In this document: piece by piece, positions 1 through 51,069 of the stretch
How the letters are laid out: each line of letters begins with the position of its first letter
How positions within the stretch are numbered: position 1 is the stretch's first letter
Assembly (NCBI GenBank): GCA_012270555.1
Contig: JAAXIC010000047.1
Span: 1 to 51,069 of the forward strand
DNA from: Chloroflexota bacterium
Lineage (GTDB): Bacteria > Chloroflexota > UBA11872 > VXOZ01
Length of the DNA: 51,069 bases
Reading direction: 5' to 3'
Program-made: the position numbers and the translations under genes
The notes under the pieces: model-generated
What the model was told of the DNA's origin: nothing
Seen by the model: only the letters and a program-made list of their open reading frames with translations
The model's database searches: none

Positions 1-51
1 TGCCAATCTCCAGATTCTTTCCCTCATCTAAAGTGACAAACCCACCCAAGA

Positions 52-76
52 GCGGGGGACAAGCCCCCGCGCTACA
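52..76. repeat. palindromic repeat, GCGGGGG/CCCCCGC family, copy 1
   Basis: Arms GCGGGGG (52-58) and CCCCCGC (64-70) surround the loop ACAAG and are followed by GCTACAAG. The whole unit recurs base for base at 33739-33763. It sits between genes and has no coding content. Confidence 0.75.
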
Positions 77-121
77 AGGAAGATGCCTTCTATCCGTCAA
101 TGCCGCGACCCCAACTCCGTC

Positions 122-141
122 ATTCCGGCGAAAGCCGGAAT
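122..141 (+). repeat. hairpin repeat with GAAA tetraloop, copy 1
   Basis: Arms ATTCCGGC (122-129) and GCCGGAAT (134-141) enclose GAAA, a GNRA tetraloop if read as plus-strand RNA. A second copy at 9878-9897 has the same structure with one compensated base pair and a different GNRA loop. Similar elements are known as abundant intergenic repeats in many bacteria (from memory). Confidence 0.7.
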
Positions 142-262
142 CCATCTTCTTCTTAGCAGGACAAGATCTCTAAGTCCCTTAAGAGGGAAGAATACCCGCG
201 CGACGAATCGGGAAAGTCGGCGTTAAGGGAGAAAGTAGCTGTTACGCTAGCGCACCGGGTGG

Positions 263-283
263 GCGCAGGTTGCAAACCTGCGC
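263..283. repeat. palindromic repeat, GCGCAGGTT/AACCTGCGC family, copy 1
   Basis: Arms GCGCAGGTT (263-271) and AACCTGCGC (275-283) flank GCA. Related copies are at 27545-27571 and 31182-31210, with longer arms, and one half-copy is near 46850-46865. Copies differ by matched changes in both arms. Confidence 0.75.
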
Positions 284-415
284 TACCGGGGATGATGGTG
301 GTCAATGCCTCCCGGCAATCACTCACCTACGGCAGGTGGAAAGTGGAAAGCTTCAACTGCTGGGCGTTGCAATGAACCGAGTGCACTGAGCGTATACTCC
401 TGCACCACCAACTGC

Positions 416-439
416 CCTTCGACAGGCTCAGGGCGAACG
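416..439. repeat. dispersed repeat, TTCGACAGGCTCAG family
   Basis: This copy reads TTCGACAGGCTCAG followed by GGCGAACG. An exact copy of the core lies at 3440-3461, and diverged or inverted relatives lie near 31332-31362, 44405-44455, 47205-47231 and 48590-48614. All are intergenic. Confidence 0.65.
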
Positions 440-481
440 GACGGCGCGTGGGGGTGAATCGAGAATAGGTCTCGAAGCGGT

Positions 482-2149
482 CTACATGTGTTCCGGCGCG
501 GACATGCCCATCAGGCCGAGACAACGCGCAAAAACGAGCTTTGCCGCTTGCACGAGTTGCAAGCGCGCCTGCGAGAGCGCCACGTTTTCGGGGTCGATCA
601 CCCGGCAATCGCGATAGAAGGCGTGGAAGAGCGCCGCCAATTCCTGGGCATAGAATGCGAGCCGATGCGGCGTGTGCTGAAGCGCCACGTCTTCGACGAG
701 TTCGGGCAGTCTCAGCATCTGCCGCAAAAGGGTAAGCTCGGCGGGATGCTGTAGGAGAGCGAGGTCGGCGTCACCCGGCGCAATGCCTTCTTGTACCGCG
801 CGTTCTAAAATACTTGCCGTGCGGGCGTGGGCGTATTGGATGTAGTACACGGGATTCTCGTCGGACTGCTCCTGCGCCAGGTCCAAGTCGAAGCTCATGG
901 CCGTATCAGGCGACCGTGCAACCAGGAAGTAGCGGCTGGCGTCAACGCCCACTTCTTCCACTACCTCCCGCACGGTTACCACGTCGCCGGTGCGCTTGGA
1001 CATGCGCACTTCCTCACCGCCCCGCAGCACGCGCACGAGCTGATAGAGCAGTATCGTGAGCTGCTCCGGGTCGTGGCCCAGCGCGGCCAATGAGGCTTTT
1101 ACGCGCGGCACGTGACCGTGGTGGTCCGCGCCCCACACGTCGATGAGGCTGGTGTAGCCCCGTTCGAGTTTATAATCGTGGTAGGCAATGTCGGCGGCAA
1201 AATACGTAGGCTCGCCGTTGCTGCGCACGAGCACGTTGTCTTTGTCTTCCTCAATGTCAGTCGAAACGAACCAGATCGCCCCTTCGCGCTCGGCCACGCG
1301 GCCGCGCTCGCGCAGGGTATCAATGGCGTCTTGTACGCGGCCCTCGTCTTCCAACCAGGATTGCGCGACCCACGCGTCGAACTGTGCGCCGAGCAGCGCG
1401 CAGTCCTCGCGAATTGACTCCAGCATGAGAGCGAGACCGCGCTCGTGGAGCTTTTGCAGAGCTTCATCTTCCGGCACGTGCAGCAGGGCATCGCCTTCTT
1501 CTTGGTTGATCTGCGCGGCGAGCTCCACCATGTACTCCCCGGCGTAGCCGTCCGGCGGTACGTGGGCGTCAATGGCGTGCAGTTGCTGGTAGCGCGCCAG
1601 GAGTGTGCGGGAAAAAATATCCATCTGGCTGCCCACGTCGTTGACGTAGTACTCCCGCTGCACGGCGAAGTTGGCGGCCTCCAGCACCCGTGCCAGCGTG
1701 TCGCCAAGGACGATGTTGCGCCCGCTGCCAATCGTGAGCGGGCCGGTGGGATTGGCGCTGCAGAACTCTACCTGGAGCGGGGCGCCGCCGCCCACGTCGC
1801 AGTTGCCGTAGGCTGCGCCTTGGGCGATGATCTCGCCTACCTGGCGCGCCAGCCAGGTCTCATCCAAATGGAAATTGATAAACCCCGGCGGGGCTGCGGT
1901 TACTTCAGCGAGATAGGGGCTATCGGGAAGGGCAGCCACAATAACCTCGGCAACCTGCATGGGCGGCATGCGCACGGCGCGCGAAAGCCGCAGCGCCAGA
2001 TTGGAGGCGTAATCGGCCTTTTCCGGCGGGGCGTATTCAACGGTTACGTCGGTATCCGCCAGGGGCGGCAGTTTATTCTGCTCCTGCGCCGTACTCAGGG
2101 CTTGCGCCAGGAGCCCGCGAATGTGTGTTCTAGCTGACTCTCTGCTCAT
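482..2149 (-). CDS. argS: arginyl-tRNA synthetase
   Basis: This class I synthetase charges tRNA-Arg with arginine in the cytoplasm. The 555-residue length fits the family. An N-terminal Arg-tRNA synthetase domain comes first, then the catalytic domain with NPTGPL at about 133-138, then the KMSKS-type loop RMSKRTG at 382, and an all-helical DALR anticodon-binding domain from about 440 to the end. The ATG at 2149 is the natural start, although no strong ribosome binding site precedes it. The HIGH signature is degenerate: residues 139-142 read TIGS where most ArgS proteins have HVGH, so both signature histidines are absent. The rest of the active-site neighbourhood (GRN, YYVND) is preserved, so this is probably a lineage variant rather than a dead enzyme. 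The gene stands alone on the minus strand. Confidence 0.95.
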   Translation of the reverse strand: MSRESARTHIRGLLAQALSTAQEQNKLPPLADTDVTVEYAPPEKADYASNLALRLSRAVRMPPMQVAEVIVAALPDSPYLAEVTAAPPGFINFHLDETWLARQVGEIIAQGAAYGNCDVGGGAPLQVEFCSANPTGPLTIGSGRNIVLGDTLARVLEAANFAVQREYYVNDVGSQMDIFSRTLLARYQQLHAIDAHVPPDGYAGEYMVELAAQINQEEGDALLHVPEDEALQKLHERGLALMLESIREDCALLGAQFDAWVAQSWLEDEGRVQDAIDTLRERGRVAEREGAIWFVSTDIEEDKDNVLVRSNGEPTYFAADIAYHDYKLERGYTSLIDVWGADHHGHVPRVKASLAALGHDPEQLTILLYQLVRVLRGGEEVRMSKRTGDVVTVREVVEEVGVDASRYFLVARSPDTAMSFDLDLAQEQSDENPVYYIQYAHARTASILERAVQEGIAPGDADLALLQHPAELTLLRQMLRLPELVEDVALQHTPHRLAFYAQELAALFHAFYRDCRVIDPENVALSQARLQLVQAAKLVFARCLGLMGMSAPEHM

Positions 2150-2441
2150 GTGTCCGGTCTAATCCTGATCTAAACAGCGCGAACGCTCGCAGCAATTTGC
2201 TCGCGCTTAGCGTTGCCGTCCGTGCAATGTCAACAAGCTCTAAATTAAGAAAGCGACCGCAACGTGGCCGCTATCAGTACTCTCCATATTACGGTGTAGG
2301 TGTGCTGTTTTCAAGCCTCTTTGCAATGTGCTTGCACAGAACCCATTGTAGATGCCGCTTCGCCGTCGCGTGGTATGCTAGTCCCACGCCGTCACAGGCG
2401 GCGCGGTTTTTCTGGTATGACCCCAAAGAGAGATAAAGAGC

Positions 2442-3281
2442 ATGATCGTTGACGTTCACTCGCACATGTCAGATGCGGCGTTGCACCTCACTGACGAATT
2501 CAAAGCGGATCTTGGAGAATCGTGGCAAGGGCTTACCATCGACGCGACGCCGGACATACACCGGCAGGCCGTGGCCGCCGTGGACGCTATCATCGTCTTT
2601 CCGCTCTATGCCCCGTACAGCGGCATTGTGGTGCCGAACGAATACGTGGCTGACTACGTGCGCGGCGCCGGTGACAACGTGATTGGCTTTGCGAGTGTCG
2701 ACGCCAACGATGCGGACGCCCCAGACCAGCTCGAGCACGCGGCCAAAAACCTTGGGCTGCGCGGCCTCAAGATTGGGCCCATCTACCAGAACTACGATCC
2801 GCTGGGCGAGGGGGCGCTCGCCATGTTCGCCAAAGCCGAGGTGCTCGGTCTTCCCGTCATGTGGCACCACGGCACGACCTTCGTGCGCAAAGCGCCGCTC
2901 AAGTACACGCAGCCATACCAGGTGGATGAGGTCGCCATTCGCTTTCCCGATCTCAAGGTGATTGTGGCGCACATGGGACACCCCGGTATCGGCGAGACCG
3001 TCTCGGTGGTGCGCAAACAGCCAAACGTCTACACGGATATCAGCGGGCTCTATCCCCGCCCCTGGTTGTATTACAACGCTCTTATAACGGCAGTCGAATA
3101 CGGCACTGCGGATAAGCTGCTCTTCGGTACCGACTTTCCCCTTTTCACCGCTGCGGACACGATTGCCGGGCTGCGCAACGTGAACGCTTTCGTGGAAGGC
3201 ACAGCGCTGCCGCGCGTGCCGGAGGACGTGATCGAGGGGATCATCCACCGCGAGAGTTTGACGCTGCTTGGGCTGGATTAG
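2442..3281 (+). CDS. amidohydrolase family protein (amidohydrolase_2 type)
   Basis: A 279-residue TIM-barrel metal-dependent hydrolase or decarboxylase. The metal-ligand motifs are visible in order: DVHSH at residue 4, GLKIGP at about 109, WHHG at about 140, VAHMGHP near 175 and FGTDFP near 227. This layout matches the amidohydrolase_2 family, which includes decarboxylases related to ACMSD as well as lactone hydrolases. The substrate cannot be read from sequence. The ATG follows a weak purine-rich site (AGAGAGATAAAGAGC). The gene is transcribed divergently from argS across about 290 bases and stands alone, followed by an intergenic inverted repeat. It is one of several scavenging-type hydrolases in the window. 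Confidence 0.85.
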   Translation: MIVDVHSHMSDAALHLTDEFKADLGESWQGLTIDATPDIHRQAVAAVDAIIVFPLYAPYSGIVVPNEYVADYVRGAGDNVIGFASVDANDADAPDQLEHAAKNLGLRGLKIGPIYQNYDPLGEGALAMFAKAEVLGLPVMWHHGTTFVRKAPLKYTQPYQVDEVAIRFPDLKVIVAHMGHPGIGETVSVVRKQPNVYTDISGLYPRPWLYYNALITAVEYGTADKLLFGTDFPLFTAADTIAGLRNVNAFVEGTALPRVPEDVIEGIIHRESLTLLGLD

Positions 3282-3322
3282 ACCTAGCGTAGACCGCAGT
3301 GTTCTGCCAATGCGAGGTTAAA

Positions 3323-3398
3323 TTGAGCCGTTCGTGCTGAGTGGGCTTCGCGAAGCCTGGTCTTTACAAAAGCCCTTGTCGAAGCATGAACGGCTCAA
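3323..3398. repeat. long inverted repeat with internal palindrome
   Basis: Outer arms TTGAGCCGTTCGTGCT (3323-3338) and AGCATGAACGGCTCAA (3383-3398) pair over 16 bases with one G:T. Inside lies the perfect palindrome GGCTTCGCGAAGCC. Related units (GTTCGTGCTGAG, GGCTTCGCG, GTCGAAG, then GAACGG) lie near 6857-6900, 31298-31376, 47028-47066 and, reversed, 48508-48552. It looks like a miniature, gene-free mobile or structural repeat. Confidence 0.65.
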
Positions 3399-3439
3399 CG
3401 CACGCACGCAAATTAGCTTCTTCAATAGGATGTTCACCT

Positions 3440-3461
3440 TTCGACAGGCTCAGGGCGAACG
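3440..3461. repeat. dispersed repeat, TTCGACAGGCTCAG family
   Basis: Exact second copy of the core found at 416-439, again intergenic, just downstream of the large inverted repeat at 3323-3398. Confidence 0.65.
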
Positions 3462-3572
3462 TGGATTAAGACTCGGTCTGCTACTTTGGTAACACAGGAC
3501 AAACGCGGGCACGGCTAAGCGGCAAAAGCGAAGAGACTTGTAAGCGGCGTACTTACTCGCCTTTGGCAAGGG

Positions 3573-4028
3573 CTAGGTAAGCGGATCCTCTTCCGGCAAT
3601 TCCTCCTCGTGCCTTATAGGCTCCTTGCCGAAGAAGCGCCGCATGATCCAGTCGTTGACGCCCCAGGCGCGAATGGCCGAGTAGAGCACCCAGAGGCTGA
3701 AGACGCGCTGCAGCGTGGATTGGGACAACTGTTGGGCAATTGCGGCGGCTATGAGACCGGCTGCAACGGCGCCAATGGCGATGAGGAACACGGGCTTCAA
3801 TTTGAGGTTCTTCATGCGGTAGTGGGTAAACGCGCCGGCGAGCGTGGTGGGTATCATCACCACCAGCGAAATGCCCTGGCCGATGTGCTGGCCGTAGCCG
3901 AGAATAAGCACCGCCGCCGGTACCATGATAATCCCGCCGCCCACACCCATGGTGCCGCTGAGCAGACCTACGCTAAAGCCAATAGCAAGGCTGAAGAGAA
4001 AGACGCTCAGTTCGGGATCGAGCGTCAT
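3573..4028 (-). CDS. half-size TauE/SafE-type transporter, second half
   Basis: A 151-residue membrane protein that corresponds to one repeat of a sulfite exporter TauE/SafE family transporter. Full-length family members are about 250 residues with two such repeats. The signature GLLSGTMGVGGGIIMVP is near the N terminus, followed by three more hydrophobic segments (about 47-67, 75-95, 98-115) and a charged tail ending EELPEEDPLT. The start is the ATG at 4028, which overlaps the stop of the upstream gene as ATGA (4028-4025). That arrangement implies translational coupling and equal production of the two halves. They probably form a two-subunit permease for a small anion or organosulfur compound; the substrate is unknown. 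Confidence 0.8.
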   Translation of the reverse strand: MTLDPELSVFLFSLAIGFSVGLLSGTMGVGGGIIMVPAAVLILGYGQHIGQGISLVVMIPTTLAGAFTHYRMKNLKLKPVFLIAIGAVAAGLIAAAIAQQLSQSTLQRVFSLWVLYSAIRAWGVNDWIMRRFFGKEPIRHEEELPEEDPLT

Positions 4029-4507
4029 GCCGCTTCCTCCCGGTGGAACACCAAGCTCCAAATTCCCACCACAACCATCAACGCGAATCCGGCGATGAGG
4101 ATCGCGTTCCCCAGGACGGGATGCTGCAGCAGCATGCGCAGGCCGACGGCGGTGAGCAAAATGGCAAAGAGGCGCTTCAATTGCTTCTGGTTGATGCGGT
4201 GCGAGATGCGCACGCCGATGGGCGCCGCCAAAACCGCGCTAATCATGAAACCCGCCCCCGCGATGTACGCCGGCACCTCGTTGCCGGGCGGTTCGTCGCG
4301 GGGCCACAAGGCGTAGACCAACGCCGCGGCAATTGCCGTCGGCACGATAGCGCCCAGGCTCACCGCGTGCGCTTCACGCTGCGACAAGGCCAAGTAGGCG
4401 GTGATTAATGGGACGATGACGACACCGCCGCCGACACCGGCCAGACCGGACAGCGTACCGCCGGCAATGCCCACGGCAATGTAGCGCCAAAGGGGAATCG
4501 AATTCAT
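4025..4507 (-). CDS. half-size TauE/SafE-type transporter, first half
   Basis: A 160-residue membrane protein with the same signature as its downstream partner: GTLSGLAGVGGGVVIVP at about residues 17-33, then hydrophobic helices around 48-66, 78-97, 110-126 and 130-148. It is the first gene of the pair, starts at ATG 4507 and ends in the TGA shared with the next start. Each half carries its own glycine-rich re-entrant motif, as expected if a two-repeat transporter is encoded as separate subunits. No frameshift would fuse them neatly: the overlap is a classic stop-start, and each protein is complete, so a broken gene is less likely. Confidence 0.8.
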   Translation of the reverse strand: MNSIPLWRYIAVGIAGGTLSGLAGVGGGVVIVPLITAYLALSQREAHAVSLGAIVPTAIAAALVYALWPRDEPPGNEVPAYIAGAGFMISAVLAAPIGVRISHRINQKQLKRLFAILLTAVGLRMLLQHPVLGNAILIAGFALMVVVGIWSLVFHREEAA

Positions 4508-4583
4508 GGCTTCAAAATACTAGCACGGTTAGTGCTCGGCTACAAAGAGGTGCGGAATAGTTCCGCTTAGGCTGAGGTGGCAC

Positions 4584-4611
4584 GTAGGGACACGATATAT
4601 CGTGCCCCTAC
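4584..4611. repeat. palindromic repeat, GTAGGGGCACGATATAT family, copy 1
   Basis: A 28-base near-perfect palindrome with left arm GTAGGGACACGATA and right arm TATCGTGCCCCTAC, one mismatch. A second copy of exactly the same length is at 10961-10988. The region from 4508 to 4679, between two convergently spaced minus-strand genes, holds nothing else. Confidence 0.7.
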
Positions 4612-4679
4612 TTTGCTTTGCGCGGCGAATTCTCTCTACCGATTGCGGGAGAGACGCCTTCATTGAGAATTCGGCCGCA

Positions 4680-5687
4680 TCACTTGGTTGGGAAAAACTC
4701 GGCGCGCGGCAGGATGGACAGGCGGAGATCGTGGGCGCCGTCGGCGCGGGCGCATTCGTAGTAGAAGTATAGGTCGTCTTCCACCGGCACCACGTCCACA
4801 TAGCGCACCGAGCGCGAACCCCCGGACGACTGCACAGCCGGCCCGTTGACGCTCAGGCGCGTGAAGGCGCGCAAGTCAGCAGAGAGCGCCAAGCCGCACT
4901 GTTCCTCGTAGTTCTCGGAGACATCGGCGGAGCCATCGTAAAACGCGACCCACTGCTGCCCGACACGCACCAGCGAAGAAATGCGGCTGCAGTAGCTATC
5001 CCAGCCCTGCTCGCGGGGCGCAAAGACATCGCCCTGCCATTCCCAGTTCCGGCCGTCGCCGCTCACCGCCAGGCCCGTGCTCGACTTGGCAATGCCAGTG
5101 TTGTAGATATCGGCGGTAGCGTGCATGGCTTCACGCGCGGACGCATCCACCATGGCGGGCGAGGGGGCGTAGCTCACGATCATGTGCCACAGGCCGCCGA
5201 CGTTGATGACGTAGGGGTCTTTCACACCCTCCGCGTGGATGTCCGCCGCCGTGAGTACCGGCCGGCGCGACGCGGGGTCGAATTCCGCCGGTGAGTCGGC
5301 CTCCAGCATGTCGACGCGCCAGCGGTTGTCCGCGCTATCCACGAACGAGACGAAGAGCAGAAAGCGCCCGTCGGTATCTCTAACCAAACTGCTCTTCTCA
5401 ACGGAAGGCGAATTCCCAAACGCGTGCTTTGGCGCCGACCAAACGTCCGCGAAGTGCTTGCCGTCCTCGCTGCGCGCAATGTAGCAGGCAAAGCCGCGAT
5501 CAGGCTCCTGACCGCGCGGACGCCGCCGCCGGTAGTGGAGGTAGAGCGTCCCGTCATCCGGCACGTAAAGCACACACGGCGCGCCGACCCAGTGGCCGTT
5601 GCCCGCCTCCAGCGGCTCCAGCACGATGTGCGCTTCCTCGGGATCAAATAGCGTGATGGGGAAGTGATAGGTTTTCGCGTCACGCAT
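4680..5687 (-). CDS. five-bladed beta-propeller glycosidase-like protein (GH43/GH32/GH130 fold)
   Basis: A 335-residue protein without signal peptide. Its layout, with repeated short blocks such as WVGAPCVLYVPDDG, YIARSEDGKHF, VKDPYVIN, GLAVSGDGRNWEW, WVAFYDG and LALSADLRAF, is that of the five-bladed propeller glycosidases and phosphorylases. The VKDPYV block matches the position of the acidic residue that sits in blade 3 of GH43-like enzymes. The exact family and sugar cannot be assigned. The ATG at 5687 is preceded by AAAGGA at good spacing. It lies 56 bases downstream of a Gfo/Idh/MocA oxidoreductase on the same strand; the two likely form an operon for processing a sugar or cyclitol. Confidence 0.7.
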   Translation of the reverse strand: MRDAKTYHFPITLFDPEEAHIVLEPLEAGNGHWVGAPCVLYVPDDGTLYLHYRRRRPRGQEPDRGFACYIARSEDGKHFADVWSAPKHAFGNSPSVEKSSLVRDTDGRFLLFVSFVDSADNRWRVDMLEADSPAEFDPASRRPVLTAADIHAEGVKDPYVINVGGLWHMIVSYAPSPAMVDASAREAMHATADIYNTGIAKSSTGLAVSGDGRNWEWQGDVFAPREQGWDSYCSRISSLVRVGQQWVAFYDGSADVSENYEEQCGLALSADLRAFTRLSVNGPAVQSSGGSRSVRYVDVVPVEDDLYFYYECARADGAHDLRLSILPRAEFFPTK

Positions 5688-5743
5688 CGGTGCTAGTCCT
5701 TTCTGGATAGCCTGAGAGGTGAAAAGCCTACATGTGGAGTGCG

Positions 5744-6742
5744 TTACGCGAAGATTTCCGCTTCAATTTCCGCGGGGGCGACCGGACGGCTTTCAGCCGT
5801 GGAGCGGTTGAAGGCGAGAGTCAGCGCCAGGGTTTTTAGGGCGTCGTCGAGCGGCGACCGCAAAAGGGAGGGGTCATCCGCGTCCACAGCTTTCAGAAAG
5901 GCCTCCGCCATACGCACCTCCGAAGAGGGTTGTTCCGGGGCGTGAACCTCGGTGCCGCGTGGCGTGATCTGCTGCAAGTCTCTCCCGGAAAAGCGCAGCA
6001 GCATCTCTTCGCTGACGATATCGAGCCCCGAACTTTGCGGCAGGCCGAAGAAGAGCGCGTACGTCGTGGCCACGCTGCCGACTGCGCCGGTCTTGAAGGC
6101 AAAGACCCCCGAATAGACGTCCCAATTCTGGAACGACTCATCGTCTTTCCACGCGCTGCGGCCGAACTGCGCGTACACCTCGTCCACCTCGCCGCCAAAG
6201 AGCCGGCAGAGGTCGAGGAGGTGCGTGGCCTGCTCAACAATCTGTCCGCCGCCCTGGGCGGAATCCAGGTTCCAGGGAACTTTGGGTACGCCCTGATACC
6301 ACCAGATGCGGGTCATTCCAAGTTCGCGCCCCGCCAGGAGTTCGCGGGCACGGCTTGCCAGACTGCCGTAGCGGTGCTGGTAGCCTACGCAACAGAGCAC
6401 ACCGCCCTGCTCCACCGCCATGCGAATGCGGCGGGCGTCCAGCACGCTGAGCGCCACCGGCTTTTCCACGAAGATTGCGGCCTTCTGGGTGGCGGCGTAT
6501 TCGACCTGCTCGGCGTGCAGATTGGGGGGCGTAATCACGTAGACGGCATCGGGCTGCTCGGTATCGAGCATGTCGCGATAGTCTGTATACGTCTCCGCAC
6601 CAAATGGCGCGGCGGCTTCCTGGGCGCGCCCTTCATCCACGTCGCAGATGGCCGCGACTTCAGCGCCTTCCACCTGGGTCAGGGCGCGATAGTGCGCTTG
6701 CGCGCGGCGACCCGCGCCAATACCCGCCACTCGCAGATCCAT
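5744..6742 (-). CDS. Gfo/Idh/MocA family oxidoreductase
   Basis: A 332-residue NAD(P)-dependent dehydrogenase acting on sugars or inositols. The Rossmann nucleotide-binding motif GIGAGRRAQAHY is at residues 7-18, the family signature EKPVAL at about 93-98 follows the expected strand, and the C-terminal alpha/beta dimerisation domain covers about 125-320. The HLLDL motif (about 175) carries the histidine usually used in catalysis. The ATG is preceded by GAGGTGAC. It is the first gene of a likely two-gene unit with the propeller glycosidase downstream, so it may oxidise the released sugar. The precise substrate is unknown. Confidence 0.88.
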   Translation of the reverse strand: MDLRVAGIGAGRRAQAHYRALTQVEGAEVAAICDVDEGRAQEAAAPFGAETYTDYRDMLDTEQPDAVYVITPPNLHAEQVEYAATQKAAIFVEKPVALSVLDARRIRMAVEQGGVLCCVGYQHRYGSLASRARELLAGRELGMTRIWWYQGVPKVPWNLDSAQGGGQIVEQATHLLDLCRLFGGEVDEVYAQFGRSAWKDDESFQNWDVYSGVFAFKTGAVGSVATTYALFFGLPQSSGLDIVSEEMLLRFSGRDLQQITPRGTEVHAPEQPSSEVRMAEAFLKAVDADDPSLLRSPLDDALKTLALTLAFNRSTAESRPVAPAEIEAEIFA

Positions 6743-7086
6743 TAAGTCACCTCAATTTCGTCAATTCGGTCAAACACCTGTAGTCAACAGTCACGTCACC
6801 CGACTGTCTAAGCAAAGACCAAAGGTTGCACCGTATCAAAGTAGCATTCCCCATCCGTTCGTACTGAGGGCTGCGCGAAGCCCCTGTCGAAGTACGTGTG
6901 GAGCGAAATGCTAGGCAGAAAACCGGTAGGGTCACACCGTCCAGGAGTTTCCCCCTCACCCTAGCCCTCTCCCTCGAGGGAGAGGGAACTCTCTCGCTTA
7001 TGCTAGGCTATGCAAGGGTCTCCTCGAGGGAGAGGGACTATGCGGGCTTTGCCAAGACTTGCCCGGTCCCCACGCAACACCAGTTC
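6743..7086. other. intergenic region with repeats
   Basis: No gene is supported. It contains a unit of the GTTCGTACTGAG / GCGCGAAGCCCC / GTCGAAG repeat family (about 6857-6895) and two neighbouring copies of a CTCTCCCTCGAGGGAGAG palindrome (6966-6987 and 7019-7037) preceded by CCCCTCACC. The same pyrimidine-rich unit recurs at 40155-40190 and 44248-44310. Confidence 0.6.
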
Positions 7087-8382
7087 TCACGCCACCGCCG
7101 TGCCGCGCAACGAATAGGCAGTCGTTTCGTCAATGCGCACAGGGAGGATTTCGCCCACCAGATTCTCGCGTGGATCGGTGAAGAACGTCACGCGGTCCGT
7201 GCGGATGCGCCCCCACCACTTGCCGTTCTTTTGCCCTTCCACCAGCACGTCAAGCGTGCTGCCCCGCAGCCGGGAATTCTTGGCCGCCACGACACGTTCT
7301 TGTAGGGCTTCAACGGCCAGCAAGCGCCGGTGTTTTTCGTCGCGCGGCACGTCATCTGCCATTTCCTCTCCCGCTTTCGTGCCCGGCCGCGGTGAATACA
7401 TGGCTGTGTGCACCACATCGAGTTCCAGTTGCTCCAGCATCGCCAGCGTATTCTCGAACTGCTGCTCGGTTTCGCCGGGGAAACCGACGATAATGTCCGT
7501 GGCAATGGAGGCCTGGGGGATGATCTCGCGGATACGGGAGACCAAATCCACATACCGGCTGGCGGGATAGCCACGCTTCATGCGGCGCAGGACCAGGTCA
7601 TCGCCGCTCTGCACGGCAATGTTGAAGTGCTCGCAGACGTTGGGCAGGCTGCCGACCGCCTCGATGATGCGGTCGGACATAAACAGCGGATGTGAGGTGA
7701 GGAAGCGGATCCGCTCCAACCCAGGCACCTCGCTACAGGCCGTGAGCAGGTCGGCGAGATCGGGTCGGCCCTCCAGGTCGCGGCCGTAGTCGTCTACGGT
7801 CTGCCCGAGCAGGGTGACTTCCCGCGTGCCGTGCCGCACCAGCCAGCGCAACTCGCGCACCACCTCCGGGATCGGGCGGCTGCGCTCAGGGCCCCGCCGG
7901 ATCGGCACGATGCAGAAGGCGCAGCGCATGTTGCAGCCGTAAATCACCGGTACCCAGCGGCACGGCCCGCCAAGCGCCAGCGGCGAACCCTCCAAGCAGC
8001 CTTCATCCAGCATGCCGCGGTTGCCGGCCTTCTGCTGGGCGAATTCCAAAATGGGCTCGTATTCGACCGGCTTGGTGAAAACGTCCACCTGCGGCAGCCG
8101 CGCCTGCAAGCGCTCCAAGCTATCGTCGCCCACCATGCAGCCCATCATCGCTATGGAGAGATCCGGATTCTTCTTCTTCATGCCGGTAAGCCAGCCGAGC
8201 TGCCCCAATGCGCGGTCCTCGGCGCTCTGGCGTACGGCGCACGTATTCACCACCACCAGATCGGCCTGCATCGGCTCCTCCGTCCACGAGTACCCGAGCG
8301 CTTCCAACGAACCGCCCAGCCGCTCCGAATCGGCCTTGTTCATCTGGCAACCGTAGGTGATGAGGTGATAGCGCAGGTCCAT
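7087..8382 (-). CDS. miaB: tRNA-2-methylthio-N6-dimethylallyladenosine synthase
   Basis: A radical-SAM methylthiotransferase that adds a methylthio group to isopentenyl-adenosine 37 of tRNAs reading UNN codons. The N-terminal MTTase domain carries cluster cysteines in YGCQMN, NTCAVR and GCMVG. The radical SAM cysteines are in CNMRCAFC (CxxxCxxC), and a TRAM domain closes the protein. I chose the ATG at 8382 because the conserved protein begins with MDLRYHLITYGC; an upstream in-frame ATG at 8454 would add 24 residues unlike the family. The length from 8382 (431 residues) is normal. It stands alone, divergent from the MEMO gene. The close relative RimO is less likely given the overall motif context. 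Confidence 0.9.
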   Translation of the reverse strand: MDLRYHLITYGCQMNKADSERLGGSLEALGYSWTEEPMQADLVVVNTCAVRQSAEDRALGQLGWLTGMKKKNPDLSIAMMGCMVGDDSLERLQARLPQVDVFTKPVEYEPILEFAQQKAGNRGMLDEGCLEGSPLALGGPCRWVPVIYGCNMRCAFCIVPIRRGPERSRPIPEVVRELRWLVRHGTREVTLLGQTVDDYGRDLEGRPDLADLLTACSEVPGLERIRFLTSHPLFMSDRIIEAVGSLPNVCEHFNIAVQSGDDLVLRRMKRGYPASRYVDLVSRIREIIPQASIATDIIVGFPGETEQQFENTLAMLEQLELDVVHTAMYSPRPGTKAGEEMADDVPRDEKHRRLLAVEALQERVVAAKNSRLRGSTLDVLVEGQKNGKWWGRIRTDRVTFFTDPRENLVGEILPVRIDETTAYSLRGTAVA

Positions 8383-8486
8383 GTTTCTCAGCATTCCAGA
8401 CGTATTCTCAGTAAACCGCGGCTCTATCCGCGTCTTCCCATTGTAGCAAGCCATGCTTGAGCCGTGAAGAAAACGCGTTGTGGCGT

Positions 8487-8516
8487 TTGCCCGGCCTGCG
8501 CGGATTTGCCTATACT
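8487..8516 (+). promoter_or_regulatory. candidate sigma-70-type promoter for the MEMO-domain gene
   Basis: TTGCCC (8487-8492) and TATACT (8511-8516) are 18 bases apart and lie about 45 bases before the ATG at 8560, in the divergent gap with miaB. The match is fair; no transcript evidence is available. Confidence 0.4.
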
Positions 8517-8559
8517 AGGGCTTTGGCAAAGCTGACCGTAGTTTCGTGAGGCGCCATTG

Positions 8560-9786
8560 ATGTCCCCGCTGGCACAGCCCAAAGTGCGTCCGCTCATCTC
8601 AGAGTGGGTTCAGGCTAACGGCGATCTACGCCTCGCCCTGCGCGACCCCGACGAGTTGATAGAAGGGACCGTGTTCGTTACTCCTGCTCTCGCACCCGTG
8701 CTTGAGCTCTGCGACGGCACCCATTCCCTCGCCGACATTCAGGCGGCATTGACGGTTCGCTACGGCTTATCTCTGCCAACGGCCACGCTGGAATCCCTGA
8801 TTCAGCAACTCGATGACGCGCTGCTTCTGGAAAGCGATCGGGCGGAGACCGTGCGCCACGACGCCCGCGAGAGCTATAGAAGCGCGCCGTGCCGTCCCCC
8901 GGCGCTCGCCGGAGCCTCGTATCCCTCCGACCCGGATGAGCTCACGTCAATGCTCGCAGGCTTTGTCAACGCGGTTGAGCCCCCTTCAGGCCCTGACCAA
9001 TCTGCCGTGTGGGGGATTGTGAGTCCTCACATTGACTACGACCGGGGCGGACCAGTTTACGCGCGCACCTGGCAGCATGCGCAAGCAGCCGCGCGGGTGG
9101 CAGAAGTCGTTGTCATCTTCGGCACCGATCACGCGGGCAGTCCGGGGATGCTCACGCCGACGCGCCAGGACTACGCCACGCCCTGGGGCACGCTGCCCAC
9201 CGACCACGACGCCCTTGATCATTTCGAGGCGGCCTGGGGCGATGAAACTCTCTACGACGAGGAGCTCCACCATCGCAGGGAGCACTCCATCGAGCTGGCA
9301 GCCGTGTGGCTGCACTTCATGCGTGAGGGCGAGCCGGTGGCGCTGGTGCCAATCCTCTGCGGGTCCTTCCTGCCATTCACGGCAGGTGACGCCCATCCGC
9401 AAGACTGGCCCCAACTCGCAGGGAGTATCGCCGCTCTCAACGACGCCCTCGCGGGAAAACGAGTACTCGTGGTTGCCGCAGCGGACTTGGCTCATATGGG
9501 GCCGGCGTTTGGCGACCCAAAGCCACTTGAGAAATCGGAGAAAGAGGAGCTCGAAGGCTTCGACCGCGAGTTGTTGGATGCCATGTGCAAAGGCGACGCG
9601 GAAGGTTTTCTCGGGCTCTTGCAAGAGAGTAAGGACAAGCAGAAGGTGTGCGGACTTCCGCCCATCTACGCGGCGCTGCAGATGCTTGGGCCCGTTTCGG
9701 GACGAGTTCTGGACTACGTGCAGTGTCCCGCCGACGGTTTGGCGGGATCGGTGGTCTCAGTGGCGGGAGTAGCCTGGACGGACTAG
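8560..9786 (+). CDS. PqqD-like domain fused to MEMO (AmmeMemoRadiSam system protein B type)
   Basis: A 408-residue protein in two parts. Residues 1-95 resemble a PqqD-like winged-helix peptide-chaperone fold (LCDGTHSLADIQAAL, then LIQQLDDALLLE). Residues 110-408 are a MEMO domain, related to extradiol dioxygenases, with SPHIDY, GTDH, HRREHS, DLAHMG and VCGLPP. The cysteine in VCGLPP corresponds to the reactive cysteine known in human MEMO1. In many bacteria MEMO-domain genes stand with AMMECR1 and radical-SAM partners; none is seen within this window. The ATG at 8560 follows GTGAGG; a TTG three bases earlier is also possible. Biochemical role is unknown; the fusion suggests binding of a peptide or protein partner. 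Confidence 0.8.
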   Translation: MSPLAQPKVRPLISEWVQANGDLRLALRDPDELIEGTVFVTPALAPVLELCDGTHSLADIQAALTVRYGLSLPTATLESLIQQLDDALLLESDRAETVRHDARESYRSAPCRPPALAGASYPSDPDELTSMLAGFVNAVEPPSGPDQSAVWGIVSPHIDYDRGGPVYARTWQHAQAAARVAEVVVIFGTDHAGSPGMLTPTRQDYATPWGTLPTDHDALDHFEAAWGDETLYDEELHHRREHSIELAAVWLHFMREGEPVALVPILCGSFLPFTAGDAHPQDWPQLAGSIAALNDALAGKRVLVVAAADLAHMGPAFGDPKPLEKSEKEELEGFDRELLDAMCKGDAEGFLGLLQESKDKQKVCGLPPIYAALQMLGPVSGRVLDYVQCPADGLAGSVVSVAGVAWTD

Positions 9787-9877
9787 GGTCTGTTGGGACT
9801 TCGTCTATATCTTTGCTTGCTGTGGGGCGCCATTTCGAGCGCAGCCCCCAGCGCAATGACCGGCCTCCCTCTCCGTC

Positions 9878-9897
9878 ACTCCGGCGGAAGCCGGAGT
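9878..9897 (+). repeat. hairpin repeat with GGAA tetraloop, copy 2
   Basis: Arms ACTCCGGC (9878-9885) and GCCGGAGT (9890-9897) enclose GGAA, again a GNRA loop. Compared with 122-141, the second pair of the stem changes from T:A to C:G on both sides. The surrounding region 9787-10038 holds no gene. Confidence 0.7.
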
Positions 9898-10038
9898 CCA
9901 GGGATGGCGCGGGTGAAATGCCACGAAGGCGCGTGGACGGGTGCAATCCTGCGACTAAGGGTAAGATGGATTCCGTGCCTCCGTGCGGAGGCGAGCTTTT
10001 GCGAGAATGACGGAAGGTGGGCAACGCCAATTGGATGC

Positions 10039-10803
10039 CTACCGCGCCAGCCAGCCGCCGTCGATGGGCACGATTGAGCCGTGCATGAAGGCGGACTCTT
10101 CTGAGGCCAGATAGACCGCCAGCTTGCCGATTTCCTCTGCCGTCCCCCAGCGGCCAGCGGGCGTGCGCAGGCGGATTTCCGGCGCGCGGACGGGATTCTG
10201 TTGCAGCGCTTCCGTCATGTCCGTGTCGATGTAGCCGGGCGCGATGGCATTCACGTTGACGCCGTGGGGCGCCCAGTCTGTCGCCAGGGCGCGGGTGATC
10301 CCGGCCACGCCGTGTTTGCTTGCCACATACGGCGCGATGTGCACGCCGCCTTGGTACGACATGAGCGAGGCGATATTGACGATCTTGCCGTGGCCTTGTG
10401 GCACGAAATAGCGCCCCGCCGCCTGGCACAGAAAGAACACGGCATGGAGGTTTACTTGCATCACCGTATTCCAGTCTTCTTCCGTGAGCTCCAGCGCGGG
10501 CCTGCGGGAGGTGATGCCGGCGTTGTTCACCAGAATGTCGATGCGGCCGAAATGCGCTGCCGTTTGGTCTACGAGCGCATTCAAGTCGGCGACTGTTGCC
10601 GTGGCCAAGTCGGCTTGCAGTCCCAAATACCGCCGACCCGCGGCCTCCACCAGGGCTTGGGTCTCGGTGGAAGCCGAGCGCGACACACCGGCCACGTCGG
10701 CGCCCGCCTCGGCGAGCGCTTTGGCTATGCCCCGCCCGATGCCCCGGCTCGCACCCGTGACCAAAGCGACGCTGTCCTTTAGGCAAAACGCTGATGTTGT
10801 CAT
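10039..10803 (-). CDS. SDR family NAD(P)-dependent oxidoreductase
   Basis: A 254-residue classical short-chain dehydrogenase/reductase. It shows TGASRGIGRGIAKAL (nucleotide binding), NNAGI, and the catalytic YVASKHG (YxxxK), with IAPGYIDTDM in the substrate loop. The sequence resembles FabG, gluconate 5-dehydrogenase and 2-deoxygluconate dehydrogenase, which cannot be separated here. I chose the ATG at 10803, preceded by AGAGGGGA; an upstream ATG at 10851 would add 16 residues without a site. The gene is isolated, so a catabolic sugar-acid or alcohol dehydrogenase seems more likely than the fatty-acid FabG, but this is inference. Confidence 0.88.
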   Translation of the reverse strand: MTTSAFCLKDSVALVTGASRGIGRGIAKALAEAGADVAGVSRSASTETQALVEAAGRRYLGLQADLATATVADLNALVDQTAAHFGRIDILVNNAGITSRRPALELTEEDWNTVMQVNLHAVFFLCQAAGRYFVPQGHGKIVNIASLMSYQGGVHIAPYVASKHGVAGITRALATDWAPHGVNVNAIAPGYIDTDMTEALQQNPVRAPEIRLRTPAGRWGTAEEIGKLAVYLASEESAFMHGSIVPIDGGWLAR

Positions 10804-11446
10804 AGAAGTCGTTCCCCTCTCGGCCGCAACCACTTGCAGCAGGTCGCACATCCTCTTCTCGTCACTGCACTACAAGAATATACCCTAGTCGGTTTGAACA
10901 TTCCCACACACGGCAACTCGCCTGCACAAAGGACTGAAGGGGCAATTGCGCATTTGGCCCGTAGGGGCACGATATATTGTGCCCCTACACCCGTGGTTGC
11001 CTGTACTAGCACTGGAGAGATGGGAAACCCGCGTTCGGACACATAGGCGACACCTGTTTGGGTAGAAGGGTATCAGCCGTTCGGGCACACGGGCTACACG
11101 TGATCGGGAAGATTGGTCACACATTGCCCGGAAGTTGGTCCGTGCTCGTGTTGCGTTGCCCGCGGAGAGAGACGGATGGGCCTTGCTCAATTTCAAGTGC
11201 CGCAATACCCTCCCGCTTGACGTGCGGCGGTAGTCCGTGACAAAATGCCATGCGTAGAAATGCAGTTGCACGCCCACGAGGCACAGTGCGGTTGCAGTTT
11301 CTTGGCTTTACGCAGGTGCCTGCGTTACACCTTTCCCAAAACCAACACTACCCAAAGACAACTTCTAAACTGCTATTTGCTCATAGCGCTGCAAGCAGCG
11401 TTGCGCGTTTGCAAAACAGACTGTACTGCCAGCGAGGAGGCACGAA
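10804..11446. other. intergenic region between SDR gene and ileS
   Basis: No gene is supported over about 640 bases. It holds the palindrome at 10961-10988, then a stretch (about 11030-11145) whose reverse complement contains spaced repeats of the type TGTGTCCGAACG, GTGTGCCCGAACGG and CCCGATCACGTG, possibly a decayed transposon end. I looked for a T-box leader before ileS and found no TGGNACCGCG element. A short CGCTG-CAAG-CAGCG hairpin lies about 35 bases before the ileS ribosome binding site. Confidence 0.5.
10961..10988. repeat. palindromic repeat, GTAGGGGCACGATATAT family, copy 2
   Basis: A 28-base palindrome with perfect 10-base outer arms GTAGGGGCAC and GTGCCCCTAC around GATATATT. It matches the copy at 4584-4611 in length and layout. 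Its reading as a mobile miniature element or a bidirectional terminator is open; there is no T-run. Confidence 0.7.
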
Positions 11447-14400
11447 TTGGCCGGGTTCAAGGAAGTCAGTAGAGACCTCGACTTTCCCAGTATGGAGCAT
11501 CGGATTCTCAAGTTCTGGGAGGATACCGCTGCCTTCAATAAGCTTGTGGAAAAGAACAAAGACAATCCGCGCTGGTCTTTCATTGACGGCCCCATAACGG
11601 CCAATAATCCCATGGGCGTCCACCACGCATGGGGACGCACGTATAAGGACGTCTACCAGCGTTTCAAGGCCATGCAGGGCTACGCCCAGCGCTATCAAAA
11701 CGGCTTTGACTGCCAGGGTCTTTGGCTGGAAGTCGAGGTCGAACGCGACCTCGGTTTTGATTCGAAGCACGAGATCGAGGAATTTGGCCTTGATAACTTC
11801 TCGCGCGAGTGCCGCAAGCGCGTTGAGCACTTCTCCACGGTGCAGACGAACCAGTCCATCCGGCTCGGCCAGTGGATGGATTGGGACAACTCGTACTACA
11901 CCATGGACGACACCAATATCGAGCACATTTGGTACTTCCTCAAGCGCTGCCACGAGAAGGGTTGGCTCTACAAGGGCTGGCGCTCCATGCCCTGGTGCAT
12001 CCGCTGCGGCACGAGCCTCTCGCAGCATGAGCTGGTCGGCACGGACACGTACCGCGAGGTCACGCATCCGAGCATAACGCTGCGGCTGCCCGTGAAGGGC
12101 CGGGACAATGAATATTTCATGGTGTGGACCACCACGCCGTGGACGCTGGCTGCCAATACGGCACTGGCCGTGCATCCCGATCTCACGTACGTGGCCGCTG
12201 AAGCCGACGGGAACACCTACTACATGTCCAAGGGGACGTTTGAGAGCGTTGGGCGCGGCAAGCTGACCGCCGTGCGGGAGTTCAAGGGCGCCGAGCTTGT
12301 CGGCTTGGAATATGTAGGGCCGTGGCACGAGTTGCCGGCACAGCAGGGCTTTTCTACCAAGGTCGTGGGGTGGGACATTGTCGGCGAGGAAGAGGGCACC
12401 GGCATCGTGCATATCGCCCCGGGCTGCGGCGCGGAAGACTACGAGCTCTCGCAAGAGTACGGGCTGCACGTCATCGTACCTATCGACGGCGACGGCAACT
12501 ACGTCGACGGCTTCGGCTCTCTTTCGGGTCGGAATATCACCGAGACCAACGAGCCGATCTTCGCCGCTCTCGAAGAAGCCGGCATAGTCTACCGCATCGA
12601 AGACTACACCCACCGTTATCCGGTGTGCTGGCGCTGCGGCGAGGAAGTCGCCTTTCGGCTGGTGGATGAGTGGTTCATATCGGCTGAAGAAATCCGCAGC
12701 CGGATGCTGGCGGAGAATCAGACCGTCGACTGGGTGCCCGAATACGGTCGGAAGCGCATGGACGATTGGCTCATCAACATGGGCGACTGGTGCATCTCGC
12801 GCAAGCGTTTCTGGGGACTGCCGCTGCCCTTCTACCACTGTGATAGCTGCGACCACGTGACGATTGTCGGCACCGTGGCCGAACTTGAAGAGCGGGCCAC
12901 GGACGCCGCCAAGGTGCGCGCGCTGCCGGAACTCCACCGCCCGTGGATCGATGAGATCACGATTAATTGCGCAGATTGCGGCGCTGAAGCGTCGCGGATT
13001 CCCGAGGTCGGCGACTGCTGGCTCGATGCCGGCATCGTGCCGTTCTCCACGCTCGGCTACTTGGAAGGCAGCGCCGAGTGGGGAAAGTGGTACCCCGCCG
13101 ACTGGGTGAGCGAAATGCGCGAGCAGATTCGCCTCTGGTTCTACGCGCTTGCTTTCATGAGCGTGACTCTGGAAGACGTTCGCCCGTACCGCAACGTGCT
13201 GATCTACGAGAAGGTCAACGACGAGCACGGCAAGCCCATGCACAAGAGCCACGGCAATGCGATCTGGTTCGATGACGCCGTGGAGCAGATGGGCGCGGAC
13301 GTCATGCGCTGGCTCTATTGCGAAAGTAACACGCAGCAGAACCTGAACTTTGGCTACGGCGTCGCCGCGGACGTGAAGCGGCGGCTCTTGCTCTTCTGGA
13401 ACGTCTACAACTTCTTCGTCACGTATGCCCGGCTGGAGGACTTTGACCCCACCCAGGTCTCGATGCCGCTGGAAGTGCGCTCAATCCTGGACCGCTGGAT
13501 CATCGCGCTGCTCCACAAGCTCGTGCGGGACGTGACCGACGATTTGGAGCGTTTTGACGCCTACAGCGCCTCGCGACGCGTGAATAACTTCATCGAGCAG
13601 TTGTCCACGTGGTACGTGCGGCGGGGACGCCGCCGCTATTGGAAGTCCGGTCAGGACCGCGACACGCTTTCGGCGTACGTGACACTCTATGAGGTCCTGA
13701 CCACCCTGACGCGCACGATTGCGCCTGTAATGCCGTTCCTGACGGAAGAGGTGTACCAAAACCTCGTCCGGGGGGTAGACACCGGCGCGCCTGAGAGCGT
13801 CCACCACACCGAGTGGCCGCGCTACAACGTGTCGCTGATCGACGAAGAATTGCTCGCCCATATGGAGTTGACGCAGCGCATTGTCAGCCTCGGCCGTGCT
13901 GCCCGCAGCACCAGCAAGATCAAGGTGCGCCAACCCTTGCCGGAGATGCTGGTGCATGTGAAAACCGCTGACGAGCAAGCGGGACTCGAACGCTTGCAGG
14001 GGCATATCCTCAGCGAACTCAACGTCAAGTCAATTCGCTTCGTTGGGCCGGAAGAGGAACTTGTGACGTATGAACTCAAGCCGCGGTTCAAGCTGCTCGG
14101 CCCCAAGTACGGCCGGCAGGTGAAAGCCATCGCGGCGGCGTTGGGTCAGACTGATGCCCAGGCCGGCGCGCGCCTGGTGGCACAAGGTCTGCCGGTAGCG
14201 GTTAGCGTCGACGGGCAGCGGATCGAATTGCTCCCCGAGGAAGTGGACGTGCAGGCGCGCGAGCGGGCCGATTACAGTGTGGCCACCGAAGAAGGGTACT
14301 TGGTGGCGCTCCACACCGAAATCTCACCGGATCTTGAGCGGGAAGGCATGGCGCGGGAATTGATTCATCATGTCCAGAATTTGCGGCGCGCAGCGAACTT

Positions 14401-14614
14401 TGACCTCTCCGATCGCATTGTGACGTATGTGGGCGTGACCGACGGAGAGGCAGACCAAGCGAACGTGTCGGCGATGCTGGACGCTCACAGCGAGGCCGTG
14501 GCCCAGGAGACGCTTTCCATACGCGTCGAACCAACGCAGGGGCCGGATGAGGCGCATCAGGAGACCGTTGACCTCAACGGTATTTCTGTGAATCTCGGTG
14601 TGGTGCGTGCCTAG
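11447..14614 (+). CDS. ileS: isoleucyl-tRNA synthetase
   Basis: A 1055-residue class I synthetase that charges tRNA-Ile. The catalytic domain begins near residue 44; the HIGH-type site reads MGVHHAWGR at 56-64, the CP1 editing domain covers roughly 200-400 with the family-typical WTTTPWTL at about 227, and the KMSKS-type loop reads MHKSHGN from 598. Cysteine pairs CWRCG and CADCG suggest zinc sites. The C-terminal helical anticodon-binding domain follows from about 680. The start is TTG at 11447, directly preceded by GAGGAGG at ideal spacing; no in-frame ATG gives a better start. The variant signatures match the IleS type I recall from Chloroflexota and relatives, rather than the E. coli form. 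It is monocistronic or leads into the phosphatase-like gene 169 bases on. Confidence 0.95.
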   Translation: MAGFKEVSRDLDFPSMEHRILKFWEDTAAFNKLVEKNKDNPRWSFIDGPITANNPMGVHHAWGRTYKDVYQRFKAMQGYAQRYQNGFDCQGLWLEVEVERDLGFDSKHEIEEFGLDNFSRECRKRVEHFSTVQTNQSIRLGQWMDWDNSYYTMDDTNIEHIWYFLKRCHEKGWLYKGWRSMPWCIRCGTSLSQHELVGTDTYREVTHPSITLRLPVKGRDNEYFMVWTTTPWTLAANTALAVHPDLTYVAAEADGNTYYMSKGTFESVGRGKLTAVREFKGAELVGLEYVGPWHELPAQQGFSTKVVGWDIVGEEEGTGIVHIAPGCGAEDYELSQEYGLHVIVPIDGDGNYVDGFGSLSGRNITETNEPIFAALEEAGIVYRIEDYTHRYPVCWRCGEEVAFRLVDEWFISAEEIRSRMLAENQTVDWVPEYGRKRMDDWLINMGDWCISRKRFWGLPLPFYHCDSCDHVTIVGTVAELEERATDAAKVRALPELHRPWIDEITINCADCGAEASRIPEVGDCWLDAGIVPFSTLGYLEGSAEWGKWYPADWVSEMREQIRLWFYALAFMSVTLEDVRPYRNVLIYEKVNDEHGKPMHKSHGNAIWFDDAVEQMGADVMRWLYCESNTQQNLNFGYGVAADVKRRLLLFWNVYNFFVTYARLEDFDPTQVSMPLEVRSILDRWIIALLHKLVRDVTDDLERFDAYSASRRVNNFIEQLSTWYVRRGRRRYWKSGQDRDTLSAYVTLYEVLTTLTRTIAPVMPFLTEEVYQNLVRGVDTGAPESVHHTEWPRYNVSLIDEELLAHMELTQRIVSLGRAARSTSKIKVRQPLPEMLVHVKTADEQAGLERLQGHILSELNVKSIRFVGPEEELVTYELKPRFKLLGPKYGRQVKAIAAALGQTDAQAGARLVAQGLPVAVSVDGQRIELLPEEVDVQARERADYSVATEEGYLVALHTEISPDLEREGMARELIHHVQNLRRAANFDLSDRIVTYVGVTDGEADQANVSAMLDAHSEAVAQETLSIRVEPTQGPDEAHQETVDLNGISVNLGVVRA

Positions 14615-14783
14615 TTGGCATCCAGCGATGGCATGCCGCTGGAAGGGTGTTATGCAGAATTCACCGCGAGACGCGGTCAGTGGTGTCTTCAAACAAGCCG
14701 AGCGGTTGTAGGCCCAATTGTGACTAGAGCAAGAGAAAATCAGTAGGCACTTAGGATAATTCAGAGGAGAGAGGAAAGAGACA

Positions 14784-15245
14784 ATGGCTGAGAGTGCGCA
14801 GACGTTACCACGCATCTTCAAATGGTTTGGGGAAGGTCAATTCGCCGCCTCCGGCTTTCCAGAGACCGAAGAGGAATTGTGCGCAGTGGCGGCGCAAGGC
14901 ATCAAGCACATTGTCGCGGCCACGCGGCAGAATCCGGATACGGAAACGATAGAGCGGCTTGGCATGACGGTCGAGGCCTTCAACGGCGCCAGCAGCGACT
15001 TGACAACCCTCGACGCCGCGGTGGAGTCGCTGCACGCGGCTGCTCTGCGGGACGACAAAGCCCTTATTCACTGAGGCTCCGGTTTCGGCGGGGCCGGTAC
15101 GGTCCTGGCAGGGTACTTGGTGAAGTATGAAGGCTATGCGCCGGCAGACGCGGTGCAGGCGCTGCGCGACTTCCGACCGGGAGACTTGAAAGGCGGCAAT
15201 GTGGACAATTTCATCGCCGACTACGCGGAGAGTCTGAATTCATAG
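14784..15245 (+). CDS. dual-specificity phosphatase-like protein with in-frame UGA at the catalytic cysteine position
   Basis: The ATG at 14784 follows a strong GGAGAGAGGAAAG site. Ninety-six codons lead to a TGA at 15072-15074, and the same frame then stays open for 56 more codons to TAG at 15243. Across the TGA the protein reads ALIH-(TGA)-GSGFGGAGTVLAGYL, which lines up with the phosphatase signature HCxxxxxR followed by (A/T)GT. The TGA therefore takes exactly the place of the catalytic cysteine (position 97). The arginine six residues later is Gly103 (GGG), and the expected general-acid aspartate region reads FNGASSD. The downstream part (ALRDFRPGDLKGG) also matches the usual end of this family. 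Options are a decaying pseudogene, a truncated 96-residue protein, or recoding of UGA as selenocysteine. Loss of the arginine argues against an ordinary phosphatase in every case. Confidence 0.6.
15072..15074 (+). other. in-frame TGA codon replacing the phosphatase catalytic Cys codon
   Basis: TGA differs by one base from both cysteine codons. Other genes in the window use TGA as a normal stop (for example at 4025-4027 and 41438-41440), so general reassignment of UGA is excluded. Only context-dependent recoding or mutation could explain it. Confidence 0.7.
15096..15117 (+). other. possible SECIS-like hairpin downstream of the UGA
   Basis: GGTAC (15096-15100) pairs with GTACT (15113-15117), then after the bulge GGT the bases CCT (15104-15106) pair with AGG (15110-15112), leaving the apical loop GGC. 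The loop begins 33 bases after the UGA and has G in its first positions. As I recall, bacterial SECIS elements have a short G-containing loop about 16-37 bases after the UGA. A second hairpin, GGCTCCG (15075-15081) with CGGGGCC (15089-15095), starts immediately after the UGA. Coding constraint could produce either by chance. Confidence 0.25.
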
Positions 15246-15277
15246 CTAAGTTGCACGCCCAACACGAGAGAGTAAAC

Positions 15278-15308
15278 GAAGCCCGCTACTGCATGTGTAG
15301 CGGGCTTC
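15278..15308 (+). terminator. intrinsic terminator-like hairpin after the phosphatase-like gene
   Basis: A perfect 12-base stem, GAAGCCCGCTAC with GTAGCGGGCTTC, has a 7-base loop and is followed a few bases later by GGTTTT. It begins 32 bases after the second stop (15245), not after the TGA, consistent with the ancestral gene ending at 15245. Confidence 0.6.
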
Positions 15309-15365
15309 TGATTCGGTTTTCTGCCGGTCAAAGCCTTCACAATTTGCCAGAAAAGACCTCAGCTT

Positions 15366-15620
15366 CTATCTCGGAATGAACTCCAACGCTGCCAATACAC
15401 CCGCTAATGCTACGAACAACAATACAAGTTGAATCGTGACCTGGTGAAATCGCTTCTCGATCCGCAATTCAAGCGCTTGCAGTTCAGTTCTGAGATCCGC
15501 TTTCGTAACGAGTTCGCCGCGCTCTGCGCCGACTATATCAACGAGCGCCTCAGCCTGCGTCTCGTCAAAGCCCGCCCCTGTTAGAATCTTTATTGCCTTA
15601 TGGGTGTCAAGCACTGCCAT
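15366..15620 (-). CDS. small coiled-coil membrane protein (DUF1640/CCDC90-like)
   Basis: An 84-residue protein. Its N terminus (DTHKAIKILTGAGFDETQAE) and the following VTKADLRTELQALELRIEK segment resemble the bacterial DUF1640 coiled-coil family. A single C-terminal hydrophobic helix (about 62-80, LVLLFVALAGVLAALEF) should anchor it in the membrane. The start is ATG 15620 after AGAGGA; a TTG directly before it is less likely. Such small proteins are common, often near restriction or transport genes, and have no established function. Here the neighbours are glyS and the phosphatase-like gene, which give no clue. Confidence 0.7.
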   Translation of the reverse strand: MAVLDTHKAIKILTGAGFDETQAEALVDIVGAERGELVTKADLRTELQALELRIEKRFHQVTIQLVLLFVALAGVLAALEFIPR

Positions 15621-15751
15621 CAAGTGTCCTCTTTAGTCGCTGCGCTTGTGCCGCACGTGCCTTAAGTATATCACGCGCGTTGGATCTCCAAGTTGGATGT
15701 GTAGCAAGCCTCATTGCGTGTTAACAACCAGGTTAGGAAGCTAGCCGCACC

Positions 15752-17089
15752 TCAATCGTTAGGTAAGTCAGGATTCGGTTCCGGCCGGATGTGCTGCGCG
15801 AGAAACGCCACAAGTTCCCCGACCGGTACCCGTTCCTGCTCCATGCTATCTCTGTGGCGTACGGTCACGGTGTTGTCGTCTTTGGTCTCAAAGTCCACGG
15901 TGATGCCAAAGGGCGTGCCGATCTCGTCCTGTCGCCGGTAGCGGCGCCCGATGCTGCCGCTCTCGTCGTAGAAGACGTCCCAGTGCAGTTGCAGCTCGGC
16001 CACGATCTCCTTCGCGATGTCCGGCAAGCCGCCCTTCTTTACCAATGGCAAGATCGCCGCCTTGATCGGGGCCAGGAATGGGTGGAAGCGCAGCACGACC
16101 CGTGAATCGCCCTTGGCGTCCACGTCCTGGTCATAGGCGTCGAGCAAGAACGTCAGGAGCGCCCGGTCCGCGCCGGCCGCGGGCTCGATGACGTAGGGTG
16201 ATATGTGCTCTTTCTTCTGTTCATCATAAAAAGTGAGGTCCTGTGCCGTGGCCTCGCTGTGGTTGCGCAGGTCGTAGTCCGTGCGGTTGGAGATGCCTTC
16301 CAGTTCACCCCAGCCGAACGGAAATTGATACTCGATGTCCCAGCAGTACTTGGCGTAGAAGGCCAGTTCGTCATCTCCGTGCTGGCGCAAGCGCAGGTTT
16401 TCTTCCTTGACACCGTAGGCGACATACCATTGGCGCCGCGCTTCCAGCCAGTAGGCGTGCCAGTGATCATCAGTGCCTGGCTCGCAGAAGAATTCCAGTT
16501 CCATCTGCTCGAACTCACGCTGGCGGAAGATGAAGTTACCGGTGGTAATCTCGTTGCGGTACGACTTGCCGATTTGCGCGATGCCGAACGGCAGCCGCTG
16601 CCGCGAAGAATTCAGCACGTTCTTGAAGTTAACGAACATACCCTGCGCGGTCTCCGGGCGCATGAAGGCAACGGCGGAGTCATCTTCCACCGGCCCGACG
16701 TGCGTCTTGAACATAGTGAGAAAGCGGCGTGGCTCGGTGAATTCGCCGCCGCAGTTTGGGCAGTTTTCGCCCTCAAGATGGTCCACGCGAAACCGCTGGC
16801 GGCAACTCGTGCAGTCCACGAGCGTATCGGCAAAGTGGGAGGCGTGGCCGGTGGTCTGCCACACGCTGGGGTTCATGATGACGCCGGTCTCCACGCCGAC
16901 GACGTTATCACGCGTGCGCACGGTATTGTGCCACCACGCTTCGCGCACGTTGCGTTTCAGCGCGATGCCCAGCGGCCCGTAGTCCCAAAAACTCTCAAAG
17001 CCTCCGTATATCTCACTGGAGGGATAGACGAATCCCCGCCGCTTACAGAGGCTTACGATCTCTTCCATAGTGTCAGTTTTAACTGCCAA
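15752..17089 (-). CDS. glyS: glycyl-tRNA synthetase (dimeric, archaeal/eukaryotic-type)
   Basis: A class II synthetase of the homodimeric type, charging tRNA-Gly. The beginning MEEIVSLCKRRGFVYPSSE and GGFESFWDYGPLG are typical. Motif 2 lies around FRNE-like RNEITTGNFIFRQREFEQ, motif 3 around GADRALL, and a C-terminal anticodon-binding domain follows. Cysteine pairs in CTSCRQ and CPNCGG suggest a zinc site. I chose the TTG at 17089, preceded by AGGGAG six bases away, giving 445 residues; the ATG at 17068 would shorten it by seven. The frame remains open far upstream, but that part overlaps recO and is not protein-like. The start lies 11 bases after the recO stop, so recO and glyS form an operon. 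Confidence 0.93.
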   Translation of the reverse strand: MAVKTDTMEEIVSLCKRRGFVYPSSEIYGGFESFWDYGPLGIALKRNVREAWWHNTVRTRDNVVGVETGVIMNPSVWQTTGHASHFADTLVDCTSCRQRFRVDHLEGENCPNCGGEFTEPRRFLTMFKTHVGPVEDDSAVAFMRPETAQGMFVNFKNVLNSSRQRLPFGIAQIGKSYRNEITTGNFIFRQREFEQMELEFFCEPGTDDHWHAYWLEARRQWYVAYGVKEENLRLRQHGDDELAFYAKYCWDIEYQFPFGWGELEGISNRTDYDLRNHSEATAQDLTFYDEQKKEHISPYVIEPAAGADRALLTFLLDAYDQDVDAKGDSRVVLRFHPFLAPIKAAILPLVKKGGLPDIAKEIVAELQLHWDVFYDESGSIGRRYRRQDEIGTPFGITVDFETKDDNTVTVRHRDSMEQERVPVGELVAFLAQHIRPEPNPDLPND

Positions 17090-17100
17090 CGTGACTCCCT

Positions 17101-17874
17101 TCACGACTGTGTCTTCAACGCGCGCATACGCTCCAGAAAGGGCGTTGTCTTTAGGTCCTGCTCGGCGACGTAGCGCACAAATGCATCTGCGGTCTGTTCT
17201 AGGTGGGTGGTTGTGGTCGGGTCCACTTGCAGGCGTTCCACGGTCTGCAACGGCTCTTGTGCCAACCAGCGGAGGCACTTGATGGTCCGCGCCGTAACCG
17301 GCGACCCGGAAACGCCGCCACACTGCTTGCACACCACGCCGCCGCTATCCGGGCGCACCCGGTTGCCTTCTGTTGAAAGCGAATTGCCGCACCGGGCACA
17401 CGCTTGGAACTGGGCCTGGTACCCCAGGATCGCCAATAGCTGTAGTTTATAGGCTACCAACACCAGCGGCAAGGCAGTCGTAACCGCCAGCGCGCTCAGG
17501 GCCTTGACGAGCAAGATGAATTCGGCGTGCGCTTCCACCTCTTCTTCGACCAGAATGTGCGCGGTCTCGACGGCTTGGTAGGCATAGGGCAAACGGTTGA
17601 GATCGGTGCGTAGTTCCGGGAACGTCTGCATGGTTTCGGCCTGCACGACCAAGTCCAAACTCCGGCGACGCACCACAAATACCTTGGCAAGAGTAAAAAG
17701 CTCCAGGTGCCCCGCCATGCGACTCGTGGGCCGGCGCACACCTTTGGCAATGACGTTCAGGCGTCCCCGATCGGGCGTAAGCAGTGTCAAGCGCCTATCG
17801 GCCTCTTGAAAGTCCGACCGGCGTAGGACGATTGCTTCCGCGATGTAGGTGCGTTCTCTTGCCATGGGCTTCAT
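17101..17874 (-). CDS. recO: DNA repair protein RecO
   Basis: A 257-residue protein of the RecF pathway that helps load RecA on single-stranded DNA and anneals strands. The N-terminal OB-fold (about 5-80) includes AIVLRRSDFQEADRRLTLLT and GRLNVIAKGVRR. The C-terminal half has a zinc-binding set, CARCGN and CKQCGG (two CxxC pairs). The length is typical. Two start codons are possible, ATG 17874 and ATG 17865; the second gives MARERTYIAEAIVL, which fits the family better, but neither has a strong ribosome binding site. It is the first gene of a two-gene unit with glyS. Confidence 0.9.
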   Translation of the reverse strand: MKPMARERTYIAEAIVLRRSDFQEADRRLTLLTPDRGRLNVIAKGVRRPTSRMAGHLELFTLAKVFVVRRRSLDLVVQAETMQTFPELRTDLNRLPYAYQAVETAHILVEEEVEAHAEFILLVKALSALAVTTALPLVLVAYKLQLLAILGYQAQFQACARCGNSLSTEGNRVRPDSGGVVCKQCGGVSGSPVTARTIKCLRWLAQEPLQTVERLQVDPTTTTHLEQTADAFVRYVAEQDLKTTPFLERMRALKTQS

Positions 17875-18173
17875 ACGACCAGCGCGAGATTACTGAATTG
17901 CCGAGTAACACGCCACGCCTGGGCATACCATCGCTGACCGCGATTCCTACTCTTCTTGACCTCATCCCCACACCAGAACCGACACTAGAATTGTGGAAGG
18001 CTGCGAGCTTGCCCACTCACAGCCTCCTCATTTCTCGCACAACGGACAGCGTCCAGTTTACGGTGGCGCAATCTGCGGGTAGGCAATTTCACTGGGACAC
18101 GCAACCATTCGTAGCCCAAGCCGTAAACGGACATCGTCGTTTACATCGACGAGCGCTATACCTACGTAAGAGG
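17875..18173. other. intergenic gap without recognised gene
   Basis: About 300 bases between recO and the CorC-type gene. The only structure seen is a GTAAACG (18123-18129) / CGTTTAC (18138-18144) hairpin about 30 bases after the stop of the minus-strand neighbour, without a T-run, so a terminator call would be weak. Confidence 0.4.
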
Positions 18174-19505
18174 CTAGTCGTTACTAGCCCTCTCCTCCGC
18201 CTCGGTGCCGTCTTCTGCCCGTTCTACGTCAGGTTCCTTGCGCACGAGTACCTTCTTGATCCGCCTGCCTTCTACGGCCAACACCGAAACCGTGATGCCG
18301 TCGAGTTGCAGTTCATCGCCTTCGTCCGCCATGCGGCCAAGGTGGGCGAAGATGATTCCGCCCAGGGTATCGACCTCCTCGTTTTCCAAGCTGATGCCTA
18401 GCGAATCGTTGAGGTCGTGCATGCTAATCGCCGGGTCGACCACGGCCTCCAGTTCGTTCACCATTTCCACCTGCGGTTCTTCAACGTCATGCTCGTCCTG
18501 AATTTCGCCGACGATCTCTTCCAGCACGTCTTCAATCGTGACAAGCCCGGCGACGCCGCCGAATTCGTCCACGCAGATGGCCGCGTGGACGCGCTTCTGC
18601 CGCATCTCTTGCAAGAAATCGCTGACCTTCTTCGATTCGGGGACGAAATACGGTTCGCGCATCACGTCCCGCACCTGCGTATCGAGCTTGTCAGACTCCA
18701 CGTACGGCAGCATGTCCTTGACGTAGACAACGCCCTTGATATTGTCGATGGTCTCTTCGTAGACCGGAATGCGGGAGTAGCCGTGCTCAGACGACGTGTG
18801 AATAGCATCAGCCAGTGTGCTGTCACCTTCCAAGGTGATAATGTCCACGCGGGGAGACATGATGTCGCCGACGGTCAATTCGCCCAGTTCAAACACGCCG
18901 TAGATCATCTCGCGCTCGCCTTCCTCGATCACCCCCTCCTTGCCGCCGGTATCCACCATCAGCTTGATCTCTTCTTCCGTAACCGTCGGCACCGTGGTGA
19001 GCGCCTCCTTACCGAAGCGATGCGTAATGAGGTTGCTCGAGTGCGAAATGAGCCACACGAGCGGATAGAAGGCAGATTGGATGACCAGGATTACCCGTGC
19101 CGAAAGCAGAGCAAAGCGCTCAGCATGGGTGATCGCCATGGTCTTGGGCACGATTTCACCCAGGACAATGGTGACGAAAGCGATCCCCAGCGTGATTAGG
19201 ATCACGGCGATCACATTATTGCCAATGACGCGCCCCAGATCGTCCGAGAAGCTCACGGCGCCAATCGCGGAGGCGAGGAAGCCGACCGTTGTGATCGCGA
19301 TCTGGATGGTCGTCAGGAACCGCTCGATATTCTGGTGAAAGCCTTGGACGATGCGCGCGTTACCCACCCCTTCTTCCGCCAGTTGCTGAATGCGCGCGCG
19401 GCTTACGGAAATTACCGAGGTTTCTGTCGCTGCAAAGAACCCGTTGAGTATCGTCAGGATGAGAATGCCAAGAATCTGACCCCAACTTGACGGATCCAAA
19501 ATCAA
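18174..19505 (-). CDS. CNNM/CorC-type membrane protein (hemolysin family, DUF21-CBS-CorC_HlyC)
   Basis: A 443-residue integral membrane protein. The DUF21 transmembrane domain spans about 1-190 with four hydrophobic segments, beginning LGILILTILNGFFAATETS. A CBS pair follows at about 205-330 (VGDIMSPRVDIITLEGD, then VCVDEFGGVAGLVTIEDVLEEIVGE at the end), and a CorC_HlyC domain at about 345-425. The family is linked to magnesium or cobalt efflux and homeostasis; the old hemolysin name is not a reliable function. The TTG at 19505 has AAGGAG only three bases away; a second TTG six bases further gives better spacing (protein MDPSSWGQ). It stands alone. Confidence 0.85.
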   Translation of the reverse strand: MILDPSSWGQILGILILTILNGFFAATETSVISVSRARIQQLAEEGVGNARIVQGFHQNIERFLTTIQIAITTVGFLASAIGAVSFSDDLGRVIGNNVIAVILITLGIAFVTIVLGEIVPKTMAITHAERFALLSARVILVIQSAFYPLVWLISHSSNLITHRFGKEALTTVPTVTEEEIKLMVDTGGKEGVIEEGEREMIYGVFELGELTVGDIMSPRVDIITLEGDSTLADAIHTSSEHGYSRIPVYEETIDNIKGVVYVKDMLPYVESDKLDTQVRDVMREPYFVPESKKVSDFLQEMRQKRVHAAICVDEFGGVAGLVTIEDVLEEIVGEIQDEHDVEEPQVEMVNELEAVVDPAISMHDLNDSLGISLENEEVDTLGGIIFAHLGRMADEGDELQLDGITVSVLAVEGRRIKKVLVRKEPDVERAEDGTEAEERASND

Positions 19506-19608
19506 TCACTCCTTGCTAAAGGACGCCCTTCCTGCCGCTCCACCACAATCTCGTCGTGAACTCCTGAAGCTAAAGATCACATTTCCTCGCTTCCACCTAT
19601 TCATGTAT

Positions 19609-21009
19609 TCATGCGCCCTTCTTCTCGCCGGCGCCTTCCTGTTCCGCATCTGCTGGCAGCGCGCGCACTCCGCGGACGCGCGCGGGCACGCCGTATGCTT
19701 TCGCCTGTGGCGGCACGTCCCGCGTTACCACGGAACCAGCACCCGTCATTGCTTTTCTCCCAACTCGCACGGGCGCGACAAGCAACGTGCCGCTGCCGAT
19801 AAAGGCGCCCTCACCAATTTCCGTCTCATGCTTGTCCGCGCCGTCATAGTTGCACGTGATCGTGCCCGCGCCGACGTTCACGTCGTTTCCGACTACTGTA
19901 TCACCTAAGTAGCCCACATGGTGGATTTTGGCACCGGGACTCACCCGTGTATTCTTGAGCTCGGCGTAGTTGCCGATCTCGACGTCGTGTGCGATGACGG
20001 TGCCCGGCCGCAAGTGCGCGAACGGCCCGATGCGCACGTTCTCACCGACCTCCGCGCCTTCCAGCACGGACTCCATGACCGTTACGTTGGCGGCAAGGCG
20101 CGTATCCTGCAGCCGCGCATTGGGTCCGATTGTGCAGTTGTCGCCAATTGCCGTGTCACCGTAGAGATGGCAGTTCGGCAGGATGGTTACGTCCCGCCCG
20201 AACGTCACCGTGTCATCGATCCAGACCGTCGCCGGGTCGACTAAAGTAACACCATCTCTCATCTCTCGCGTGCGAATGCGTGCACGCAGCGTGGTCTCGG
20301 CCCGCGCCAGGTCGGCGCGGTCTTCTACGAGAATCAACTCGACGTCAGCGCCCGTGTGTTGCACCACTTCTATGCGGGCTCCTGCGGCAAGCGCGAACGC
20401 AGCGAGTGACGCGAGACCGCCTTCGTCTTGGATTTGGACAGCGTCTCGGTGCTCCCAAAGCCACGCGCGCGTTACGCACATGACGCCGGTGCTGAAGCAT
20501 TCCGCCCTTGGGTCTCTCATGGCATCCTCATGGGTCAGGATGCGTTCAATGCGTCCGGCTGCGTCGCGCACGAGGCCGTCGCTGCTCTGTGGCGCGTCTG
20601 CAGTGGGAAAAGCCAGTACAACCAAGTGGCTCGCTGTCTCTTGTTGATGCTGTACGAGCCGCGCCATTATCTCTGCTGAAACGAGGGGCATGGCGCCGGA
20701 GATGAGCAGAACCGTGCCGACAGTGTCCGGTATCAGGGTAAGCGCCGCTTCCAACCGGGTGCCGTCACATTGGAATACACAGTCGGCTGCGCTGAAGTAG
20801 TCTTCCAATGCAAAGGTTTCGGCTGAACCAGAAATGACCACTGTGAAACAGCCGTTAGCTAAGGCGATTTGGATGGGATAGACGGCCATGGGGCGGCCGG
20901 CAAGCGCATGCAGGGACGTGGCGCGCCGCGACTGCATCCGCTCTGTCGGTCCGGTGGCCAAGATGATGGCGGCAGTGGATTGATGAGGGTCTGGGTCGCT
21001 CTCTGTCAT
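19609..21009 (-). CDS. GlmU-like protein with degenerate uridyltransferase domain and intact acetyltransferase domain
   Basis: A 466-residue protein with the GlmU two-domain layout. The C-terminal left-handed beta-helix (about 245-440) is well kept: RPGTVIAHDVEIGNYAELK, the catalytic-His context HHVGYLGD, and GAGTITCNYDGA, so glucosamine-1-phosphate N-acetyltransferase activity is likely. The N-terminal nucleotidyltransferase half has the fold but not the key residues. The loop normally GxGTRMxS with PKVLH reads ATGPTERMQSRRATSLH (18-34), so the signature glycine and the lysine are missing, and the metal-binding GDxPL reads GAMPL at 105-109. UDP-GlcNAc formation by this half is doubtful. The gene is alone, next to tRNA-Gln. 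If the cell makes UDP-GlcNAc, another pyrophosphorylase is needed. Confidence 0.8.
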   Translation of the reverse strand: MTESDPDPHQSTAAIILATGPTERMQSRRATSLHALAGRPMAVYPIQIALANGCFTVVISGSAETFALEDYFSAADCVFQCDGTRLEAALTLIPDTVGTVLLISGAMPLVSAEIMARLVQHQQETASHLVVLAFPTADAPQSSDGLVRDAAGRIERILTHEDAMRDPRAECFSTGVMCVTRAWLWEHRDAVQIQDEGGLASLAAFALAAGARIEVVQHTGADVELILVEDRADLARAETTLRARIRTREMRDGVTLVDPATVWIDDTVTFGRDVTILPNCHLYGDTAIGDNCTIGPNARLQDTRLAANVTVMESVLEGAEVGENVRIGPFAHLRPGTVIAHDVEIGNYAELKNTRVSPGAKIHHVGYLGDTVVGNDVNVGAGTITCNYDGADKHETEIGEGAFIGSGTLLVAPVRVGRKAMTGAGSVVTRDVPPQAKAYGVPARVRGVRALPADAEQEGAGEKKGA

Positions 21010-21159
21010 GGGTTATAAGGCAGCGCGGGTCACGTACTGACACTGCATGTCATCGTCGTGTCGCTCAGTCTAGCTGCCGCCCTACGGACATTCAATGGTG
21101 CCCTACGGACGTACTCTGCCTACACCCTTCCTCCTTGTGCGCCGCTCACATTCCCGCGG

Positions 21160-21231
21160 CTGGGGCGGTAGGATTCGAACCTACGTATGCGGGCTCCAAA
21201 GGCCCGTGCCTTACCGCTTGGCGACGCCCCA
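21160..21231 (-). tRNA. tRNA-Gln (anticodon TTG)
   Basis: Read on the minus strand the acceptor TGGGGCG pairs with CGCCCCA, the D arm is GCC-AAGCGGTAA-GGC, the anticodon stem CGGGC/GCCCG holds the loop CTTTGGA with anticodon TTG, and the T arm is GTAGG-TTCGAAT-CCTAC. The weak U1:A72 pair and discriminator G73 are classic for bacterial tRNA-Gln. The 3' CCA is not encoded (CCG follows), so it must be added by a nucleotidyltransferase. No other feature was found in the 21010-21462 gap. Confidence 0.95.
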
Positions 21232-21462
21232 CCTGACTCATCATATCCATGCCCTATGGGAGCGTCAAGTACATCAACAAGGCGGTATTTGAGCCATGTT
21301 CCTTGGTTTAGGACTCGTGACACACTGCGATTCAGCCGAGCCAACCAAAGAGTGCAATCGAAACGAAACAACGTTCCGTAGAGTCTTATCGTATCAACAG
21401 TGTCAACACTTTGAACATGACTCGTCTCCCTGTAGCGAATGACGCAAAGACCCTCACTGCTA

Positions 21463-23289
21463 TCACGCCTTTGCCAGCGCCTTGGCCTCCTGCACCATGT
21501 CGTGGATGATGTCCAGGCCGCCGTGCCAGAAGGCGGGGTCGGCGGTATCGATGTCGGCGCGTTGCATAAGTTGTGACTGGGATTCGCTGCCGCCGGCCGC
21601 CAGCATGCCGCGGTACTGTTCCACAAAGGCCGCGCCTTGTTCTTGGTAGGCGTGGTAGAGCGAGAGGGAGAGCAGTTCGCCGAAGGGATAGGCGTAGACA
21701 TAAAACGGCACGTGGATGAAGTGCGGGATGTACGCCCACCAGTGGCGGTAATTGTCCGTCATCTCCACCGAGTCGCTGAACATGGCCGATTGCTGTTCGA
21801 TCCAGATCTCGCCGATAGTCTCTGCCGTCAGTTCACCCTCGCTGCGGCGGCGGGTGTGCAGCCCGTACTCGAACTGGTGCATCGCCGCCTGGCGGAAGAC
21901 CGTGGCAAACGCATCCTCGATCTTCTGCGCCAGCAGGCTCAGCCGGACGCGCGGGTCGGTGGTGCGCTCCATGAGCAGGTGGAACGTCAGCATTTCGCCG
22001 AACGTGCTGGCCAGTTCCGCTACCACCAACGACGTGCTGAATTCGAGATACGACTGCGCGCGAGCGAGACGGGCGTGGATACCATGGCCGAGCTCGTGGG
22101 CGAGCGTCATCACGTCGCGCTGGTTGCCGGTGTAGCTCAGGAAGACGTACGGGTGCAGGTGGGGCATGCAGGGCTGGCAAAAGGCGCCGCCGCGTTTGTT
22201 GGGCAAGACGGCGGCATCGATCCACTCTTTCTCAAAGAACTCGCCGGCGAGCTGTCCCACCTCAGGTGAAAAGGCGTGGTAGGCGTCGAGTACCAGCGCC
22301 TTGGCCTCACTGAAGTCGACGCCACCCTCCGGCGGCGGGAATACCGGCGCGTAGCGGTCGTAGTCGTACAGCTTGCGGTAGCCCAACATGCGGCGCTTGA
22401 GGGTGTAGTAGTCGGCGACGATGTCGTAGCGCGTGGTCACGGCGTCGAGCATGGCGTGGGCGGTGGCGTCGTCAACCTCGTTCGCCAGGTTGCGCGACGA
22501 CATGGGGTCGGGAAAGTCCCGCAGGCGGTCCTCGATGGCCTTCTCCTGCGCCATCACGTTGAAGATGAAGGTCAGAATATGCGCGTCGTCCTGCAGCGCC
22601 TTGGTCATGGCAATCTGCGCCCGCCGCCGCACGCCGCGGTCGCCGTGGTAGAGCAGGGCGAGAATCTCGGTCTCGTTCATCTCCTTGCGTTCGCCGTCCA
22701 CGGTCACGGTCTGGCGCAAGCGGCTCGTGCGCTCGTCGAAGAGCCGCTGGAAAGCGCCGATGCCGGTGAGGCGCTTTTCGGCGTCGAGTTTCTCCTCGGC
22801 TTCCGTGAGCGTGTGGGGCGCAAAGACCCGCTCGTGGGCCAGCGAGTGCGCGTAGCGGGCCAGCGGCGGGTGCGCCAGGATGCGCTCGGCAAAGGCGTCG
22901 TCCGCCTGCCGCCACTCCACGTCGAAGAAGAGCAACTCGTTCTGAATCTGGGTCGTCTGCTCGTGCGTGCGCTGCAGCAGCGCGCCGTGGGCCGGCTCGG
23001 CGGTATCCACTGAAAAAACCAGATCCGCGTACATGGCGGCCTTGTGCGCACCTATGTAGATCTGCTCGATCTCCTCAACCGCTGTCAGAAATTCCTCCGG
23101 CGTAATCTCACCCGCGGCAATGCGGCCTCGGTACTTCTCCTGAAAGGCTTGCGCCTGCGCCAATGTGGCCTCAAAGTCCGTCTCGATCGCCGGATCATCC
23201 GGCCCGGCGTAGAGGTCTGCCAAATCCCACCGCACGTCCTCCGCACCGGTAGTTTGTTTTGTGTCCGTCGCTGACTGTGATTCGGTCAC
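21463..23289 (-). CDS. pepF: oligoendopeptidase F (M3 family)
   Basis: A 608-residue zinc metallopeptidase that cuts short peptides in the cytoplasm. The M3 active site HELGH is in TLAHELGHGIHARLA, with the third zinc ligand in the following helix (VVAELASTFGE). The N-terminal part (DVRWDLADLYAGPDD) is the typical PepF beginning. I chose the GTG at 23289 (VTESQSATD), preceded by GGGAG nine bases upstream; the frame is open to 23340 but that would abut the lepA stop and adds a non-family segment. It lies 51 bases downstream of lepA on the same strand, so the two may be co-transcribed. Confidence 0.9.
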   Translation of the reverse strand: MTESQSATDTKQTTGAEDVRWDLADLYAGPDDPAIETDFEATLAQAQAFQEKYRGRIAAGEITPEEFLTAVEEIEQIYIGAHKAAMYADLVFSVDTAEPAHGALLQRTHEQTTQIQNELLFFDVEWRQADDAFAERILAHPPLARYAHSLAHERVFAPHTLTEAEEKLDAEKRLTGIGAFQRLFDERTSRLRQTVTVDGERKEMNETEILALLYHGDRGVRRRAQIAMTKALQDDAHILTFIFNVMAQEKAIEDRLRDFPDPMSSRNLANEVDDATAHAMLDAVTTRYDIVADYYTLKRRMLGYRKLYDYDRYAPVFPPPEGGVDFSEAKALVLDAYHAFSPEVGQLAGEFFEKEWIDAAVLPNKRGGAFCQPCMPHLHPYVFLSYTGNQRDVMTLAHELGHGIHARLARAQSYLEFSTSLVVAELASTFGEMLTFHLLMERTTDPRVRLSLLAQKIEDAFATVFRQAAMHQFEYGLHTRRRSEGELTAETIGEIWIEQQSAMFSDSVEMTDNYRHWWAYIPHFIHVPFYVYAYPFGELLSLSLYHAYQEQGAAFVEQYRGMLAAGGSESQSQLMQRADIDTADPAFWHGGLDIIHDMVQEAKALAKA

Positions 23290-23340
23290 TCTGTATTGCT
23301 CCCATCTTATGAATGTTACGTTGCCAATGTTCGCACGCAT

Positions 23341-25182
<1,842 letters not shown>

Positions 25183-25463
25183 ACGAAGGCCTGAGATCTC
25201 GGTCTCGTCCGATCACATAGACGCTAGCAGGGGCGAGACCTCTCAGACGCCAACGTTCATTGTATCAAATGACGTATTGGGGCTCGTATGCGATCCTGGC
25301 GCGGTGGCTGCCCGCCTGGAATCCGACCGCTCCAGCCGCGATGTGCGATATGCACTCTCTACCCAGGGCGCAAGAGTGGTAACGGACTGCGTAGGAAGTG
25401 CGCCGTTCAAGAGAGTAGCGGGCGGTTATGTGCCCACCGGGAGGCTGCGGGAAAACAGCAGCG

Positions 25464-26531
25464 CTATCCCGCGCTCTTGCTTGCCGCCGGTACCGCCGCG
25501 CCGTGGAGGAGGTCCCGCTCGATGAGCAGTTCGGCGGTGCGCACCGCATTGGTAGCCGCGCCGCAGCGCAGGTTGTCGGCCACTACCCACATGGCCACGC
25601 CGTTCTCGTGGGAGACGTCAGCGCGGATGCGGCCGATGAGCACGTCGTCAGTGCCGGCCGCGTCGGTGGCGACCGGGTAGAGTCCTTGGCTGGGATCATC
25701 CACCACGCGCACGTCGGGCGCCCCGTCCAGCACCGCGCGCACCTCAGCGGCAGTCATGGGCCGCGTGAGCTCCAGGTGCACCGCCTCGGAGTGGCTGACC
25801 GCCACCGGTACCCGCACCGCCGTGCACGTAATCTTCATTTCCGGCGCGTGCATAATCCGGCGGGTCTCGTGCATTACCTTCCACTCTTCCTTGGTGTAGC
25901 CGTCATCGAGGAAGGAGTCGACTTCAGGCAGCACGTTTTCCAATATGTCGTGCCGGAAGATCTCCCGCGGCAGTTCGTCGCCGTTGCCGGCGGCCTTGGC
26001 CTTGATCTGATCGTCCAACTCCACCACGGCGTCGCGGCCCCAGCCGGAGACGGCTTGGTAGGTATCAACCACCATGCGCCGAATGGGATTGACGCGATGG
26101 ATGGGGTTGATGGCAATCACAAGCTGCATCGTGGTGCAGTTCGGCCCGGCGATGATGCCGTTGTGCCAGTTGAGGTCATCGTCATTCACGCCGGCAATGA
26201 CCAAAGGCACGTCAGGATCCATGCGGAATGCCGAGGAGTCATCGATAACCGTCACACCCGCGCGGGCGGCGATGGGCGAAAAGTGGCGGTTCGCGCCGGT
26301 GGCGGCGGAGGCAAAGAGAATGTCCAGTCCGTCAAAAGAGTCCTCGGTAGTCTCCTCCACGCTGTACTCTTGTCCGGCAAACGACACGGTTTTGCCCAAT
26401 GAATTCGCTGAGGCGAGCGGGCGCAACGCCTTCACGGGAAATGCCCGCTCTGCAAGGATGTCGAGAAGGAGACGCCCCACCACACCGGTGGCGCCGAGAA
26501 CACCTATGTTGTAGCCGTCACTGTTTGCCAT
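25464..26531 (-). CDS. asd: aspartate-semialdehyde dehydrogenase
   Basis: A 355-residue enzyme that reduces aspartyl phosphate to aspartate semialdehyde, the branch point to diaminopimelate/lysine and to threonine and methionine. The NADP-binding GATGVVGRLLLDIL is at residues 14-27, the active-site cysteine in GPNCTT at about 129-134, and a conserved histidine region lies in VAVSHSEAVHLE. The length is normal, and the ATG at 26531 is the natural start. It is separate from dapB and dapA of the same pathway, which lie 1.1 and 12.5 kb further along. The gap 25183-25463 to lepA holds nothing recognisable. Confidence 0.93.
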   Translation of the reverse strand: MANSDGYNIGVLGATGVVGRLLLDILAERAFPVKALRPLASANSLGKTVSFAGQEYSVEETTEDSFDGLDILFASAATGANRHFSPIAARAGVTVIDDSSAFRMDPDVPLVIAGVNDDDLNWHNGIIAGPNCTTMQLVIAINPIHRVNPIRRMVVDTYQAVSGWGRDAVVELDDQIKAKAAGNGDELPREIFRHDILENVLPEVDSFLDDGYTKEEWKVMHETRRIMHAPEMKITCTAVRVPVAVSHSEAVHLELTRPMTAAEVRAVLDGAPDVRVVDDPSQGLYPVATDAAGTDDVLIGRIRADVSHENGVAMWVVADNLRCGAATNAVRTAELLIERDLLHGAAVPAASKSAG

Positions 26532-26774
26532 ACCTCTATCCTAGTCAACTTATCAGGTAGTCGTCTATGCACAAATTGAAAGTGCTCTTCCCAATAATAC
26601 CAATACAGAGTAATGTACGTGCCACAACAGGTTAGTCTGTAGCGCCAAGTAGCGGTACTTGGGATCCGAAGCACGTTTTGGCGATTCTTGCCTAAAACAC
26701 GGATGGTTCGCAAGCCCCGTGCCGCTAGGCTCGTACTGCGCACGACATTCCGGAGAAGGTGCAGCTACGGCCCG

Positions 26775-27389
26775 TCAATCACGCTTCCGAGGAGGGAGCA
26801 CGTCCTTGACCGCAATCGAGCAATCGGGGAGATGGATAGGGTTCACGGTGTCCGGTTCGGAAAGAATCATGCGCTGACGATAGTACGCAGCGCCCTCAGC
26901 CGGACTCGTAGGCTCTCGATACACCTCAATCTGGTCGTCAATTAGGTTTACGATCCAGAATTCCGCAATCCCGGCCGCCGCATAGACCGGCACTTTGACG
27001 CGCCGATCCTGCTCTAGGCTAGAATCAGCGATCTCCACCACCAAGAGTACGTCTGCAGGGTAAGGGTGATGATCGAGATACCTGTTTTCACGAGGGGCAG
27101 CCAGGACCAGGTCCGGCTCCGGTTCTGAACTGCTGTCCACCATCGTAATGGGATCCTGCGCTCGTATCCGTGCCTTCCCACTAATCATTGCAGGCAACAA
27201 GTGCAGGAAGTTGCTAAGACAAACGGCATGGCGCAGCCCTTTAGGACTCATCTGATTCAGCACTCCTCCGATAAGCTCCACGCGCTCATCTTCTCGAAAA
27301 AACCCGTGTTCGATGAGCCAGTGGTATTCTTCGAGACTAAAGGTTCGGACGGAATTGTGGCGAACGGCTGGTCTTACAATCGTCGCCAT
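26775..27389 (-). CDS. Uma2 family endonuclease (DUF820)
   Basis: A 204-residue protein of the PD-(D/E)XK nuclease superfamily. The expected residues are visible in order: the Glu in RVELIGGVL, the Asp in EPDLVL, the Glu in VVEIADSS and the Lys in DRRVKVPVYA, followed by AGIAEFWIVNL. The ATG at 27389 follows AGAGGAG at good spacing. Uma2 genes are abundant, often in many copies, in cyanobacteria and Chloroflexota; their biological role is unclear, with links to mobile DNA suspected. It stands alone between asd and dapB with a palindromic repeat upstream. Confidence 0.85.
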   Translation of the reverse strand: MATIVRPAVRHNSVRTFSLEEYHWLIEHGFFREDERVELIGGVLNQMSPKGLRHAVCLSNFLHLLPAMISGKARIRAQDPITMVDSSSEPEPDLVLAAPRENRYLDHHPYPADVLLVVEIADSSLEQDRRVKVPVYAAAGIAEFWIVNLIDDQIEVYREPTSPAEGAAYYRQRMILSEPDTVNPIHLPDCSIAVKDVLPPRKRD

Positions 27390-27544
27390 AGTATCTCTCC
27401 TCTGCGATTCCGACTGTCTGCCGAGCATCTACCATGGAAGATAACTCGCCAAATTGGCCACAGACTTAGCCTGTCGCGTTCACACGTAACCTGAGACCCA
27501 CCCGGGGCCGGATCCTAATCCCACAACGTCTTGTCAAGAATAAG

Positions 27545-27571
27545 GTAGCACAGGTTGCAAACCTGTGCTAC
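27545..27571. repeat. palindromic repeat, GCGCAGGTT family, variant copy
   Basis: Perfect 12-base arms GTAGCACAGGTT and AACCTGTGCTAC flank GCA. Compared with the copies at 263-283 and 31182-31210, a G:C pair has become A:T on both arms at once. It lies between the Uma2 gene and the dapB stop. Confidence 0.75.
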
Positions 27572-27595
27572 GCGTTTTGCAGCCAAGAGAGACCC

Positions 27596-28408
27596 CTAAG
27601 TCAGCCCGAGCAGCGCGTCCAGACCGTAGGTGAGGCCCTTCAATCCTGACACCGCGCGCACCGCCATGAGCACGCCGGGCACAAATGACTCGGTGCTGGT
27701 GGAGTCCTGACGTATGGTGAGGGTCTGTCCTAGACCGCCGAACACGATCTGTTGATGGGCCACCATCCCGGGCATGCGTACTGCGTGGACGTTAATGCCG
27801 CCGTGCACGCCGCCGCGGGTGCCGACGAGCGTCTCCTTCTCCGTGGGCACGGAGATAAAGTCGCTGCCTCGCGCCTCGCGAATGTCGATGGCGCTTTGCA
27901 GCGCAGTGCCGGACGGGGCATCGATTTTGCGCTCGTGATGATATTCAACGATATCGCAGTAGTCCATGTGCTTACCGATGAGCTTGCTGACGTGCATCAT
28001 GAGCACGGCAGTGAGTGCAAAGTTGGGGGCCACCACCAAACCAAGGTTATTGGCGGCAGCAAGCTCACCCAACTCTTCGACTTCGGAAAACTCCATGCCG
28101 GTGGTGCCGACCACGGCGTGCACACCGTGTTCCAAGGCTATGCGGATGTTCACCCGCGCCGCGTCGGCACGGGTGAAATCGATGATAACATCCGTATTGG
28201 TGTTCGCCAGGAGCGTGGACAAGTCCGTCTCAGTGGCAATGGTCTGGCCGGTGGCGGCGGTAAAGCCGTCATCTGAAGCAATGATGTTAACGCCGCCAAC
28301 CAGCGCGAGGTCGTCCTCTCGCGCCACCGCATTTGCCACGGTGGTACCCACGCGGCCGAATATACCGCAAACGGCGACTTGCATGGGTCCCTTCTGTGTA
28401 GCAGCCAT
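27596..28408 (-). CDS. dapB: 4-hydroxy-tetrahydrodipicolinate reductase
   Basis: A 270-residue enzyme of the diaminopimelate/lysine pathway. The nucleotide-binding segment is VAVCGIFGRVGTTVA and the catalytic signature YHHERKIDAPSGTAL is intact. The first ATG (28408) lies 9 bases after the pnp stop with TAGGGA as a site; the second ATG (28384, MQVAVCG) has AGAAGGGA and is equally plausible, giving 262 residues. Coupling to pnp means expression of a lysine-pathway gene follows RNA-decay gene control. Confidence 0.93.
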   Translation of the reverse strand: MAATQKGPMQVAVCGIFGRVGTTVANAVAREDDLALVGGVNIIASDDGFTAATGQTIATETDLSTLLANTNTDVIIDFTRADAARVNIRIALEHGVHAVVGTTGMEFSEVEELGELAAANNLGLVVAPNFALTAVLMMHVSKLIGKHMDYCDIVEYHHERKIDAPSGTALQSAIDIREARGSDFISVPTEKETLVGTRGGVHGGINVHAVRMPGMVAHQQIVFGGLGQTLTIRQDSTSTESFVPGVLMAVRAVSGLKGLTYGLDALLGLT

Positions 28409-28417
28409 TGGGTGTCC

Positions 28418-30751
28418 CTACCACTTTCTCCCGGAACCACCTGAGCTTTCGCCGTCGCCATCGGACTGTGGTGCTTCGCGATCCCCGGCTTGCTCGCTGC
28501 CGCGGTCGCGGCCACGTTCTCTCTCTGCTCCCGCAGGCGCACGCTCGCGGTCGTAGCGTCGGGGACCCCGGCCGCCACGCGGCGGGCCGCGCCGGTCGGA
28601 GGGGCCGCGTCCCCGGTCGCCGCCACGATCGCCGCCGCGGTCACCGCGGCTTGACTGTGGACGCTCAGAAGGATGTGTGCCCTCGAGCACTGCGCGACGA
28701 GAGAGATTAACACGGCCCTGGTAGTCGATCTCGATCACCATCACCATGACTTCATCGCCAATGTCGGCAATATCCTCGGCACGTTCGACATAATCTTCCG
28801 CCAGTTCGCTCATGCGCACCAGGCCCTCGCGGCGCCCATCCGGCAGGTTCACAAACACACCGGCGTTCATGATGCGCGAAACCGTGCCGGTAAAGATAGC
28901 GCCGACCTCAAGCTCGGTGGTCATATTGCGGATAGTCTCCACCGCCTTGTCGACGCCTTCCTTGGAATCGCCGGTCACGACGATCGTACCGTCATCATCA
29001 ATGTCAATCTTCGACTCAGTCTCTTCCTGGATCTTGCGGATGATCTTGCCGCCGGGGCCGATTACGTCGCCAATCTTTTCCGGATTAATCTTGAGGGAAA
29101 CGAGCTTGGGCGCGTAGTCGGACAGCTCCGCGCGCGGCTCCGCAATCGCCTCTGCCATGACGTTGAGCACCTCCAGCCGTGCATCACGAGCCTGCGCCAA
29201 CGCCTGCTCCATGATGGCGAAGGTGATGCCTTTGACCTTGATGTCCATTTGCAGCGCAGTCACGCCCCGCTCGCTGCCAGCCACCTTGAAGTCCATATCG
29301 CCCAACGCGTCCTCAATGCCTTGGATGTCGGTGAGAATGGCGTACTCGCCTTCATCGCCCATCACCAAGCCCATGGCGATGCCACCCACGGGGGCTTTGA
29401 TAGGCACACCGGCATCCATCAGCGCCAGGGAACTGCCGCACGTCGAGGCCATGCTCGTGGAGCCGTTGGACGAGAGCACCTCGGAAACCACGCGAATGGT
29501 GTAAGGAAATTCCTCCTGCGAGGGGAGCACCTGTGCCACTGCCCGCTCGGCTAAGCGGCCGTGTCCAATCTCCCGCCGTCGGGGCGAACCCAGCCTGCCG
29601 GTTTCGCCGGTGCTGAAGGGCGGAAAGTTGTAGTGGTGGATGAACGGCTTGGAATCGGCAATTTCGAGACCGTAGAGCGGCTGCGCGTCGCCAATGGAAC
29701 CGAGCGTCGTGATGCTCAGCGCCTGGGTCTGACCCCGTTGGAAGAGGCCGGTACCGTGGGTGCGCGGCAGCACGCCAACCTCGGCGGACAGCGGGCGGAT
29801 TTCCCCCGGACTACGTCCATCGGGACGCTTGCCTTCGTGCAGAATCTCGTTGCGCACGTGCTTCTTTACGGCTGACTGCACGGCATCAGCGACGTGCTCT
29901 TGGCCGTGCTCCTCGCCCAGGGCTGCCACGGTGTCGGCAGTAATTTCAGCCAGTTGCGCCTCCCGCTCCGCCTTGTCCGGTCGCCCAAACGCCGCTGCCA
30001 CTTGGTCGGCAACGCGTTCCTGCACCTGCGCGACGAGGGCGTCCGGCGGGCCGTGGGGGACGTACTCGTGCTTCTCTTTGCTCACCTGGCTGATGAGCTC
30101 TTCCTGCATAGCGATGGTCTCTTGCAAGGCCTCCTGTCCGCGCTCCAACGCCGCGAGCATCTCCGTTTCCGGCAACTGGCCCGCCTCGGCCTCCACCATC
30201 ATCACGGCGTCTTTCGTGCCGGCAATGACGAGATCGAGGTCGCTTTCTGCAAACTGCGACAACTGCGGATTAATGACGAACTCGCCGTTGATGCGGCCTA
30301 CGCGCACCGCGCCCACCGGCCCGCCAAACGGGATGTCCGAAATGCAGAGCGCCGCAGATGCGCCAACAATGCCCATCACGTCCGTGGCATTCTCTTGGTC
30401 GGAACTGAGGATGGTAATGATAACCTGGACTTCGTTGCGGTAGTCCTTGGGGAAAAGGGGCCGCAACGGGCGGTCGCACAACCGCGCCGCCAGAGTGCAA
30501 TCATCGCTGGGGCGACCTTCCCGCCGCAAGTATCCGCCGGGTATCCTGCCTACGGCGTAGTATTTTTCTTCGACATCTACTGAGAGAGGAAAAAAGTCGA
30601 TCCCCTCACGGGGTTTGGAACCCGTTACCGTGACGAGCAGAATCGTGTCGCCACAGCGGATGGTTACACTGCCGCTCGCTTGCTCGGCAAACCGCCCGGT
30701 CTCGATGCTGAGCGCACGACCGGCGTGGTCTGCTTCTACCTTGTGAATCAT
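28418..30751 (-). CDS. pnp: polyribonucleotide nucleotidyltransferase
   Basis: A 777-residue phosphorolytic 3'-5' exoribonuclease, a trimeric RNA-decay enzyme. Two RNase PH-like domains (about 1-140 and 310-540, with GRREIGHG and QMDIKVKG) flank the helical linker. A KH domain follows with IGPGGKIIRKI, then an S1 domain from about 620 (GAIFTGTVSRIMNAGVFV). Beyond the S1 domain is an unusually long tail of about 80 residues rich in Arg, Gly, Asp and Glu with RGG-type repeats such as RGDRGGDRGGDRGRG, likely disordered and RNA-binding. The ATG at 30751 is the start. A long inverted repeat lies in its leader (30796-30966), suggesting structured 5' RNA. Confidence 0.95.
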   Translation of the reverse strand: MIHKVEADHAGRALSIETGRFAEQASGSVTIRCGDTILLVTVTGSKPREGIDFFPLSVDVEEKYYAVGRIPGGYLRREGRPSDDCTLAARLCDRPLRPLFPKDYRNEVQVIITILSSDQENATDVMGIVGASAALCISDIPFGGPVGAVRVGRINGEFVINPQLSQFAESDLDLVIAGTKDAVMMVEAEAGQLPETEMLAALERGQEALQETIAMQEELISQVSKEKHEYVPHGPPDALVAQVQERVADQVAAAFGRPDKAEREAQLAEITADTVAALGEEHGQEHVADAVQSAVKKHVRNEILHEGKRPDGRSPGEIRPLSAEVGVLPRTHGTGLFQRGQTQALSITTLGSIGDAQPLYGLEIADSKPFIHHYNFPPFSTGETGRLGSPRRREIGHGRLAERAVAQVLPSQEEFPYTIRVVSEVLSSNGSTSMASTCGSSLALMDAGVPIKAPVGGIAMGLVMGDEGEYAILTDIQGIEDALGDMDFKVAGSERGVTALQMDIKVKGITFAIMEQALAQARDARLEVLNVMAEAIAEPRAELSDYAPKLVSLKINPEKIGDVIGPGGKIIRKIQEETESKIDIDDDGTIVVTGDSKEGVDKAVETIRNMTTELEVGAIFTGTVSRIMNAGVFVNLPDGRREGLVRMSELAEDYVERAEDIADIGDEVMVMVIEIDYQGRVNLSRRAVLEGTHPSERPQSSRGDRGGDRGGDRGRGPSDRRGPPRGGRGPRRYDRERAPAGAERERGRDRGSEQAGDREAPQSDGDGESSGGSGRKW

Positions 30752-30795
30752 ACGATGGGATAACCCTTCCCGTGCCCCGCCTCAGCCCCAGGTGT

Positions 30796-30966
30796 GGTTA
30801 GTGACTAGCAGATGCCGTTTCACGAAGTCGCTGTTTCCTTGAAACGAAGTCGCCGTTTCACTGAAACAAGGGGGCACTTCTGAGAAGATGCTGATCTGCA
30901 CAGGTCTCCGTTTCGTGAAGAAACCGCTTCACCGAAACAGCATGTGCTAGTCACCAATCACTAACC
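30796..30966. repeat. long inverted repeat upstream of pnp
   Basis: GTGACTAGCA (30801-30810) is the exact complement of TGCTAGTCAC (30945-30954), and GGTTA before it matches TAACC after it across a short bulge. Further in, ATGCCGTTTC and GAAACAGCAT, then GTCGCTGTTTC and GAAACCGCTTC, continue the pairing imperfectly. The centre holds smaller hairpins of the type GTTTC-ACT-GAAAC. It is either a miniature transposable element with terminal inverted repeats or a large folded leader of the pnp transcript. Confidence 0.7.
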
Positions 30967-31181
30967 CTGTCCGACACGTGTAACTCGGACAAGCCGGTGG
31001 CCGACGCTCGGCACGCAATTGAGAAAAAGTATTGAAGAAGATCACGTATTCTTCCTTATCCCACTATAGCCGAGCGTATGATGCTATTTCAAGAAGATAC
31101 TGGGTGACGACCTTAGTTAAGGGGTTAGCACAAGCGGCGGGAAGCCTTTTGTTCTTGCCTGCTGTTGCCGCTCGCCGTGGG

Positions 31182-31210
31182 GTAGGCGCAGGTTGCAAAC
31201 CTGCGCCTAC
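31182..31210. repeat. palindromic repeat, GCGCAGGTT family, longest copy
   Basis: Perfect 13-base arms GTAGGCGCAGGTT and AACCTGCGCCTAC flank GCA. It shares its centre with the copies at 263-283 and 27545-27571, with symmetric differences in the outer stem. Confidence 0.75.
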
Positions 31211-31481
31211 TGATAGAGAAGGTGACAGTTGCTCCTTAGTCGGATCATGCGGAATGGCGTTAGGGAGATCCTTCCGTCCAAATGATGCGAGAAGCTTATC
31301 CGTTCGGCTGAGTGGGCTTCGCGAACCCTTGCCTGTCCTGAGCTTGCCGAAGGGTCGAAGCGTAAACGGATTGCTCAGCAAAAACGTATACTGTCCAAGT
31401 GGGTGCCTGGGAACTATTGTGGGTCGCAGCACGGGCGTTCACCGCAGAACCACTACTTTCTAAGGAGGACATTCCCCCACC

Positions 31482-33683
31482 ATGCCACCGGAATATGATG
31501 CAGCGACGTTGCGGGAGTACTGCGGCATGGTTGCTCTAGCGCCGACCAACGCCGTGGTGGCCGGGTCCTGGGGCACGTGGACGTTCACCTTCACGGTCGG
31601 CACGTACGGCATGGACGACCGCTCTAACCTGCGCCTGGTGATGCGGGGCGTTTGCGATTGGGGCAAGCCGGACTTTGACGACCCCACCGCGCCGAACTAC
31701 TGCCGCGTCTATACCGACGGCGACGCCAAGCTGCGGGTGCACTTCGACCCCGAAAACCACGTGCGGCCCTGGCGGCGCACCATCCACATCCACGTGCATG
31801 ACGGCACGCTGGCGGCGGGGAAGAAAATCTGGATCGTGATGGGCGATACCTCCGGCGGCAGCCCCGGCAGCCAGGCGCAGACGTTTGTGGAGAGCACGTT
31901 CGAGTTCAAGTTCTTTGCCGACAACTTCGGCACGCTGCAGTTTCGCGAGCTGCCGGACGCGCCGGTGGTGCGCATTGTGGCGGGGCCGGCGGCGCATCTG
32001 GTCGCCCAAGCCCCGAGCATGGTGGCTACGGGTGAGAAGTTTGACGTGCTCGTGCGCGCCGACGACGCTTGGGGCAATACTGCCACCGGCTTTCGCGGCG
32101 AGGTGGGCCTCCACCTGCCGCACCAAGCTGTGCCGCTGGCGAGCCACTCCTTTGTTGAAGAGGACGGCGGTGTCTTTCGCTTCACCGGCCTGACCCTGAA
32201 TGAGCCGGGAATTACGCGTCTCGAGGCGCGCAGTATAGACCTAGCATTCGATGTCCTCAGCAACCCCATCCACGTGCAGGCAGACACGCCCGCCTTGCGC
32301 CTTTACTGGGGCGACATGCACGCCCAGACGGAGGAGACCGTCGGTACGGGCAGTCCGGACGAGTACTTCACCTACGCCCGTGACCACGCTGGGGTGGACT
32401 TCCTAGGCATCCAGGGCAACGACTTTCAGGTCACGGCGGAGTTTTGGTATGAGCTGCAAGAGATCGTAAAGCGCTACAACGACCCCGGCCGCTTCCTCAC
32501 GCTGCTTGGCTACGAATGGTCGGGCAACCATCCGGCGGGCGGCGACCACAACGTGCACTTTCTCGGTGACGAAGGCCCGCTGCACCGCTCGTCCCACTGG
32601 CAGGTGCCGGGCGATCCGGGGCCGTGGGAGGATATGTGTCCGGTTTCGAAGCTCGTCGACCGCTACCGCGGCCTGGACGACGTGTTTCTCATTCCCCACA
32701 TCGGCGGGCGGCGCGCCAACCTCGACTTTTTTGACTCCGAGGTCATGCCTCTCATTGAAATTGCCTCGGCCCACGGCTGGTTCGAGTGGGTCTGGCAGGA
32801 GGCGCTGGAGCGGGGCTACATCACCGGCTTTGCCGCGGGCAGCGACGACCACACCGGACGCCCCGGCACCAGCCGTCCCACCAACGGCGGCATGTTCGGC
32901 GTCCGTGGCGGGCTACTCGGCGCGTATGCGCCTGAGCTGCAGCGGCGCTCGATCTGGGACGCCATTCGCGCCCGCCATACGTTTGCCTCCACCGGCGCGC
33001 GCATGATAGTCCACATGACTGCCGACGGGCACCTGATGGGCGAAGTGTTTTCGTCTGCACACCCACCTGAGTTGAAGGTCCAAGTAGCCGGCACCGCGCC
33101 GCTGGAGAAGGTGGAAGTGTTGCGGGGTACGGAGATAGTGTACTCCCATCCGCTCGTAGAGGCAGAGACCGGCCTGCCCCGCAAGCTCCGCGTCGGCTGG
33201 CGCGGCGCGCGTGTGAAGGACCGCACCCGCCGCCTGCGTTGGGACGGCAGCCTGCGCGTGGAGAACGGACGCATCGTCTCCGCTAAGGGCTGGGCGTTCG
33301 ACGATCCCACGGAAGGCATCGTGGAATGGAATGAGGAGAGCGTGCGCTGGGTCTCCCAGACCTCCGGCGACTGGGACGGCATCGCACTGGAAATCGTGGG
33401 CGATGCGGAGACCACGCTTTATTTCACGTCTGCGCCTGCCACTTTTGCGGTGCGCCTAGACGAACTGTCAGATGCTAATGAGCTCGTGCGCCCCGGCACT
33501 ACCGGCGTGGGCAGCGAAGTCCGCATCAGCCGCGACCACGAAGACAGCGCTCCCTACGACGCATCCTTCACGTTTCAAGAATCCGAGCCGCTGCAGCAGG
33601 ACCTCACGCCGTATTTCGTCCGCGTCACCCAATACGACGGCGAGATGGCCTGGTGCAGTCCGGTGTTCGTGAAGAAGGTGTAG
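31482..33683 (+). CDS. DUF3604 family protein (PHP-like metal-dependent domain)
   Basis: A 733-residue cytoplasmic protein without signal peptide. The N-terminal third (1-265) looks like beta-sandwich modules (WGTWTFTFTVGTYGMDD; FDVLVRADDAWGNTATGF). The central part has a PHP-like metal site: YWGDMHAQTEET at about 278-289, DHAGVDFLGIQGND, YEWSGN, GGDHNVHF, IPHIGGRRAN and GSDDHTGRPGTS, a set of His and Asp residues typical of DUF3604. The function of the family is not established; it occurs widely in marine bacteria and may hydrolyse phosphoester or other metal-activated bonds. A strong TAAGGAGG precedes the ATG by 13 bases. Confidence 0.8.
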   Translation: MPPEYDAATLREYCGMVALAPTNAVVAGSWGTWTFTFTVGTYGMDDRSNLRLVMRGVCDWGKPDFDDPTAPNYCRVYTDGDAKLRVHFDPENHVRPWRRTIHIHVHDGTLAAGKKIWIVMGDTSGGSPGSQAQTFVESTFEFKFFADNFGTLQFRELPDAPVVRIVAGPAAHLVAQAPSMVATGEKFDVLVRADDAWGNTATGFRGEVGLHLPHQAVPLASHSFVEEDGGVFRFTGLTLNEPGITRLEARSIDLAFDVLSNPIHVQADTPALRLYWGDMHAQTEETVGTGSPDEYFTYARDHAGVDFLGIQGNDFQVTAEFWYELQEIVKRYNDPGRFLTLLGYEWSGNHPAGGDHNVHFLGDEGPLHRSSHWQVPGDPGPWEDMCPVSKLVDRYRGLDDVFLIPHIGGRRANLDFFDSEVMPLIEIASAHGWFEWVWQEALERGYITGFAAGSDDHTGRPGTSRPTNGGMFGVRGGLLGAYAPELQRRSIWDAIRARHTFASTGARMIVHMTADGHLMGEVFSSAHPPELKVQVAGTAPLEKVEVLRGTEIVYSHPLVEAETGLPRKLRVGWRGARVKDRTRRLRWDGSLRVENGRIVSAKGWAFDDPTEGIVEWNEESVRWVSQTSGDWDGIALEIVGDAETTLYFTSAPATFAVRLDELSDANELVRPGTTGVGSEVRISRDHEDSAPYDASFTFQESEPLQQDLTPYFVRVTQYDGEMAWCSPVFVKKV

Positions 33684-33738
33684 ACGCGCTTCGCATGCAT
33701 GATTGAGCGAGTTGCATTGAAATCCTAGACACAAAGAG

Positions 33739-33763
33739 GCGGGGGACAAGCCCCCGCGCTACA
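33739..33763. repeat. palindromic repeat, GCGGGGG/CCCCCGC family, copy 2
   Basis: Arms GCGGGGG (33739-33745) and CCCCCGC (33751-33757), loop ACAAG, then GCTACAAG. It is identical to 52-76 and lies in the short gap between the DUF3604 and phosphorylase genes, where it might act as a hairpin at the end of the first transcript. Confidence 0.75.
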
Positions 33764-33787
33764 AGTTCAACCTGATGTCGATTTCCC

Positions 33788-34567
33788 GTGCCGTATCCAA
33801 ACTTCCCCAATAAGCACCGTGAGAAGGCGTTCATCACGCCGGCAGCCGCCGTTGCGCATTTTGTGAAAGAGCCCCCGCCCTTGCCGTATCCGGATGCCGT
33901 GATTCTTTGCTATCAGTCCTCGTTGTTGGCGCATATTCTGGAGCAACATGAGACCACAGGCGTTGAGCGGGGAACCTATCGGCATCTCCACTGGCTGCAA
34001 GAAACGGACAACCGAATCGCGGTTGCCGGCGGCTTTGGCGTTGGCGCTCCCGCTGTGGTCCTGGTGCTGGAGGCGTTAATTGAACAGGGCGTGCGACAAT
34101 ACCTTTCAATCGGTACGGCGGGCAGTCTCCAGAAGCGGGTGGCCATTGGCAGCATTGTCGTCTGCGACCGCGCTATCCGCGATGAAGGGACCTCGCACCA
34201 CTACCTGCCGCCCGACACGTATGCCCATGCCTCACCGTCTTTGACCGCCCGCTTGGTTGAGGCGCTGAGGGCAACTGATACGCCGCATAGCGTCGGCACG
34301 AGTTGGACGATTGACGCGCCCTACCGTGAGACCGTCGCGGAGGTGCTGCACTATCAGGCGGAAGGCGTGCTCACCGTCGAAATGGAAGCCGCGGCGCTCT
34401 TTGCCGTGGCGGCGTACCGGGACGTGGAAATGGGATCACTGCTCACGATCAGCGACTCGCTCGCGGACCTCACCTGGGATCCGCACTTCCGCTCCGATAC
34501 CACGCAGGAGGGCCTGGAGACTCTCTACCGCGTGGCGCTCCAGGCGCTGGAGGCTGAATCCGGCTAG
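33788..34567 (+). CDS. nucleoside phosphorylase (PNP/UDP family)
   Basis: A 259-residue enzyme of the purine nucleoside/uridine phosphorylase superfamily, which splits nucleosides with phosphate. Visible motifs are GGFGVGAPAVVLVLE, the phosphate/ribose loop SIGTAGSLQ and the base/ribose signature TVEMEAAALFAVA, with ISDSLADLTW near the end. The sequence looks closer to uridine phosphorylase than to purine enzymes, but the substrate is not certain. The GTG at 33788 gives a family-like N terminus (PYPNFPNKH), but no good ribosome binding site is visible, so the start is uncertain. It is convergent with glpK, 10 bases away. Confidence 0.82.
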   Translation: MPYPNFPNKHREKAFITPAAAVAHFVKEPPPLPYPDAVILCYQSSLLAHILEQHETTGVERGTYRHLHWLQETDNRIAVAGGFGVGAPAVVLVLEALIEQGVRQYLSIGTAGSLQKRVAIGSIVVCDRAIRDEGTSHHYLPPDTYAHASPSLTARLVEALRATDTPHSVGTSWTIDAPYRETVAEVLHYQAEGVLTVEMEAAALFAVAAYRDVEMGSLLTISDSLADLTWDPHFRSDTTQEGLETLYRVALQALEAESG

Positions 34568-34577
34568 AGAGAGATAA

Positions 34578-36068
34578 TCAAGCGGTTGCCCACGCGCGGG
34601 CACGGGCGACGGCGCGCTGCCAGGTGGCGTAGCGGGCGTCTCGTTCGTCGGCGCTGATTTGGGGTTCGTAGCGCCGGGCGACCCGCCACTGCGCCGCTAT
34701 CGTTTCTGCGTCCGGCCAGAAACCCACACCGAGACCCGCCAAGTACGCCGCGCCGAGCGCCGTGGTCTCCGTTACCGTGGGCACGACGACGGGGATGCCG
34801 AGCAGGTCCGCTTGGGTCTGCATGAGGAGCGCGTTTGCCACCGCGCCGCCGTCGGCCCGGAGTTCCCGCAACGCGACACCCGACTCCTGCTGCATTGTTT
34901 CCACGACGTCGCGTGTCTGGAGCACGATTGCTTCCAGAGTAGCCCGGACAACGTGCGCCTTGGTGGAGCCCAGGGTCAGACCAAGAATTGTGCCGCGCGC
35001 TTGGGGATCCCAATAGGGCGTGCCCAGACCCGTGAACGCAGGCACCACGACCACGCCGCCGGAGTCCGGCACTTGGCGTGCCAGTTCCTCACTCTCCGCT
35101 GCCGTCGCAATGACGCCCAGCTTGTCGCGCAGCCATTGCACGGCCGCTCCGGCCACGAAGACCGACCCTTCCAGCGCGTAGGCAGGACCGTCCGCCGAGG
35201 CTGCCACTGTCGTCAGCAGACCGGAATCGGAAGGCTTGGCCTGGCCGCCGGTATGCGAGAGCAAGAAGCAGCCTGTTCCATAAGTATTCTTCGCGTGTCC
35301 CGGCTGCCAGCAGGTCTGACCGAAGAGCGCCGCCTGCTGATCGCCCGCGATACCGGCAATCGGAACGGCAACGCCAAACACCGCCGGATCTGTGTGCCCC
35401 ACTACGCCCGATGAAGGTACGACTTGCGGCAAGGCCTCTCGTGCAATGCCAAAGAGCGCGAGCAAGCCGGCATCCCAATCATGCGCGTGAATGTCGTAGA
35501 GCATGGTGCGGGAAGCATTGGTGGGGTCTGTGACGTGCTGCCTGTGTCCTGTGAGTTGCGCAATCAGCCACGCGTCCACGGTGCCCAGGCAGAGGTCGTT
35601 CTGCGCCGCGAGTTCTCTGGCGCGCGGGACGTTTTGCAGCAGCCATTCAAACTTGGGGCCGGAAAAGTACGCGTCCAGCACCAAGCCCGTCTTCTTGCGA
35701 ATCTCGTCGGTAAGACCTTGCGCTGCCAGGAATTGGCAGCGCGCCGCCGTGCGCCGGCACTGCCAGACGATGGCGTTGCCCAGCGGCTCGCCGGTTGACC
35801 GTTGCCAGGCGAGGCTGGTCTCCCGCTGGTTGGTGATGCCGATGGCCGCGATCCGCTCCGGCGCAACCGCTGTCTTCTGAAGCACGGCTTGGATCGAGTC
35901 ACGCTGCGTTTGCCAGATGGCGTTGGGATCGTGCTCCACCCAGCCGGCTTGCGGATAAATCTGCGGCAATTCTTGACCGGCGCTGGCAACAATCTGCCCG
36001 GCGGCGTCAAAGAGAATTGCCCGCGACGACGTAGTTCCTTGATCGAGGGCAAGAATGTACGTACTCAT
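34578..36068 (-). CDS. glpK: glycerol kinase
   Basis: A 496-residue FGGY kinase that phosphorylates glycerol to glycerol 3-phosphate. The beginning YILALDQGTTSSRAILFD, the WVEHDPNAIW block, NQRETS, and the FGGY C-terminal signature region (GLGTPYWDPQARG, then LRADGGAVANALLMQTQAD) are all typical of GlpK. The length equals the family norm. The usual partners glpF and glpD are not within the window, so uptake and oxidation must be encoded elsewhere. Confidence 0.93.
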   Translation of the reverse strand: MSTYILALDQGTTSSRAILFDAAGQIVASAGQELPQIYPQAGWVEHDPNAIWQTQRDSIQAVLQKTAVAPERIAAIGITNQRETSLAWQRSTGEPLGNAIVWQCRRTAARCQFLAAQGLTDEIRKKTGLVLDAYFSGPKFEWLLQNVPRARELAAQNDLCLGTVDAWLIAQLTGHRQHVTDPTNASRTMLYDIHAHDWDAGLLALFGIAREALPQVVPSSGVVGHTDPAVFGVAVPIAGIAGDQQAALFGQTCWQPGHAKNTYGTGCFLLSHTGGQAKPSDSGLLTTVAASADGPAYALEGSVFVAGAAVQWLRDKLGVIATAAESEELARQVPDSGGVVVVPAFTGLGTPYWDPQARGTILGLTLGSTKAHVVRATLEAIVLQTRDVVETMQQESGVALRELRADGGAVANALLMQTQADLLGIPVVVPTVTETTALGAAYLAGLGVGFWPDAETIAAQWRVARRYEPQISADERDARYATWQRAVARARAWATA

Positions 36069-36149
36069 AGCATTATCACAGACCTGTCCAAGAAGGCCTT
36101 TGCGGAGTTGACGAACTGGCTTCAGGAGTAGCGGATGGCCGAAAGGTTC

Positions 36150-36818
36150 CTAGAATAGGCTGAGTTGATCCGAGGCGGGCTCGTCGGCGGTCGCGGCGGC
36201 CTCCGCAGTGTCATCTTCCTTCCGCTCGAAGTATCCCTGGTCATGCAACTCTTTGAGTTGTTTGGCGATTCCGGGCAATTTCTGAATATCCTCGAAGAGC
36301 ATCTGCTTGATAGCCGGGGTGCGCAGGCCGGCCGCGGGGTGGTAGAAGGGCACGTAGGCGCGGCTGTCGGCGAACTTCGGCTCGCCGTGCACGGCGGAAA
36401 TCTTCGCGCCGGGGAAGAAGCGCGCCAGCGAGTAGCGGCCGAGCGTGACGATGATGCGCGGCGCGATGGCGGCAAGCTGTCGTTCCAGATACGCGTTGCA
36501 GGCGGCGATTTCGTCCGGCTGCGGATCGCGGTTGCCGGGCGGACGGCACTTGACGACGTTGGTGATGAACACCTGCTCGCGCCGCAAGCCCACCGCGGCC
36601 AGCATCTCCTCCAGCAGCTTGCCGGCCGGACCGACAAAAGGCCGCCCCTGCTGGTCTTCGTGAAACCCCGGCCCCTCGCCGATGAACATGATGCCGCTCT
36701 TGATCGCCCCCTCGCCCGGCACCGCCTTGGTGCGCTTTTCACACAGCCGGCACGCGCTGCACGCCCGCACCTCCGCGCCTATTGCTTCCAAAAGTTGCTC
36801 AGGGGTCTGTTCCGCCAC
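36150..36818 (-). CDS. type-4 uracil-DNA glycosylase
   Basis: A 222-residue iron-sulfur glycosylase that removes uracil from DNA. Motif A is GEGPGFHED (family GE(A/G)PG), followed by FVGPAGKLL, NVVKCRPPGNRDP, and motif B YHPAAGLR near 160. Cysteines in CSACRLC near the N terminus, with those in KCRPP and ACNAYL, provide the 4Fe-4S ligands. A glutamate- and alanine-rich tail follows. The start is GTG 36818 with GGAG eight bases upstream. It lies 81 bases upstream of glpK on the same strand but has no functional link to it. Confidence 0.9.
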   Translation of the reverse strand: MAEQTPEQLLEAIGAEVRACSACRLCEKRTKAVPGEGAIKSGIMFIGEGPGFHEDQQGRPFVGPAGKLLEEMLAAVGLRREQVFITNVVKCRPPGNRDPQPDEIAACNAYLERQLAAIAPRIIVTLGRYSLARFFPGAKISAVHGEPKFADSRAYVPFYHPAAGLRTPAIKQMLFEDIQKLPGIAKQLKELHDQGYFERKEDDTAEAAATADEPASDQLSLF

Positions 36819-36949
36819 CGAGATACTCCGTCGCTGCCAGGCGCGATTATTAGGTTAGTCTGCACCTACAGTACAGAATCTCGCCACCACTGGGCAAGAG
36901 AGATGGATTTGGACACCCAACCCGCAATGATTCCTCGCATCGAAAAATG

Positions 36950-38797
36950 TTAATTGACAACACCACCCAGGCATTGCTGTTGGTAGCCTTCGCTGAGAAT
37001 GACCCAATCTCGCAGCACGTTGTCGCCTCTTAGCCATGCCCGCATGAGCCCATTCATGGAGCGTTCAGCGCTATTCGGACTGCGCTTCCCGTAGCGGCCG
37101 TACGTTTCATACCACCACGAAGCCTCCAGTCTGAAAGCGTTGACCTCCTCTTGCAGGCACTCTGCTGCATTCGCTACAGGGTAGCCCCCTCTCAGGTGAT
37201 GTTGCTCAACGTGGTACGTCTCGTGAATAAGCAGCGCCGCAAGAAACTCTTTACTCTGACCGCGATACGAACTGTCAACCACAATTAGGTGTTCGGATGG
37301 GGAGAAGTAGGCTTGGGGTCCATTGGTACGGTCAAACCTAACATCTGCGCCACTGGAAACGATCACGTCCACGGTGGCAATGCCTAGCTTGTTCTCACCA
37401 AGCATCGCTGTTCTGTATGCGTCGGCAAGTTCCGGGTCAATGAAGGGTCCGTCCCCATAGTCCTCACACTGGTTTCTATAGTGCTCACTTAACCACACCC
37501 AGCGCATACCCATTTCAGATGTGTACCACTCCACATCCCAATTCGCCCATCGCTCGCGCTCATTGGGGTTGCGTTTTCCGTTCTCACCGTATCTCTCTAG
37601 CCAGTATTGAGCCGCAAGTCCTTCCTGGACTATCCTTCTTTCCATGCACTCCTCCCATGATTCAGGGGATCCGGATTCGCCATAGAACACCAGTCCCATC
37701 GTCGGCCAGACAAGCGCCTTGGCGAGGATCTCTAAACTCTCACTGCGTAAACTCTGGTCAATGGTGATGCGGTTATCGGTCGTACTAAATTGAGCGATTG
37801 AGCCATCAAGGTTGCCGAAAACCGCACTGGCGCCCAACTGCACGAACTCGTCGGCAATACTGTTCCCGATCTTGGTCTGGCGTAAGACCTGGAAGGCGTT
37901 TGCAAGCGTTGAGTCTACCGCTGGACGGGGAGTGGGAGTGGGAGTTGGTGTGGAAGGCACGCCGAATTGCTCGCAGATAGTATCCATCGACAGGGTTCTA
38001 CGGATGCCGTTATCAAGATGTGCCGCAAGGACAGCGTTTGCGAACTTTTCCTCCTCGGTAGGGTTCTGCTTGCCGCGCGCGCCGTAAGTTTCTAGCCAAT
38101 ACTTAGCCGACTGGGTATAGGCTTCCACTCTTCTGCTCATACACTGTTCCCAGGATTGCGGCTGGCCGAAATCAACTACCGACGCCATCAGCACTGTCGG
38201 ATAGATCAACATAAAGGCCTGCATTTCGTAACTCTCGCGTCGGTACCGTTCGTGGAGGCGAATGCTGGGAGGAGACTCGCTCCACGAGGTTAGAGAGTCG
38301 CTATCTGTTCCAAACTGGACGCTTGCGCCTAAACGCACGAATGTGTCAGCGACTTGGTTCCCAGTAGGCGAACGGCGCATGATGTGATAGGCATGGGCAA
38401 GCGTTGGATCTATAGATGGCTGTGGGTGAGCGGTGGTAGCCGGAGTTGGTGTCGGTGGCGGAGTGTGTATGTGGTCGGCCTCCCAAGGGAAGCGCTCGGT
38501 ATTTAGGCGCTGGACAAGACCATTCGGGCCGTTGATCCACGTGCGGTACCCGTCCGTGAATGCCGTCCAGTTGTCGGCCTTGCGCCAAGCCATGAGTCCG
38601 CCAGTGGTGTGCTGATTGCTATCGCCTATGGCGTTGTAGTACTCATTCTCCAGGCACTCGCCTACAATATCGTGTCCGATGAGGTCGCGGAGTGTCTTGA
38701 ATCCCAAGCGAAACTCACAATCTGCAGCATGCAGAGTTCCTCCAGTGAGAATCGTCAAACTAACACCCAGCACTATCCCCGCTATCAACCGCCTCAT
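36950..38797 (-). CDS. secreted protein with three diverged copies of a metallopeptidase-like domain
   Basis: A 615-residue exported protein of unknown function. Signal peptide: 1-24 (MRRLIAGIVLGVSLTILTGG, cut after LHAA). Residues 27-106 form a separate N-terminal domain (TTGGLMAWRKADNWTAF) of a type I recall in Chloroflexota secreted proteins. Proline-threonine linkers (about 112-120 and 283-291) then separate three homologous units: 128-277, 294-445 and 452-610. Each shares LA.AY, LGA.V.F, WEQCM or AAECL, and a WYETYG..GKRSPN-type block. Only unit 3 has a zinc site, HETYH (525-529) with EEVNAF (550-555); units 1 and 2 have FMLIYP and ALVWP there, and RR in place of EE. ATG 38797 is chosen for the signal peptide and upstream purine-rich site. 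Base composition appears lower in GC than neighbouring genes, possibly from transfer. Confidence 0.75.
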   Translation of the reverse strand: MRRLIAGIVLGVSLTILTGGTLHAADCEFRLGFKTLRDLIGHDIVGECLENEYYNAIGDSNQHTTGGLMAWRKADNWTAFTDGYRTWINGPNGLVQRLNTERFPWEADHIHTPPPTPTPATTAHPQPSIDPTLAHAYHIMRRSPTGNQVADTFVRLGASVQFGTDSDSLTSWSESPPSIRLHERYRRESYEMQAFMLIYPTVLMASVVDFGQPQSWEQCMSRRVEAYTQSAKYWLETYGARGKQNPTEEEKFANAVLAAHLDNGIRRTLSMDTICEQFGVPSTPTPTPTPRPAVDSTLANAFQVLRQTKIGNSIADEFVQLGASAVFGNLDGSIAQFSTTDNRITIDQSLRSESLEILAKALVWPTMGLVFYGESGSPESWEECMERRIVQEGLAAQYWLERYGENGKRNPNERERWANWDVEWYTSEMGMRWVWLSEHYRNQCEDYGDGPFIDPELADAYRTAMLGENKLGIATVDVIVSSGADVRFDRTNGPQAYFSPSEHLIVVDSSYRGQSKEFLAALLIHETYHVEQHHLRGGYPVANAAECLQEEVNAFRLEASWWYETYGRYGKRSPNSAERSMNGLMRAWLRGDNVLRDWVILSEGYQQQCLGGVVN

Positions 38798-38955
38798 TCT
38801 TCCACTCTCCCTCAACTCAGGATCAGTGAGCTTCAGCCAACGCAGTTGCTCGCTGACTATCCAAGAACTGCAGTTTATCCAAAAAATAGTATCGCATACA
38901 AGAGCGAAAATGTCTTTATGTAAGATACTATCGAGAGAGGTGAGAAAAATAAAAA

Positions 38956-38985
38956 CGCCCGTGCGATTTCTCCAATGCACGGGCG
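38956..38985 (-). terminator. intrinsic terminator of dapA
   Basis: On the minus strand CGCCCGTGC and GCACGGGCG form a perfect 9-base stem with a 12-base loop, followed by TTTTTATTTTT. It begins about 38 bases after the dapA stop at 39024. The plus-strand side also carries a CTATTTTT run, so it may work in both directions. Confidence 0.85.
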
Positions 38986-39023
38986 CTCTATTTTTGCCTA
39001 TGTTCGCTGTTGTCTAGCGCCTC

Positions 39024-39950
39024 CTATGCCGTTGCCAGCACCGACAGGTTCGGGTCCAGCTCGTAGGTACCCAGCAGTTCGCGGAGGGTGTGGGCGAAGT
39101 CGTCAGGGACGGGGATCAGGGGCAGGCGGTGGCCGCCGGCGTTGAAGCCGGAGAGGTTGAGACAGGCCTTGATGGCGGCGGGGCTGGCGACCGGAGAGAT
39201 GGGCGGGAAGATGGACGTAAAGAGCGGCATCAGGTGTTGGTGGAGCGCGCCGGCTGCCGGGATGTCGGACGCCACGGTGGCCTCGATCATCTTCTTGATT
39301 TGCAGGCCGATGACGTGGCTGGCGACGCTGATGATGCCGTAGCCGCCCATGCACATGATGTGGTACGTATCGGAATCGTTGCCGCTCCACACGCGGAAGT
39401 CATCGGGCGCTAAGCGCAGCACGTCGGAAATCTGGCCCAGGTCGCCGGAGGCCTCTTTCACGCCGATGATATTGTCCACCTCGGCCAGGCGCGCCGTGGT
39501 CCCGGCTTCCATGTTGCGCACCGTGCGGGTGGGCACGTTGTAGACGATGCACGGCAGCGACGTGCTCTCCGCGATCGTCCTGAAGTGCTGATAGAGGCCC
39601 TCCTGCGGCGGGTTATTGTAATACGGCACCACGAGCAGCAGGCCGTCCACGCCGAGGGCTTCGGCCTCTTGCGAGAACGCCACGCTCTCGCCTGTATTGT
39701 AGTTGCCGGTGCCCGCGATCACCGGCACGCGGCCGTCGGACGCCGCCATGACGGTGCGGTAGCACTCCAGCTTTTCCTCATGGGAAAGCGTCGGTGATTC
39801 GCCGGTGGTGCCGGTGACGAGCAGCGCGTCCGAGCCGCCCTCAATCAGTTGCCGGGCCAAGTTGCCGAGTTGGTCGTAGTTCACTGAGCCGTCGTCGGCA
39901 AAGGGCGTGACCATCGCCGTAATGAGTCTGCCGAGTTCTATACGTGCCAT
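39024..39950 (-). CDS. dapA: 4-hydroxy-tetrahydrodipicolinate synthase
   Basis: A 308-residue TIM-barrel aldolase that condenses pyruvate with aspartate semialdehyde. It shows GTTGESPTL (substrate carboxylate binding), the tyrosine in VYNVPTRT, and the Schiff-base lysine in IIGVKEASGDL. The length is normal. The ATG at 39950 has AAGGAG nine bases upstream, a strong match. A clear intrinsic terminator follows, so the gene is monocistronic. Other members of the N-acetylneuraminate lyase superfamily look similar, but the motif set and the presence of asd and dapB support dapA. Confidence 0.92.
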   Translation of the reverse strand: MARIELGRLITAMVTPFADDGSVNYDQLGNLARQLIEGGSDALLVTGTTGESPTLSHEEKLECYRTVMAASDGRVPVIAGTGNYNTGESVAFSQEAEALGVDGLLLVVPYYNNPPQEGLYQHFRTIAESTSLPCIVYNVPTRTVRNMEAGTTARLAEVDNIIGVKEASGDLGQISDVLRLAPDDFRVWSGNDSDTYHIMCMGGYGIISVASHVIGLQIKKMIEATVASDIPAAGALHQHLMPLFTSIFPPISPVASPAAIKACLNLSGFNAGGHRLPLIPVPDDFAHTLRELLGTYELDPNLSVLATA

Positions 39951-40373
39951 TGCTGCCTGCTCCTTGATCGCGTGCGGTCGTTTGAGTCAGTGTACATTAC
40001 GCCTAGCGCATTGTCACTCGTTTCCGGCGTCAATCGGGGCCGCTTGGCAAGCGTAGTGGCGTATGCACGGAGGACGACGTTTTGCAGCTCTGCTCTCTTC
40101 GCACATCCTCAATCTTTGGGAGGGAAATCCTAAGAATGAGCGCCGCAGAATCGTCCCCTCACCCCAACCCTCTCCCCAGGGAGAGGGAGCAGAGCGCGCC
40201 CAATAAGCGTACCGTCTTGATCTTAATGCGACAGCATTGGGGCGCAATCCCTGCCTTCCTGTCCGGATTTACGCAAAGATTTCCCCAGGGAGAGGGCGTA
40301 ATTCCTGCTTCCCTGTCCGAAGTTACGCAAAGGTCTTCCCAGGAGAGGGAGTTGCCTGTTGCTATAGGTACGC
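39951..40373. other. intergenic region with tandem repeat units
   Basis: No gene is supported over about 420 bases. CCCCTCACCCCAACCC followed by TCTCCCCAGGGAGAGGG (40155-40188) belongs to the same family as 44248-44310 and 6950-7037. It is followed at about 40240-40350 by two near-identical units, each with CCTGTCCG, TTACGCAAAG and CCCAGG(G)AGAGGG. Spacing is too irregular and copies too few for a CRISPR array. Confidence 0.55.
40240..40350. repeat. two tandem units of the TTACGCAAAG / CCAGGGAGAGGG repeat
   Basis: Two consecutive units of about 55 bases each read CCTGCCTTCCTGTCCG/CCTGCTTCCCTGTCCG, then TTACGCAAAG and a CCCAGGGAGAGGG-like end. A related single unit is at 44325-44357. The family has no coding capacity. 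Confidence 0.6.
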
Positions 40374-41438
40374 CTACTCGGCAGTGCGCGCAAACGTGCC
40401 TGCGACCGGGGCTGGAGTGTCCACTGCGGACTCTTCGAGGCGCGCGCCCGCGACGGGCCGTGGCTGGAGAATGCGGGAGGCGCCCGCTTGCTGGAGCTGG
40501 CTGCCGAGGACTTCTGGCTCTGGATGCAGCGCAATTATCGTGCCGCCGTCACCGGCGCCGGCCAGCTTGGCGCCCAACGCACCATTGCGCAGCGCAGCCG
40601 CTATCAAGCGCTCGTTCTCTTCCCCGGACCCGCCCAGGTCGCGTTGGATGGCGTGGTTCTCGTTCATCAGCCGGCCCAGGTGTGCCCAGTCCGCTTCCAG
40701 CAGGGCTTTCTTGCCCTCGCGCGCGAGGCGGCCAATCTCGACATACGCCTGCACCACGTGGCGTTCGCCTTCCAACCACCGTTCACGGATCGGCCTGTGC
40801 ACCACGTCGGCGCGATGCTCGACACCGGTGTGCGCCAGCACAAAGGGGAGTTCAGGCACCAGCGGTGTCAGGGATTCGACGGCAGCATACGGCTCGCTGT
40901 GCACTTCCCGGTAGAACTCCTTGTCGCGAAACTCCATGTAATTGAGCCCGCCGAAAGTTGGCATATAAAAGTCCTGGTACCCGCAAATCACGCCCATGTC
41001 GTTGAGCTCGATGCCGCGGGCGGTTTCCGCAAAGAAGTATTTACTCATTGCGCGTCCCTGGTATGAGATAAGCGCGTAGAGGGCCGCCACAACGAGCGAC
41101 GACGAGCTTGACAGTCCAGAGCCGGTGGGCACGTCGCTCCAGCACGTAAAGTGCGCCTTCATGCCAAGGCACTGCTGCTGGGAAATCACCGCGCGCAGCA
41201 CGTCGAAATGATCGCCGCGCTGCCGCAAGTCGTCGCGTGAGCGGATGGTCACCACACCCTGATCGGATTCGAGCGTGAGCCGGTCCGCGGGACGTATGGA
41301 GACGTAGCCCCGCTCGGCAATCGTACAGGAGAGCACGCTGCCGCCGTACATGTCGGTGGGGTTGCCGATGATGCCGCAGCGTCCGGGCGCGGAAGCGACC
41401 ACGGCAGCTTCCGGCGTGTCTTGGCTAGCGGAAGGCAT
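40374..41438 (-). CDS. GHMP family sugar kinase (glucuronokinase-like)
   Basis: A 354-residue GHMP kinase that phosphorylates the anomeric or another hydroxyl of a small sugar. The N-terminal block APGRCGIIGNPTDMYGG resembles the RxGLLGNPSDxY segment of plant glucuronokinase, as I recall it. The ATP-binding motif PTGSGLSSSSSLVVAAL is at about 106-122, and the GAKLAGAGDGGTI motif 3 is near 295-307. Length fits the family. It overlaps the galU stop as TGATG (41440-41436), meaning tight coupling. A route glucuronate to glucuronate-1-phosphate to UDP-glucuronate, with the galU product as pyrophosphorylase, is possible but unproven; mevalonate-type or fucose-type kinases are alternatives. Confidence 0.78.
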   Translation of the reverse strand: MPSASQDTPEAAVVASAPGRCGIIGNPTDMYGGSVLSCTIAERGYVSIRPADRLTLESDQGVVTIRSRDDLRQRGDHFDVLRAVISQQQCLGMKAHFTCWSDVPTGSGLSSSSSLVVAALYALISYQGRAMSKYFFAETARGIELNDMGVICGYQDFYMPTFGGLNYMEFRDKEFYREVHSEPYAAVESLTPLVPELPFVLAHTGVEHRADVVHRPIRERWLEGERHVVQAYVEIGRLAREGKKALLEADWAHLGRLMNENHAIQRDLGGSGEENERLIAAALRNGALGAKLAGAGDGGTIIALHPEPEVLGSQLQQAGASRILQPRPVAGARLEESAVDTPAPVAGTFARTAE

Positions 41439-42325
41439 CAGAGCGTCGCCGTTTTGCGCAGCAAGTGCTGCCGCACGAGGTAGCCGTATTTCTCGTCGGA
41501 GAGCGCGAAGTCGATGAAGGCCTTGAAATACGTCTCGAAATTGCCGATGTCGTACCGCACCTCTTCGGACGCAAGCTCAACGCAGCGCACCAGTTGTTGT
41601 TGCTTGATGAGCACCTCGATTGAGTCCGCGAGCCAGAGTTCGTTGCCTTTGCCGGGCAAGGTCAGGCGCGTCGCCTCAAATATCTCCCTATTCATAATGT
41701 ACCGTGGCACCACGGCGAAGTTGCTCGGCTCGCTGCCGCGCGGCGGCTTCTCCACAATGCCTGCGATAGCAAAGTCGGGCCCCGCTTCTCCTGTGGGCCG
41801 CACGACGCCATAGCGATGAGCATCCTGCGGCGCCACGCGCTCCACGGCCATGGTGCAAACAGCGCCGCTCTGCGCGTGGCTGTCAATCATGCGGCGCAGG
41901 AGGTTGCCGCCCTTGATGATGGTATCGCCAAAGGCCACGACAAACGGCTCGTCCCCGACGAATTCTTGGGCGAGCCGCACGGCGTCCGCCTGGCCGGTCT
42001 GCACGCTCTGGCGCGTGTAGAAGACGTGGAGGAGCGTATCAAAGTTTGGCAGCCGCTCCGCCAACTCCAGATCATCGTTGCCGAGCCGCTCTTCCAGTTC
42101 GGGATCGCGGTCGAAGTGGTCTTCGATTGACCATTTCTTGCGGCCGGTCACGAAGAGAATCTGGTTGATGCCGGCCTGCTCCATCTCCTCAACCACGTAC
42201 TGCACCACCGGCTTGCGGCCGACGGGCAGCATTTCCTTGGGCTGGGACTTGGTTGCAGGGAGCAGCCGGGTGCCGAGACCGGCAACGAGGATAACGGCCT
42301 TGGAGACGTGGGATTGCTGCGCCAT
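41438..42325 (-). CDS. galU: UTP-glucose-1-phosphate uridylyltransferase family protein
   Basis: A 295-residue nucleotidyltransferase that makes UDP-sugars from UTP and sugar-1-phosphate. The beginning KAVILVAGLGTRLLPATKS and PKEMLPVGRKPVVQYVV carry the catalytic loop and lysine; IVEKPPRG and LWLADSIEVLI follow. Length and sequence fit GalU. The GHMP kinase starts inside its stop codon, so the pair may feed one pathway from free sugar to UDP-sugar. The name rests on family resemblance; a broader UDP-sugar pyrophosphorylase is possible. Confidence 0.87.
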   Translation of the reverse strand: MAQQSHVSKAVILVAGLGTRLLPATKSQPKEMLPVGRKPVVQYVVEEMEQAGINQILFVTGRKKWSIEDHFDRDPELEERLGNDDLELAERLPNFDTLLHVFYTRQSVQTGQADAVRLAQEFVGDEPFVVAFGDTIIKGGNLLRRMIDSHAQSGAVCTMAVERVAPQDAHRYGVVRPTGEAGPDFAIAGIVEKPPRGSEPSNFAVVPRYIMNREIFEATRLTLPGKGNELWLADSIEVLIKQQQLVRCVELASEEVRYDIGNFETYFKAFIDFALSDEKYGYLVRQHLLRKTATL

Positions 42326-42606
42326 GAGAGGGCATGCTCCATTGGGACGGCCAAAGGTGTCTGATTCACGGTAGCGCGGAAATTACTGAGTTGTCAACGT
42401 TACTGGAGATATTCACCTAGCTTGACCATAGGGACAGCAATAAGCGCTGTCCGGATGCTGAGACAAGCACGGGAGCGGGCTCCCAGACTTGCAGACTTCA
42501 AGAGCCGGCAGGCCACAGCACAACGAGTTCTCACGAGAGAGCCTACAAAATGACGGTAGCGTCCCGCAACAGACGGGCTCGTTGAGCCTGGCGTCGGTGT
42601 TTATCT
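42326..42606. other. intergenic region with a short hairpin
   Basis: No gene is seen. GGACAGC (42432-42438) and GCTGTCC (42446-42452) form a perfect 7-base stem with a 7-base loop, in the gap behind the minus-strand methyltransferase and before galU. No T-run follows on either strand, so its role is open. Confidence 0.35.
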
Positions 42607-43305
42607 TCATTTGCGTGCCAAGACGATCAAGGCAAAATTCACTGATCCAAAGTTCTTGCGCATGAATTCAGTTTCGAACTCCCCTGGTACCTCGCAGCCG
42701 GGAACGTCCCGCACGGCGGATAGGGTGAGTCCGGCACCAGTCACAGCTTGGAGATAGTCGTCGCGCGTATGTGGCTCGTTGGGCAGGTGATAGGTTATTC
42801 CGTCCTCGACGAACTGTGTCGGCATGCCACAGGACACAAAGTCGGGATGTACGTCGGTAATGAGCAGATGGGCTCCAGGCGCCATTATGCGAAAGAACTC
42901 ACTGACCGCGCCTCTGAGATTCGCAACATGGCAGAGAGTCAGCGCGCACACCACCAGATCGAAGGCGGCAGACTCGACCGGCACCTCGTCCTCTAGCGAG
43001 GAACTCACGAAATCAATGTGAATGTTCTCGCAGGCCGCGGCGCGTTGCGCAATGGCTTGCATAGCGGGATTGGGCTCTATGGCCGTGACCTGCCAGCCCC
43101 GCCGTGCAAGCTTGAGCGCAAACCGACCGGTCCCGGCGCCTGCGTCGAGCGCGGTCATACCCTCCACGCTATTCAGTAGGTCTAGCGAGTACACCTCCTC
43201 GGTGGCTATGAGCGTGTTCCACGTCGTGTTGTAGCTCTTTGCCCAGCGTGAGTAGCCCTCCATCAGGCTTAGCTTGACTGGCGTCGGGTGTCCCATCCGG
43301 CTCAT
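42607..43305 (-). CDS. class I SAM-dependent methyltransferase
   Basis: A 232-residue Rossmann-fold methyltransferase. The AdoMet-binding motif I is LDAGAGTGRFALKLA at about 53-67, with IEPNPAM (acidic residue after strand 2) and DLVVCALTLCHV (motif post-II) following. The C-terminal part (YLQAVTGAGLTL, FETEFMRKNFG) resembles ubiquinone/menaquinone or small-molecule methyltransferases, but the substrate is unknown. ATG 43305 is the start; no strong site precedes it. The next gene on this strand is the creatininase, about 100 bases upstream. Confidence 0.82.
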   Translation of the reverse strand: MSRMGHPTPVKLSLMEGYSRWAKSYNTTWNTLIATEEVYSLDLLNSVEGMTALDAGAGTGRFALKLARRGWQVTAIEPNPAMQAIAQRAAACENIHIDFVSSSLEDEVPVESAAFDLVVCALTLCHVANLRGAVSEFFRIMAPGAHLLITDVHPDFVSCGMPTQFVEDGITYHLPNEPHTRDDYLQAVTGAGLTLSAVRDVPGCEVPGEFETEFMRKNFGSVNFALIVLARK

Positions 43306-43403
43306 TGTCCAGATTTACTTCTGTTCGTGCTTCTCGCTCAAGAGCAAGTATTCGCGTTTGACCTATTATCGCCACGTTACAGGTGCACGTGAGCGGCGGT
43401 AGG

Positions 43404-44180
43404 TTACCCCTGCTCGTGCTCACGGCGCATGTCGTCGAGCTTGGCGATAGTCTCGATGATGTACTCGGCTTGGCGCGCCACACCTTGCTTGGTGCGTTCT
43501 TCGCCTGCGTCGCGGTCGGCTTTGGTGGGAAAGCCCCAGACGCCGCTCGGCGTGTAGTATTCCGTCGGGATCATGTCCACGAACTCGGAGCCTAAGTCGG
43601 GCGACGAGTCGACGACTTTCTCGGTGCGCATCAGTTCGGGATAGGCGTACATGAGGCGGGAGGTCTCGCTCTCGCCGGAGTGCCGGTCTTTGCCGGGGCC
43701 GGAGCCACCCGCGCCCACGGGCGCGCCCCACATCACGAGGAAGTCCGGGTCCCACATATTGAGCTCGCGGATGGTGGGCTTGAGAATCCAGTTGCCGCCG
43801 TGGGAACTGGTGACGATCATGCGCTTGAAGCCCTGGCGCTTCAGGCAGGCGGCGGTATCCTCGAGGATGGCGGCCACGGTGGCGGGCTTGAAGCTCAAGG
43901 TGCCTTTGTAGTTGAGGAATTCGCTCGACGTGCCGATGGGGATCGGCGGCAAGAGGTAGACGATGAGCCCACGCTTGGCCAGCTCACGCGCCAGCAAGCG
44001 GCTGCCGGAGAGCCCGAGCAGCCAGTCGGTACCCAGCGGCATGTGGTACGAGTGCTGCTCGATGGCGCCGATGCAGAAGAGCGCCGTGTCGCAGCCACTT
44101 TTCTCCACCTCCTCGAACGTGGAGGCCCAACTCAGAAACTCTTCATCCTGCAAGTCGTCGAACCAATGGTGCTCGCTCAT
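43404..44180 (-). CDS. creatininase family protein
   Basis: A 258-residue metal-dependent amidase-type protein. Metal-ligand motifs are typical: the Glu and His of GAIEQHSYHMPLGTDW, the His in SSHGGN, and the Glu of SGESETS, plus the family ending PSGVWGFPTKADRDAGEE. The family includes creatinine amidohydrolase and the MftE-type peptidase, so the substrate is uncertain. Two adjacent ATGs exist; the second, 44180, has AGGAGG at better spacing. It lies about 100 bases before the methyltransferase on the same strand, possibly one transcript. Confidence 0.85.
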   Translation of the reverse strand: MSEHHWFDDLQDEEFLSWASTFEEVEKSGCDTALFCIGAIEQHSYHMPLGTDWLLGLSGSRLLARELAKRGLIVYLLPPIPIGTSSEFLNYKGTLSFKPATVAAILEDTAACLKRQGFKRMIVTSSHGGNWILKPTIRELNMWDPDFLVMWGAPVGAGGSGPGKDRHSGESETSRLMYAYPELMRTEKVVDSSPDLGSEFVDMIPTEYYTPSGVWGFPTKADRDAGEERTKQGVARQAEYIIETIAKLDDMRREHEQG

Positions 44181-44541
44181 CATTTCCTCCTTCTGCTACG
44201 AAATCGTCCAACTCTATCCAGGCAGGCATTGTGGACAAAGCCAATTTTCCCCTCACCCCAACCCTCTCCCCTGGGAGAGGGGGTTTCTTTCCCCAGGGAG
44301 AGAGGTTTCTCGCCCACAGGTGGTTACGCAAAGGTCTCCCAGGGAGAGAGGTCTTTGTCGTCTGTCGGCGCAGAGCCTGCCCCGTACTCGATACGGGGTT
44401 GCAAACGTGTCCTGAGCACTTCGGCAGGCTCAGCACAGGCTCTGACGAAGGGCCTGCGCTACCGCCGGAGCGACGGGTACCTGTGGGCGTAGTCCTCACG
44501 CATCTTGCGTGGCTCGATTTGTCTGACCGTCTGCCGACGGC
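44181..44541. other. intergenic region with repeats
   Basis: No gene is supported. It contains the CCCCTCACCCCAACCC / CTCTCCCCTGGGAGAGG unit (44248-44310), a TTACGCAAAG / CTCCCAGGGAGAG unit (44325-44357), and at about 44365-44405 the segment GCGCAGAGCCTGCCCCGTAC followed by TCGATACGGGGTTGCAAAC, which is repeated at 46816-46866 and, inverted, near 47190-47220 and 48568-48600. Confidence 0.55.
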
Positions 44542-45441
44542 TTACGAGCCACCGAACTGCACCGGTATCGTCACGCCTTCAAAGTCCCCGTCCTGCGCGT
44601 CGAAGTCGCCGACGAGCAGTTTGCCCGCGCCCGTGCGGTTCGGGACGGCAATCGTGGCGGAAAAGGAGCCCCACGTCTCGATATAGTCGGTGGAGGTGGC
44701 AACGGCGCGGACAAGCTCGTTGCCGTCGCTATCCTGCAGAATGATGACGTTATTTCCCTCGAAGTGCCGCGAGTACCCGCTGACCGTCAATGTTCCCTGG
44801 ATAGTTGCCCCGGGTCGCGGCGTAATGAGCACCGTGTCCTTGGCGGTAACAGGCAGTGCGTACGATTCCTTGCCGCCGGGCGCCACGTCAATGACCAGCC
44901 GCAACGGGTCGCGCAACTCCTGCACGCGGACCTGGTATTCAATCGGTATGAATACGTCCACGAACAGACTGAGGTCCGACGCGCGGACGACATACACCTG
45001 GGTAAACCAGTCGAGCTTCTCTGCCAGTTGCGCGTCGGTGAACGCGGTCTCGATCACGGTTGGGAGATGAATCCGCACCACGCCCTCCCCGGGCGCTTTC
45101 TCGATCCGCCAATGGGGCACCGCGCCAGCATCACCTTCGTCTGTAGCGAAATCGATCACCAAGCGGTCGAATTCCGGATGCTGTCCAAAGCGAATGTCCG
45201 TAATGCGCGCGGCCGGCATTTCCTCCCCGTCCATCACGGTCGGCGCAGCCGGAGACGCCGTAGGTTCCATCCCATCCGACGCGGCTTGCGTTGCCGGGGT
45301 TGCCTCCGCCGTGGCGCTCGTTTCGTCGGACTGCAACGCCTCAGTTCCCTCTTGAGCGGCGCATGCGCTCAACAGAAGCGCGAGCGTGAGCGCCGCAAGC
45401 CCGGCCATCCAACGGAGATGAAAGCATGTGTTGGCAAGCAC
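44542..45441 (-). CDS. lipoprotein with AMIN-like and Gmad2-like domains
   Basis: A 299-residue lipoprotein. The signal ends at the lipobox LLLSAC (Cys at about 27), after which comes an acidic and Ala/Thr-rich linker. Then follow an AMIN-like region (about 78-195; FDRLVIDFATDE, DPLRLVIDVAPG) and a Gmad2-like beta-sandwich (about 205-299; ITPRPGATIQGTLTVSGYSR, WGSFSATIAVP). AMIN domains bind peptidoglycan or secretin-type partners, and Gmad2 occurs in envelope and spore proteins, so a role in the cell envelope is likely. I chose GTG 45441, preceded by AAAGGA, over more distant starts; the open frame upstream is not protein-like. Confidence 0.75.
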   Translation of the reverse strand: MLANTCFHLRWMAGLAALTLALLLSACAAQEGTEALQSDETSATAEATPATQAASDGMEPTASPAAPTVMDGEEMPAARITDIRFGQHPEFDRLVIDFATDEGDAGAVPHWRIEKAPGEGVVRIHLPTVIETAFTDAQLAEKLDWFTQVYVVRASDLSLFVDVFIPIEYQVRVQELRDPLRLVIDVAPGGKESYALPVTAKDTVLITPRPGATIQGTLTVSGYSRHFEGNNVIILQDSDGNELVRAVATSTDYIETWGSFSATIAVPNRTGAGKLLVGDFDAQDGDFEGVTIPVQFGGS

Positions 45442-45610
45442 TTTTTGTCCTTTCGTTGAAGGTATTTCGACACCGTTACATCGGAACCCAGTCTGACCTC
45501 TCCTCGAATCAAAGCAGGAATTCACCTTCACATATCCTCCCGGACTCCGGCCTGCGCCAGTGTGGCGCTGAAGCGCCAGAGAATATCTGTCCAGTAACCC
45601 AAAGCCCATG

Positions 45611-46792
45611 CTATCCCTCCTGAGGACGCGGCCCGTACCAGCGGCGCACGGGCCGTCCCGTCTGGTTGTACACTTCGCCGGCGCGAATCGTGTAGGTTGC
45701 CTCCAGGTGTTGCTCGCCGGTGCGCGTAGTGCCCTCGGCATCCAACATAGGATAGGGCCCCGATTCGACGCGCAGCACCGCGATGTCGGCAACGCCGCTG
45801 ACCTGCAAGTGCCCCAGGGAGTCCCCCATGTCGATGGCAGCCGCCGCGTTTCGTGTCGTTCGCGCCACCACGTCGGGAACGTCCCGCCCCAGGTAGAGGA
45901 ACTTTGACATAACATCGGGCAGGCTCAGCGCGGTGGCGTGGGACGAATAATTGTGAAGATCCGTACTGATGGTATCGGGCAGGAAGCCGTCTGCCAGCGC
46001 ATCCCGCGCTACTTCAAAAGAAAAACTGCCCTGCCCGTGACCCACGTCGAAGGTGATGCCGTTCTGCTGAGCGGCGCGCACTTCTGGCAGCACCGTCCGC
46101 GTTTGCTGGTCCAGAATCAGCCTGCCTCTGCCCGTAAAGCAATGGGTGATGATGTCGCCGGGTTTCAGGATCGGCAGGATTTCCGACATGTACTGCTCGC
46201 TATCGGAAATATGCACCATCATGCGGGTGCCGGTGGCATCGCGCACCGCCGCCGCGCGGCGCAAGGGTTCCAAGCCATTGGGCCCGCAAATCGGTTTGGC
46301 GACGCGCACCTTCACCCCTATCGCCACGTCCCGGTTGGCCTCGATCGTCTTGATCGCGTCTTCCACCCCGCAGTAGGACAGGTTGAGGTTCTCGCCCACG
46401 CGCATGTCGGTGATGCCGATGCTCGATATATTGACGAAGGCGAATGCCCGCGTACGGGCCTGACCCACAATGAAGTGACGGAAGCCGGTGAAATTCGCCC
46501 ATCCGGCGCTGCCAGCATCCGCCGCCGTGGTGACACCGGTGGTCAGACACATCGGGTCGGGCAGCACGCCGAGATCGGTGCCGCCCCAGTAGAGGTGCGC
46601 GTGGAGGTCTATGAGACCGGGCGTCACAAAGTGGTCGGCGACGTCGAGCACGAGCCAGGCGTCGTCGGTCGGGAGGTCTTCTTCTACGGCGGTAATGCGG
46701 CCGTGCTTGGTGCCGATGTCCAGCTTCGCGTCGATGCCCTGCGCGGGGTCGAGGACGCGCCCTCCCTTGAGCACTACGTCAAAGGTTGCCAT
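45611..46792 (-). CDS. amidohydrolase/deacetylase family metallohydrolase (dihydroorotase-like)
   Basis: A 393-residue TIM-barrel metallohydrolase with the small composite beta-domain formed by the N and C termini. Motifs are visible in order: PGLIDLHAHLYWGG (metal 1), VGVKVRVAK with a possible carboxylated lysine, MVHISDSEQ, ITHCFTGRG, and STDLHN (final Asp ligand). The layout matches the deacetylase/dihydroorotase branch; the substrate (for example an N-acyl amino acid or cyclic amide) cannot be told. The ATG is at 46792. It lies about 170 bases upstream of the lipoprotein gene on the same strand, with a hairpin TGGCGCT/AGCGCCA between. Confidence 0.85.
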   Translation of the reverse strand: MATFDVVLKGGRVLDPAQGIDAKLDIGTKHGRITAVEEDLPTDDAWLVLDVADHFVTPGLIDLHAHLYWGGTDLGVLPDPMCLTTGVTTAADAGSAGWANFTGFRHFIVGQARTRAFAFVNISSIGITDMRVGENLNLSYCGVEDAIKTIEANRDVAIGVKVRVAKPICGPNGLEPLRRAAAVRDATGTRMMVHISDSEQYMSEILPILKPGDIITHCFTGRGRLILDQQTRTVLPEVRAAQQNGITFDVGHGQGSFSFEVARDALADGFLPDTISTDLHNYSSHATALSLPDVMSKFLYLGRDVPDVVARTTRNAAAAIDMGDSLGHLQVSGVADIAVLRVESGPYPMLDAEGTTRTGEQHLEATYTIRAGEVYNQTGRPVRRWYGPRPQEG

Positions 46793-47309
46793 GAGGATTG
46801 CTTCTTTCTACGAGTGGGCGCAGAGCCTGCCCCGTACTCGATACGGGGTTGCAAACCTGCGCTACCGGGGATACGTCAAAGGTCGCCATAGCAGTTGCTT
46901 CCTTCTGTATATGGCTGCGCTTTGCAGACAACAAGCTGAGGGGGAATCATGGTAGGCTGAGCGAGGGTATATACCATTATATGACGAAAGCACTCAGAAG
47001 CGAAACTTAATAGACAAACTGGGCTTCGACAGGGACTTGGCGTAGACCCCTAAGCACGAACGGGAGTGTGCCTTCCGTAGAAGTGGTAACTGCCACTTCT
47101 CGTAGAAACGAGATGGCCCTGCCTGGAAACGGGAATAATCCTTCCAGCACGAAATGCGCTCAGCCTTCCTAGCTAGATTCCGTTCGCCCCCGTATCACGT
47201 ACGGGGCAGGCTCTGAGCTTGTCGAAGGGCCGCAGGGCGCGTTATCAGAGATTGACCGGTTTGGGCGAGACTTTGCCACCCGGTAACCTAAAGTCGAGAA
47301 AACCGCACC
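46793..47309. other. intergenic region with several hairpins
   Basis: No gene is supported over about 520 bases. It holds the GCAGAGCCTGCCCCGTAC repeat (46816-46868, ending in a half-copy of the GCAAACCTGCGC palindrome), a TTCGACAGGGACTTGG/GAACGG unit (about 47028-47062), the stem AGAAGTGG/CCACTTCT (47079-47086 and 47093-47100), an adjacent CTCGT/ACGAG hairpin, and an inverted CCCCGTATCACGTACGGGG unit near 47191-47209. Confidence 0.5.
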
Positions 47310-48470
47310 ATGAAGATTACCGATGTCAAGACCACCGCCGTGCGCGTACCGCTGAGCGAACCGGTCAAGTGGTCGGGCGGCACGCGGGGTACGGCACCGG
47401 CGCTCATCGTAGAGATTGAGACAGACGCGGGTATCGTCGGCCTCGGCGAGTGCGCAGGGCCGCACATTCCCGTCATCCGCGCGGCCGTTGATGAGGAATT
47501 GCGTCCGCTGCTCATCGGCCAGGACCCGCTGCGCACCGAGTTCCTGCTCCACCGCATGGACGAGCACGTCATCCACTGGTTCCGCACCGGCAATCACGCC
47601 ATCGCCGGTCTGGAAATGGCGCTCCTCGACATAAAGGCCAAGTATTTTGGCGCCAGCGTCTCCGACCTGCTTGGCGGCAAGTACCGTGACGCGGTGGATT
47701 ACATGGGCTATCTCTTCATCGACACGCCGGAACGGAATGCGGCTAAGGCGAAAGCGTATGTTGACCAAGGATTTCGCAGTCTGAAAGTGAAGGTTGGACG
47801 TAGCATAGAGCAAGATGCGGCCAGTATCGCCGCCATACGGGATGTCGTGGGCCCCGACGTGCGGATTCGCATCGACGCCAACCAGGGCTGGAGCGTGCCC
47901 ACGGCCATCAAAGCCATCCGCGCCATGGAGCCCTACGGACTGGAGTACGTGGAGCAGCCAGTGACCGACCGGGACTTCGACGGCATGGCGCAGGTGGCCC
48001 GCGCCGTGGAAACGCCGGTTGCCGCCGACGAAAGCTGCAAGACGGTCCTCGACGCGCTGCAACTCGCAGAGAAACAGGCGTGCGGCGTATTTGTCATCTA
48101 CGTGTCGGAAGCGGGCGGCCTCTTGAAGTCACGGCAGATCGCCGACATTGCGTATCAGTCCGGCATCACGTGCGTGCTGGGCACCTGGGCCGAGCTTGGC
48201 ATTGGCACGCTGGCGGGCGCGCACCTCATCGCCAGCCACCGCAGCTTTACCCTGGCCAACGACACCCACTATCCGATCCAGGAAGACGATGTGATCACAC
48301 CCTTGCTGCGCATTGAAGAGGGAACACTGCGCTTACCCGAGAAGCCCGGTCTGGGCGCGACACTCGACCGCGAAAAGCTCGCAGCCTATGCAAATTACCC
48401 GGCGCGCGAAACCGTCCACGGCGACCCGGAGAGTCCGGATACCATACTGCGCCGCGGGCAAATTCTCTGA
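47310..48470 (+). CDS. mandelate racemase/muconate lactonizing enzyme family protein
   Basis: A 386-residue enolase-superfamily enzyme, an acid/base sugar-acid dehydratase, racemase or cycloisomerase. The catalytic KxK reads SLKVKVG near 164-166, metal ligands lie in RIDANQGW (Asp), EYVEQPV (Glu) and AADESCKT (Asp/Glu), all in the expected order. The KxK and AADES pattern suggests the muconate lactonizing/dipeptide epimerase-like branch, but the substrate is not known. The gene is divergent from the amidohydrolase, which may act on related compounds. The ATG lies after only a weak purine-rich site. Confidence 0.87.
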   Translation: MKITDVKTTAVRVPLSEPVKWSGGTRGTAPALIVEIETDAGIVGLGECAGPHIPVIRAAVDEELRPLLIGQDPLRTEFLLHRMDEHVIHWFRTGNHAIAGLEMALLDIKAKYFGASVSDLLGGKYRDAVDYMGYLFIDTPERNAAKAKAYVDQGFRSLKVKVGRSIEQDAASIAAIRDVVGPDVRIRIDANQGWSVPTAIKAIRAMEPYGLEYVEQPVTDRDFDGMAQVARAVETPVAADESCKTVLDALQLAEKQACGVFVIYVSEAGGLLKSRQIADIAYQSGITCVLGTWAELGIGTLAGAHLIASHRSFTLANDTHYPIQEDDVITPLLRIEEGTLRLPEKPGLGATLDREKLAAYANYPARETVHGDPESPDTILRRGQIL

Positions 48471-48728
48471 TTAGAAGCTATCTCATAACTCGGATCGACT
48501 TGCCAACTCGTGCTTCGACAAGGGCTTCGCGCAGCACTCAGCACGAACGGATTGTTCGCTTTTTCGTTCGCCCCCGTATCAAGTACGGGGCAGGCTCTGA
48601 GCCTGTCGAAGGGCGGGTCCGCACAAAGCGATGTATTTATGAGATGAGTTCTAGCGCTCTTGCCGTGATTGCGTAGTTGCCGGGCACGTCAGAAAGAGGC
48701 TTTTGCAGGAATTCAGCCCTCTGCAGGT
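48471..48728. other. intergenic gap with inverted repeats
   Basis: No gene is seen. GTGCTTCGACAAGGGCTTCG (48511-48530) with AGCACTCAGCACGAACGG is the reversed form of the 3323-3398 family, and CCCCGTATCAAGTACGGGG at about 48572-48590 continues into GCAGGCTCTGAGCCTGTCG. It separates the convergent mandelate racemase-type and deacetylase genes. Confidence 0.5.
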
Positions 48729-49658
48729 TCAGGTTCTTCCCCGCTTAAGCTGGTTTGGACCCGCGCCGTACCAGTTGAGCTTGTGCGCGACGCTCCACCA
48801 GAGATCCCAGGCTTCGACGCGGATGCGGCGTAACGCGTATGGAACCTCAGCCGATTGGTGCACACCAGGGCCGATTGCAACCGCGGCCTCGTACCCGGCA
48901 GCCTGCACTACCTGGCGGATTTGCTCATTCTGGTAACCACGCGGGTAGTCGAAGTAGCGCACTGTCTTGCCAAGCCGCTCCTCTAAGAGTTGTTTGGAGA
49001 TGACAACCTCTGCCAGCACCGCGCCCCAGTCCGTCTTTGCGAGCCGGGGCAAGTCGGCGTGATTGAGCGTGTGTGATTCCACCTCCATGCCAAAGTCCGC
49101 GATAGCAGCGAGTTGGTCCCAGTCCATGTATCCATCTTGGCGTTCGTGAAACCCCGGCATCACGAAGAAGGTAGCAGGGACCTTGTACTGTTTGAGCACG
49201 GGAAACACCGCGTCGTACTGTATTCTCCAGCCGTCATCGAACGTAAGCACAATCGGCATCTGGGGAAGCTCTTCTTCCCCAAAGAGACCTTTCAGCGCGC
49301 TGTGCAAAGAGAGCGGCCGGTACCCGGCGGCGAGCATGCCCGCCAATTGCGCCTCGAACACCCGCGCCACGGTCGCCCGGTGGTACATGAGGATCGGCAA
49401 GGCAACGGCGTTCTCGGGCAGTGCCGGTTCGGAGCGATACGGCGGCTGCCAGGGGACGGGCTCAAGTGTGGCAGGGGCCTTGAGCTGCGCGACGGGCGTC
49501 GTTTGCTGCCCCTCGGCCAGGCTAAGGTCGTTAGCGCCGGTTTCAGCTTGCGCCGGTGCCGGCAGCAGCCGCGTCACCGGCACTGCCGCCGCAACGCCGA
49601 CGAGTTGCTGGAGTACTTCCCGACGCGTTTTGTCATTGCTTTTGCGGTTGCCCACCAT
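48729..49658 (-). CDS. polysaccharide deacetylase family protein with Tat-type signal
   Basis: A 309-residue exported NodB-domain enzyme. The N terminus NDKTRREVLQQLVGVAAA has the twin-arginine pattern, so export in folded form is likely; processing near PAQAE. The NodB catalytic motifs are LTFDDGW (Asp-Asp), SHTLNHADL (His-x3-His) and FDYPRGYQNEQ. It may deacetylate peptidoglycan, chitin or a capsule. ATG 49658 is chosen because a twin-arginine signal starts there and AGGGCGG precedes it; an ATG 33 bases upstream only adds residues. It is divergent from the penicillin-binding protein, in keeping with a wall-related role. Confidence 0.87.
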   Translation of the reverse strand: MVGNRKSNDKTRREVLQQLVGVAAAVPVTRLLPAPAQAETGANDLSLAEGQQTTPVAQLKAPATLEPVPWQPPYRSEPALPENAVALPILMYHRATVARVFEAQLAGMLAAGYRPLSLHSALKGLFGEEELPQMPIVLTFDDGWRIQYDAVFPVLKQYKVPATFFVMPGFHERQDGYMDWDQLAAIADFGMEVESHTLNHADLPRLAKTDWGAVLAEVVISKQLLEERLGKTVRYFDYPRGYQNEQIRQVVQAAGYEAAVAIGPGVHQSAEVPYALRRIRVEAWDLWWSVAHKLNWYGAGPNQLKRGRT

Positions 49659-49993
49659 AGTCCGCCCTGCTGCGTACGCTCGCGCCGACACTAATGCACT
49701 GCCTGGCTGCCTCTATCCTCACCATACTACTCTCTAGGGCAACATGCATACCCTTCTCACATCCCTTTCTCCCAGAACCAGTGGCGCATTCTCGATAAGC
49801 GCGTTCGCCATAAAGCCGCTGAGGCAGCCTGCACTCTACCCAGCAATCGGGATGGGTGTGCGCGGTTATGCAGGTTTATTGAGTCATTCAGCCTGTTCTC
49901 ATGTATGATTGACACAATGAGGCTCAAGCCAGCGGTATGCTGATGTGGGGATTCAGGGTACCGTGTTCTCGCTTGAGGGGTGGAGGCGCATTC
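49659..49993. other. intergenic region between divergent deacetylase and penicillin-binding protein genes
   Basis: No gene is supported. TTGAGT (49879-49884) and TATGAT (49904-49909), 19 bases apart, are a fair promoter candidate for the plus-strand gene. A GGGTGGAGG ribosome binding site lies just before the ATG at 49994. Nothing else is recognised. Confidence 0.4.
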
Positions 49994-51069
49994 ATGCTCG
50001 GGACCATGCGGCAATTTGCCTCGTCACGGCGCGTCTTTCTGGGCCGGCGGCGCGTCGTACTCGGGCTTGTCTTACTCGCGGGCATCCTCGCGGCTGCCTG
50101 TGGGCCGCAAGTAGCGCCGGGCAGCAACGTAGTGACGGACGCGGACTACGCCGCGTGTCTCGATCAGATCCGGAGTCAGGCGCAGCCGGCGGCAACGTAC
50201 ATCTACGACCGACACGGCACCTTGCTTGCCACCATTACCGATCCGGACGCGGGCCTGCGCATCATCCTCGCCTCCGACGACATGCCGCTCCTCGTCAAGC
50301 AGGCCACCGTCGCCGCCGAGGACCGTTTCTTCTACCAGCACCCCGGCTACGACATGCGGGCCATCACCCGCGCGTGGGTACAGAATCAACAAGCCGGTGA
50401 GGTCGTCTCCGGCGGCAGCACGATCACCCAGCAACTCGTCAAGAACATCTGTCTTACCCCCGAACAGACGTACGACCGGAAGCTGAGAGAAATCAATCTC
50501 GCCGCGCGGCTGACGGCGCAGTTCAGCCGAGACTCCATCCTCACGTTCTACCTCAACAAGGTCTACTACGGCAGCCAAGCCTATGGCATCGAGGCCGCGG
50601 CCAATGTGTTCTTTGGCAAGAGCGCGCAGGGCCTTACGCTGGCGGAAGCCGCCATGCTTGCCGGACTGACCCAGTCGCCCTCGCGCGATAATCCGTATGC
50701 CAACGTTGAGAGAGCCAGGGCCCGGCAGCGGTACGTGCTCGCACAGATGGTGGTGGCCGGCTATATCTCGCAAGCCGAGATGGAGGAGGCTTTCGCCCAG
50801 CCGTTGGAGTACAAGCGCTTGCAGCCAGAATCGGTCGAGTCCGATGAGGAGGCCACGTCCGCTGCGGAAGATACACCGGAGGACACGGTTTTAGCGCCGC
50901 ATTTCGTGCAGTTCGTGCGCGAGCAACTGGCAGCGCACTATGGGGCGGAGCGTGTACGCCAGGGTGGTTTGCACGTCTACACCACGCTCGATCTAAACTT
51001 GCAAAACATTGCGGAAGAAGTCGCGCGGGAGCACATTGCTTCTCTAGCAGGCTTCAACGTAACCAACGC
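49994..51069 (+). CDS. class A penicillin-binding protein, N-terminal part (runs off the window)
   Basis: The first 358 codons of a bifunctional peptidoglycan synthase; the gene continues beyond the window. After a short cytoplasmic start (MLGTMRQFASSRRVFLGRRR) a hydrophobic segment VVLGLVLLAGILAAAC anchors it, ending in a Cys that could be a lipid site although the box is weak. The GT51 glycosyltransferase motifs follow: AAEDRFFYQHPG (catalytic Glu), GGSTITQQLVKN, RKLREINLA and LNKVYYGSQAYGIEAAA. Near the window end HVYTTLDLNLQ starts the transpeptidase part. Its Ser motif lies outside. ATG 49994 has GGGTGGAGG upstream; a second ATG four codons on is possible. Confidence 0.9.
   Translation, partial: MLGTMRQFASSRRVFLGRRRVVLGLVLLAGILAAACGPQVAPGSNVVTDADYAACLDQIRSQAQPAATYIYDRHGTLLATITDPDAGLRIILASDDMPLLVKQATVAAEDRFFYQHPGYDMRAITRAWVQNQQAGEVVSGGSTITQQLVKNICLTPEQTYDRKLREINLAARLTAQFSRDSILTFYLNKVYYGSQAYGIEAAANVFFGKSAQGLTLAEAAMLAGLTQSPSRDNPYANVERARARQRYVLAQMVVAGYISQAEMEEAFAQPLEYKRLQPESVESDEEATSAAEDTPEDTVLAPHFVQFVREQLAAHYGAERVRQGGLHVYTTLDLNLQNIAEEVAREHIASLAGFNVTN

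Follow-up and report, generated by a model that had tools for sequence, protein, structure and literature searches.

The gene at positions 14784-15245 of the window (by which we mean the whole stretch of DNA analysed, 51,069 nucleotides long) is, with a probability that we put at about 0.88, a genuine selenoprotein gene, in which the UGA codon at 15072 is recoded to selenocysteine (Sec) within a DUSP23-like protein that has the dual-specificity phosphatase (DSP) fold and is most probably not a phosphatase. Judging from the sequence, the conserved UGA is almost certainly read as Sec, and the protein most likely has no phosphatase function, because every member has Gly in place of the catalytic Arg and lacks the general-acid segment; it is probably a redox enzyme or another kind of selenolate enzyme. 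The Sec-DSP family, which occurs in uncultured Chloroflexota bacteria, appears to be an unrecorded selenoprotein family in a fold for which none was known before. We infer the insertion of Sec itself from features that were computed, namely the recoding signature, the decoding machinery of the genome, a SECIS-like element, the coding selection and the protein fold. The elements of the locus are the following:

14764..14779, + strand: Shine-Dalgarno-like purine tract GAGGAGAGAGGAAAGA, upstream of the ATG at 14784
14784..15245, + strand: Sec-DSP gene, 153 residues with the UGA read as Sec; stop codon TAG at 15243-15245
15072..15074, + strand: UGA at the catalytic Cys position of the DSP (residue 97), almost certainly read as selenocysteine; kept in 8/8 orthologues
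15089..15107, + strand: hairpin resembling a bacterial SECIS element, with a stem of 8 bp (CGGGGCCG/CGGUCCUG) and an apical loop, GUA, at a distance of 22 nt from the UGA
15090..15092, + strand: codon 103, GGG (Gly), at the catalytic Arg position of HCX5R; the Sec proteins all have Gly here (8/8), the Cys homologues Arg
15278..15308, + strand: intrinsic terminator hairpin, perfect 12-bp, 3' of the second stop

The reading frame starts with the ATG at 14784, meets the in-frame TGA at 15072-15074 and continues for 56 further codons up to the TAG at 15243-15245. Comparable purine-rich tracts are present 5' of the ATG in the orthologues of the genus, and the alignment of the genus likewise has the terminator hairpin 3' of the gene; the preliminary description had reported both a strong ribosome binding site and a terminator past the second stop. 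In the genus the gene lies between ileS and the convergent glyS, an order that is kept wherever the contigs allow, while in the second family that contains the gene (f5, see below) it is located near a Gfo/Idh/MocA oxidoreductase. The comparison of neighbourhoods revealed no operon partner common to the genus and f5. An 85-residue protein, weakly similar to CCDC90 (below the cut-off), is encoded on the opposite strand between the Sec-DSP gene and glyS (15366-15623, -) and recurs in two or more congeneric genomes.

If the UGA is read through, the P-loop motif becomes ALIH-U-GSGFGGAGT, and the matches to two Pfam families span both sides of the TGA (PTP-SAK, PF22784, with 56.1 bits at a cut-off of 27, and DSPc, PF00782, with 37.6 bits at a cut-off of 33.5). 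The preliminary description had placed the TGA precisely where a phosphatase-like gene has its catalytic Cys, had recognized family-like sequence in the 56 codons past it, and had noted changes of both the catalytic Arg (GGG at 15090) and the general acid; all these observations are borne out. In place of the HCX5R signature, the 8 Sec proteins have H-Sec-X5-Gly, in which the His, the Sec and the Gly are all invariant. In the Sec clade, the segment with the general acid (xDFTAP in the Cys homologues) is shorter and, as read from the alignment, has no conserved Asp at this place. The P-loop backbone, HxGxGxGGxGT, is intact, and four basic residues (R10, K13, R128 and R131) are invariant in 8/8. 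No second Cys is conserved among the 8 Sec proteins (C32 is missing in L008, L011 and f5), hence there is no built-in resolving thiol.

A read-through search over 201 genomes identified orthologues in 5/5 congeneric genomes (84-90% identity) and in 2 genomes of f5 (46-47%). Each of them contains exactly one internal stop, which is a TGA at the same codon. With the window included, TGA is thus found in 8/8, together with Gly at the Arg position, and orthologues with Cys and Arg were not seen. A sequencing or assembly error that turned TGC or TGT into TGA would involve a single differing base; however, the TGA recurs in two genomes of another family and, within the genus, in six separate ones, and we reject this explanation as vanishingly improbable. 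The Sec form occurs in 8 of the 41 genomes of the class, including 6/6 in the genus and 2/2 in f5. No additional Sec members were found in a 400-genome sample of the phylum Chloroflexota, and when GTDB r220 (84,980 species genomes) was scanned with a pattern, 6 loci only were returned, all from Chloroflexota MAGs already in the ortholog set. So far, the Sec-DSP family is restricted to one Chloroflexota class.

Comparison of the six congeneric genomes reveals a dN/dS of 0.089 upstream of the TGA and of 0.098 in codons 112-152, past the hairpin. In these downstream codons the variable columns are distributed 7/7/32 over codon positions 1/2/3, and the downstream frame contains no indels, frameshifts or stops in any of the six genomes. 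Together, these data argue for translation past the TGA under ordinary protein-level selection, and they bear on two other readings that the preliminary description had listed. According to the first, the gene is a pseudogene or has entered early decay by a nonsense mutation at the Cys codon. The frame is indeed interrupted by a TGA and the catalytic Arg is gone too, but the recurrence of this TGA across two families (8 genomes), the low dN/dS (about 0.1) past it, the lack of indels and frameshifts and the ileS-gene-glyS synteny conserved in the genus contradict this scenario, and we reject it as extremely improbable. According to the second, termination at the UGA is programmed and yields a functional 96-residue protein, with the downstream part important only as RNA. 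A Sec-UGA normally causes some termination, and RNA-level constraint acts on the hairpin; however, the part downstream of the hairpin evolves as protein, with the codon-position bias and dN/dS given above and without indels or frameshifts, and the predicted fold takes in C-terminal helices. The deliberate short product is therefore rejected as well, being highly improbable.

Synonymous change is strongly suppressed just past the TGA: dS among the six genomes is 1.09 upstream, 0.13 in codons 98-111 and 0.90 thereafter, and codons 101-109 exhibit no synonymous differences at all. As a control, 12-codon windows with comparably low synonymous change are found 9 times among 1040 in ileS and 0 times among 433 in glyS. 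The drop coincides with the bSECIS-like hairpin GGGGCCG-GUA-CGGUCCU; SECIS prediction had been suggested in the preliminary description. Published criteria for bSECIS elements (PMC13188914) ask for a loop of 3-9 nt whose first two positions include a G, with G or U mostly coming next, a spacing of 16-37 nt and a minimum free energy (MFE) of at most -7.5 kcal/mol. All 8 sequences fit this model: the loop is GUA, the spacing is 22 nt and the MFE ranges from -11.1 to -11.9 kcal/mol (-11.1 kcal/mol for the window, with the 3-nt loop starting with G and then U); the stem comprises 8 bp in the genus and 7 bp in f5, in which one G-U pair is replaced by G-C. The bSECIS model is permissive, as 8% of the TGA triplets in the window pass it, and the weight of the SECIS case therefore falls on conservation and position. 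Folding the 57-nt region as a single sequence gives a z-score of -1.2, which is not extreme and carries little information by itself. We also considered whether the hairpin stem dictates the Gly at codon 103 and rejected this idea: AGG (Arg) folds at least as well (-15.8 vs -15.1 kcal/mol), hence the loss of the Arg is not accounted for by constraint on the RNA alone.

The assembly that contains the window encodes a complete machinery for the use of Sec, with all components above their cut-offs: SelA (467 bits with Pfam and 572 bits with TIGR00474), SelB (378 bits, cut-off 242), SelD (382 bits, cut-off 125) and a tRNA-Sec with the anticodon TCA, which is also called by ARAGORN. The SelD gene (L057:1531-1533, contig C48 of G000) itself carries a TGA in frame, located at its catalytic position (ACAG-U-AGKLGP); the hairpin 3' of this TGA has the apex GGU, the same apical motif as in the hairpin of the Sec-DSP gene. 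UGA recoding is therefore already required in this genome, and SelD is its second Sec gene and a positive control. SelA matches are present in 41/41 genomes of the class (39 above the cut-off); the use of Sec appears to be class-wide, and further unannotated Sec genes in the class are likely. A second SelB-like match, partial and located at a contig end (L046, G000:C18:3-710), scores 162 bits, less than the cut-off, and could represent part of a different translation GTPase. The machinery, the TGA in the orthologues and the hairpin lend strong support to the selenocysteine-containing pseudo-phosphatase that the preliminary description had put forward among its possibilities. On this basis we propose that SelB and tRNA-Sec would recode the UGA at 15072, directed by the hairpin at 15089-15107, and that the product would be a 153-residue single-domain DUSP23-like protein with Sec in place of the nucleophilic Cys of the P-loop.

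The AlphaFold2 model, built from seven Sec sequences, is a single DSP domain (pLDDT 82, pTM 0.81) that includes the C-terminal helices encoded past the TGA. The best matches in the PDB are human DUSP23/VHZ (2img, with a TM-score of 0.83 and rmsd of 2.1, and 4erc) and ShufPTP (9e9m), in agreement with the sequence search. ShufPTP, a putative ancestral protein, was crystallised as a cyclic sulfenamide. With DUSP23/VHZ and with the bacterial PTP-SAK/DSPc proteins, the Sec protein shares the P-loop layout Hx-x-x-G-x-G-x-x-G-T and a length of about 150 residues, but it differs from them by the replacement of Cys by Sec and of the catalytic Arg by Gly, as well as by the missing general-acid segment; it also differs from the bacterial Cys homologues by a one-residue insertion past the P-loop helix. 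About 40 homologous loci with approximately 30% identity have Cys at the Sec position, and every one of them whose motif could be read keeps HCxxGxxR, including the Arg. The Sec clade is monophyletic (support 100/99) with a long stem. No Cys form was found inside the Arg-less clade, and the exchange between Cys and Sec is visible only against the distant homologues. The read-through search found no other match, i.e. no Cys form, in the window's genome. On the other hand, the f5 genomes (G016 and G020) also carry an ordinary DUSP23-like paralogue (L083 and L084) with the motif HCAAGRGRTGT, which is about 32-33% identical to the Sec form across the whole domain and yet retains the Cys, the Arg and a DFAAP-like general-acid segment and belongs to a separate clade.

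One study placed DSPs in the set of proteins with a non-redox catalytic Cys and stated that the known functions of Sec are limited to redox chemistry (PMC2673044), so a Sec-containing DSP is unexpected. Concerning the function, we give about even odds to the possibility, suggested by analogy, that the P-loop of this DSP/PTP-fold protein supports Arg-free selenolate redox chemistry, which would replace the hydrolysis of phosphate esters. The P-loop and the helix dipole would hold the selenolate, a strong nucleophile at the N-terminus of the P-loop helix, which would react with a small substrate of peroxide-like character, oxidised or electrophilic. Formation of a selenenyl amide with the backbone might protect the resulting selenenic form, or else an external thiol might resolve it, which is proposed here because no resolving Cys is conserved. 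In PTP1B a sulfenyl amide arises between the P-loop Cys and the backbone amide that follows it, and for the Sec of GPx a selenenyl amide has been proposed (PMC8746199). The most economical proposal would be a redox cycle with a single Sec, in which an external thiol serves as the reductant; by the same analogy, its odds are about even.

Two other functions should be considered. The Sec enzyme could still act on oxyanions, as a phosphatase or an arsenate-type reductase, with R10, K13, R128 or R131 replacing the Arg; the intact P-loop backbone, the invariance of these four residues in all 8 proteins and the existence of reductases with the PTP fold (PMC2673044) are in line with this idea. However, every Cys homologue with a readable motif has the Arg, the xDFTAP segment has also been shortened and has lost its Asp in the Sec clade, R131 aligns with the Arg of the family-wide RPGS motif and R10 is also present in the f5 Cys paralogue, so that neither of the latter two is an obvious replacement. 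We regard this possibility as rather unlikely. Alternatively, the role could be non-catalytic, with the Sec binding a metal, a metalloid or a selenium species, or the protein could be a redox-regulated pseudophosphatase sensor. A fold that is kept while the catalytic Arg and the general acid are lost is the usual anatomy of pseudophosphatases, and the lack of a conserved partner operon agrees with such a role; on the other hand, retention of the costly Sec in 8/8 argues for a chemical use of selenium, as does the restriction of known Sec functions to redox, and we consider a binding or sensory role unlikely.

A catalogue published in 2026 comprises 119 prokaryotic selenoprotein families and subfamilies (PMC13188914), and its Table 1 contains no entry with the DSP/PTP fold. 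NCBIfam (June 2026) gave only a weak match below the cut-off, and we found no natural Sec phosphatase in the open-licence literature. Catalogued selenoproteins such as the rhodanese-like UxxS/UxxG forms and the arsenate reductase forms resemble the Sec-DSP in having Sec as the active-site nucleophile and in decoding by SelB and a bSECIS element, predicted in the case of the Sec-DSP, but the Sec-DSP is set apart by its DSP/PTP fold and by the lack of a UxxC partner. Standard ORF calling stops such genes at the UGA, leaving here an ORF of 96 residues, and more of them may therefore be hidden. If our interpretation is true, this is the first selenoprotein in the DSP fold, otherwise counted among those with a non-redox catalytic Cys, and a natural Sec at the position of the DSP nucleophile would widen the range of folds that use selenium. 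The consistent pairing of Sec with the loss of the Arg would then constitute a ready-made evolutionary experiment, in which a phosphatase pocket has been equipped with a selenolate and deprived of its grip on phosphate.
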